Part shown: in pieces, positions 1 to 38,959 of the stretch
Position numbering within the stretch: position 1 is the first letter of the stretch
Layout of the letters: the number at the start of each line of letters is the position of its first letter
Source of the DNA: Chloroflexota bacterium
GTDB lineage: Bacteria; Chloroflexota; Ktedonobacteria; Ktedonobacterales; JACDGC01
Length of the DNA: 38,959 bases
NCBI GenBank assembly: GCA_021778805.1
Contig: JAJYBV010000024.1
Coordinates: forward strand, 1,236 to 40,194
Direction: 5' to 3'
Position numbers and translations under genes: made by a program
Notes under the pieces: generated by a model
Told to the model about the DNA's origin: nothing
Database searches by the model: none
What the model saw: only the letters and a program-made list of their open reading frames with translations

Positions 1-996
1 ATCAAAGCGCGGACAGAGGAAGAGATCTTAGAGATTGAAGCGGACAGATATGCGGGGGAAATGGAGCAGAAAGAGTATGGGAAGGCAAAGCAGACGGCGT
101 GGTTGGTGCTAGAGAATGCGCCTGGGAGTTTGGAATGGGAACGAAAAGCAGAGGAAGCACGAAAAGCAGAAGAAGCACAAAAAGCGCGGAGAGCAGAAGA
201 ATTAGAGAGACAATATTTTCCAGAGAAATTGAAGCAGTTGGGGTATGAGGTGAAAGAGCGCGATGGAGTGGGGTATATTGTACCGCCGGTGTGCGCTATT
301 CCAGCAGGGACATTTTTGATGGGGAGTGATAAGCGCAAAGATACACAGGCAGGGGATAATGAAACACCGCAGATAAGGCTGCCGTTGGGGGAGTATGAGA
401 TAGGGAAATATCCGGTGACGGTGGCAGAGTACCGGCTGTTTGTGGAAGCGACGAACCGCGCCGCGCCAAGCCAATGGGAAGAGCAAAAGAAGCGGCCGGA
501 GCATCCGGTGGTGTATGTGACTTGGAAAGACGCATTGGCGTATACGAAGTGGCTGAGTGAAATGACGGGGAAGCACTGGAAGCTGCCGAGTGAGGCGGAG
601 TGGGAGAAAGCCGCGCGGGGAACGGAAGGGAGGATCTATCCATGGGGAGATGAGTGGGACGCAAGCAAAGCGAACACAAGGGAACAGGGGCCAAAGGAAA
701 CAACACCGGTGTGGATGTATCCGCAAGGAGCAAGCATATATAAGGTGATGGATATGGCAGGGAACGTGTGGGAGTGGACGAATACAGTATATAAAGAGTA
801 TCCGTATGACGCCGAGGATGGAAGAGAGGATGAAAATTCTACAAATAATAGAGTATTGCGTGGCGGCTCGTGGGGCAGCCTCGCCCGGAATGCGCGCGCT
901 GCGATCCGCAGCAACGTCGGGCCGGATTTCTCCCTCTACGATTGGGGCTTCCGCCTCGCTTGCTTCGCGCTTTCGGCTGGCTCAAAGAGAACATGA
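1..996 (+). CDS. SUMF1/formylglycine-generating-enzyme-like (FGE-sulfatase, C-type-lectin fold) protein, 5' end outside window; putative DGR target
   Basis: The frame is open from base 1 (IKARTEEEILEIEADRYAGE upstream of the ATG at 61). Motifs: IPAGTFLMGSD, YPVTVAEYRLFV, KLPSEAEWEKAARG, YPWGDEW, DMAGNVWEWT, RVLRGGSW...GFRLA. Confidence 0.9.
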   Translation: MKARTEEEILEIEADRYAGEMEQKEYGKAKQTAWLVLENAPGSLEWERKAEEARKAEEAQKARRAEELERQYFPEKLKQLGYEVKERDGVGYIVPPVCAIPAGTFLMGSDKRKDTQAGDNETPQIRLPLGEYEIGKYPVTVAEYRLFVEATNRAAPSQWEEQKKRPEHPVVYVTWKDALAYTKWLSEMTGKHWKLPSEAEWEKAARGTEGRIYPWGDEWDASKANTREQGPKETTPVWMYPQGASIYKVMDMAGNVWEWTNTVYKEYPYDAEDGREDENSTNNRVLRGGSWGSLARNARAAIRSNVGPDFSLYDWGFRLACFALSAGSKRT

Positions 997-1001
997 GTTC
1001 T
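859..1001 (+). other. Putative DGR variable region plus downstream AGAAC-ATGA-GTTCT hairpin
   Basis: RGGSW-x3-ARNARAA-x-R-x3-GPD-x4-DWGFRLA. The putatively variable codons are GGC,AGC,CTC,ATC,AGC,AAC,GTC,TTC,TCC,CTC,TAC, all NNC as expected from AAC template codons. The segment is A-poor and C-rich next to the purine-rich remainder of the gene. Inverted repeat at 988-992/997-1001. Confidence 0.7.
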
Positions 1002-1148
1002 TGTTTTCTTGTTTTCTACAGCGGAAATAATAGAATACAAATGAAGTGGGAGTAGAAAGCAATGGAAGGAGACAGAAGGGGGTCTCGGGGGAACGAAGTT
1101 CCCCTGAGCCAAAAAAATAGGAGTAGCTATACAAGAAATAGAAATTGT

Positions 1149-1280
1149 ACGGCAACCATATGGGTGGAGGTGGGGAAACATGCCACCCGAGTTGCCGTGC
1201 GGTGTTTCGTTTTAAATAAAAAATATTAGGGAGGCGCCCCAAACCCCGCGCAAGGGGCAACCGCCCCTTACGAATCCCTA
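1149..1280 (+). repeat. Dispersed hairpin-rich intergenic repeat, copy A
   Basis: Nested stems ACGGCAAC(1149-1156)/GTTGCCGT(1191-1198) and GGGTGG/CCACCC, then GTGCGGTGTTT, an A-rich tract, CCCCAAACCCCGCGCAAGGGGCAACCGCCCCTTACGAATCCC. Shares sequence with the copies at 16.3 kb and 25.8-26.1 kb. Confidence 0.75.
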
Positions 1281-1283
1281 TAT

Positions 1284-1314
1284 ATGGGTACTGTGCGGCG
1301 CATTGAGTACCCAT
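1284..1314. terminator. Perfect 9-bp hairpin downstream of cydB
   Basis: ATGGGTACT (1284-1292) / AGTACCCAT (1306-1314). It lacks a clear U-tract in the cydB direction. Confidence 0.4.
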
Positions 1315-1330
1315 CTGAGAATTACTAAAA

Positions 1331-2347
1331 TTAATGAAGCTCGACCTGGTTCTTGCTGCTTTTAAATACTTTGAACAGCAGCCAAAGCGAAGGAAGCAAG
1401 AATACCATGCCGCCAATGGTGCCCCATATAAGAAATTGCAAAGTAACATCCGGCGCAGCAGCTTTGCTGATGGTTAAATCCGGCGGCACGAGCATTGGGG
1501 AAAGACCAACTGCCCATGTAAGCATGATCAGCGCTATTTCTGTCACAATAGTAATTCTTGCAATACTCAATCGTTGAGTGAACAGCAGAAAAGCGGTCAC
1601 AATCCCGATTATCATTGCCAAAAGCATAATTGGCAGCGCGGGGCCGATCATGCCTTTCCATAACAACGGCGCATCGCCGCTGGCAAGCAGAAAAGCAAAA
1701 AGCCCAAACAATGCCGTAATTGCTCCGGCAACAGTTGCCCGGAAACGAAATAATCCTGAAAGTTCGGTGTCTTGCGCGTTTTCTGCCTCAACGGCAAGAT
1801 AAGTTGCCGCTAAAGTGGCGCACATGCCCAATGCGAAAAATCCGCAGACTATCGCAAATGGGGTAATCCAAGTTGTAAAATAGTTTGCGGTGGTTATACC
1901 GTTGGAAAATCGTATGTTTCCGCCGACAATTGCTCCTGCGCTTACCCCAAACATAAATGGCGTAATAATGCTTGCTGCGCTGAATGTTCGGCCCCACAGT
2001 TCATATTGAAAATTGCTCCGCGGGGTGTAATTGCGGAAAACAAACGCCGCGCCACGCAGGGTAATGCCCAGCAGCGCAATAGTTAACGGTATAAACAGCG
2101 CCTGAGATAACGCGCTGAATACGGTTGGGAAACCTGTAAAGGTAAGCACGATAGCAAAAATCAGCCAAACGTTATTGGCTTCCCACACCGGACCCAATGC
2201 GTTTATGATAGCGCTGCGCTGCCGTTCCGCTAATTTGCCATAGGAAAAAAGATCCCAAATACCACCGCCAAAATCTGCCCCGCCAAGAACACCGTAGGCA
2301 GTTAACGCCAGCCAAACAAGGCCGGCAACAGTAAATTGCAATATCAT
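1331..2347 (-). CDS. cydB: Cytochrome bd-type ubiquinol oxidase subunit II
   Basis: MILQFTVAGLVWLALTAYGVLGGADFGGGIWDLF... GPVWEANNVWLIFAIV; multi-TM; directly downstream of cydA. Confidence 0.93.
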   Translation of the reverse strand: MILQFTVAGLVWLALTAYGVLGGADFGGGIWDLFSYGKLAERQRSAIINALGPVWEANNVWLIFAIVLTFTGFPTVFSALSQALFIPLTIALLGITLRGAAFVFRNYTPRSNFQYELWGRTFSAASIITPFMFGVSAGAIVGGNIRFSNGITTANYFTTWITPFAIVCGFFALGMCATLAATYLAVEAENAQDTELSGLFRFRATVAGAITALFGLFAFLLASGDAPLLWKGMIGPALPIMLLAMIIGIVTAFLLFTQRLSIARITIVTEIALIMLTWAVGLSPMLVPPDLTISKAAAPDVTLQFLIWGTIGGMVFLLPSLWLLFKVFKSSKNQVELH

Positions 2348-2371
2348 AGTAACGCCATATTCCTTTCAGGT

Positions 2372-3706
2372 TTACTTTGCTGTAGATGCAGCGGCGTTTG
2401 TTGCCAGCGCTTCTTTGGTGTCATCAAAGCGGCGCAGTAAATAAACTGTAACAACACCTAAGACAATATATAAAAACGAGAAAACAGCAAACGCAACATC
2501 TACACCCGGCGCCGTAGTTACAGCGTTTTTCGTTAGTAATATACCCTGAATCACCCACGGCTGCCGGCCCTCTTCCGTTACCATCCAGCCAAATTCTAAT
2601 GCCAGAACGGTCAGCGGCCCCGAAGCAATGATACTTTGCAGCAGCCATTTATTGGTAGGGACCTCTTTTTTGCCGCGATACCATAACCACCAAAAAACCA
2701 CTGTAATCAGTAGCATTAGAAAACCTATACCTACCATCATATCGAAAAACGGGTGCACTAACGCAGGGTTGGGGCGCATTGGCTCCGGAAAAGAGTCTAA
2801 TCCCGGTACAGTGGTATTGAAATTCCAGCTGACTAAGAAACTTAATCCTTTGGGAATTTCAATTGCATAAGAAGTTGTTTGCGTTGCGTTATTGGGTATT
2901 CCCCCTATGGTAAGCGGCGCGCCTGCGGTAGTGTGGTACAGCGCCTCCATTGCCGCAAGCTTTGCCGGCTGCAGCTGCGCAACCGCTCTGGCGCTGGCGT
3001 CTCCACTGATAATTTGCAGGGGCGCAACAATCGTTCCCATTAACATGGCGACCATTAAGCCTTTTTTTACCCAGGATTCGCGCCGGCCGCGCAGCAGGCT
3101 TATTGCAAACATCATTGCCATGCCGAAAGCAGTTACTTCATACGCCGCCAGCAGCATATGAATAGTTTCAGTTGGAGTACTGGGATTAAAAATTGCTTCA
3201 ACGGGATTGATTCCCGTTAATACGCCATTTTTATATTCAAAACCGGATGGCGAGTTCATCCATGCATTCGCTGAAACAACGAACCACGATGACGCCGCCC
3301 CGCTAAGCGCAAGCGGAATAGAAGTAAGCCAATGCTGCAGTGGTGTTAAACGCTTCCATCCATAAATGTATAGCCCTAAAAATATTGCCTCAATAAAAAA
3401 GGCAAAACCTTCCAACGCAAATGGCAAACCGATAATGTCCCCGGAAAATTGCATAAATGTCGGCCATAACAAGCCAAGTTCAAAGGAAAGAATAGTTCCC
3501 GAAACTGCCCCGATGGGAAATAAAACACCAAAATATTTTGTCCATCGTTTCGTAAGTATCATCCAATCTTCTTCACCGGTTCTTAGCCATAAGCCTTCGG
3601 TAATAAGCAGGAATAATGGTATACCAACACCTAAAGAAGCAATTACTATGTGAAACGCCAGCGATGTGCCTGTTTGGGCGCGCGCGTCAAACAAAACTGA
3701 AAACAT
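2372..3706 (-). CDS. cydA: Cytochrome bd-type ubiquinol oxidase subunit I
   Basis: FDARAQTGTSLAFHIVIASLGVGIPLF, TKRWTKYFGVLFPIGAVSGTILSFELGLLWP, and GRQPWVIQG motif. Confidence 0.95.
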   Translation of the reverse strand: MFSVLFDARAQTGTSLAFHIVIASLGVGIPLFLLITEGLWLRTGEEDWMILTKRWTKYFGVLFPIGAVSGTILSFELGLLWPTFMQFSGDIIGLPFALEGFAFFIEAIFLGLYIYGWKRLTPLQHWLTSIPLALSGAASSWFVVSANAWMNSPSGFEYKNGVLTGINPVEAIFNPSTPTETIHMLLAAYEVTAFGMAMMFAISLLRGRRESWVKKGLMVAMLMGTIVAPLQIISGDASARAVAQLQPAKLAAMEALYHTTAGAPLTIGGIPNNATQTTSYAIEIPKGLSFLVSWNFNTTVPGLDSFPEPMRPNPALVHPFFDMMVGIGFLMLLITVVFWWLWYRGKKEVPTNKWLLQSIIASGPLTVLALEFGWMVTEEGRQPWVIQGILLTKNAVTTAPGVDVAFAVFSFLYIVLGVVTVYLLRRFDDTKEALATNAAASTAK

Positions 3707-3781
3707 ATATATGCACCTTGTAATTAGAATGAGTTTGCCAAAAGCGCTTTATCCTTTTCGACAGCGCAAGTTTCCCTGTAG

Positions 3782-3819
3782 CGAATACAAATCCAAAGTT
3801 ATTATACAGTCTGTATTCG
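3782..3819 (-). promoter_or_regulatory. Dyad and putative -10 upstream of cydAB
   Basis: CGAATACA (3782-3789) / TGTATTCG (3812-3819) perfect inverted repeat enclosing a minus-strand TATAAT (3801-3806). Confidence 0.4.
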
Positions 3820-4087
3820 AAACAGTTTCCATTTATAAATTATACCTTTGCCAAGAGCCTAAAAACTGACAGGGATTTTCCTTCATTTGCCGCAATATTT
3901 TGCTATTTTTTTGCAATAGGGACTTTTAGATTTATTTCAACCGCTGAAAGTCTTTATTGCATGATGTATTTTTATTTGCTTAACCTAAAATTTGGGATAA
4001 AATAGAATAATATTCCGAAAAAATGCCGGATGGCCTAAGCTTTATTGAGATAATTGCCGATCAAATCTAGTAAATTAACCGCAAAAT

Positions 4088-4123
4088 CGCATGGTATTAC
4101 TCCATTTTGGTATATTCCATGCG
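4088..4123. promoter_or_regulatory. CGCATGG...CCATGCG inverted repeat just upstream of a plus-strand TATAAT
   Basis: CGCATGG (4088-4094)/CCATGCG (4117-4123), followed by GTATACTTTATAAT. Confidence 0.3.
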
Positions 4124-4279
4124 GTATACTTTATAATAGAAATGTGACAATTCTTAAACCATACACGTACCTAAACATAGATACAAAAAAATATACTACG
4201 CTAACAAAGCGTTCTCTATGGTTCAGCCATATTGACGATAGATAACCACAATTTGTAAAAAGGTAAGAGGCGGTAATCG

Positions 4280-4492
4280 ATGATTACAGAAACGAATGAT
4301 GTGAAGGTAATTCGCGCGCTTCAGCTCGTTGGGCAAATCGATCCGGAAATTGAAAAAACCTGGACAACACTTGAAGAACGTATTTTGGCGCAGGCTTTGG
4401 AAAATGTAGAGGAAGCTGAACGCCGTCTGCGCGCCATTCAAGACCTTGTTGGCGACAGGTTGGTTGCGGAACCAACTTTATGCGGAGTATAG
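4280..4492 (+). CDS. Small conserved-looking hypothetical protein (70 aa, helical)
   Basis: Purine-rich AAGAGGCGG upstream of the ATG; terminator-like hairpin downstream. Confidence 0.5.
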   Translation: MITETNDVKVIRALQLVGQIDPEIEKTWTTLEERILAQALENVEEAERRLRAIQDLVGDRLVAEPTLCGV

Positions 4493-4536
4493 CAATCTTT
4501 CAGTGCGCTTGGGTTAGTTGATTGCTGCGTTTGGTG

Positions 4537-4563
4537 TTGCTGTGCATCATTTTTGCACAGCAA
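4537..4563. terminator. Hairpin between convergent genes
   Basis: TTGCTGTGCA (4537-4546) / TGCACAGCAA (4554-4563), perfect 10-bp stem. Confidence 0.55.
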
Positions 4564-4616
4564 AATTGCGCCGCATGTTCCATCTGATACTGTGCGGCGC
4601 TATCTAACGCAGTGAG

Positions 4617-5702
4617 TTATTCGTATGCTCCTGCAATAGTTGAAGACCCCGGCGGCACAATGTATGGCGCAAGAATTGCATGGATAAGCCGTTCCGGATC
4701 ATGCCGCACATAATCGCGATTTGCGGATCCGGTATTGGTTAGTTTATCTATGGTAATTTCAGCGGTTAATTCTTTCAGCTTTTCAATATCAACTTCAACC
4801 GGATATTGCCGCTTTTTCGCGTAATTTTCCAGCAATTCTTCAGGAAATGCTCCATCGTTTAATACAACACGATCTACCCGCGCGCCCAAGTAAGTATTAA
4901 TTTCGCGCACATAGTCGGATGCTTTATAACGATCCGTTTCACCATGTTTGGTCATTAAATTGCAAACATATACCGTTTCACCCTCAGATTCGCGAATTGC
5001 GCGCGCAATATCTTGCACCAGTAAATTTGGAATAATGCTGGTGTATAAATCTCCGGGTCCAATGATAATAATATTTGCGCGGCGAATTGCCCGCAACGCC
5101 TGATTTGACGGCGTTGTCGTATGATCTAAGTAAATACGCTTAATTGTTGCTGTAGATTCCGGTTCCTGTTCGCCCCGCAGATCGATATTGGATTCACCCT
5201 CAATGGTTCTGCCATCTGATAATTCAGCAAACAGTGATGTTTTTTCTAATGTAACCGGGATAACATCACCGGCAGTGTCTAAAAGTTCTTGCGCGTCTTG
5301 AATAGCGGCAAACAAATCACCATTATTAATATTTTGCAAAGCAGAGATAATCAAATTTCCTAAATTGTGCCCCGATACTCCATTTTGCGCAATGGTTTTA
5401 TCGGTGTTATCTAAAGATTTGAATCGATAATTAAATATATCTCGCCACAAAATGCCATTTCTTGATAATGCAACTAACGCTTGACGCAAATCACCAAATG
5501 GCACCTGACCAAATTCATCCATCAAACGTCTGGAACTGCCTCCGCTGTCTGCCATACTCACAATTGCGGAAATATGGCTGCGAAAGTTTTTTAAACTGTA
5601 CAGCACCGCAAATGGACCTGTGCCACCACCTATGGTTACAATTCTTTTATTATCGAGTGTCCCTTTTAAGGAGCGTGGTAACGCCATTTTAAACCCTCCC
5701 AC
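4617..5702 (-). CDS. yvcK: YvcK/CofD-like gluconeogenesis factor (UPF0052); start probably at the internal MALPRSLKG
   Basis: IVTIGGGTGPFAVLYSLKNF, ADSGGSSRRL, FGDLRQALVALS, SGHNLGNLIISAL, GPGDLYTSIIPNLL. Confidence 0.88.
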   Translation of the reverse strand: MGGFKMALPRSLKGTLDNKRIVTIGGGTGPFAVLYSLKNFRSHISAIVSMADSGGSSRRLMDEFGQVPFGDLRQALVALSRNGILWRDIFNYRFKSLDNTDKTIAQNGVSGHNLGNLIISALQNINNGDLFAAIQDAQELLDTAGDVIPVTLEKTSLFAELSDGRTIEGESNIDLRGEQEPESTATIKRIYLDHTTTPSNQALRAIRRANIIIIGPGDLYTSIIPNLLVQDIARAIRESEGETVYVCNLMTKHGETDRYKASDYVREINTYLGARVDRVVLNDGAFPEELLENYAKKRQYPVEVDIEKLKELTAEITIDKLTNTGSANRDYVRHDPERLIHAILAPYIVPPGSSTIAGAYE

Positions 5703-5956
5703 TTGCGTAATCTTAATTTAAAACTAATAGCCTTATTATACATGAAAATCCTCACAATACCAACACAAGTTTTAGGTTTTGCGCATAATGCAGTGAAAGG
5801 ATTTTTTTTTAATTTGCTAAGTACCTATAATCTAAATGTAATAGATAAGCCATATATTTGTATCAATTGGTTCTTTCCGGAACCGGACGCATTAGCTGTT
5901 TTAATGTTCTTCAAATATTTGCAGATTTGGCGCTAAGAACAGGAGAATTTAGTACA

Positions 5957-7753
5957 ATGAACCAATTCACTCAGTTGCCGCGCCCATCAGTTGGGTATCA
6001 CGCTGAAACCGACCAAATTGAAACGATTTTAAGCGGCAAAGAAATTTTAGAAGATCCTTTGCTGAATAAAAGCAGCGCATTTTCGCTTGAGGAACGCCGT
6101 ACTTTAGGCATTATTGGCATGCTGCCGCAAAGTGTTACCACGATTGAAGAGCAGTTGACGCGCACTTACGAAAACTATTTGCGCAAAGATTCGGATATTG
6201 AACGGTATATTCACCTCGCATCGCTTCACGACCGCAACGAAACGTTGTTTTATCGTTTGCTGATAGAGCATATTGCTGAGATGACTCCGGTAGTTTATAC
6301 ACCCGTTGTTGGCGAAGCCTGCCAAAAATACAGCCACATTTTCCGCCGCACCCGCGGCTTATATATTGCGTATCCGGATCGGGAACATATAGCGGAAATA
6401 TTGGCTAATCCGGCGTTTGAGCAAACCAAAATAGCCGTAGTAACAGACGGGGAAAGGATTTTGGGACTGGGAGATCAGGGCGCAGACGGCATGGGTATTC
6501 CGGTTGGCAAATTAGCGCTGTATACTTTATGCGCCGGAATCTATCCGTCGTGGACGCTTCCAATTACGCTGGACACCGGAACCGATAACCCGGATAAGCT
6601 GAATGATCCGATGTATTTAGGCTGGCGGCATGCGCGGGTTCGCGGCAAAGAATATGATGACTTTGTTGAACAGTTTGCGCAGGCGTTTCAGCGGCAGTTT
6701 CCCAATGCCATTTTGCAGTGGGAGGATTTTTCCAAACAGAACGCACGGCGCATACTGAATACATTTCGCGGCAAAATGTGCACGTTTAATGACGATATTC
6801 AGGGAACCGGCGCTGTTACGTTAGCCGCAGCCGCCGCCGCGGTGAAATATTTGGGGCAGAAAATGAGCGATCAGCGGATTGTGCTGCTTGGCGCCGGATC
6901 TGCCAATGTGGGAATTGCCCATCAATTTGTATCAATGATGCGGCAGGAAGGTATGTCTGAATCTGCTGCTATTGCGCGAATTTGGATGCTGAACAGCAAA
7001 GGCCTGATACATACCGGATTATCGGGAGTTGAGCCTGAACAGCTATATTTTGCGCGTCCGGCGCAAGAACTTGCTGCCGCCGGAATAGATATATCCCAGC
7101 CAATAGATTTGGAAACTGCTGTGCATAATGCTGTTCCCACTATACTTATCGGCGCCTCTGCCCAGCCAAATGCCTTTACCCGGTCCATTATCCAGTTTAT
7201 CGCGGCGCATGTGGAACGGCCGATGATATTTCCGCTTTCCAATCCAACATCGAAAAGCGAGGCTCATCCCCAGGATTTAATAACCTGGACAAACGGCAAA
7301 GCGCTTATTGCAACGGGCAGTCCCTACGCTCCGGCGCAATGGAATCATACCGAAACTGTCATTGGCCAATGCAATAATATGTTTGTATTTCCCGGCGTTG
7401 GCTTAGGAGTTATGGCGGTTGAAGCAAAAACAATAACCGATTCGATGTTCCTTGCTGCGGCGCTGGCGCTGCGCGATTTGGCGCCCATACTCAGCAGCCC
7501 AACCGGTGCGCTGCTGCCCGATGTTGCAGAGGCGCGCGCCGTTGCCCGATCGGTTGCGCTGGCGGTGGCAAAACAAGCGCAAACTGATGGCGCAACCGAT
7601 ATACTGCTGACAAACGAACAAGCGGCAAAGCGAATAGATTCGTTGATGTGGTATCCGCATTATCCCAAAATCCATGTTCAATCTTCGCTGGAACAAGCGT
7701 CTCCCGGTGAGAAGCGCCATGGTTGGAGGCGTATCATTTTCAGGCAGAATTAA
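5957..7753 (+). CDS. maeA: NAD(P)-dependent malic enzyme
   Basis: AGGAG upstream of ATG 5957; MTPVVYTPVVGEACQKYSHIFR, VVTDGERILGLGDQGADGMGIPVGKLALY, FNDDIQGTGAVTLAA, GAGSANVGIA. Confidence 0.95.
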   Translation: MNQFTQLPRPSVGYHAETDQIETILSGKEILEDPLLNKSSAFSLEERRTLGIIGMLPQSVTTIEEQLTRTYENYLRKDSDIERYIHLASLHDRNETLFYRLLIEHIAEMTPVVYTPVVGEACQKYSHIFRRTRGLYIAYPDREHIAEILANPAFEQTKIAVVTDGERILGLGDQGADGMGIPVGKLALYTLCAGIYPSWTLPITLDTGTDNPDKLNDPMYLGWRHARVRGKEYDDFVEQFAQAFQRQFPNAILQWEDFSKQNARRILNTFRGKMCTFNDDIQGTGAVTLAAAAAAVKYLGQKMSDQRIVLLGAGSANVGIAHQFVSMMRQEGMSESAAIARIWMLNSKGLIHTGLSGVEPEQLYFARPAQELAAAGIDISQPIDLETAVHNAVPTILIGASAQPNAFTRSIIQFIAAHVERPMIFPLSNPTSKSEAHPQDLITWTNGKALIATGSPYAPAQWNHTETVIGQCNNMFVFPGVGLGVMAVEAKTITDSMFLAAALALRDLAPILSSPTGALLPDVAEARAVARSVALAVAKQAQTDGATDILLTNEQAAKRIDSLMWYPHYPKIHVQSSLEQASPGEKRHGWRRIIFRQN

Positions 7754-7789
7754 CGCCGCGAAAACTAATGAATTAACCGAAGCGCATTA

Positions 7790-7825
7790 GCGCAGTAGAT
7801 CCTATATAACAAAGGATCACTGCGC
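7790..7825 (+). terminator. Rho-independent-like terminator of the malic enzyme gene
   Basis: GCGCAGT-a-GATCCT / AGGATC-ACTGCGC stem followed by TTAACTTTTTGTTT. Confidence 0.75.
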
Positions 7826-7846
7826 TTAACTTTTTGTTTATTGCGC

Positions 7847-7875
7847 TTGCCTAAAATACTTTACTATTGTATAAT
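7847..7875 (+). promoter_or_regulatory. Sigma70-like promoter for the BI-1-like gene
   Basis: TTGCCT (7847-7852), 17-nt spacer, TATAAT (7870-7875). Confidence 0.6.
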
Positions 7876-7920
7876 TTGCTTGAAAATGTAATACACCTTT
7901 ACAATGTAACGGAGGTTTAT

Positions 7921-8616
7921 ATGCGCAGTTATCCGGGGTATGCTCCACAGTATTATTCCATTAAACAACAAGGCATTCCAGGCGCGCTTATGGCGCGAAC
8001 GATGGGATTTTTAACCCTTTATATTGGTATTTTTGCCGCAGTCGCTTACGGAAGTTTGTTTGCTATTTATGACGGATATTATTCGTTGTTGTCAATAGTC
8101 GGTATGGTATTTCTGTTTGGAGGATATTTTGCTCAAAGATTTACTATGCGGCGCGGCGGCGCGCTCAGCGCTGTTCTAGGCGCCGTTGTCGCTGTCGGCG
8201 CTGGCATGCTTGCCGGACCGGTTGTTATTGCATATGCAGAATATCAACCGGAAATATTTATTTCATCGATGACGATTTTAGTGCTTACGTTTGTCGCGTG
8301 CGCGCTGATAGTTTCTGCCACAAAATTTGATTTTACCCGAATTTGGCCGCTGTTATTTGTTGGCTTGATCGGATTAATTGTTACGTCGTTTTTGTCATTT
8401 TTTCTTGCGCCATTTGTTGGTATCGTAACATCGCCGTTATTTAATATCTTTGGCGTCATTATTTTTACCGGTTACTTGCTGGTAAATTTTTCAATTATGA
8501 AATATCGCAATACCGCTTTGCCAATCAATACGCTTTCCGCAGTGTTGGCAACCAGTATATTGATCAATCTTATCAATTTGCTGATGTTTCTGCTTAGCTT
8601 GGGCCGCCGCCGGTGA
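7921..8616 (+). CDS. Bax inhibitor-1/YccA-like membrane protein
   Basis: GGAGG upstream of ATG 7921; about 7 TM segments; MARTMGFLTLYIGIFAAVAYG, FVACALIVSATKFDFTRIWPLLFVGLIGLIV. Confidence 0.65.
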   Translation: MRSYPGYAPQYYSIKQQGIPGALMARTMGFLTLYIGIFAAVAYGSLFAIYDGYYSLLSIVGMVFLFGGYFAQRFTMRRGGALSAVLGAVVAVGAGMLAGPVVIAYAEYQPEIFISSMTILVLTFVACALIVSATKFDFTRIWPLLFVGLIGLIVTSFLSFFLAPFVGIVTSPLFNIFGVIIFTGYLLVNFSIMKYRNTALPINTLSAVLATSILINLINLLMFLLSLGRRR

Positions 8617-8666
8617 TTTTTCAGCAATTCAAATGCGGTATTCGCTAGGCGCTGTATACAACTGAA

Positions 8667-8710
8667 AAAAGCAGCCTTGATTGGCATTTCACCATTCCAA
8701 GGCTGCTTTT
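8667..8710. terminator. Bidirectional terminator between convergent genes
   Basis: AAAAGCAGCCTTG / CAAGGCTGCTTTT, perfect 13-bp stem with A- and T-runs on the two sides. Confidence 0.85.
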
Positions 8711-8735
8711 GTTTTGCAGATATTTTGCTGCTGTT

Positions 8736-10175
8736 TTATGCCGGACGAACCGGAAGCAATTTTTTGGTGTTTGGAAAAATCGCCGGCCACAAATTTATCA
8801 ATAGCAGCAGCGCATAGGTTAACCCAAGCGGTCCTGCTAACCCAAACATGATAGCGTATACCCAATAACCAAAACCGGAGGAAATATACGCCACTGGCAG
8901 TAAAACAGCAATCACTCTTGTAGCAGCTGCCAAATTGCCTACTATCAGCATCGCCGTTATATTTTTTGAGGAACGAAGCATTCCACCGGAAAATCCCGGA
9001 AGCATGCGGGCAGAAATGCCACCGATAAGCATGGCGATAAAACCCATGGTAAAGCTATGGCGCGCGGCGTCTATAGGCAGCCAAAATGTTTGCTGCAAAA
9101 TCAATCCGGCGGCAATAATAATAGTCATTACAGCGCCGGCTAGCGCCCACATATACGCCGAGGCTACCAAACCAACAAATGGGCCGTAAGATTGTTTTTG
9201 CCGCGATAACTGATTACGGTAATTTGCCTGAAGTTTGACGGGATCTTTCGCAAGATTGGCGATTTTTTGCGGAGTTTTACCACGCTGCATCATCATTTGC
9301 ATAAAGACACCGATGAAAGTTATTGCGCTGCCCCCAATACATACATATCCCCAGCCCTGAACCGATATATTCCCCTGAAAAAGACCAATAATTTCCAAGA
9401 GCAGACCCATTTCGTAGATCACCGATAACACCAGCATCATTTTTCGCGGAAAAGCATTCAATCCAGCGTACATTGGCAAGGATTGCGCCGACATTGCAAT
9501 TGCCATCGGCACAAGAAAACCCAATAACCCCAACGTAACGTTTACCTGATCAAATGTATAAGGGTATATGCCGTTTGCGTACAGATCTTTTTGAAAAACG
9601 GCAGCCAAATTGACGATGGCAGCGGCTTCCAGCGCAATGGCGTTGCCTGCCAGTAAAATAGAAATCGAGGCAAATGCGCGTTTTTCTGAAAGCTGCGGCC
9701 CCTGCACAATAGATATGCCAAATAAGTAGATAAAACCGGTTATAGCGGCAAATTCTAGGATTGCGCTGAAAATTACCATAAAACTAGCCACTGTGGCGTT
9801 TGTTCCGCTTAGAAAAGTTTGACCCACAGCCCGCAGAAACAGGCTGCCGATAAATATGGGAACTAATGTTTTAAGGTATTCGGGTTTTTGCAGTGGCGCT
9901 CCGCGCAGCCGCGGTAAAAAGTGGAAAGCTACGCCTAAAACAAATAATCCGGCCCAGCCATATAATTGTAAATGGCCATGAGCTTGCGCCATGCGATACC
10001 ACCATACGCCGGAAAAATGAAACAGCGTTGAAAGTGTTAAAATAGCTGCAAATAGAAATCCGCCTGAAACGCCGGTAACCAGGGCAGCGCCAATAAGTGG
10101 CGCTGCAACGCTAAAACTGCTTTGTGTTTGGGCGCCTGCCTGTGAAATATCTGCGTTGCGGTGAAGTAGTTGCAT
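8736..10175 (-). CDS. NnrS-like multi-TM heme-copper family protein
   Basis: AQAHGHLQLYGWAGLFVLGVAFHFLPRLRG; SFTMGFIAMLIGGISARMLPGFSGG. Confidence 0.7.
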   Translation of the reverse strand: MQLLHRNADISQAGAQTQSSFSVAAPLIGAALVTGVSGGFLFAAILTLSTLFHFSGVWWYRMAQAHGHLQLYGWAGLFVLGVAFHFLPRLRGAPLQKPEYLKTLVPIFIGSLFLRAVGQTFLSGTNATVASFMVIFSAILEFAAITGFIYLFGISIVQGPQLSEKRAFASISILLAGNAIALEAAAIVNLAAVFQKDLYANGIYPYTFDQVNVTLGLLGFLVPMAIAMSAQSLPMYAGLNAFPRKMMLVLSVIYEMGLLLEIIGLFQGNISVQGWGYVCIGGSAITFIGVFMQMMMQRGKTPQKIANLAKDPVKLQANYRNQLSRQKQSYGPFVGLVASAYMWALAGAVMTIIIAAGLILQQTFWLPIDAARHSFTMGFIAMLIGGISARMLPGFSGGMLRSSKNITAMLIVGNLAAATRVIAVLLPVAYISSGFGYWVYAIMFGLAGPLGLTYALLLLINLWPAIFPNTKKLLPVRPA

Positions 10176-10221
10176 ACCACCGCCTCCTTAAAGAAACCAA
10201 TGTTAAGTTGAGTGTCGAAAA

Positions 10222-11367
10222 TTATTTTCTTTTAATAATCATCGATTCAAGAGATTTTGGCGCATTTGTTAACACAACACAGCTTTGGCTGGTTAATACA
10301 GCTGCGTCTTCAATCCGAATGCCACCTTCACCCGACAAATAGATGCCCGGCTCGATTGTAACAATTGCGCCTGCCGGCAATAATTGATCTTCCGGCGCGC
10401 GGGTACTTAAAGATGGCGCTTCGTGAATCTCTAGGCCTGTGCCATGCCCCAAACTATGCGTAAAAAATTCGGCAAGTTGATATTTTGCCAAAACACTGCG
10501 CGAATATTCATCCGCTTCACGGCCGGATATGCCAGCGCGTAAATGATTTTCGGCGTTTATTTGCGATTCCAGCACTTGATTATAGCGATCTTGCCAAATA
10601 TCCGGCGCGTAATCTAAAAATACGGTGCGTGTCATATCAGCGCAATATCCCTGATATTTTGCGCCCATATCAATAACAATTGGTTCGCCGGGCTTCAGTT
10701 TCTGCGGTCCGGGCATTGCATGCGGCCGAGCGCCGTTTGCTCCGCAGGCAACGATGGGGTCAAATGAAACATTTTCGGCGCCTAAACGCAGCATAGTGGC
10801 GACGATTTCTGCGGCGACATCTTGTTCCGTTAACCCAGGTGTTTTTAAAAAGGTTCGTAAATGGGCAAAAGTTTCGCATGTAATATCTGTTGCCTTTTGC
10901 GTAAGAGCAATCTCTTGCTGATCTTTTATGACACGAAGCGGCTCAATAAGCTCTTTAAAAGGGACCAGTTCAAAGCGATTTTGACTGCCATGGTACAATT
11001 CATCGTAAATTTCAATCGTCATATGACGCGATTCTATACCAATTTTAAAGTTGGCTCCGCCTTTTATGCCCCATTCATCCATTCGTTCAAGAATTAACGC
11101 TGAAAGCGGCAAACGTTTTTCACAAATATCAAATCCTTTTGCTTCTTCTACCGCTTGTTCGGTATAGCGAGAATCAGTGAACAGGGCGGCGTGTTTCACG
11201 GTAATAAATAACCGGCCGGCAGTATCAAGTCCGCTATCGTGGCCGCGGAAACCGGAAAGATATTGTCTATTTTCTGGGTTAGAAATAAGTATGGCGTTAT
11301 ATCCCGCTGCTTTCATTGCGGCGCGCGCCTGATCCATTCGCATTTTTTTCAAGGTACGAACATTCAT
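10222..11367 (-). CDS. M24 family Xaa-Pro aminopeptidase/dipeptidase (start taken at MNVRTLKK; longer ORF to 11454)
   Basis: NRQYLSGFRGHDSG, VIDMGAKYQGYCADMTRTVFL, FTHSLGHGTGLEIHEAP, GAIVTIEPGIYLSGEGGIRIED. Confidence 0.92.
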   Translation of the reverse strand: MNVRTLKKMRMDQARAAMKAAGYNAILISNPENRQYLSGFRGHDSGLDTAGRLFITVKHAALFTDSRYTEQAVEEAKGFDICEKRLPLSALILERMDEWGIKGGANFKIGIESRHMTIEIYDELYHGSQNRFELVPFKELIEPLRVIKDQQEIALTQKATDITCETFAHLRTFLKTPGLTEQDVAAEIVATMLRLGAENVSFDPIVACGANGARPHAMPGPQKLKPGEPIVIDMGAKYQGYCADMTRTVFLDYAPDIWQDRYNQVLESQINAENHLRAGISGREADEYSRSVLAKYQLAEFFTHSLGHGTGLEIHEAPSLSTRAPEDQLLPAGAIVTIEPGIYLSGEGGIRIEDAAVLTSQSCVVLTNAPKSLESMIIKRK

Positions 11368-11598
11368 AAAAAGCAAAAATCTTCTTTCCGTAACCGGCTG
11401 CGCAGATGAATTTGAGTATATGCGCAGCCTGCAAAAATTATTCATGCGGCACATATAGCCGCTGCGTCTGAAACTTCAATGTTTCATTCTGCTGTAATAA
11501 GTATATGCAAAGTGCGGTGATTTCGCAAAATGGCATAACATAAGGCAACAAAATTTTGAAAGAAAAAGTTCAGTGATGCAAAAATTGCTAAAACAAGA

Positions 11599-11619
11599 TA
11601 CAATATGGTACATATTGTA
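11599..11619. promoter_or_regulatory. Perfect 9-bp-arm palindrome upstream of the alpha/beta hydrolase gene
   Basis: TACAATATG-gta-CATATTGTA. Confidence 0.4.
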
Positions 11620-11717
11620 CGAACATGAAGCATTTACAGCGCCAAATTTCTTTCACAAGCAGGCGCTTAGAATGATTGAGAGTGGCTACTTAGGGGATAT
11701 TGACGATTGAGGAACAT

Positions 11718-12458
11718 ATGGCAGAAATAACGGGCGGCGCTGTAAAACCGGCGTGCTTATTAATTCACGGCATAAATGGCAGTCCGTATGATTTTGAGTA
11801 TGTCGAGAAATTTCTCGCGCAAAATGGCTATCTTGTAGAGACGTTGCTGCTGCCGGGACATATGGTACACTATAAAGAATCTGAAAAATTTTTGTGGGAG
11901 CATTGGCGGCAATCGGTCCAAGAAAAAACAGCAGAGTGCGTGCGTGCGTATGGTTCGGTTGTTATTATCGGGCATTCTATGGGCGCGGCGCTGGCAATAA
12001 CTGCGGCTGCACAAAATCGGCAAATAGCGGGTTTGGTAAGTATTTGTGCTCCGGCGCGGCTGTGGGATTTTTTAGAGCCGGCAGTTCGCAGCAGTATGCT
12101 TTTTATCAAATATATTCCGTTGCTGCGCGAAGATATACGCGATCCAATCGAAAGAAAACGATATCGGCAAAAAAAACAGATTCGCTTAGCGCCGCTTAAA
12201 CCAATGCATTCCCTGCTGCAGGCTTTGCCAGAGGTGCGGTCGTCTTTGCCGCAGGTGTATTGTCCGATTTTAGTTATCGGCGCAAAAAACGATCATGTTG
12301 TTCCGGCTGCGGATGCGCTCTATATCATGGAGCATGCGGCGTCTGCGCAGAAACGGTTTTTGATGCTGGAAAAATCCTGGCATGTTGCTATGCGCGATGT
12401 GGAATATAAAATGCTGTTAGAGCAAATACATTCATTTCTGCAAACGCTGGATGCATGA
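11718..12458 (+). CDS. Alpha/beta hydrolase (carboxylesterase/S33-like); ORF can also start at TTG 11700
   Basis: CLLIHGINGSPYDF, VVIIGHSMGAALAI, late His in SWHVAMRD. Confidence 0.82.
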   Translation: MAEITGGAVKPACLLIHGINGSPYDFEYVEKFLAQNGYLVETLLLPGHMVHYKESEKFLWEHWRQSVQEKTAECVRAYGSVVIIGHSMGAALAITAAAQNRQIAGLVSICAPARLWDFLEPAVRSSMLFIKYIPLLREDIRDPIERKRYRQKKQIRLAPLKPMHSLLQALPEVRSSLPQVYCPILVIGAKNDHVVPAADALYIMEHAASAQKRFLMLEKSWHVAMRDVEYKMLLEQIHSFLQTLDA

Positions 12459-12572
12459 CGTGAAGATATGGCAAACAAAAGCGTGGGAGTATTATAATAA
12501 AAAGAGCTTTTAGAGTAATACTAGACATAAAAGAATACATATAAGAAAAGTGTGTAGAATAGGGTAAACTAT

Positions 12573-13352
12573 ATGCTATTAAATTTTATACAAGGAAATA
12601 AAAATACGCCCCTAGGGCATGCGGTGGTTTTAGTGAAATCGTCGGTTTCGTCGCCGAAAGTGTACGCAACCTATTGTGTTGTGCTGCCAATTTCATTTTC
12701 AATTGGCAAATATTTGCCATCATTTATGGCGGGCCAATTTTCCGAAGCAGCACAAGAGCTAGCAGGATCGACAAACGCGATGCCGCTTCCGCCTTTGCTG
12801 GAGGAAGTGCCGGATGTTGATATTTTGATGAAAATTGCCGAACTGCGTGGCGATGATATTTTAGAATATATCTCCAGTTCGATTGATTCAGATTTGCAGA
12901 AAATGGAGATTGCTTCGCAAATTTGCAATGAATATGGGCAATTATATAGCGCGTATATCAAAGATAGCGCCAATAATATGCTTTCAGCCAATTTTTCTCC
13001 AAATGTAGAGGAACCGGCAAATGAAAACCGCGCCATTGATTATACTTTACTTATCCCTGCAAATGACCGCGCGGAATTAGGTGAAGTTGCAAAATTGGTT
13101 GGCCGTATGCGGGACGCAATTTCCACCAGCAATAAAAGTTTGGTTGAAGAAACACGAACTGCGCTGATGGATAAAAAAGAACATCTTAGTGTGAAATATC
13201 GGATTCTCGATTTGATTCAAGCGGCCCAAATTCCAGGGGAAAAAGGGGAAAAATTGGCAAATCTCTATATTCAGCGGGCATATAAACTACTGGATGAAGA
13301 TTATGCGTCTATCCCCAAAATTGAAGAAGAAATCCGAACTTTAAATCAATAA
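12573..13352 (+). CDS. Hypothetical protein (259 aa), no family recognised
   Basis: Long ORF with coherent codon usage, upstream of a second uncharacterised ORF and coaBC. Confidence 0.7.
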   Translation: MLLNFIQGNKNTPLGHAVVLVKSSVSSPKVYATYCVVLPISFSIGKYLPSFMAGQFSEAAQELAGSTNAMPLPPLLEEVPDVDILMKIAELRGDDILEYISSSIDSDLQKMEIASQICNEYGQLYSAYIKDSANNMLSANFSPNVEEPANENRAIDYTLLIPANDRAELGEVAKLVGRMRDAISTSNKSLVEETRTALMDKKEHLSVKYRILDLIQAAQIPGEKGEKLANLYIQRAYKLLDEDYASIPKIEEEIRTLNQ

Positions 13353-13507
13353 TTTCCTGTTTTTAAAGTTCAAATTGCGTCTATGTTTTGCGTCTTTATC
13401 TCTCAGGTGGTACAGTAAAAGCAGAGGAAAACTGTTTGGATGATTGATGTATATCGTTAGGGGTCTGAACAGTCGCATGCAACTCATTTGAGGAGAAAAA
13501 TAGTTCA

Positions 13508-14962
13508 ATGTCAGTTGTAAAAATGGACCTGACTGCTCTGTTAGAGGCCGCAGCAAAAGGCGATACAACCACTGTAACCGCCGAGATTATCAGAGGGTTG
13601 GCTGAAGATATAAAACCATCAGAAATTGCCGGCCGGGTGGGATTGCCTGCTGCTTTAGGCGATTCTGATGGATCTGCGGTGCAAGTAATTGCCGCCGCCG
13701 GAGCTATCGGCGATTGGATTCAGGTAATTGCCGCCGGGCCGGATAAAGACGCGGAATATGCGCAATTAATTTCTCCGGTTCTGCCGTTAACCGCCGCGTT
13801 TACATTTGCTTCTAAGGCAATTGCGAAAGGTTTAAACACAGAACCAAAACTTCCTGAACCGTTATTCCCCAAAGATATTGCCAATCCGCAAGGTTCTTGG
13901 GGAGAATTTAGCAGCGCATCTGTCAAAGGCGATGTGGATACCGCCGGCAAAGTTATCATGGGGTTATATGGCAGCGGCACAGATTATCGCGAGATTGAAG
14001 GCATGTTTTATTATGCTTTGAATGCTCATATGCCGGCAGACGGAATGGCGCTTCTTGCGGTAACCAAGCTTACCCAAATGCTTCACTTTACCAGATGGGG
14101 ATATGACAACGCTAAATTTATGTTCCAGTGGCTTTTGCCGTTTATCACAAAAAATGGGCCGGAAATTGCCGGAGCGCAAGAAACCCGAAATTACCTTGCG
14201 GCGCCGGAACACGACCTGGACTTTATCCGCACACGTCTGGCAATGTCTAAACCCGAGGCTGCAACCGCCAACATGCGCAAAGCTATTTTAAATGGTTCGC
14301 ATACTGAAGTAATGGATGCGGTTTTTGGAGTGTTAAAGGCCGGGGCTATACCGCCGCAAGCCGCTATGCAGATTTCTGCCGCAGCGGCAGAATATTTAGC
14401 CGGGCTTCCACCGGAAAACACCGCCGCTACAGCGCAAGCGCTTATTGCCTTGCGAGTTGCCCAAAGCGCGCGCATAGCGGTTACCAACGTTCAAGATATT
14501 CGTGTGCTGCCCATTATATTCCATGCGGCAAATTTTGTTCGGCAAACCGTGAAAACTATTGGCGAACCTTTAAAACAAGTTTCTCCTGCTTCTGTCAGTA
14601 TGCAGCTTGCCGGCGGTCTTGTTGAAAGCGGTTTCCTGCGAGGTTTGCGCCGGCATTTGGAAAACGGTGAAGGTCCCGCAGCATTTGGCGTTACAGAACG
14701 TTATATCAAAATGGCGTTTTCTGCGCGCAGTATTGTCGGTCAATTGGGCTTTGTTGCTGCGCTGAAAAATATTGCTGCGGATAGCAATGGGCAAGCCTTG
14801 CTTGCCACAGAGGCTGCCGGATCTGAATTCGTTATATTGCCGTTACCTCGGCAGGTTCCGGATGGTTTGCCGCTGTTATACGCAGCGGAACACACAATTC
14901 TGATGCAACATGGCGATACGGCGCTTGCCGATTCGATTATGAAGCAAGCAAATTTAAAATAG
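13508..14962 (+). CDS. Hypothetical Ala-rich helical protein (484 aa), no family recognised
   Basis: Long ORF preceded by TGAGGAG; co-directional with coaBC. Confidence 0.75.
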   Translation: MSVVKMDLTALLEAAAKGDTTTVTAEIIRGLAEDIKPSEIAGRVGLPAALGDSDGSAVQVIAAAGAIGDWIQVIAAGPDKDAEYAQLISPVLPLTAAFTFASKAIAKGLNTEPKLPEPLFPKDIANPQGSWGEFSSASVKGDVDTAGKVIMGLYGSGTDYREIEGMFYYALNAHMPADGMALLAVTKLTQMLHFTRWGYDNAKFMFQWLLPFITKNGPEIAGAQETRNYLAAPEHDLDFIRTRLAMSKPEAATANMRKAILNGSHTEVMDAVFGVLKAGAIPPQAAMQISAAAAEYLAGLPPENTAATAQALIALRVAQSARIAVTNVQDIRVLPIIFHAANFVRQTVKTIGEPLKQVSPASVSMQLAGGLVESGFLRGLRRHLENGEGPAAFGVTERYIKMAFSARSIVGQLGFVAALKNIAADSNGQALLATEAAGSEFVILPLPRQVPDGLPLLYAAEHTILMQHGDTALADSIMKQANLK

Positions 14963-15018
14963 CGGCAAACGGCCCGCGTTTTGCGCCGCCGGTACAATAT
15001 TTTGGGTGAAATGCAACT

Positions 15019-16254
15019 ATGGCAGTTTTACAGAATACACGCCTTTTATTAGGGGTTACCGGCGGCGTCGCCGCATATAAATCCGTAGATTTAGCAAGTA
15101 AGCTTACACAGCTTGGCGCTCAGGTGGATGTTATTTTAACGGAGAAAGCTTTGGAATTTGTTACTCCGTTAACTTTCAGCGCCGTAACTCAACGGCCGGT
15201 TTGGCGAGACTTATGGGAACCTTCCGGATCTGCCGCCGCAACACATATTGAATTAGGTCATGCCGCTCAGATGATTGCTGTTGTGCCTGCAACCGCTCAT
15301 ACAATTGCAAAATTGGCCTATGGCTTGGCCGATGATATGCTTACCACTACAGCGCTGGCCTCCACTGCTCCTTTACTGATTGCTCCGGCAATGGAAAGCA
15401 ATATGTATGCGCATCCCGCAACGGTGGCAAACTTAGAAACCTTGCGCCGGCGCGGTGTTTTCATTTTAGAGCCGGAGAATGGCAGGCTGGCTTCGGGAAA
15501 GGTTGGCCCCGGAAGGTTGCCTGAAACCGGTGTGCTGCTCGGCGCGATTCGATATATTTTAGGATTGAATGGTGTGTTTGCCGGCAAAAAATTTATTATT
15601 ACCGCAGGCGGCACGCAAGAACCAATAGATCCCGTCCGGTTTATCAGCAATCGTTCATCCGGCCGGCAAGGTTTTGCGCTTGCTGAAGCCGCCAGAGATC
15701 GCGGCGCGGCGGTAACGCTGATTACTGCGCCGGTAGAGCTTTCTACCCCCTATGGTGTAGAACGTGTTGATGTGCAGACCGCGGCTGAAATGGCCTCTGC
15801 GGTGCTTTCCGCAGCCCACGAAGCAGATGTTATTATTATGAGCGCTGCGGTTGCCGATTTTACCCCTGTTGCTCCGGCAGATAATAAAATAAAAAAAACA
15901 AATCGGCAAAATGGTGATTTTGTGCTGCAATTACGCGGCACAGATGATATTTTAAGCAAACTGCAAGACCATGCGGCTGATTTTCCCCAGCTTAAACGAA
16001 TTGGCTTTGCGGCGGAAACTGCCGATCCCCTTGCCTATGGTATTGATAAATTAAAGCGCAAAGGCTTGGATTTAATCGTTATTAACGATATTACACTGCC
16101 GGGCAGCGGGTTTGGTTCACCAACCAATAAAGTTTGGATTGCTAAAGCCTCCGGTGAAGTAACCGAGTATGAACGCATGCCTAAAGAAGATGTCGCTGCT
16201 CTCATCATGGCAGAGATTGAAGATATCTTGCAGCATTCTCCGGATGAGCTGTAG
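15019..16254 (+). CDS. coaBC: Bifunctional phosphopantothenoylcysteine decarboxylase/phosphopantothenate-cysteine ligase
   Basis: LGVTGGVAAYKSVDLASKL, APAMESNMY, IITAGGTQEPIDPVRFISNRSSGRQGFALA, ADNKIKK. Confidence 0.96.
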   Translation: MAVLQNTRLLLGVTGGVAAYKSVDLASKLTQLGAQVDVILTEKALEFVTPLTFSAVTQRPVWRDLWEPSGSAAATHIELGHAAQMIAVVPATAHTIAKLAYGLADDMLTTTALASTAPLLIAPAMESNMYAHPATVANLETLRRRGVFILEPENGRLASGKVGPGRLPETGVLLGAIRYILGLNGVFAGKKFIITAGGTQEPIDPVRFISNRSSGRQGFALAEAARDRGAAVTLITAPVELSTPYGVERVDVQTAAEMASAVLSAAHEADVIIMSAAVADFTPVAPADNKIKKTNRQNGDFVLQLRGTDDILSKLQDHAADFPQLKRIGFAAETADPLAYGIDKLKRKGLDLIVINDITLPGSGFGSPTNKVWIAKASGEVTEYERMPKEDVAALIMAEIEDILQHSPDEL

Positions 16255-16536
16255 GTTTTAATTACTCAGTGGGTAAAGCCAGGAATGGCTCTTCCAACGA
16301 TGCATGATCCGGCACATATACAGGGATTCGTAAGGGGCGGCAACCCCTTGCGTGGGGTTTGGGGTGTCCCCAAATACATTTTTTATATCAAAATGAAACA
16401 CCGCGCGGTACACCTGAGGCGATGCAATCCGGTAGGGGCGCCCCTTGCGGTCGCCCTTGCTGCCCGCCGTATCTTTTGCGTTATGTGGATCTTGTCTATA
16501 TTCCCTGAGTAATTATTATAGGTTTTAATTACTCAG
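16252..16536. repeat. Cassette bounded by 18-bp direct repeats TAGGTTTTAATTACTCAG
   Basis: Copies at 16252-16269 (overlapping the coaBC stop codon) and 16519-16536; the second is also half of an 11-bp inverted repeat CTGAGTAATTA (16505-16515)/TAATTACTCAG (16526-16536). Confidence 0.75.
16317..16413 (-). repeat. Dispersed hairpin-rich intergenic repeat, copy B (inverted)
   Basis: Reverse complement reads GGTGTACCGCGCGGTGTTTC...AAAAAATGTATTTGGGGACACCCCAAACCCCACGCAAGGGGTTGCCGCCCCTTACGAATCCCTG, matching copies A and C. Confidence 0.75.
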
Positions 16537-16563
16537 GCGCAATAGTTTTTGCGCAATGCTATT

Positions 16564-17841
16564 TTAAAAATCGCTTGATGGCTCGCGGTTTAAAATAACG
16601 GCTTGGCCGGGAATCTGCAGCACGGTAGCTGATGTTCCGGAATTAAGGGTAAAGTTTACCGGAATAATGCCCCACTGCAGTTTAAAGGTTAAAATACGCA
16701 GCACAGAGTTATCTAAGTAGCTTTGCGTAATTTGCCCGGAAGATATCGCGCTTTTAATTAAATTAATGGTTTCTAAAGCTTGGGCAGCGTTCAACGCGCC
16801 AAGCAGCAAATCTGTTCCGGCTTCAAACGCAAGCAGCCCAGCTTGCGGCACGGTATACTTATAGGACAACCCGCCCATAAACAGCGCATCCGAAACGACA
16901 ACGCCATTATAGCCAAGCGTATGCCGTAAATAGCCATTAATAACACTTGGAGAAATGCTAGCTGGTAAATTCGGATCCAGCGCAGGTATAAGGATATGCG
17001 TAATCATAATCATCGGGGCTAAATTTGCCGGAATTAATTTTTCGTAGGGTACCCAATCTACCGTTTGCAATTGCTGCAATGTGCGATTGATCACTGGCAG
17101 CGCTTTATGCGGATCTACACTGGAGGCGCCTAATCCGGGGAAATGTTTTAAGCAGCCGGGTATGCCTCCGGAGGCTAACCCTTGCAAATATGCTTGCGCC
17201 ATTTTGGTAACTAAATTCGGATCAGATCCAAAGACACGGCCTAATAAAATTGTGTCATTGGGATTTGTAAGTACATCTACCACCGGCGCAAAATCGGCGT
17301 TTAAACCAACCGATTTCAATAATTGGGCGTCTACTACGCCTTTTTGGTAAGCAAGCTGTGTATTTCCGGTAGCGCCGATATCGCTGGGATATGGCCGTTC
17401 ACCAACCTCTGCGCGCAGAGTGTTCCAACCGCCTCCTTCAAAATCGGTTACCATAAGCATGGGAATCTTTGAAGCGGCTTGCATTTGATTAACGAAGTCG
17501 TGAAGTTGCTGCGCTGTAGCTGTATATTCCGGAATGAAATAACCGCCAATCTGATATTGTTGGATAAGCGCTGTCATATCCGCGTTCATGCTGGTGTCAC
17601 TGGACATTGGAATAATTAACTGGCCAATTTTTTCATCTTCCGTCATATTTGCAAGGATGGCCCTTGCTTTGGCGTCGGCAACAACAATATTTACAGACCC
17701 CGCAGTTGCGCCGAGCGAACTTGATGTAGCAGCTGCGGTATGAAAGAACATACCCCGATTTAAAAACAGCACAATCAGGCCGGTTCCTACAATTGCAGAA
17801 ACAAACCACTCAAATACTTTATGTCGTTTCATCTTTTCCAA
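16564..17841 (-). CDS. Glycoside hydrolase family 3, NagZ-like beta-N-acetylhexosaminidase, N-terminal signal anchor
   Basis: MTEDEKIGQLIIPM, VTDFEGGGWNTLR, LKHFPGLGASSVDPHKALP, GVVVSDALFMGGL. Confidence 0.85.
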   Translation of the reverse strand: MEKMKRHKVFEWFVSAIVGTGLIVLFLNRGMFFHTAAATSSSLGATAGSVNIVVADAKARAILANMTEDEKIGQLIIPMSSDTSMNADMTALIQQYQIGGYFIPEYTATAQQLHDFVNQMQAASKIPMLMVTDFEGGGWNTLRAEVGERPYPSDIGATGNTQLAYQKGVVDAQLLKSVGLNADFAPVVDVLTNPNDTILLGRVFGSDPNLVTKMAQAYLQGLASGGIPGCLKHFPGLGASSVDPHKALPVINRTLQQLQTVDWVPYEKLIPANLAPMIMITHILIPALDPNLPASISPSVINGYLRHTLGYNGVVVSDALFMGGLSYKYTVPQAGLLAFEAGTDLLLGALNAAQALETINLIKSAISSGQITQSYLDNSVLRILTFKLQWGIIPVNFTLNSGTSATVLQIPGQAVILNREPSSDF

Positions 17842-17912
17842 TTCCTGTTTTCAGCACAAGCGACGTTTTTAATTGACTATTCACAACCTTCAATGCATGA
17901 TTCAAATGCCAG

Positions 17913-19724
17913 TTACGGTGTCGTTGAAGGTGTCGGTGATGATGGTGGTGTTGACGTAGGCGTAGGCGCAGGTGAACCGGTTGGCGTAGGCGTAACCGAT
18001 GGTGTTGCCGTAGCCGATGGTGTTGCCGTTACCGATGGCGTGGCTGTTGCGGCAGGTGTCGCAGTTGCCTGCGGCCCATTGCTCAGGTATACTTTAATAA
18101 CCGTATTTGGATTGACAGATGTGCCTTTTCCCGGAGTAGTATAAACAACATCACCAACACTGATATCAACACTGTATACATAACCTCCCAGCACATATTG
18201 CAGTCCTGCTTGCTGGATGGTGGTTTGCGCCTGAGAAGCGGTGTATCCGGTAACATCAGGAACATTAACGGTATTCGGCGGCTGGCTGACTGTAATGGTG
18301 ATCGATGTATCCGCAGGAATAGATGTATTTGCCTGAGTAGATTGGCTGATGACTGTGTTTGGTTTATCGGTTGTATCGTTTGTTTTATAGGAAATAACTA
18401 ATGTTTGCGTAAGTCCGGCGGCGCTGGCGGCGGTTTCTGCTTGTTGAAGAGAGTCTCCCACCAGGTTGGGCATAACGACTGTTTTAATAGTGGGTGTTGC
18501 GGTTGCCGTTCCGCCTAAGCTGAAAATTTTAAATTGAAAAGATAAAAATACGCTTAAAGCTAAAACAAGCATCACCGCGGCAATAATAAAGACCGTAGTC
18601 AACCCGGCGACCGGAGATGTGTTTTCATCTTCATCGTCATCGGGGCGTTTTAAAGAAGAACGCGGTGAAGTTGAATCGGGAAAAATTTCTATGGTTGAAT
18701 TAAACTCATCTCTTCCACCGGGAAATGATGAATCTGCGAAGGGGCTGCTGTTTCTGCCAGTATTATTTTGGCGGCCTTGGTAATTTGGCTGTGAAAGAGG
18801 CCTGCTGCGTGGTTGCTGAATGCCGGCGGAAGATCGCGAAAATGAATTAGGATCTGCCTTGGCGGCTCCCATCGGGGTAGAGATTTTTCCGGAATTGCGC
18901 TGTTGTTTTTCATATGTTTCCAGGGCATACGCTAAAGCGTCGCCGTCTGGGTAGCGATCTGCGGGATCTTTCTCTAAGCAGCGTAAAATAACCCGTTCAA
19001 GAGATAAAGGGATGGAAGGATTATATCTACTGGGGCGGATTGGCGCTTCCTGAATATGGCGAACGGCAATGGCGACGGGAGTGTCCCCGTCGAACGGCGG
19101 CCGGCCGACCAGCATTTCATATAGAACGATGCCTAATGAATACACATCTGCTGCCGGTGAAACATTTTCGCCTTGCGCTTGTTCCGGCGCGTAATATTGC
19201 ACTGTGCCGAGCGTCATACCGGTAGTAGTTAAACGTTCGTTGCTTTCGCGGTAAAAAGTAGCAATGCCGAAATCAGTTAACTTTACTAAACCTTCGTCGT
19301 TGACCAGAATATTTTGCGGCTTAACATCTCTGTGCACAATACCACGCCGGTGTGCGGCGCCAAGGGCCAAAGCTACATCATGGCCGATAACTACCGCTCT
19401 GCGGGTATCTAAAACACCGTTTGCGCGCAGATATTTTCTCAGATCAACCCCTTCGATCAATTCCATGACAATAAAATATAGATCATCACTGCGCCCGTAA
19501 TCATATACTTGCACAATATTGGGATGCGCTAATGAAGAAACCGAACTTGCTTCGCGCTGAAACCGCAAAACAAATTTTTTATCATTTGAATACATTTCGC
19601 GTAAGATTTTTACCGCAACTAACCGCCCCATTTTTGTATCGCGGGCGCGGTATATTGTGGCCATACCGCCGCGTCCAATCGGCTCCATCAATTCGTATCG
19701 ATCGCCTAAAATCTGTTGATCCAT
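17913..19724 (-). CDS. Ser/Thr protein kinase with two PASTA domains and a Thr/Pro-rich tail
   Basis: LGDRYELMEPIGRGGMATIYRARD, HRDVKPQNILVN, LTDFGIA; VVMPNLVGDSLQQAE.. and VNVPDVTGYTASQAQ.. PASTA modules after one TM helix. Confidence 0.95.
   Translation of the reverse strand: MDQQILGDRYELMEPIGRGGMATIYRARDTKMGRLVAVKILREMYSNDKKFVLRFQREASSVSSLAHPNIVQVYDYGRSDDLYFIVMELIEGVDLRKYLRANGVLDTRRAVVIGHDVALALGAAHRRGIVHRDVKPQNILVNDEGLVKLTDFGIATFYRESNERLTTTGMTLGTVQYYAPEQAQGENVSPAADVYSLGIVLYEMLVGRPPFDGDTPVAIAVRHIQEAPIRPSRYNPSIPLSLERVILRCLEKDPADRYPDGDALAYALETYEKQQRNSGKISTPMGAAKADPNSFSRSSAGIQQPRSRPLSQPNYQGRQNNTGRNSSPFADSSFPGGRDEFNSTIEIFPDSTSPRSSLKRPDDDEDENTSPVAGLTTVFIIAAVMLVLALSVFLSFQFKIFSLGGTATATPTIKTVVMPNLVGDSLQQAETAASAAGLTQTLVISYKTNDTTDKPNTVISQSTQANTSIPADTSITITVSQPPNTVNVPDVTGYTASQAQTTIQQAGLQYVLGGYVYSVDISVGDVVYTTPGKGTSVNPNTVIKVYLSNGPQATATPAATATPSVTATPSATATPSVTPTPTGSPAPTPTSTPPSSPTPSTTP
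17992..18063. repeat. 18-bp tandem repeat (4 copies) encoding 6-aa TATPSx repeats in the kinase tail
   Basis: GTAACCGATGGTGTTGCC / GTAGCCGATGGTGTTGCC / GTTACCGATGGCGTGGCT / GTTGCGGCAGGTGTCGCA. Confidence 0.75.
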
Positions 19725-19885
19725 ATTTCTTTGTTTCTATCCTCACAGCAAAAGCCGGTTAAACATTCAGCCGAAGCACAAGAATAAAGTTAAATCAGCT
19801 AAAAATATATAGCAAATACCTATCCGTATACTATACCTTTCAGCGCAACTTTGCAAGACTTTGCGATATTCGGGTTAAAGTACTA

Positions 19886-19997
19886 GTTGCGGCCATGCGC
19901 ATTTTTCCGGCAAACTGCCCTGCAAAGCCGCTAAACTGCAGAATTAAGTTTGCTATGGGCATGCAATGCGCCATTTTTACAAACGTATGGCCGCAAC
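19886..19997. repeat. Nested inverted-repeat element, possibly structured RNA or MITE remnant
   Basis: GTTGCGGCCAT (19886-19896)/ATGGCCGCAAC (19987-19997); nested GCGCA/TGCGC (19897-19901/19967-19971) and GCAAACT/AGTTTGC (19910-19916/19947-19953). Confidence 0.5.
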
Positions 19998-20022
19998 ATA
20001 TGCGTATGTTTTTGAGTCGTTA

Positions 20023-22101
20023 TTAATTGCGTATAACCGAGCTTTTTTTACCGGATAAATAATCTACAAGAATATATTTACCCAGATTTTCCGGTTCACA
20101 ATAAAACGCCCGGCCTTTATTTACCTCTGTTAAAGATTGCACAAATGTTATCAGGCCGCGGTCTTGCGCCAACATAAACGTGTTGATGACAATCCCTTCA
20201 CGCGCGCAGCGCCGTGCTTCCAGCAAAGTTTGCATTTCCGCCACTTGCGTATATGGGTAAGTAAAAATCCAATCTTTCTCCTCGTTATCCCAAGATACAG
20301 TTGGCATACCGTCTGTCACCAATATAATCTGCTTGTTTATGCTGCGGTTGCGCGACAATAAGTGTTTTGCCAGCATAAACGCATGAATCATATTTGTGCC
20401 CTGTGAATGATCGTATACACCTATTTCTACGAGTTCATTGTGGTGAAACTCTCGCGCGGTACTCGAAAATCCTATGACAAAAAGATTATCGCGCGGAAAC
20501 TGGCCATGAATCAGCGACTCTAGGGCTACTGCAACTTTTTTAGCTGCTTCATTTGCTCCCGATTGAATCATGGAAATAGACATATCAATTAACAAAGCTG
20601 TTGAAGATTCGGTGATTGTTTCGGTTTTATAGACTTCAAAATCATCCGGAGATAGTTTCACAGGTGTGCCGGCGCTATTGCGATATATTGCGTTGCGCAA
20701 AGTGGCGGGCAAATCCATAAAAAATGGGTCGCCAAACTGATAGGGCTTGCTTTCATCTAACCGCTCGCTGCCAGCGCCTTGCTGTTCGATTGGGTGCTGC
20801 CCAAAGGAATCTTTACTTAATTGCTGAAAAATATCTTGCAGCGCTTTTTGGCCGATTTTCCGAATTCCCAGCGAAGTCAGTTTCCATTGGGAGCCGTTTT
20901 TTTCAATATAACCTTCTTCTTCCAGAATCTTCATTAAATTTTTCAGTTCTTCCATCATTGCGCCGTCTTCCGCGCTCATCAGGTCGGCCATTTTTTCTGT
21001 ATCAATATCATCCAAACTGCTATTGCGCCGCGCGTCCATCATTTGCGACTCCAAGTCATCTAAACCTTGCAAACGCTCCATTAAGTTCAGCGCCTCTGTT
21101 AAGGAAAGCGGCTCATCGCCGCCGAAGCGGTACCTGGTTTGATAATCGTTTGGGCCAAGATTTTGGACATGCATTGCTAATTCGGCCATATCTACACGGA
21201 TTCTGTCATCGCCAAGCAATTGATCCATCATTTGCATTAATTGCTCACGCTGCTCTTCCGGCAATGAATCAAGCACAGCCTGCATTTGTGCAGATCTGCG
21301 CTGCAAATCATCGATTAAATCATCCAATGTATTCACATCAGATCCGAAATAATCGCCATATTTGCGCATAAATTCATCAAAATCCGGCTCGCGGCCTTCT
21401 TCGCGTTCACGCATCATGTGGTTCAATTCCTGAAGCATTTCGCGCATTTTACGGAGATCTTCGGGGGTCATATTTGCAATACTTTGCTGCATACCCTGAA
21501 AATACTGCTGCATAATCTGTTGCTGCAGCATGTTCAGTAATTCCTGATACTCACTGCGCGCCTCCGGATCCAGGAAATCATATTCAGCCAATTTGCTGAT
21601 TTTGCCGGCAGGGTCTTGGGGCAGCGCATTCAAAAAATCCAATTTTTGGCCGGCAATTTTTTCCAGCATCTTTTTCAGCGAATCATCTGAAGACGCCGCG
21701 GATTGCTGAGAAGGCTCGCCGCCTTCGCTGGGTGGATTTTGCGCAGTTTGTCCGGCTTCATCCAGACGTTTTTGAATGCCGTCGCGTTCTTTTTGGATAA
21801 TATCCTCAATTTTTTGTTTGATATCATCCATAACGCCGGACATATTGTATTGATTCAGCCGCATTTGCCGCTGGGCGCGCAGTCGTTCCAGCATTTCACG
21901 CAATCCAAGAATGTTTTCGCCATTCTGCTTCTGAAATCCTTCGCGTTGCAGTCGTTTTAACGCCGACCGCAAATCATTATTGCGCAAATAGTCATCTGCC
22001 AGCGCATGGACGATATCATCAGCGCTGAGATCTTCAATTTGCTGAGAGCCATCCCATCGCGAGTAAGAACTATTTTGGCGGAATTGAAATCTGTTAAACA
22101 T
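20023..22101 (-). CDS. VWA-domain protein (ChlD/BchD-like)
   Basis: C-terminal MIDAS-type motif ALLIDMSISMIQSG..., NLFVIGFSSTAREF, ILVTDGMPT; adjacent AAA+ ATPase gene. Confidence 0.85.
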   Translation of the reverse strand: MFNRFQFRQNSSYSRWDGSQQIEDLSADDIVHALADDYLRNNDLRSALKRLQREGFQKQNGENILGLREMLERLRAQRQMRLNQYNMSGVMDDIKQKIEDIIQKERDGIQKRLDEAGQTAQNPPSEGGEPSQQSAASSDDSLKKMLEKIAGQKLDFLNALPQDPAGKISKLAEYDFLDPEARSEYQELLNMLQQQIMQQYFQGMQQSIANMTPEDLRKMREMLQELNHMMREREEGREPDFDEFMRKYGDYFGSDVNTLDDLIDDLQRRSAQMQAVLDSLPEEQREQLMQMMDQLLGDDRIRVDMAELAMHVQNLGPNDYQTRYRFGGDEPLSLTEALNLMERLQGLDDLESQMMDARRNSSLDDIDTEKMADLMSAEDGAMMEELKNLMKILEEEGYIEKNGSQWKLTSLGIRKIGQKALQDIFQQLSKDSFGQHPIEQQGAGSERLDESKPYQFGDPFFMDLPATLRNAIYRNSAGTPVKLSPDDFEVYKTETITESSTALLIDMSISMIQSGANEAAKKVAVALESLIHGQFPRDNLFVIGFSSTAREFHHNELVEIGVYDHSQGTNMIHAFMLAKHLLSRNRSINKQIILVTDGMPTVSWDNEEKDWIFTYPYTQVAEMQTLLEARRCAREGIVINTFMLAQDRGLITFVQSLTEVNKGRAFYCEPENLGKYILVDYLSGKKSSVIRN

Positions 22102-22169
22102 GAACCGGCGCTCCTTTTGCGGGTATATTGCTGGAATATAAAGGGATTATAAGTTTTCGCGCAGCGTTG

Positions 22170-23576
22170 CTATTTTTTTTGATAGTTTACGGATCCGCCG
22201 GCAGTATTTTTGTTGAGTTTACGGTTTAAATGCAAACCCTCTAAAATAAATTCAACCGCGGCGGCTACTGTTTCCGGCGCGCCATGAGCGCTTAATTTAT
22301 CTACTGCCGCGCGCAAACCGCCGATTTGTGCAAGCTGAGACACATAATCCATCGATTTTTGGTTTTCGGAAACCTGCACATGCAAGCCTTTTTCAAATCC
22401 CGCCAGAAGTTGATCGAACTCTGAAACATCAAAATATCTGGCAAAAACATGTATAATGGATGAATGAATCAGTTTGCCGACGATTTTATCTTCGCGTACT
22501 TCGCCAAACGTATCTAACTCAATTTTTCCGGCAGTAGAGGCAATAACTGAGTTTAAATCGCTGATTCGCGGAACGGCGCGCTTTTCATTATTGCGTAAAG
22601 CTCTGCGTACAGCGTTGCTGGCGACATTTTCCGCATTAGTAATGGAAACGCGCACGCTTACACCAGATTTTTGGCTGATTTCTGAGCTTTTGCGCGCTTG
22701 GTGAGTTATTTCGGCGACAATCTCTTTCATATATTGCGGATACATGATTTCAATGCCATCAATTATGGGGTGGACTGCCTCTGAATCTATAATCAATATT
22801 TCTTCTTCCAATGTCTGCGGATAGTGCGTGCGAATCTCCGATCCCATGCGGTCTTTTAACGGAGTGATAATTCTGCCGCGGTTGGTGTAATCTTCGGGGT
22901 TGGCGCTTGCCACCATAAAAATATCCAGTGGAAGCTGAATTTTATAGCCGCGAATTTGTACATCGCGTTCTTCCAGAATATTTAACAGGCCAACCTGAAT
23001 TCTTTCCGTTAAATCGGGCAATTCATTTAAGCAGAATATGCCGCGGTGTGTGCGCGGAATCAATCCATAGTGTATGGTTAGTTCATCAGATAAATAGCGG
23101 CCCTCGGCAACTTTTATCGGGTCTATCTCGCCGATAAGGTCTGAAATTGTAATATCCGGCGTCGCTAATTTTTCACTATATCGTTGGCTGCGACTCAGCC
23201 AGATAATCGGGGTGGTGTCTCCATCCTCGGCAATGCGCACTTGGCAAGCTTTGCATATTGGATGAAAAGGGTCGTCATTAATTTCGCATCCGGCAATTGC
23301 CGGAACATACTCATCTAAAAAATGTACAAGACTGCGAGCAAGGCGTGTTTTGGCCTGACCGCGTTCGCCAAGCAGCACAATATCTTGTCCGGAAAGCAAG
23401 GCGTTTTCTATTTGCGGAATAACGGTATCATCATAACCTACGATTCCGGGGAACAGCGCGGAGCCTTCTTTCAGTTTTTTAACCAGATTTTCGCGCATTT
23501 CTTCCTTTACCGTTTTGGTGTGATAACCTGCAGCGCGAAGTTCTCCGATAGTTTTTAATTGCGTAAGGTCTGACAT
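22170..23576 (-). CDS. MoxR/ChlI-like AAA+ ATPase (start taken at MSDLTQLK)
   Basis: VLLGERGQAKTRLAR Walker A, GIFCLNELPDLTERIQVGLLNILEERDVQIRGY, ASANPEDYTNRGRIITPLKDR. Confidence 0.87.
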   Translation of the reverse strand: MSDLTQLKTIGELRAAGYHTKTVKEEMRENLVKKLKEGSALFPGIVGYDDTVIPQIENALLSGQDIVLLGERGQAKTRLARSLVHFLDEYVPAIAGCEINDDPFHPICKACQVRIAEDGDTTPIIWLSRSQRYSEKLATPDITISDLIGEIDPIKVAEGRYLSDELTIHYGLIPRTHRGIFCLNELPDLTERIQVGLLNILEERDVQIRGYKIQLPLDIFMVASANPEDYTNRGRIITPLKDRMGSEIRTHYPQTLEEEILIIDSEAVHPIIDGIEIMYPQYMKEIVAEITHQARKSSEISQKSGVSVRVSITNAENVASNAVRRALRNNEKRAVPRISDLNSVIASTAGKIELDTFGEVREDKIVGKLIHSSIIHVFARYFDVSEFDQLLAGFEKGLHVQVSENQKSMDYVSQLAQIGGLRAAVDKLSAHGAPETVAAAVEFILEGLHLNRKLNKNTAGGSVNYQKK

Positions 23577-23867
23577 AAAATATTGCTGCTGCCTTTCTGA
23601 AATATAGTATATATCTTTAACTATATAGGTTACTGTGAATTTTGGCGTCTTTCCAATGGTGGCAAACGCAAAGCAGAATTGAGTGTGAATGCAGGCGCTT
23701 CCAAGTTTGTATAGCAGTTGTGTCAAACGCACAGAATTCCCTCTGTAATATGTTCACTTCCAATATGGCCTAAAAATCCAATATGCTTGGGGAATTATTG
23801 CCATATATGCCGTTAATATTGTATCGTAAGTCAATTATTGGCAACAAGACCATATTGGGCGCCGCTT

Positions 23868-25115
23868 TCATAACCGCTTCGATTTTAAATTATCTACCAA
23901 TTCCCGCAAGAAAAGTTCAACATCGGTAACGATGCCTGCAGCATGTGTTGTGCCGCGGTCTGCCAATTTAGTAACTACCGCCGGATTTATATCCACAACT
24001 ACAGCTTTGGTAGACGCCGGAAGCATGTTGCCGGTTGCAATAGAGTGCAGCATGGAAGCCAGCATTATAACCATATCAATGTTTTGCAGAACACTGCGCA
24101 TACGGTCTTGGGCGGCGAACATTTCAGTTATCACATCGGGTATTGGGCCGTCATCGCGGATAGATCCCGCCAGCGCCAATTCAACATGATGCAATACGCT
24201 TGCCTTCATAATGCCATCGCGCAGAATTCCGGCGTCTACGGCAGCCTGCAGCGAGCCATATCTTCGGATGGTGTTTATAGCCCGCAAATGGTTGCGATGG
24301 CCGTCTTGCACCGGATCTCCTGTTTGCAGATCCACCCCGAGAGATATGCCGAACATGGCCGCTTCGCAGTCATGTTCGGCTACAGCGTTGCCGGCAAAAA
24401 TTGCTTGCACATGCCCCATCGTGATCAATTCTTCAATATATTTTCTGGCGCCGGTATGTACGACGGCGGGGCCAAGCACCAAACCAATTTTGCCTCGCTG
24501 CTTGTAAATTTCGAAAATTTCATCGGCAATCCCTGCAATTAACAGGCTTTTGGCGCGCTCTGAGCTGACGGAGCTTTGCATGAAACTGAAATGCTCCGCA
24601 GATGGCCGCGGTATCTCTAACGGATGAACGCGAACGCCGTGGCGTCCAACAACCACTTGCTGCCCAATTTGCACTTTATGCATGGGCAAGCAATATGCGC
24701 GCGGAACAGATTCCTCTACAATGATAGCTACATCCATTTCAATGTTTTCCACGTTCAGCCAAAAACCGTTGACTAAAACTTCTGTTGGCAAATTAGTTGT
24801 GGCGTAAAAATCATCCGGAAGCACACCAGCTATTTCAACCGATTCACACTGCGCATTCTGTGCGTTCACCAGTTCAACGCCAAGCTGTTCCAAACCATCC
24901 AGCAGCGCATCCAGTTCTTTTTGATTTGCCGCAATAACATTCATGCGGGCATAGCTGGTTTCTTGGGCATTCCTGCCAACTTGAATTTCCAGCAAATCAA
25001 AATCCGCGTTTGCTTGCATGATAGCGCTCCAAACGCGAGATAATATTTGCGAATCGATGATATGGCCGCGCAGCTCAATTTGCTGAGTTGCTTTTACCGG
25101 TTTAGTTTCCGACAT
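23868..25115 (-). CDS. TIGR00300/LOR-SDH-type protein (ornithine-cyclodeaminase-like C-terminal domain of AgrE/ArgZ-type enzymes), stand-alone
   Basis: GFWLNVENIEMDVAIIVEE, GLVLGPAVVHTGARKYIEELI, FAGNAVAEHDCEAAMFGISLGVDL, GHRNHLRAINTIRRYGSL. Confidence 0.75.
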   Translation of the reverse strand: MSETKPVKATQQIELRGHIIDSQILSRVWSAIMQANADFDLLEIQVGRNAQETSYARMNVIAANQKELDALLDGLEQLGVELVNAQNAQCESVEIAGVLPDDFYATTNLPTEVLVNGFWLNVENIEMDVAIIVEESVPRAYCLPMHKVQIGQQVVVGRHGVRVHPLEIPRPSAEHFSFMQSSVSSERAKSLLIAGIADEIFEIYKQRGKIGLVLGPAVVHTGARKYIEELITMGHVQAIFAGNAVAEHDCEAAMFGISLGVDLQTGDPVQDGHRNHLRAINTIRRYGSLQAAVDAGILRDGIMKASVLHHVELALAGSIRDDGPIPDVITEMFAAQDRMRSVLQNIDMVIMLASMLHSIATGNMLPASTKAVVVDINPAVVTKLADRGTTHAAGIVTDVELFLRELVDNLKSKRL

Positions 25116-25218
25116 AATTTATTTCCTTTGTTGCAAAGTTAACCGCCAATTGGCAGATTTCCATCTGGCGCGTTTGTTTAACTGCTGATAAATGCTTTGG
25201 CGGTTGCTGCTTACAATA

Positions 25219-25608
25219 CTAACGCAAATTTCCTGGAGCGCCGGATGCATATAAGATAGTTACCATAACAATGAAAAACAGTATTACTAATACAATTAAC
25301 CCTAATCCAATATAACTTGTGATGAGTCCCGCCATCGCTAATGATCTGCCAGTGAGCCTGCCGTTTGCGTTTTTAATTTCATTTAGCGCCATATGCCCAA
25401 AGATGATACCAATAATTTGGCCTATTACAGGCACAATAAAAAAACCAGCTATGCCGCCGACTAAGCTGATAATGGCAAAAACCGAATTTTGCGGTTCGAT
25501 ATACAGCGGTCCGGGATCGCCGGGATTGATGTTGTATTGAAATGGCGGCGGATTGGGAGTGGTTGGATTATTATTAGGCTGTTCCATAGTGTTACCTTTC
25601 ATTAGCAA
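25219..25608 (-). CDS. DUF4190-type small membrane protein with Pro/Asn-rich N-terminus
   Basis: AIISLVGGIAGFFIVPVIGQIIGIIFGHMALNEIK..GRLTGRSLAMAGLITSYIGLGLIVL. Confidence 0.8.
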   Translation of the reverse strand: MLMKGNTMEQPNNNPTTPNPPPFQYNINPGDPGPLYIEPQNSVFAIISLVGGIAGFFIVPVIGQIIGIIFGHMALNEIKNANGRLTGRSLAMAGLITSYIGLGLIVLVILFFIVMVTILYASGAPGNLR

Positions 25609-25818
25609 TAAAAATAATAGTACGGTTGGAAAGAATAAGATACAGGCGCTTAGAAAATCCTAACTTGGCAAATTTATAATGCGGAAGTTAAAAATATGCG
25701 CAAGCGCGGCGCATATTTTGCTGATTTCATTATATCAAATTTTCCGGTGAAACGTTTTTACCGTCAATATCGCGCGGTATACATGGGTGGAGGTTGAAAA
25801 CAATCCACATGATTTATC

Positions 25819-26084
25819 GTGCAGTGTTTTCTTAAAAAAATGTTTGGGGATACCCCAATCCCCGCATAAGGGGCTACTGCCCCTTATGAATCCCCGCGTT
25901 TGTGTTCGTGCGGTGTTTTCTTAAAAAAATGTTTGGGGACATCCTAATCCCCACATAAGGGGCTACTGCCCCTTATGAATCCCCGCGTTTGTGGTTGTGC
26001 GGTGTTTTCTTAAAAAATGTTTGGGGACATCCTAATCCCCACATAAGGGGCTACTGCCCCTTATGAATCCCTGCGTTTGTGGTT
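25819..26084 (+). repeat. Three-copy 89-bp tandem array of the dispersed hairpin repeat (copies C1-C3)
   Basis: Units start at 25819, 25908, 25997. Each carries CATAAGGGGC-TACT-GCCCCTTATG (10-bp stem); C1 also has an intact TTGGGG-ATA-CCCCAA stem. Confidence 0.9.
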
Positions 26085-26117
26085 GTGCAGCGGAATTGCT
26101 GCAAGTGAAATGTTCAA

Positions 26118-27332
26118 TTATGCGGCAGCGCTTTCAACAGTTGCTTTTTTAGCCGGCAGCATTTTAACAAAAAAGATCGCGTCTGCGGCGGCTATTGCTA
26201 CGATGATTGCGCCGGCGTAAAATGGCGCGCCAATGCTGACAGCGCTGAATAATACAGTGGCAAGCAGCGGCCCGGCAATTCTGCCAATACTGGCGGCGCT
26301 TTGCGCTGCGCCAAGCAATGAGCCTTGGATATCTTTGGAGCCGGCTACGGAGATCATAGAAGAAATGACTGGTGTAACAAGCCCATCGCCTACGCTAAGG
26401 AAGCCCAGACCTAAGAACATGGCGCCCACGCTATTGCCTAACGGGATGATAAACAGTCCTGCGCCGAGCAGCAGTAAACCGGAAATTAAGATTGGGCCAA
26501 GTTTAAACCGCTGTGTAAGCTGACGAATTAATCCGCCTTGCACAATGACCACAATAACGCCGATAAAGGTGAATACCCAGCCTGCTTGAATTGTGCCCCA
26601 GTTGAAACGCCATTTAATAAAGAGCGCAAACACGGTTTCCATGCCGCTGAATGCAAGTGTATAGATTAAATTGACGCTGACAAGCTGCAATATGGTCATG
26701 TTTGTTAAAATAGCAATATTAAATTTGCGTTTGGCGCCGGTATCTGTTTTTCCCTGTAAAAATCTGGTTTCCGGCAAGAAGCGCCAAACCAATAGCGCGT
26801 TAACTACCGCAATTCCGGCAGCAGCCCAAAACGGAGCGGAAAGCGAAATGACGGTTAAACTGCCACCAATTACTGGCCCAAGCACGAAACCTACCCCAAT
26901 CGCCGCGCCAATCATTCCCATACTGGCCGCGCGATTTTCCTCACTTGATGTATCTGCCGCAACTGCTTGGGCTGAAGCGATATTTGATGCGCCTAACCCG
27001 CCAATAACGCGCGCCAGCAGCAGCAAGGGAATAGAATTTGCCAAAGCAGACATAATAAAGGAAATAACTTCAATAAACAAAGATATAAGTATGACTGGTT
27101 TGCGTCCATACTTATCGGAAAGCGCGCCTAATATAGGTATGCCTATTACTTGGGCTATTGTAAACGCAGCGGATATAACGCCAATTGTAAATGGATTCGC
27201 CCCTAAACGCAGCGCCCAGAAAGGAAGCAAAGGGAACAATAGGCCAAAGCCGGTAAAATCAATTAAAACGGTAAGGGCCATTAGAAGAAGGGGAACATTC
27301 ATTTTCTTTTGAGATTTATTTTGTTGTTGCAT
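26118..27332 (-). CDS. MFS transporter (TetA/multidrug-efflux-like, about 12 TM)
   Basis: LIDFTGFGLLFPLLPFWA, PILGALSDKYGRKPVILISLF, ARVIGGLGASNIASAQAVAAD. Confidence 0.88.
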   Translation of the reverse strand: MQQQNKSQKKMNVPLLLMALTVLIDFTGFGLLFPLLPFWALRLGANPFTIGVISAAFTIAQVIGIPILGALSDKYGRKPVILISLFIEVISFIMSALANSIPLLLLARVIGGLGASNIASAQAVAADTSSEENRAASMGMIGAAIGVGFVLGPVIGGSLTVISLSAPFWAAAGIAVVNALLVWRFLPETRFLQGKTDTGAKRKFNIAILTNMTILQLVSVNLIYTLAFSGMETVFALFIKWRFNWGTIQAGWVFTFIGVIVVIVQGGLIRQLTQRFKLGPILISGLLLLGAGLFIIPLGNSVGAMFLGLGFLSVGDGLVTPVISSMISVAGSKDIQGSLLGAAQSAASIGRIAGPLLATVLFSAVSIGAPFYAGAIIVAIAAADAIFFVKMLPAKKATVESAAA

Positions 27333-27361
27333 AAAACTGCCTCAGAAACATTTAATTTAAT

Positions 27362-27412
27362 TAGTCATATTTGACTATTCATAGTATAAACTAATTCATA
27401 TGAAATAGTCAA
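27362..27412 (-). promoter_or_regulatory. Promoter/operator of the MFS gene
   Basis: Minus strand TTGACT (27407-27412), 18-nt spacer, TATACT (27383-27388); three TAGTCA/TGACTA half-sites (27362-27367, 27372-27377, 27406-27411); 9-bp inverted repeat TTGACTATT/AATAGTCAA. Confidence 0.65.
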
Positions 27413-27639
27413 GATTGATGAAGCATGTTTTTCGCGGAAATTGTACAATAAAACAAGAATTTTTTCTGGCGCCGAAAAAAAGCGGCAAAATACGCTTTGA
27501 TTTATATTTTTATGATATAAATTGTGATATATTTGGAATACTGTTGCTGTGAGCAATCAGCATTTTCTGCAAAAAAACTTGTTTGAGCTTACAGATGCGT
27601 GTACGTATTTGTTTGCTTATCAAAAATTTTGGGATTTAT

Positions 27640-28176
27640 ATGGACGAAAGAGAACTTTTATTGCTGGGGCTTTTAAAAATACAAAGCCAGCATGGTTACC
27701 AAATAAATGAATTTATCTCAAAAAACCTGAGCCGGGTTACATCAATGAAGAAAGCAACCGCGTATGCTCTGCTGGAAAATATGCGGAAAAATGGGCTGAT
27801 TGATGAAAGCATTTCTCAGGAAGGAAATCGGCCTCAGCGTAAAGTATATTCGATAACTTCCGCCGGGGATGCAGCGTTTGATACACTGTTGAAAACCTAT
27901 TTAGCGCAGCCGGGACAAATCACTTTTTCATTGGATATTGCGTTGATGTTTATTGGAAACTTGCCGGTAGCTGAAGTTATCAATTTGCTGGATGAACGTA
28001 TGAAATTGCTTATTGAGCAAATAGAAACGTATGAACGGGCGCCAAAACATGAGTACGATCTGGGATCCAGGCTGGCGGTGGAACATGTGTTATCGCACCT
28101 GCAGCTAGATTTATCATGGCTGCAATCTGCAAAGGAAATGATTGTTCAAGAAGCAAGCAGTGGAAGTAACGGCTGA
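27640..28176 (+). CDS. PadR-family transcriptional regulator
   Basis: DERELLLLGLLKIQSQHGYQINEFISKNLSRVTSMKKATAYALLENMRKNGLIDE..RKVYSITSAG; divergent from the MFS gene. Confidence 0.88.
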   Translation: MDERELLLLGLLKIQSQHGYQINEFISKNLSRVTSMKKATAYALLENMRKNGLIDESISQEGNRPQRKVYSITSAGDAAFDTLLKTYLAQPGQITFSLDIALMFIGNLPVAEVINLLDERMKLLIEQIETYERAPKHEYDLGSRLAVEHVLSHLQLDLSWLQSAKEMIVQEASSGSNG

Positions 28177-28304
28177 AAATATGCGAAAATAATATTGTCT
28201 TAACCCATAAGACGGCCGGGCGCTGATAAATGAACATCTGCATAAAGAGATGTTGAGGCAAAATTTCCTCTCGCCGCCTATTTTCTGAAAGTTTCTGCTT
28301 GAAC

Positions 28305-29267
28305 ATGAAATCGACATCCTTCCGCGGCTGGAGCATGCTTATATTAAGCAATTTTATTTTTGCCGGCGCTTATGTTTCGGGGAAGATTGCGCTGGCAAGC
28401 GTTTCCCCGATTATTTTAAATATGCTTCGATTTATTGTTGCCTCTACCTTGCTTATACCTATTTTGGTTGTTCAGCGAAAATATTTGCGTATGCAACGGC
28501 GCGATTTAACGATATTTTTAACCGTTTCGCTGTGCAGTTTTGTATTGAATAAATTTTTTGAATATTGGGGGCTTAGTTTAAGCAACGCTTCCGATACTGC
28601 TTTGCTGATATCCGGTGAAGGAATATTTACGGCAATTTTAGCGTGGGTAATTCTGAAAGAACGAATAACAATCAGCAGAGTTATTGCCTTGCTTATCGGT
28701 TTGTTTGGCGCATATTTAATTATTGAGCGCGGCTTTATTCCGCATTTCCAAGAATCTGGTTCAATGTCTTTGCGGATCATTGGGGACGGTTTATTTCTGC
28801 TTTCGTTGGTGTTTGAAGCATTTGCGTCTATAATCAGCAAAAAACTAACGGGAAAATTTTCGCCGCTCTTTATTACGTCGGCCACCGTTACCGGAAGTTT
28901 GTTTGTATGGATACCAGCAGGGAGTGTGGATATTGCGCTGCATGGATTGAAGCTTACGTGGCCGGCCGCTGCAGGTATTCTTTATTTAGGTGTGCTGGTT
29001 ACTGCAACGGCGTATTATTTGTGGTTTGGCGGTCTGCAAATGATTGACGCAGCTTCCGCAGCGGTGACGCTGTTTTTGCAGCCGCTTATCGGCGCGCTGC
29101 TGGCGGTGGCTATATTAGGCGATCATATTGGGTTGTTTACTATTTTAGGCGGATTATGTATCATCTTCAGCATGTGGATGATATCTTGGCCGGTTCCCGA
29201 CAAAAAAGAATTAGAAATTGGATTGAATGTATCCGTTCCCGACTTGGATAAGTTCCATGGTGTGTAA
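28305..29267 (+). CDS. EamA/DMT-superfamily transporter
   Basis: About 10 TM in two repeats; NFIFAGAYVSGKIAL, YLGVLVTATAYYLWFGGLQMIDAASAAVTLFLQPLIGALLA. Confidence 0.88.
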   Translation: MKSTSFRGWSMLILSNFIFAGAYVSGKIALASVSPIILNMLRFIVASTLLIPILVVQRKYLRMQRRDLTIFLTVSLCSFVLNKFFEYWGLSLSNASDTALLISGEGIFTAILAWVILKERITISRVIALLIGLFGAYLIIERGFIPHFQESGSMSLRIIGDGLFLLSLVFEAFASIISKKLTGKFSPLFITSATVTGSLFVWIPAGSVDIALHGLKLTWPAAAGILYLGVLVTATAYYLWFGGLQMIDAASAAVTLFLQPLIGALLAVAILGDHIGLFTILGGLCIIFSMWMISWPVPDKKELEIGLNVSVPDLDKFHGV

Positions 29268-29423
29268 AGCAATTAGGCGCAAATTAAGATCATTTGGCAT
29301 ATCAAATTCAAATTGTTTGCATAAATTGGCTTATTTATAAACACATTTTTCACATAGCTATGATATACTAATATCTGAGGCCGGTTGGTTTCAATATTTT
29401 AAACTTCAAAAAAGGGGTTAGAT

Positions 29424-29687
29424 ATGTCGAAAGCATTGTCACGAAATGTGTATTTAGTGTCTTTAGTGCTTATAATTGTTTCTACAGTTCTAATTTATTC
29501 AAAAGCAAGCCCTACTGTTGGCGCTTTGCTTTATTTCGTTGGCGCTCTTGGAGCTATAGTTTCATGGATAGGGGCGTTGATAAAAACAGCGCAATTATCT
29601 CGCTGGGGATGGTTTGTTGGTATTTTAATAACTGGCGGTATTGGCTTTTTAATCTATGTTTTCGCTGGCCCTACAGAGAAGCGCTAA
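29424..29687 (+). CDS. Small membrane protein (87 aa), hypothetical
   Basis: Preceded by AAAAAGGGG; about 3 TM; followed by a terminator. Confidence 0.7.
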   Translation: MSKALSRNVYLVSLVLIIVSTVLIYSKASPTVGALLYFVGALGAIVSWIGALIKTAQLSRWGWFVGILITGGIGFLIYVFAGPTEKR

Positions 29688-29710
29688 GCCGCTTTGGCTT
29701 TAATAATAAG

Positions 29711-29742
29711 AGTTCGGTGTGCTCTACGCCGGACTTTTTTTA
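29711..29742 (+). terminator. Rho-independent terminator
   Basis: AGTTCGG...CCGGACT stem followed by TTTTTTT. Confidence 0.8.
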
Positions 29743-29927
29743 TTTTCTGCGGTAAATATCCGTGGTTTTACCTGAATTTCCGAACTTTTCCATAACTTGT
29801 GTGCGCCTGCTTTCATGATACAATACACATGAATGAAATACGCCGCTTTGCGTTGTTCAACGTTATTCGTTTGCAGCGGCTGAAATCGATGGCAGATTCG
29901 ACATTACCTTACGGGGAGCGCACAAGC

Positions 29928-31373
29928 ATGATTGCTTCAGAAATTATTCATTTATTTGAATCGGCAGTTGGCCCCATGCGCGTTATCACTCATCCCGCCG
30001 AGCGCAAAGCTTTCGCTTCTGATGCGCTGCTGCATTATCATGAACCCCCGGAACTGGTTGTTTTCCCGGAAACAACTGAACAAATAAGCTCTATCGTTAA
30101 AATCTGCAATACCCATCACATACCGTTTACGCCGCGCGGTTCGGGAACCGGTCTTTCAGGCGGTGCAACCCCATCTCCGGAATCTGTGGTGATTGCCACT
30201 GCTAAAATGCGGAAAATACACCGAATCGATATCGCAAATCGGCTGGCGGTGGTGGATCCCGGTGTGATTAATAGCGACATCACTAAAGCTGTGGCGTCTG
30301 CCGGATATTTTTATGCGCCGGATCCTTCCAGTCAATCGGTTTCTACAATTGGCGGCAATGTTGCTGAAAACGCCGGCGGAATACACTGTTTTAAATATGG
30401 ATTTACCGTAAACCATATTCTTGGCGCACAAATAGTACTGGGCAATGGTGATATTGTTGAAGTTGGCGGTGAGGCAATGGATATGCCCGGTTATAATTTG
30501 CTCAGCGTCATTGTGGGGTCTGAAGGCACATTGGGTATAGTTACCTGCGTAACGGTAAGGCTGACTGCACAGCCGCAAAGCATTGTAACTGCGCTGGTTC
30601 CTTTCGCCTCCATGGAATCTGCCGGCGCGGCGGTTTCAGCCATTATAGCCGCAGGTATTGTTCCAGCCGCAATCGAACTGATGGATCAGCTGACGCTGCA
30701 AGTTTGTGAAAACACGATTCACGCCGGATACCCCGAAAACGCAGCGGCAATTTTGCTGGTTGAATTAGATGGGCCGCAAGCCGAAGTTGAAGCTAGAATA
30801 GCGGATGTTGCCAAAATTTGCCGAAACTATGAAGCGCTGAATTGGAAGATTGCCACTTTACCCGCGGAACGCGCGCTTTTGTGGAAAGGCCGCAAAGCTG
30901 CGTTTGCTGCGCTGGGACAGCTTGGCGCGCACTTATTTTTGCATGATGGTGTTGTTCCCCGCACAAAACTGCCGGAAGCGCTGAAACGTTTGACAGATGT
31001 TGGCCGCCGTTCCGGTTTGTGGATTGCCACGGTTCTGCACGCTGGAGATGGCAACTTGCACCCGGTAGTGCTGTATAACGATGATCAGGAGGCGCTGGCG
31101 GAACAAGTTGCCGCAGATATTTTAACTATGTGTGTTGAATTAGGCGGCAGCATAACAGGCGAGCATGGCGTTGGCCTAGATAAACGTGAGTTTATGAATG
31201 TGATGTTTACCGAAAATGATATGGCGGCGCACCAAAAGTTGCGTTTGGCGTTCGACCCATTAGGCATCAGTAATCCGGGGAAAATATATCCTGCGCCAAA
31301 TATGTGCGGGGAAGGCGCAAAAAAATACAAACAACATCCGCTTGAACAAAACGGAACTATTACCAGATTGTGA
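29928..31373 (+). CDS. glcD: FAD-linked oxidase, glycolate oxidase subunit GlcD-like (start chosen at GGGGAG-preceded ATG; longer ORF from 29799)
   Basis: PRGSGTGLSGGATPSPESVVIATAKM, YAPDPSSQSVSTIGGNVAENAGGIHCFKYG, GEHGVGLDKREFM. Confidence 0.92.
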   Translation: MIASEIIHLFESAVGPMRVITHPAERKAFASDALLHYHEPPELVVFPETTEQISSIVKICNTHHIPFTPRGSGTGLSGGATPSPESVVIATAKMRKIHRIDIANRLAVVDPGVINSDITKAVASAGYFYAPDPSSQSVSTIGGNVAENAGGIHCFKYGFTVNHILGAQIVLGNGDIVEVGGEAMDMPGYNLLSVIVGSEGTLGIVTCVTVRLTAQPQSIVTALVPFASMESAGAAVSAIIAAGIVPAAIELMDQLTLQVCENTIHAGYPENAAAILLVELDGPQAEVEARIADVAKICRNYEALNWKIATLPAERALLWKGRKAAFAALGQLGAHLFLHDGVVPRTKLPEALKRLTDVGRRSGLWIATVLHAGDGNLHPVVLYNDDQEALAEQVAADILTMCVELGGSITGEHGVGLDKREFMNVMFTENDMAAHQKLRLAFDPLGISNPGKIYPAPNMCGEGAKKYKQHPLEQNGTITRL

Positions 31374-31390
31374 TTTTTTCAAAAATTTTA

Positions 31391-31698
31391 TTATCAGGTG
31401 TTTTAAGTCAGCGACCCCATGCCTAAAGGCAGGGGTATGTGAAAGCTTACTCCGATGCTGACCAGATCCCCTGGAAACAGGGAGCCGTTATCAGGAAGTG
31501 TTCAAATTCGCACCTTCAGATGGCATCTCAGTCTGAAGCTCTGCAAGTTCAACGTTAAACAGGTTGATGGGGTGTCAAAGCCAGTGCGTTGAGCATAGTA
31601 CCGCCTGCTAACCCGATCGAGGGAACCATGTACCGCCAGTGGCAACACTGGTGTGAGGCCAATTACGGCCCCTTCGCAAGAAGGAAAGGAAAAAACAA
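31391..31698 (+). ncRNA. omega RNA (HEARO-type) of the IscB element, including a presumptive 16-nt guide at about 31391-31406
   Basis: Directly 5' of iscB. Stems: GTCAGC(31407)/GCTGAC(31462); CCCTG-GAAA-CAGGG; CTTCAGA/TCTGAAG; CCAGTG-GCAA-CACTGG; CCTTC-GCAA-GAAGG just before the iscB start. Confidence 0.85.
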
Positions 31699-33048
31699 AT
31701 GTCACGAGTCTTTGTTGTCGATATGCAACAGCAGCCACTCACTCCCTGCACACCAGCACGGGCGCGCTGGCTGTTGACGCAAAAGAAAGCCGCTATCTGG
31801 CGCAGATACCCTTTCACCATTATCGTGAAGGGAGCCAAGCCAGATGCCCTTGTCCCTGAAATGGTGTGCAAGCTCGATCCAGGCAGCGAAACCACCGGTA
31901 TTGCCGTTCTCAACCAACAATCGGGAGAAGTGCTCTGGGCAGGGGAATTGACGCATCGCGGGCAAGCTATCAAAGAACGGCTGGACCAACGCCGAGGCTG
32001 TCGAAGAAGCCGATGCCAGCGCCATACACGCTATCGAGAGCCGCGATTTCTCAATCGGACTCGTCCCAAAGGATGGCTGCCACCATCGGCGCAAAGTCGA
32101 GTAGCAAATATCCATACCTGGGTCAATCGCATTCGCCTATCCTGTCTTATTGCTTCATTGAGTATGGAGTTGGTAAAATTCGATACCCAATTGATGCAGC
32201 ATGCGGAAATTAGTGGTGTGGAATATCAGCAAGGAACCCTGGCAGGATATGAAACCAGGGAATACTTGCTCGAAAAATGGAACCGAGCCTGTGCCTATTG
32301 TGGGGCAACCCATCTTCCTTTGCAAATAGAGCACATCGTCCCCAAATCGCGTGGGGGAAGCAATCGCATTGCCAATCTTGCCATCGCCTGTGAAGCCTGC
32401 AACCTGAAGAAAGGCGCCCACACCGCCGAAGCATTTGGGTTTCCTAATGTGCAGCAGCAAGCACAACAGCCATTGAAGGATGCGGCTGCGGTCAACGCCA
32501 GCAGATGGGCTGTGTGGCGTGTGTTGACCCAAACAGGGTTGCCCGTTGAAACAGGCAGTGGGGGATTGACCAAATTTAATCGAACCCATCGCAATCTGCC
32601 AAAGACCCATTGGCTGGATGCCAGTTGTGTCGGCCACTCCACGCCGGAAACCCTCCACTGGAAGCAGGTACATCCGTTCCTGATAACAGCAATGGGACGG
32701 CATAGTCGGCAGATGTGTCGAACGAATGCGTTTGGAGTTCCAGACAAAGCGCCCAAAGCAACCAGTGTCGTTGGAGGGTTCCGAACCGGAGACATGGTCA
32801 AAGCAGTCGTGCCCGAAACGAGTAAAAAAGCAGGGGTGTATGTGGGTCGGATTGCCATCCGGGCAACAGGCTACTGCAATATCAAAACGGGTACCGAAAC
32901 TATTCAAGGCATCCATGTTCGCTATTGCACGGCCCTGCATCGAATGGACGGGTATTCCTATTCTTTCAAGAAAGAGAGGCTCACCTGACGGTGAGCAGGC
33001 ATTTCCTCCCCATTCCGCAAGGAAGGGGTCTTCATGCCTGAGCTTTAA
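31407..33048 (+). mobile_element. IscB-carrying IS200/IS605-related element (no tnpA inside)
   Basis: omega RNA + iscB + 3' hairpins (GCTCACC-TGAC-GGTGAGC 32979-32996; CCCC-a-TTCC-GCAA-GGAA-GGGG 33008-33028). It lies between glcD and glcE. Boundaries approximate. Confidence 0.75.
31699..32988 (+). CDS. iscB: RNA-guided endonuclease IscB (PLMP, split RuvC, Arg-rich bridge helix, HNH)
   Basis: PLTPCTPARARWLLTQKKAAIWRRYPFTIIVKG; RuvC-I KLDPGSETTGIAV; bridge RRGCRRSRCQRHTRYREPRFLNRTRPKGWLPPS; RuvC-II SMELVKFDTQLMQ; HNH CAYCGATHLPLQIEHIVPKSRGGSNRIANLAIACEACN; RuvC-III HWLDASCVG. Confidence 0.96.
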   Translation: MSRVFVVDMQQQPLTPCTPARARWLLTQKKAAIWRRYPFTIIVKGAKPDALVPEMVCKLDPGSETTGIAVLNQQSGEVLWAGELTHRGQAIKERLDQRRGCRRSRCQRHTRYREPRFLNRTRPKGWLPPSAQSRVANIHTWVNRIRLSCLIASLSMELVKFDTQLMQHAEISGVEYQQGTLAGYETREYLLEKWNRACAYCGATHLPLQIEHIVPKSRGGSNRIANLAIACEACNLKKGAHTAEAFGFPNVQQQAQQPLKDAAAVNASRWAVWRVLTQTGLPVETGSGGLTKFNRTHRNLPKTHWLDASCVGHSTPETLHWKQVHPFLITAMGRHSRQMCRTNAFGVPDKAPKATSVVGGFRTGDMVKAVVPETSKKAGVYVGRIAIRATGYCNIKTGTETIQGIHVRYCTALHRMDGYSYSFKKERLT

Positions 33049-34275
33049 ATGAATGTAAACGCTGAACAAGAGTTATTCGCGCGGTTTGCGAATATTGTAA
33101 CCGAACCATCTGAAAAAGACGCTATTTTAGGTGTTGCGCCAAAAGTTATTGTATCACCGGCGAATACCGAACAGATTTCCGCAATTTTAGCTTTTGCCGC
33201 AGAAAATAATCTTGCCGTTATACCACGCGGCGCCGGCGCACAAATGGCTATTGGGTCTGCTCCATCTCGCGCAGATATTCTTTTGGATTTATCGAAAATG
33301 AATACCATCATTGCATATGAGCCGGGAGATATGACAATTACTGCACAGGCCGGAACTTCTATTGGAGCCATTCAGCGCGCGGCCGCAGAGTATCGGCAGT
33401 TTTTAGCAATAGATCCCGATGTGGAGGAAAGCGCAACGATTGGCGGTATTGCCGCGGTTGGGATAAACGGTACACGCCGAATGAAATATGGCGGCGTATA
33501 TGATCAGATACTCGGCGCGCAGTTTGTGTTAGCTGATGGAACGATTGCCCGCGCAGGCGGCAAAATTGTGAAAAACGTTGCAGGATATGATATCGCGCGT
33601 TTGCTGTGCGGATCTTTGGGTACCTTGGCGGTGTTAACCGAGGTAACATTCCGGTTGCAGCCAAAACCGCCGTTCTCACGCTGGATTGGTGTTCCCTCGC
33701 CAACTTTAGAGGCTGCGCAAACCGTTGTTCAGCTTATACGCCAGTCGCAGTTATCACCATCTGCAATTGAGGTTGTGCCGGCGGCAGATGGCTTTGTAAC
33801 CGCGCTGTCTTTTGAATACACTGCGGCGGCAATTCAAGAGCAAGTGACGGCGCTGCGACAGCTTTTAGGCAAAAAATATGGCGCATGGTATATTGCTAAA
33901 CCCAATTTTTCATTGCCCAAAAACGCTTTTGCGCTGAGAATTTCTGCGCCGCCTTCGCAAACCCTCCCCATTTTGCAAAAGGTCCTGGAAATATCTGAGC
34001 CTATGCATATCGATTGGGTGGCGCATGTGGGATTTGGCGCAATTGAAACGTCGGTGAATGCCGCGCCAGACGCCGTTGTGCGCCTTACCGGGCAGCTGCG
34101 GCCGGTTTGTGAAGCTGCCGGCGGCGCGCTGGTTGTTTCCGGAGATGGTTTAAGCGCACTGCCAGAGCTGGATCCTTGGGGAACAGTTAGTTCCGCGCCG
34201 TTGATGCGCTCGGTTAAATCTTATTATGATCCTAAATCTATTTTGAATCCCGGCCGATTTGTCGACGGAATCTAA
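33049..34275 (+). CDS. glcE: FAD-binding oxidase, glycolate oxidase subunit GlcE-like
   Basis: PANTEQISAILAFAAENNLAVIPRGAGAQMAIG, KIVKNVAGYDIARLLCGSLGTLAVLTEVTFRL. Confidence 0.88.
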   Translation: MNVNAEQELFARFANIVTEPSEKDAILGVAPKVIVSPANTEQISAILAFAAENNLAVIPRGAGAQMAIGSAPSRADILLDLSKMNTIIAYEPGDMTITAQAGTSIGAIQRAAAEYRQFLAIDPDVEESATIGGIAAVGINGTRRMKYGGVYDQILGAQFVLADGTIARAGGKIVKNVAGYDIARLLCGSLGTLAVLTEVTFRLQPKPPFSRWIGVPSPTLEAAQTVVQLIRQSQLSPSAIEVVPAADGFVTALSFEYTAAAIQEQVTALRQLLGKKYGAWYIAKPNFSLPKNAFALRISAPPSQTLPILQKVLEISEPMHIDWVAHVGFGAIETSVNAAPDAVVRLTGQLRPVCEAAGGALVVSGDGLSALPELDPWGTVSSAPLMRSVKSYYDPKSILNPGRFVDGI

Positions 34276-34298
34276 ATTAATTGCAAAGGCAATGCGCT

Positions 34299-35618
34299 AT
34301 GCAAACTGAAAAGAATGACTCAACACAGCATTTGGTTCACAAACCGGATAAAGAATTGCTGAACGCATGCATACATTGCGGATTTTGCCTCACTTCGTGC
34401 CCCACCTATGTGTTGTGGGGTGATGAATCGGATTCGCCACGCGGCCGTATTCAATTTATGAAAATGCTTGCCGATGACGAGTTGCAGCCCGATAGGCAGA
34501 TGACACAGCACTTTGATAGCTGTTTAGGCTGTGAAGCTTGCGCAACCGCGTGTCCTTCCGGCGTGCAGTATGGCGCGCTGATTGAGGAAACTCGCGCGTA
34601 TGTTGCAAAAACCGTACCGCGGCGCTTGCCAGACGCCGCGTATCGCGCGCTGCTTTTCAGTCTATTTCCTTACCCCAAAAGATTGCGAGCGATGAAGCCG
34701 TTTTTATGGCTTTACCAAAAAAGCGGAGTTAGCGCAGCCGTTCGTTCGCCGGTTGGAAAAGTGCTGCCGCGGCGTCTGCGCGCCTTAGACGCGGTTTTAC
34801 CTTCGGTGCGGCTGCGGCATGACCAAATACCAGTTATCACTCCGCCTAAAACTGCGCGGCGTTTGCGCGCCGGCATGATAACCGGTTGTGTGCAAGACGC
34901 ATTTTTTAGCGATGTCAATGCTGCAGCTGTTCGTGTGCTTACCGCGGAAGGTGTGGAAGTGATTACCCCGCCAAATCAAGGCTGCTGTGGCGCGCTGCAC
35001 ATACACTCCGGACGCGAAGAAGGCGCTATGGCAATGGCGCGCAGTATGATAGATATTTTTGAGCGCGCGCAAGTAGATGTTATCGTTATTGATTCCGCCG
35101 GATGCGGATCTACTCTAAAAAGGTACGATCGCTTGCTGCAAGGTGACGCGCAATATGCCGAACGCGCAAAAGCGTTTGTCGCCAAGGTAAAAGATATTTC
35201 GGAGGTTTTAAGCGAATTATCTGTAACGGTGCCGCGCCATCCCATACCGTTTAAAGTAGCCTATCACGACGCCTGCCATCTTAGCCATGCGCAGAAAATT
35301 CGCGAAGCGCCGCGAAATCTGTTAAAAACAATTCCCCAATTAGAGGTATTGGAAATACCGGAAGGCGATATCTGCTGTGGCAGCGCCGGAATCTATAACC
35401 TAACCGAGCCGGTTGCCGCTGAAGAACTGGGAATTAGAAAAGCGCGGAATATCCTTGCAATTCAACCTCAAGCATTGGTTGCATCTAACCCGGGATGCCT
35501 GCTGCAAATAAGCGCATCACTGAAAAAAGAAGGTATTCGCATACGTACCTATCATCCTATTGAGTTGGTAGATATGTCTATTCGCGGCGCGCTGCCAAAA
35601 GAACTATCTGCGCCATGA
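34299..35618 (+). CDS. glcF: Glycolate oxidase iron-sulfur subunit GlcF-like
   Basis: CIHCGFCLTSCPTY and CLGCEACATACPSGVQYG 4Fe-4S motifs; GCCGALHIHSG and CCGSAGIYNLTEP cysteine-rich domains. Confidence 0.93.
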   Translation: MQTEKNDSTQHLVHKPDKELLNACIHCGFCLTSCPTYVLWGDESDSPRGRIQFMKMLADDELQPDRQMTQHFDSCLGCEACATACPSGVQYGALIEETRAYVAKTVPRRLPDAAYRALLFSLFPYPKRLRAMKPFLWLYQKSGVSAAVRSPVGKVLPRRLRALDAVLPSVRLRHDQIPVITPPKTARRLRAGMITGCVQDAFFSDVNAAAVRVLTAEGVEVITPPNQGCCGALHIHSGREEGAMAMARSMIDIFERAQVDVIVIDSAGCGSTLKRYDRLLQGDAQYAERAKAFVAKVKDISEVLSELSVTVPRHPIPFKVAYHDACHLSHAQKIREAPRNLLKTIPQLEVLEIPEGDICCGSAGIYNLTEPVAAEELGIRKARNILAIQPQALVASNPGCLLQISASLKKEGIRIRTYHPIELVDMSIRGALPKELSAP

Positions 35619-35730
35619 AATAGCAAAAGCTATTGTGCGCGGCAAAATGCTTGATTGGCGCCATATTTGCGCTTATTCATAAATGTAATTTCCTATGTGG
35701 AAAACATGGTTAGCGTATACTAATAGTAGT

Positions 35731-35766
35731 GGCAAACTATCTGCATTGTTTGCCGGGCTTTTTGTG
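35731..35766 (+). terminator. Putative terminator downstream of glcF
   Basis: GGCAAAC (35731-35737)/GTTTGCC (35748-35754) followed by GGGCTTTTTGTG. Confidence 0.5.
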
Positions 35767-35786
35767 AAGGATCCTGGAACCGGGGT

Positions 35787-37025
35787 ATGGATATGCGAAC
35801 TGCGCGCGTGAAATCATCTATTTTTACACGGCGATTTATTCAAACATTGAATGTTATATTATCGCTGATATTAGTATTTTTATTGGCAGCGGCCGGATAT
35901 TTAATTTATTATGGCGTAGTTCATAATGATTTTGGGGCAACTTCCGGGCAAAACGCCATAAAATCAACGGTAAATGGCGCTGTTAACACTGCGCCGGCTA
36001 CAGCAACGCTGCCGGCGTCTAACAGCGCTTTGGTAAAATTTGTGTCTGGTAAAACGTATGGGGCCGGTGTTGCTTCGCTGGCGTGGGATCCTGCCGGGCA
36101 AAATTTAGCGGTGGGTGAAAACCCTGCGATATACGGCGGCAGCGGAAATGGCGGTGTGCTGCTATACCATCAAAATGGCTCCAGCGAGCGGCTAACGGGA
36201 TTTGAAGGATTTCAGGCGCCCGGTAGTTTAGTGTGGTCGCACAGTGGCGCCATGTTGGCTGCCGGCGGTCATTTAACATTAATTATTTGGCAGCCTGCCA
36301 TAAGCGCGGCTCCATTTAAAATTACGCTTCCGTCTGATCCCGGCTCTAATATCTATGTGTTTAATGTAAAAACCGGCGCCTTAGTTCATACATATCCTGA
36401 TACTATATTTTTGCCGTTTGGCTTCGCTGAATGGGGGCAGGGCGGCGCAATTTCTGCAAATACCGTTTTGCCCGCAAATCCGCTGAACCCCATAGAGCCG
36501 GCTTTTGCCCTTTGGGGTCCGGAGCAGGGAGCCGGAGTGTATTATGACGCTTCGATGGGCAAAACCATGATTGGCTCTTCTTCAAGCGATCGCGTGGCGC
36601 ATTCCGCACTTATCCGCTGGTCGCCGCAAGATGATTATATTGCGTGGGGATATCCTGCTTTACCGGTAAGTTCGGTAGAGTCAACCGCAAGCAGCCAAAA
36701 TACCGGACAATTTCAGGCAATTTTATCGCCAAATGCTTTATTTGCGGCTATGGTTACCAAAATTGGCGCAGCCAAATCAGTGGATTCAATATATATTACA
36801 CCTTCGGCGATTGGTTCTTTTGCTATGACGATGGCTTTTTCTGCCAAAGGCGCATCTTTGACGCTTTATAATTCAGCTAACGGATCCGAAATTACTTCCA
36901 TCGGAGATCCGAGCGGATTCAGCGACGCAACTGCGTGTAGTTTTAGCTGGACAAATTTGCCGCAACTTACTTTTGCTGCTGTTACCGGAAAGCAGATCGC
37001 GGTGGTGTATAGCGCGCCGGCGTAG
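35787..37025 (+). CDS. Membrane-anchored WD40/beta-propeller-like hypothetical protein
   Basis: N-terminal TM; recurrent VASLAWDPAGQNLAVGE, SLVWSHSGAMLAAGG, IRWSPQDDYIAWG blade-like motifs. Confidence 0.6.
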   Translation: MDMRTARVKSSIFTRRFIQTLNVILSLILVFLLAAAGYLIYYGVVHNDFGATSGQNAIKSTVNGAVNTAPATATLPASNSALVKFVSGKTYGAGVASLAWDPAGQNLAVGENPAIYGGSGNGGVLLYHQNGSSERLTGFEGFQAPGSLVWSHSGAMLAAGGHLTLIIWQPAISAAPFKITLPSDPGSNIYVFNVKTGALVHTYPDTIFLPFGFAEWGQGGAISANTVLPANPLNPIEPAFALWGPEQGAGVYYDASMGKTMIGSSSSDRVAHSALIRWSPQDDYIAWGYPALPVSSVESTASSQNTGQFQAILSPNALFAAMVTKIGAAKSVDSIYITPSAIGSFAMTMAFSAKGASLTLYNSANGSEITSIGDPSGFSDATACSFSWTNLPQLTFAAVTGKQIAVVYSAPA

Positions 37026-37042
37026 TTAAATGCGCTGGGCGG

Positions 37043-38584
37043 CTATTCCTGCGGCGTTTTCCGAAGCGCCTGCAATAATAACGGAATTGGCGGCGCGCCA
37101 AAACGTAATGCGCTATCGTGCAGCCGCTGCGTATCCCATTCGGTGTGTTGATTGCGCAGGGCAGCCAAGAATTGTTTCATAAATATTTTGCCAACGCTAT
37201 AGCTGTACACAAAGGGATCTTTCATGCTTCTGGCGGCCTCGTGGCGGGCGCGAATCTCCGGCAAAAATGTTTCTTGCATAATCAGGTTTGCTGCGTCATC
37301 TGCGGTAATAGCGCCGGTTGCGGTTTGCAGCGCTATCATTGCCCGGCAGTCACGAAGCAGGGCCATTTGCGCTTGCTGAACACCATATCCGAAATCAGTT
37401 TTTCCAAAACCATGGTCAATAATCATTTCTTCGGCGTAGTGCGCCCACCCCTCGATAAATGTTTGCGAAGTAAATATTTTAGCGGCTGCCGTTGGCGCGG
37501 TTTTCAGCCGTTGAAATTGCAAATAATGGCCCGGCCAAATTTCATGCGCGACAGTATTTGCCATGCCATAAATGCTTAATTTTTCCATCCATGCGTTTTG
37601 TTTTTTGGGGGACCATTCACTTTCAGGCAGTGTCACAAACAACCGCGCGCGCAGAGGTTGTTCCTCAAATGGACCAGGGGCGTCTAAAAAAGCCGAGCCA
37701 TTTCGCATATATGGTTTTGTTGCATAAATTGCGCAATGTAAATGTTCCGGAGCCGTAACAATATGGCGCCGGCTTAGAAAATAATGCAAATTTTGAATTA
37801 TCTCTTCTATATTGCTCAGCGCATGTTCAGCCGCCGGCTTGCGTTTGCCCAATTGTTCCAGCGCATCCGCCGGAGCAAGCTTCATTTTATCTGCAAATAT
37901 CCGCATCCGTTCTCGATTGTTTGCCATATCTTCATACAAAAGCTGCTGCAATTCATTTGCTGTGGTTGAGATCATATCAGAGGAAAGCAATATTTTAAAA
38001 AAAATATCACTGCCATCCGTCGCATAACTTGCCGTTCCAGTAGATAATTTTTGAATATGGCTTTGCAGCAATTGAAACGCTGCAATAGCAGCCTCACTGC
38101 TTTTGCGGAACTGCGCGGCTATATCAATATATTTTACAGAAGCTGAAAAGTGCGCAAGCTCTTGCTTATGAAACTGAATTTGGCTGTTTATCAGGGCTAT
38201 GCTTTGTTCCGCCAGCGCTAGAGGAATGGGTTGATTGAGATTTTTTTCTGCCGATTCTGCAAAATCCTGCACGTTTTTTAAATAATTGCTTGCCGCGGTT
38301 AGTCTTTCTGCTGCGGGAACAGCGCTGCGGCGAATAAATGGTGAAATATCCAGCGGAATAATGTACAGCAGCGGATAATTCGCGAAGCGGTTCCATGCAG
38401 TGAGCTTAAAATACTCTAATTGCGCGTCAAAATATACGGCATGGAGATCAAACGCAGCGGGGTTATCAAAACCATGTTCCGTTAAGTGAAATGGTTGCGC
38501 CGGCGCAAGTTCTTGGAATTGCTGGATATAATTTTGCAAAGAAATCCGCCTGTTTTGAAGCGCATTGTTGCTCCAGTCAGGCAA
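37043..38584 (-). CDS. DUF885-family (M2/M3-like zinc metallopeptidase-like) protein; true 5' end lies upstream of the called start
   Basis: ANTVAHEIWPGHYLQF, FIEGWAHYAEEMIIDHGF; DUF885-like N-terminal sequence continues upstream in frame. Confidence 0.8.
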   Translation of the reverse strand: MPDWSNNALQNRRISLQNYIQQFQELAPAQPFHLTEHGFDNPAAFDLHAVYFDAQLEYFKLTAWNRFANYPLLYIIPLDISPFIRRSAVPAAERLTAASNYLKNVQDFAESAEKNLNQPIPLALAEQSIALINSQIQFHKQELAHFSASVKYIDIAAQFRKSSEAAIAAFQLLQSHIQKLSTGTASYATDGSDIFFKILLSSDMISTTANELQQLLYEDMANNRERMRIFADKMKLAPADALEQLGKRKPAAEHALSNIEEIIQNLHYFLSRRHIVTAPEHLHCAIYATKPYMRNGSAFLDAPGPFEEQPLRARLFVTLPESEWSPKKQNAWMEKLSIYGMANTVAHEIWPGHYLQFQRLKTAPTAAAKIFTSQTFIEGWAHYAEEMIIDHGFGKTDFGYGVQQAQMALLRDCRAMIALQTATGAITADDAANLIMQETFLPEIRARHEAARSMKDPFVYSYSVGKIFMKQFLAALRNQHTEWDTQRLHDSALRFGAPPIPLLLQALRKTPQE

Positions 38585-38858
38585 GCTTGTGGCAAATTGC
38601 CATAACCCAAGCCTATTGGCTGTATGCGGATAAAACGCTAAATAGTCATGGATATATGCGTCTGCAAGCGGGTTTTGTGAAAAAAAAGATTGTGATTCCA
38701 GTTTTTTAGTTCGTCCGAAGTTTCAATAATAATTAAGTAAGCCTTGCGTGGCACCACTTTATCTTATTATATGTGACCGCAAGGCTGTTTTACAAAAAAG
38801 CGCGGTACATCTCACCGAAAACACCGCGCCAATAATTTATACTGGCCGAGCGAGAAAA

Positions 38859-38881
38859 CCACGAAGTCTTTAGCTTCGTGG
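38859..38881. repeat. IS200/IS605-type end hairpin
   Basis: CCACGAAG-TCTTTAG-CTTCGTGG, immediately 3' of the partial tnpA. Confidence 0.75.
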
Positions 38882-38896
38882 AAGAATCGCCGTTCC

Positions 38897-38959
38897 TTAT
38901 CCCTGTGTTTCAATGTAGTGTCGAATGACTTCTTGGCTGGCATTCCCCACTGTGCAACC
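38897..38959 (-). CDS. tnpA: IS200/IS605-family transposase TnpA, C-terminal 20 codons only (runs off window)
   Basis: Minus-strand translation GCTVGNASQEVIRHYIETQG* resembles IS200-type TnpA C-termini. Confidence 0.7.
   Translation of the reverse strand, partial: GCTVGNASQEVIRHYIETQG

What the first reader, a model, noticed from the sequence alone, without database searches (positions are those of the whole stretch)
31391..33048. Complete-looking IscB plus omega RNA element with all nuclease motifs
Seen: PLMP, RuvC-I Asp, Arg-rich bridge, RuvC-II Glu, HNH and RuvC-III Asp are all present. About 290 nt upstream fold into a closing stem GTCAGC/GCTGAC and several GNRA-capped hairpins up to the iscB RBS. 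Established: IscB proteins are omega-RNA-guided nucleases encoded in IS200/IS605-like elements (HEARO RNAs) and are Cas9 relatives. It looks active, and its guide can be read from the insertion site.
Basis: partly seen in the sequence, partly recalled or inferred. Interest (0 to 1): 0.8.

Follow-up and report, generated by a model that had tools for sequence, protein, structure and literature searches.

The report
Ordinary intact IscB–omega-RNA transposable element
A bacterial chromosome carries one apparently intact jumping-gene element that encodes a small RNA-guided DNA-cutting protein (IscB, a relative of Cas9) and its guide RNA, inserted exactly between the ribosome-binding site and the start codon of a glycolate-oxidase-type gene; the element is of a well-known kind, and the precise landing spot is the only mildly unusual part.

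Summary
Window 31407–31632 matches the Rfam HEARO model over its full length (117 bits, gathering score 83). It is followed by a 429-codon iscB (31699–32988) with every RuvC and HNH catalytic residue that 124 relatives share. Empty sites in relatives fix the ends of sister elements to the base. The left end is GTCA. The right end is a hairpin plus AGCTTTAA, followed by ATGA, the presumed TAM, which is also the start codon of a glcE-like gene. Joining the flanks restores TTATCAGGTGTTTTAA|ATGA, a Shine–Dalgarno sequence six bases before the start, so the guide spells glcE's own ribosome-binding region. Corrections: the "PLMP" motif reads PLTP; one bridge-helix arginine universal in 124 relatives is Cys106; no tnpA lies nearby. 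Activity is plausible but not shown. The kind is already known (IscB/HEARO, OMEGA), and the genome's order is rich in it. Extra observation: 14 of 50 related elements with an ATG-type TAM sit between a Shine–Dalgarno sequence and an open frame, against 56 of 1181 control ATGR sites.

The parts
31391..31406 (+). predicted 16-nt guide segment (chromosomal left flank; contains the AGGTG Shine-Dalgarno sequence of the glcE-like gene)
   Evidence: element left end falls at GTCA in multi-copy relatives whose upstream flanks all differ; exact and unique in the own genome; 16-nt length from knowledge of other IscBs
31407..31632 (+). omega RNA / HEARO scaffold (RF02033)
   Evidence: cmscan 117 bits, full-length model
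31407..31698 (+). structured leader from element left end to the iscB start, with GNRA-capped hairpins
   Evidence: fold z-score -3.06
31699..32988 (+). iscB, 429 aa: PLMP-like domain (PLTP), RuvC-I D60, Arg-rich bridge (R106C), RuvC-II E157, HNH H212/N226/N235, RuvC-III H304/D307, C-terminal domain
32996..33040 (+). right-end hairpin: arms CAGGCAT (32996-33002) and ATGCCTG (33034-33040), with inner CCCC/GGGG and a GCAA loop
   Evidence: same position and shape in many relatives
33041..33048 (+). right-end tail AGCTTTAA, last bases of the element
   Evidence: boundary transferred from empty/occupied site comparisons of sister elements
33049..33052 (+). presumed TAM / transposase target ATGA; coincides with the ATG start codon of the glcE-like gene
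33049..34275 (+). glcE-like FAD-binding subunit gene whose Shine-Dalgarno sequence is displaced by the element
   Evidence: Pfam FAD_binding_4; operon with a 0-90 nt gap in most relatives
29886..31373 (+). glcD-like FAD-linked oxidase gene upstream of the insertion (listed ORF starts at 29799)
   Evidence: Pfam FAD-oxidase_C

Best explanation
This is a 1642-bp non-autonomous IS200/IS605-type element made of an omega RNA and iscB. Its left-end transcript starts with chromosomal sequence from the insertion site, which becomes the guide; the HEARO scaffold follows, then the iscB message (inferred from the anatomy and from studied IscBs). IscB bound to this RNA would cut the uninterrupted site, TTATCAGGTGTTTTAA followed by ATGA, which is the ribosome-binding region and start codon of the glcE-like gene. 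The occupied chromosome is spared because the element now separates guide-matching DNA from the TAM. Cutting sister chromosomes that lost the element, or never had it, would let repair copy the element back. Mobilisation would need a TnpA supplied from elsewhere. Shown here: RNA family, protein family, intact catalytic residues, element ends by homology with sister elements, and the site restored by joining flanks. Inferred: transcription, guide length, cleavage, TAM requirement and retention by cutting.
For: HEARO at 117 bits over the full model. RRXRR and HNH domains and PDB IscB chains. Catalytic residues invariant in 125 sequences. Left end at GTCA and right end after a hairpin in multi-copy relatives. 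Joined flanks of sister elements match uninterrupted DNA in related genomes, mostly at 94-97%, with junction flank|ATGG exactly. In the window the joined flanks give AGGTG-6 nt-ATG, and relatives' glcD-glcE genes mostly lie 0-90 nt apart, against 33 nt here without the element. No exact second copy of the guide target remains in the genome. Amino-acid change is strongly constrained: dN about 0.29 with saturated dS against relatives.
Against: Cys106 replaces an arginine found in 124 of 124 relatives, and three more conserved sites differ; 4 such departures against a median of 1. No tnpA in the window, and the genome's Y1_Tnp matches are mostly contig-edge fragments on other contigs. No expression or cleavage data. 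The window's own empty site was not found, because relatives' glcE genes are only 31-45% identical in protein.
Confidence: 0.88

Rival explanations
1. The element is a recent but already decaying copy: omega RNA and iscB are recognisable, but the protein no longer cuts well because of the bridge-helix change R106C and the other changes at conserved sites.
For: C106 at a 124/124 Arg column, plus V43, A131 and V347; departures in the upper sixth of the family (20 of 125 have four or more).
Against: All catalytic residues and the full frame are intact; other full-length members have 5-7 departures; the HEARO RNA scores well over the gathering threshold.
Confidence: 0.3
2. The element is kept because the host uses it, for example as an RNA-guided regulator of the glcE-like gene, rather than as a selfish retention device.
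For: The guide equals the glcE ribosome-binding region and the element lies in the operon.
Against: Its target no longer exists uninterrupted in the genome; the nuclease residues are intact, unlike TldR-type regulators; other elements of the family sit at unrelated genes.
Confidence: 0.04
3. It is an unrelated HNH homing endonuclease beside a chance structured leader.
For: HNH domain only as a generic feature.
Against: Full-length HEARO match, RRXRR domain and IscB structural matches, conserved element ends.
Confidence: 0.01

Closest known systems
IscB / HEARO OMEGA systems (KraIscB-1, OgeuIscB, MG35-1)
   Same: 5' HEARO RNA (RF02033), RRXRR, split RuvC with inserted HNH, guide placed 5' of the scaffold; MG35-1-type enzymes are active dsDNA nucleases with a programmable 5' spacer (PMC9755519)
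   Different: PLTP instead of PLMP; Cys at a bridge-helix Arg universal among 124 relatives; presumed TAM ATGA; 429 aa
Ktedonobacterales IscB family (for example Ktedonosporobacter rubrisoli, L004)
   Same: 55-68% protein identity, same left-end GTCA, right-end hairpin and RTGR junction
   Different: Single full copy in this genome; up to dozens in the large Ktedonobacterales genomes
IS200/IS605 transposons with TnpB
   Same: ends with subterminal hairpins, no target duplication, insertion next to a short fixed motif
   Different: RNA-guided protein is Cas9-like IscB with omega RNA at the 5' side; no TnpA encoded here

Membership tests
IscB / HEARO (OMEGA) | HEARO/omega RNA directly 5' of the ORF | tested here: met
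   RF02033, 117 bits, 66 nt before the iscB start
IscB / HEARO (OMEGA) | split RuvC with catalytic D, E, D and inserted HNH | tested here: met
   D60, E157, H212, N226, N235, H304, D307 invariant in 125 sequences; Pfam HNH
IscB / HEARO (OMEGA) | N-terminal PLMP domain | tested here: met
   domain present but motif is PLTP; family mostly PLNP/PLDP; RRXRR 4-179
IscB / HEARO (OMEGA) | Arg-rich bridge helix | tested here: met
   present, but Cys106 replaces an Arg found in 124 of 124 relatives
IscB / HEARO (OMEGA) | guide from the 5' flank, TAM on the 3' flank | tested here: met
   by anatomy and by sister elements' empty sites; not by assay
IscB / HEARO (OMEGA) | no CRISPR array beside it | tested here: met
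   no regularly spaced repeat in 29500-35800
IscB / HEARO (OMEGA) | RNA-guided dsDNA cleavage | not testable with these tools
   needs biochemistry
IS200/IS605 insertion sequence | hairpin ends and insertion next to a fixed short motif without target duplication | tested here: met
   (sister elements); window by homology
IS200/IS605 insertion sequence | own Y1 transposase TnpA | tested here: not met
   none on the window's contig; Y1_Tnp matches lie on other contigs; most HEARO loci likewise lack it (PMC9755519)

The most novel reading that the evidence does not exclude
IscB elements of this clade preferentially come to rest between a gene's Shine-Dalgarno sequence and its ATG, because the insertion motif and TAM (RTGR, mostly ATGR) doubles as a start codon; some carry a replacement Shine-Dalgarno sequence at their right end that keeps the downstream gene translated. 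The guide then spells ribosome-binding sites. The window's element is a clean case without an obvious replacement sequence.
Probability: 0.4. Interest if true: 0.45.

Novelty: new member of a known kind. Interest (0 to 1): 0.28.

Why it matters
It adds a clean, fully delimited IscB element with a readable guide and presumed TAM, useful as a candidate nuclease and as a natural test of the retention model. The start-codon landing pattern, if it holds, would help explain how large Ktedonobacterales genomes tolerate dozens of such elements, and would give a simple prediction for where they insert.

Tried and rejected
A DNA-level empty site for the window itself could not be found: relatives' glcE genes are too diverged, so gap lengths and sister elements were used instead. 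A search for a second guide target in the own genome gave only hits with two mismatches, no more than the reversed-pattern control. The only complete Y1_Tnp-like gene in the genome (L065) lies between ordinary chromosomal genes and by eye lacks the usual HUH motif, so it was not accepted as the mobiliser. The HNH match on C57 is a short stretch at 34% identity and was not counted as IscB. Literature searches for KraIscB TAM data or for start-codon insertion by such elements found nothing usable in the held library. Structure prediction was not run, since sequence matches to solved IscBs were already strong.

Full report
What is there. The window carries one full-length HEARO RNA, 31407–31632 on the + strand, 117 bits against a gathering score of 83 and the only Rfam match in 38,959 bases. 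The leader to the iscB start (31407–31698) folds at −101.8 kcal/mol; only 1 of 200 dinucleotide shuffles folds as well. Against the same-genus relative (L039), 12 predicted pairs change on both sides and remain paired (only two sequences, and the structure was predicted from them). iscB follows at 31699–32988, 429 aa, with RRXRR and HNH domains and matches to solved IscB structures.

Is the protein intact? In an alignment with 124 relatives, RuvC D60, E157, H304 and D307, HNH H212, N226 and N235, and four Cys (198, 201, 231, 234) are identical in every sequence. The N-terminal motif is PLTP, not PLMP. The bridge is Arg-rich, but position 106 is Cys (TGC), where all 124 others have Arg; positions 43, 131 and 347 also depart from columns at least 95% conserved. 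Four departures put it among the top 20 of 125 (median 1). Amino-acid change is slow relative to silent change (dN about 0.29–0.30 against L036, L037 and L039, dS 2–4 and saturated), which is the history of the lineage, not proof that this copy works.

Where does the element end? Multi-copy relatives have unrelated upstream sequences up to the same GTCA, and a right-end hairpin followed by a short tail and RTGR. The RTGR was used to place the cut, so the base counts are partly built in. Independent evidence comes from joined flanks of six sister elements searched in related genomes. For L142, L156, L167 and L148 the empty site reads left flank followed directly by ATGG, mostly at 94–99% identity, so the tail belongs to the element and ATGR belongs to the site. 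Transferred to the window, the element is 31407–33048, 1642 bp.

The insertion site. Joining the flanks gives ...TTATCAGGTGTTTTAA|ATGAATGTAAACG...: AGGTG, six bases, then the ATG of the glcE-like gene (33049). The glcD- and glcE-like neighbours lie mostly 0–90 nt apart in relatives without the element, against 33 nt here without it. The guide thus copies the glcE ribosome-binding region, and the presumed TAM is its start codon. The guide sequence occurs once exactly in the own genome.

Wider pattern. The genome is in the same order as Ktedonosporobacter rubrisoli (G044 and L004 come from the same 11,340,617-base record), and IscB is abundant there, up to 28 listed matches per genome. Of 68 distinct elements with readable ends, 50 have an ATG-type TAM. 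Of these, 23 open a frame of at least 80 codons (46%; control ATGR sites in flanks 22.6%), 23 have a Shine–Dalgarno match of at least 4 bases in the left flank (46%; control 15.6%), and 14 have both (28%; control 4.7%, Fisher P 2e-7). The sites in one genome are not fully independent, the open-frame test is not an annotated start, and selection against insertions inside genes could produce the whole effect. In L007, L044, L048 and L133 the element tail itself ends in GGAGGT or GAGGT just before ATGR, which would replace the lost Shine–Dalgarno sequence; the window's tail does not.

How it probably works. From knowledge of IscB systems: the omega RNA carries the left-flank guide, IscB cuts the uninterrupted site beside the TAM, and repair from a copy that holds the element restores it; a TnpA from elsewhere moves it. 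PMC9755519 reports RF02033 hits in 65% of the 5' regions of such ORFs, that TnpA is usually absent nearby, and that reprogrammed HEARO nucleases cut DNA. None of this was tested for the window's copy.

Verdict. Interest is modest; the start-codon landing pattern is the part worth following.

Noticed in passing
L063 (G000:C42:1-2099), L061 (C142), L064 (C18), L062 (C57): A second HEARO/IscB family in the same genome: one copy runs into a contig end within iscB; two are omega-RNA-only miniatures that keep the RNA, what looks like the last codons of iscB and a right-end hairpin; each has a different flank as guide. The miniatures could use an IscB in trans.
   Followed up: partly
L007, L044, L048, L133: Right ends finish with GGAGGT/GAGGT a few bases before the ATGR of the insertion site, as if supplying a replacement Shine-Dalgarno sequence.
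   Followed up: partly
L065 (G000:C107:7976-11323): Y1_Tnp-like gene (66.7 bits) between ordinary chromosomal genes; by eye the usual HUH motif is absent, so it may be a repurposed or inactive transposase relative.
   Followed up: no
L066-L069, L071: Fragments of IS200-type transposase at contig ends suggest repeated copies that broke the assembly.
   Followed up: no

What the first reader, a model, noticed from the sequence alone, without database searches (positions are those of the whole stretch)
31391..33060. IscB element splits the glcDEF cluster and separates the glcE SD from its ATG
Seen: left flank ...TTATCAGGTGTTTTAA | element | ATGAATGTAAAC (glcE start). Joining the flanks gives AGGTG-TTTTAA-ATG, a well-spaced Shine-Dalgarno and start codon. 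The element end before glcE (GCCTGAGCTTTAA) has no obvious SD. Inference: the insertion is scarless, should impair GlcE translation or make it depend on element sequence, and excision would restore the operon.
Basis: partly seen in the sequence, partly recalled or inferred. Interest (0 to 1): 0.7.

Follow-up and report, generated by a model that had tools for sequence, protein, structure and literature searches.

The report
IscB element parked at start codon
A mobile element carrying an RNA-guided nuclease (IscB) has inserted exactly in front of the start codon of a glycolate-oxidase gene, because that start codon is the nuclease's recognition motif, and the element's end appears to bring a replacement ribosome-binding site held near the start codon by an RNA hairpin.

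Summary
An intact IscB (31699-32988) with its omegaRNA (HEARO, RF02033, 31407-31632) occupies 31407-33048, between glcD and the ATG of glcE. Relatives have glcD and glcE nearly touching. Flanks rejoin to AGGTG-TTTTAA-ATG.

The position is explained. All 58 related elements I measured end directly before RTG, nearly always RTGA or ATGG, the IscB/IsrB target motif. glcE's ATGA is that motif, and its 4th base tracks a residue in the matching IscB. Five inserted/empty pairs in relatives show scarless insertion.

The claim that the element lacks an SD and should impair GlcE is weakened. Right ends carry an SD-like AAGGAG(G) immediately 5' of the terminal hairpin: 53 nt from the start codon linearly, about 9 nt once the hairpin is bridged (IQR 7-11, n=80). 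T4 genes 38 and 25 work this way. In this genome ten copies of the right end, nine without an IscB gene, sit 0-37 nt before gene starts, including pfkA and ftsH.

Best reading: a known kind of element whose right end doubles as a portable, hairpin-bridged ribosome-binding site. Insertion and target motif are well supported; the ribosome-binding role is inferred and untested.

The parts
29838..31373 (+). glcD (FAD-linked subunit), upstream neighbour; ORF may start earlier
   Evidence: TIGR00387 498.6 bits and Pfam FAD_binding_4 / FAD-oxidase_C
31374..31406 (+). left flank; holds the displaced native SD-like AGGTG; its 3' part is expected to be the omegaRNA guide
   Evidence: sequence; anti-SD pairing -6.4 kcal/mol; guide role inferred from known IscB biology
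31407..31632 (+). omegaRNA scaffold (HEARO RNA) and left end of the element
   Evidence: RF02033, 117 bits, E 5e-25, full model 1-211
31699..32988 (+). iscB, 429 aa, RuvC/HNH nuclease with catalytic motifs retained
   Evidence: NF040563 419.6 bits; RRXRR and HNH in Pfam; aligned to solved IscB chains
32968..32979 (+). purine tract AAGAAAGAGAGG, proposed element-borne SD
   Evidence: anti-SD pairing -6.5 to -7.1 kcal/mol; intact in 8 of 8 genomic copies at or within a few nt of a start codon and degenerate in 2 of 2 further away
32979..32996 (+). right-end hairpin 1 (the IscB stop codon TGA 32986-32988 lies in its loop)
   Evidence: fold and consensus fold
32997..33039 (+). right-end terminal hairpin 2
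   Evidence: fold; homologous hairpin covaries in 27 relatives, 10 of 12 pairs with double changes
33034..33048 (+). short ORF ATGCCTGAGCTTTAA abutting the glcE ATG, preceded by AAGGAAGGGG in the hairpin arm; possible coupling, secondary hypothesis
   Evidence: sequence; in-frame or abutting in some but not all copies
33040..33048 (+). tail between terminal hairpin and start codon (9 nt); right end of element
   Evidence: boundary by comparison with 58 relatives
33049..33052 (+). ATGA: target-adjacent motif and glcE start codon plus one base
   Evidence: RTG in 58/58 relatives, RTGA or ATGG in 57; covariation with the IscB motif; NTGA/NTG/NTGG TAMs of IsrB in PMC9581776
33049..34275 (+). glcE, 408 aa
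   Evidence: PRK11282 162 bits and FAD_binding_4; start agrees with homologues such as L065
34299..35618 (+). glcF-like iron-sulfur subunit
   Evidence: PRK11274 307.5 bits

Best explanation
This is an IscB/omegaRNA (OMEGA, HEARO) insertion element without its own transposase gene. It inserted scarlessly on the 5' side of a pre-existing ATGA, the target motif its IscB reads, which here is the start codon of glcE plus the next base. The guide comes from the left flank, so IscB should cut the emptied site (left flank + ATGA) and favour retention. The insertion moves glcE's own SD 1.64 kb away. The right end compensates: it carries an SD-like purine tract directly 5' of its terminal hairpins, which loop out the intervening bases and place that tract about 9 nt from the start codon, as in T4 genes 38 and 25. 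When the rest of the element decays, the right end is kept where it has become the gene's translation start region. Shown: element identity, boundaries, target motif, scarless insertion in relatives, the conserved SD-hairpin-start layout, right-end copies at gene starts. Inferred: ribosome use of the bridged SD, IscB cutting, excision.
For: Element: RF02033 over its gathering score and NF040563 over its cut-off. Target: all 58 right ends stop before RTG (ATGA 24, GTGA 21, ATGG 12, ATGC 1; I placed the register at RTG by eye, about 15% expected by chance per end); 4th base tracks the IscB motif, xGI with A and xDI with G, window IQGI with ATGA; matches measured IsrB TAMs (PMC9581776). Scarless: five inserted/empty pairs, RTG kept in four. 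Bridged SD: strict AAGGAG-type motif just 5' of the hairpin in 29/57 against 3.9% of coding windows, loose 43/57 against 13%, confined to about 54-69 nt before the target; linear 53 nt, bridged median 9, IQR 7-11, n=80; T4 precedent 22 to 5 and 27 to 11 nt (PMC3014915). Use at genes: start-like sites 17/52 against 8.8% of intergenic RTGR; ten right-end copies in this genome all 0-37 nt before same-strand gene starts; IscB-less right ends lying at a start have the stronger SD tract (-7.0 against -4.7 kcal/mol, within-genome permutation p 0.0025; with a 50-nt window p 0.010).
Against: No expression, ribosome-profiling or excision data. The window copy has a weaker tract (AAGAAAGAGAGG) than the AAAGGAG of relatives, with two hairpins to bridge. 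Cyanobacterial, Methanosarcina and acidobacterial right ends lack the SD motif (by eye, few sequences), so it is not universal. AAGGAG could be conserved for a DNA role in transposition. Many insertions are not at start codons, and a start can follow simply from an RTGR target plus selection against hits inside genes. Gene calls and nulls were crude, several elements come from one genome, and the bridged-spacing set was chosen for having a motif. No empty site for glcDE itself at nucleotide level.
Confidence: 0.6

Rival explanations
1. Plain target-site effect: IscB elements land at RTGR, start codons are RTG, and insertions inside genes are purged, so start-codon insertions are common. The downstream gene is poorly translated or lost, and the right end has no translation role.
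For: The target motif alone predicts many start-codon hits; intergenic RTGR sites are start-like in 8.8% of cases. Many insertions in relatives do not abut a start codon.
Against: Observed 17/52 exceeds that null about 3.7-fold. It does not explain the fixed SD-like motif 5' of the hairpin, its 9-nt bridged spacing, right ends directly before pfkA and ftsH, or the stronger SD tract where the target is a start.
Confidence: 0.25
2. Translational coupling: ribosomes finishing IscB, or a short ORF in the right end (here ATGCCTGAGCTTTAA after AAGGAAGGGG), re-initiate at the abutting glcE ATG.
For: The window mini-ORF ends directly at the glcE ATG. In 14 of 58 relatives the IscB stop overlaps the target codon. 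Some genomic copies fuse in frame (POP, HIT and reductase genes) or stop a few bases before the start.
Against: IscB stops 60 nt upstream here and most relatives do not overlap. The mini-ORF start is not conserved in relatives or in all copies, and its SD and ATG lie in the hairpin stem.
Confidence: 0.12
3. The conserved purine motif is a DNA signal for transposition (binding or cleavage of the folded single strand) and resembles an SD by chance.
For: It lies at an element end next to the hairpin, where IS200/IS605-type recognition takes place.
Against: Absent in cyanobacterial, archaeal and acidobacterial elements with a similar hairpin. Degenerate in the two copies of this genome that lie 25-37 nt from a start. 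Association with start codons survives within-genome permutation.
Confidence: 0.15
4. RNA-level removal (IStron-like self-splicing intron) restores the glcE leader.
For: Would make a scarless insertion neutral; known for some IS605-related elements (own knowledge).
Against: No group I intron or other self-splicing family among the Rfam hits up to E=1 in 31300-33200; HEARO is the only match above its gathering score.
Confidence: 0.02

Closest known systems
IscB / omegaRNA (OMEGA) elements, HEARO RNA (Rfam RF02033)
   Same: IscB with RuvC and HNH, omegaRNA upstream, NTGA-like target motif 3' of the left-flank guide, scarless insertion
   Different: No tnpA in the element; right end carries two hairpins here, and in most bacterial relatives an SD-like motif with hairpin bridging to the target RTG, which I found no paper describing in the searches made (open-licence papers only)
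IsrB systems (PMC9581776)
   Same: TAM NTGA, NTG or NTGG, with Q326 reading the 4th base; a similar region covaries with A or G here
   Different: IsrB lacks HNH; the window protein has it
T4 genes 38 and 25 translation starts (PMC3014915)
   Same: SD too far from AUG, brought to 5-11 nt by an intervening hairpin
   Different: There it is a phage gene leader; here it would be a mobile-element end serving whichever gene lies behind the target motif
TnpB/IS605 retention (gene drive) model (PMC11870625)
   Same: Guide taken from the flank; cutting of the emptied site favours retention
   Different: Shown for TnpB, only inferred for this IscB
IStrons (group I intron plus IS605)
   Same: A way to make insertion into genes harmless
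   Different: No intron here; the proposed route is a replacement ribosome-binding site

Membership tests
IscB OMEGA element | IscB protein with RuvC and HNH | tested here: met
   NF040563 419.6 bits, HNH Pfam hits, catalytic motifs aligned to solved IscBs
IscB OMEGA element | omegaRNA (HEARO) directly 5' of iscB | tested here: met
   RF02033 117 bits, full length
IscB OMEGA element | target motif on the right flank, readable by its own IscB | tested here: met
   ATGA; RTG in 58/58; covariation with the IscB motif
IscB OMEGA element | scarless insertion without target duplication | tested here: met
   five inserted/empty pairs of relatives; not testable at this locus for lack of a close genome
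IscB OMEGA element | RNA-guided cutting of the empty site | not testable with these tools
   needs biochemistry
IS200/IS605 autonomous element | tnpA in the element | tested here: not met
   the Y1_Tnp search of the genome finds none in the window's contig; one full-length copy elsewhere (C107)
IStron | group I intron in the element | tested here: not met
   no such hit to E=1
hairpin-bridged ribosome-binding site (T4 gene 38/25 type) | SD far from start, structure reduces spacing to about 5-11 nt | tested here: met
   53 nt linear, 9 nt bridged median in 80 right ends selected for having a motif; window tract -6.5 kcal/mol with 9-nt tail; prediction only
hairpin-bridged ribosome-binding site (T4 gene 38/25 type) | opening the hairpin reduces translation | not testable with these tools
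   needs reporter

The most novel reading that the evidence does not exclude
IscB elements evolved right ends that act as portable hairpin-bridged ribosome-binding sites matched to their start-codon target motif. This makes insertion at start codons tolerable and lets the right ends, once the element decays, be kept as translation start regions of host genes, some of them likely essential.
Probability: 0.5. Interest if true: 0.82.

Novelty: new variant of a known kind. Interest (0 to 1): 0.66.

Why it matters
If the right end really is a bridged ribosome-binding site, a mobile element's target preference, its RNA-guided nuclease and host translation are linked in one design: the motif that IscB reads is the host's start codon, and the element repairs what it breaks. 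It would explain how such elements can sit directly before start codons, give a route by which transposon ends become host regulatory sequence, and provide a simple reporter test. It also warns that calling such insertions disruptive from the missing native SD alone can be wrong.

Tried and rejected
1) Mini-ORF in the right end as the main mechanism: start codon not conserved among relatives. 2) IscB stop overlapping the target as the general rule: 14/58 only. 3) Intrinsic terminator in the right end on the + strand: none found. 4) IStron: no intron. 5) Locating the SD by folding 75 nt ending at the target: noisy because the SD pairs with the tail; replaced by an anchor on the conserved hairpin arm. 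6) Empty glcDE site at nucleotide level: the same-genus genome has no GlcE match and other relatives are about 31-45% identical at protein level, so only gene-level adjacency could be used. 8) The start-codon enrichment was first measured against all RTGR sites (3.7%); the intergenic null (8.8%) is fairer and is the one relied on. 9) One paper search was rejected for a character. 10) Literature: open-licence papers only; the original HEARO and ISC transposon papers were not found, so their target-site statements are not cited.

Full report
WHAT IS THERE. The window is part of a 3.25-Mb draft genome. Between glcD and glcE lies one element, 31407-33048. Its left end begins with a full-length HEARO RNA (RF02033, 117 bits). 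The ORF 31699-32988 is IscB (NF040563 419.6 bits; RRXRR and HNH domains; alignable through its catalytic motifs to solved IscB chains). After the IscB stop come two hairpins and nine bases, then the glcE ATG. The neighbours are GlcD, GlcE and a GlcF-like protein. No tnpA is in the element; one full-length Y1 transposase is elsewhere in the genome.

IS GLCD-GLCE SPLIT? In about 20 genomes of the same order glcD and glcE are adjacent, usually within tens of bases and often with a clear SD before the glcE start, for example TAA-AGGAAGTGTGTC-ATG (L058) and TTTTAATGGGAGCAAATG-ATGAACGTC (L065, same MNV start as here). So the interrupted state is derived. No genome close enough to show the empty site at nucleotide level was available.

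WHY IS IT EXACTLY THERE? I collected IscB relatives from GTDB genomes and from 40 relatives of this genome, oriented them and read their ends. In 58 of 58 the right end stops directly before RTG: ATGA 24, GTGA 21, ATGG 12, ATGC 1. I set the register at RTG by eye; an RTGR within about ten bases of the hairpin has roughly a 15% chance per element, so 57 or 58 of 58 is not chance. The fourth base follows a residue pair in the C-terminal, target-reading region of the same element's IscB: IQGI, VQGI and other xGI with A; TDI, EDI, SDI or FDI with G. Two exceptions, L102 and L128, fit after a 2-3 nt shift of register; L089 (QHI) has ATGC. The window's IscB has IQGI and its motif is ATGA. IsrB TAMs measured by others are NTGA, NTG and NTGG, with Q326 reading the fourth base (PMC9581776). 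The glcE start codon is therefore the target motif.

SCARLESS? Ten joined flank pairs were searched in 47 genomes of the order. Five loci have an empty counterpart in a related species that runs straight through the junction; in four the RTG is present in the empty site, and there is no duplication or loss. The fifth (L116) has diverged at the motif. At glcE both flanks share TTTAA, so the cut position is uncertain by up to 5 nt, but the rejoined sequence is the same.

THE SD QUESTION. The anti-SD is standard in this genome. But right ends of relatives carry AAGGAG-type motifs at one place only, immediately 5' of the terminal hairpin, in bins spanning about 54-69 nt before the target: strict motif 29/57 against 3.9% of coding windows, loose 43/57 against 13%. 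The hairpin is supported by covariation (10 of 12 pairs with double changes). Looping it out leaves a median of 9 nt (IQR 7-11, n=80 right ends chosen for having a motif) between motif and RTG, against 53 nt linearly. T4 genes 38 and 25 use this arrangement (22 to 5 and 27 to 11 nt; PMC3014915). In the window the tract is AAGAAAGAGAGG (32968-32979), followed by two abutting hairpins and a 9-nt tail. The motif is present in Bacillota and most relatives from this genome's order, and absent in the few cyanobacterial, Methanosarcina and acidobacterial ones, which argues against a universal DNA role.

RIGHT ENDS AT GENE STARTS. A covariance model of this right end finds ten copies in the genome. 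All ten lie 0-37 nt before a same-strand gene: glcE, an S9 peptidase, a HIT protein, an acyltransferase, a moxR-like AAA gene, ftsH, a geranylgeranyl-reductase-like gene, rsfS, pfkA and an unknown membrane protein. Only the window copy has a complete IscB gene attached. In eight, the gene starts at or within a few nt of the target motif and the purine tract is kept (-4.7 to -7.1 kcal/mol); in two, the gene starts 25 or 37 nt further on and the tract is degenerate. In ten related genomes, of 64 right ends examined 49 lack an adjacent IscB and 15 have one; 23 of the 49 have an ORF of at least 100 codons exactly at the target. Those 23 have the stronger SD tract (-7.0 against -4.7 kcal/mol; within-genome permutation p 0.0025, and p 0.010 with a 50-nt window). 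For full elements, 17 of 52 target sites are start-like against 3.7% of all RTGR sites and 8.8% of intergenic ones.

MECHANISM AND CERTAINTY. Shown by sequence: identity, boundaries, target motif, scarless insertion in relatives, conserved SD-hairpin-RTG layout, concentration of right ends at gene starts. Inferred: that ribosomes use the bridged SD; that IscB cuts the emptied site (general OMEGA model; for TnpB see PMC11870625); that the right end is kept by selection after the element decays. The window copy is not the best example of the bridged SD, since its tract is weaker and two hairpins intervene. Coupling from IscB or the mini-ORF 33034-33048 remains possible.

LIMITS. Gene starts were judged mainly from ORFs, with profile matches only for the ten own-genome copies. 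The null sets are crude, copies within a genome are not independent, and two windows were tried for the SD comparison (both reported). The genomes are drafts. The literature search covered open-licence papers only and found no description of this right-end arrangement, which is weak evidence of novelty.

Noticed in passing
L187, L205, L213, L231, L233 (G014) and L248 (G036): Mini-elements with a full HEARO RNA and a right end but no adjacent IscB gene: guide-RNA-only relatives, presumably served in trans.
   Followed up: partly
C-terminal motif of 58 IscBs (in the window's IscB, part of 32840-32960): The residue pair before I in the target-reading region (xG or xD) tracks the 4th base of the target motif (A or G); a possible simple TAM code.
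   Followed up: partly
L010, L011, L012, L013 (C142, C57, C42, C18 of the same genome): A second clade of HEARO elements beginning GTGAACAACCACTGAG or similar, near-identical to each other, in some cases with IscB fragments at contig ends.
   Followed up: no
L002 (C151:26523-26604): An isolated 82-nt piece of the omegaRNA, 95% identical to the window copy, close before an apparent gene start.
   Followed up: no
14 of 58 relatives, e.g. L025, L036, L110, L134: IscB reads through the right-end hairpin and its stop overlaps or abuts the target codon (TGATG or RTGA), an arrangement suited to translational coupling.
   Followed up: partly
C107:9476-9823 (L017, L139): The only full-length Y1 transposase found in the genome, about 3 kb from a right-end copy; candidate for moving these elements in trans.
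   Followed up: no
IscB-less right ends of this genome (L142-L150): Most share a sharp 5' boundary at [AC]AGAAAG, the last codons of the lost IscB ORF, which suggests a defined unit and not random deletion.
   Followed up: partly
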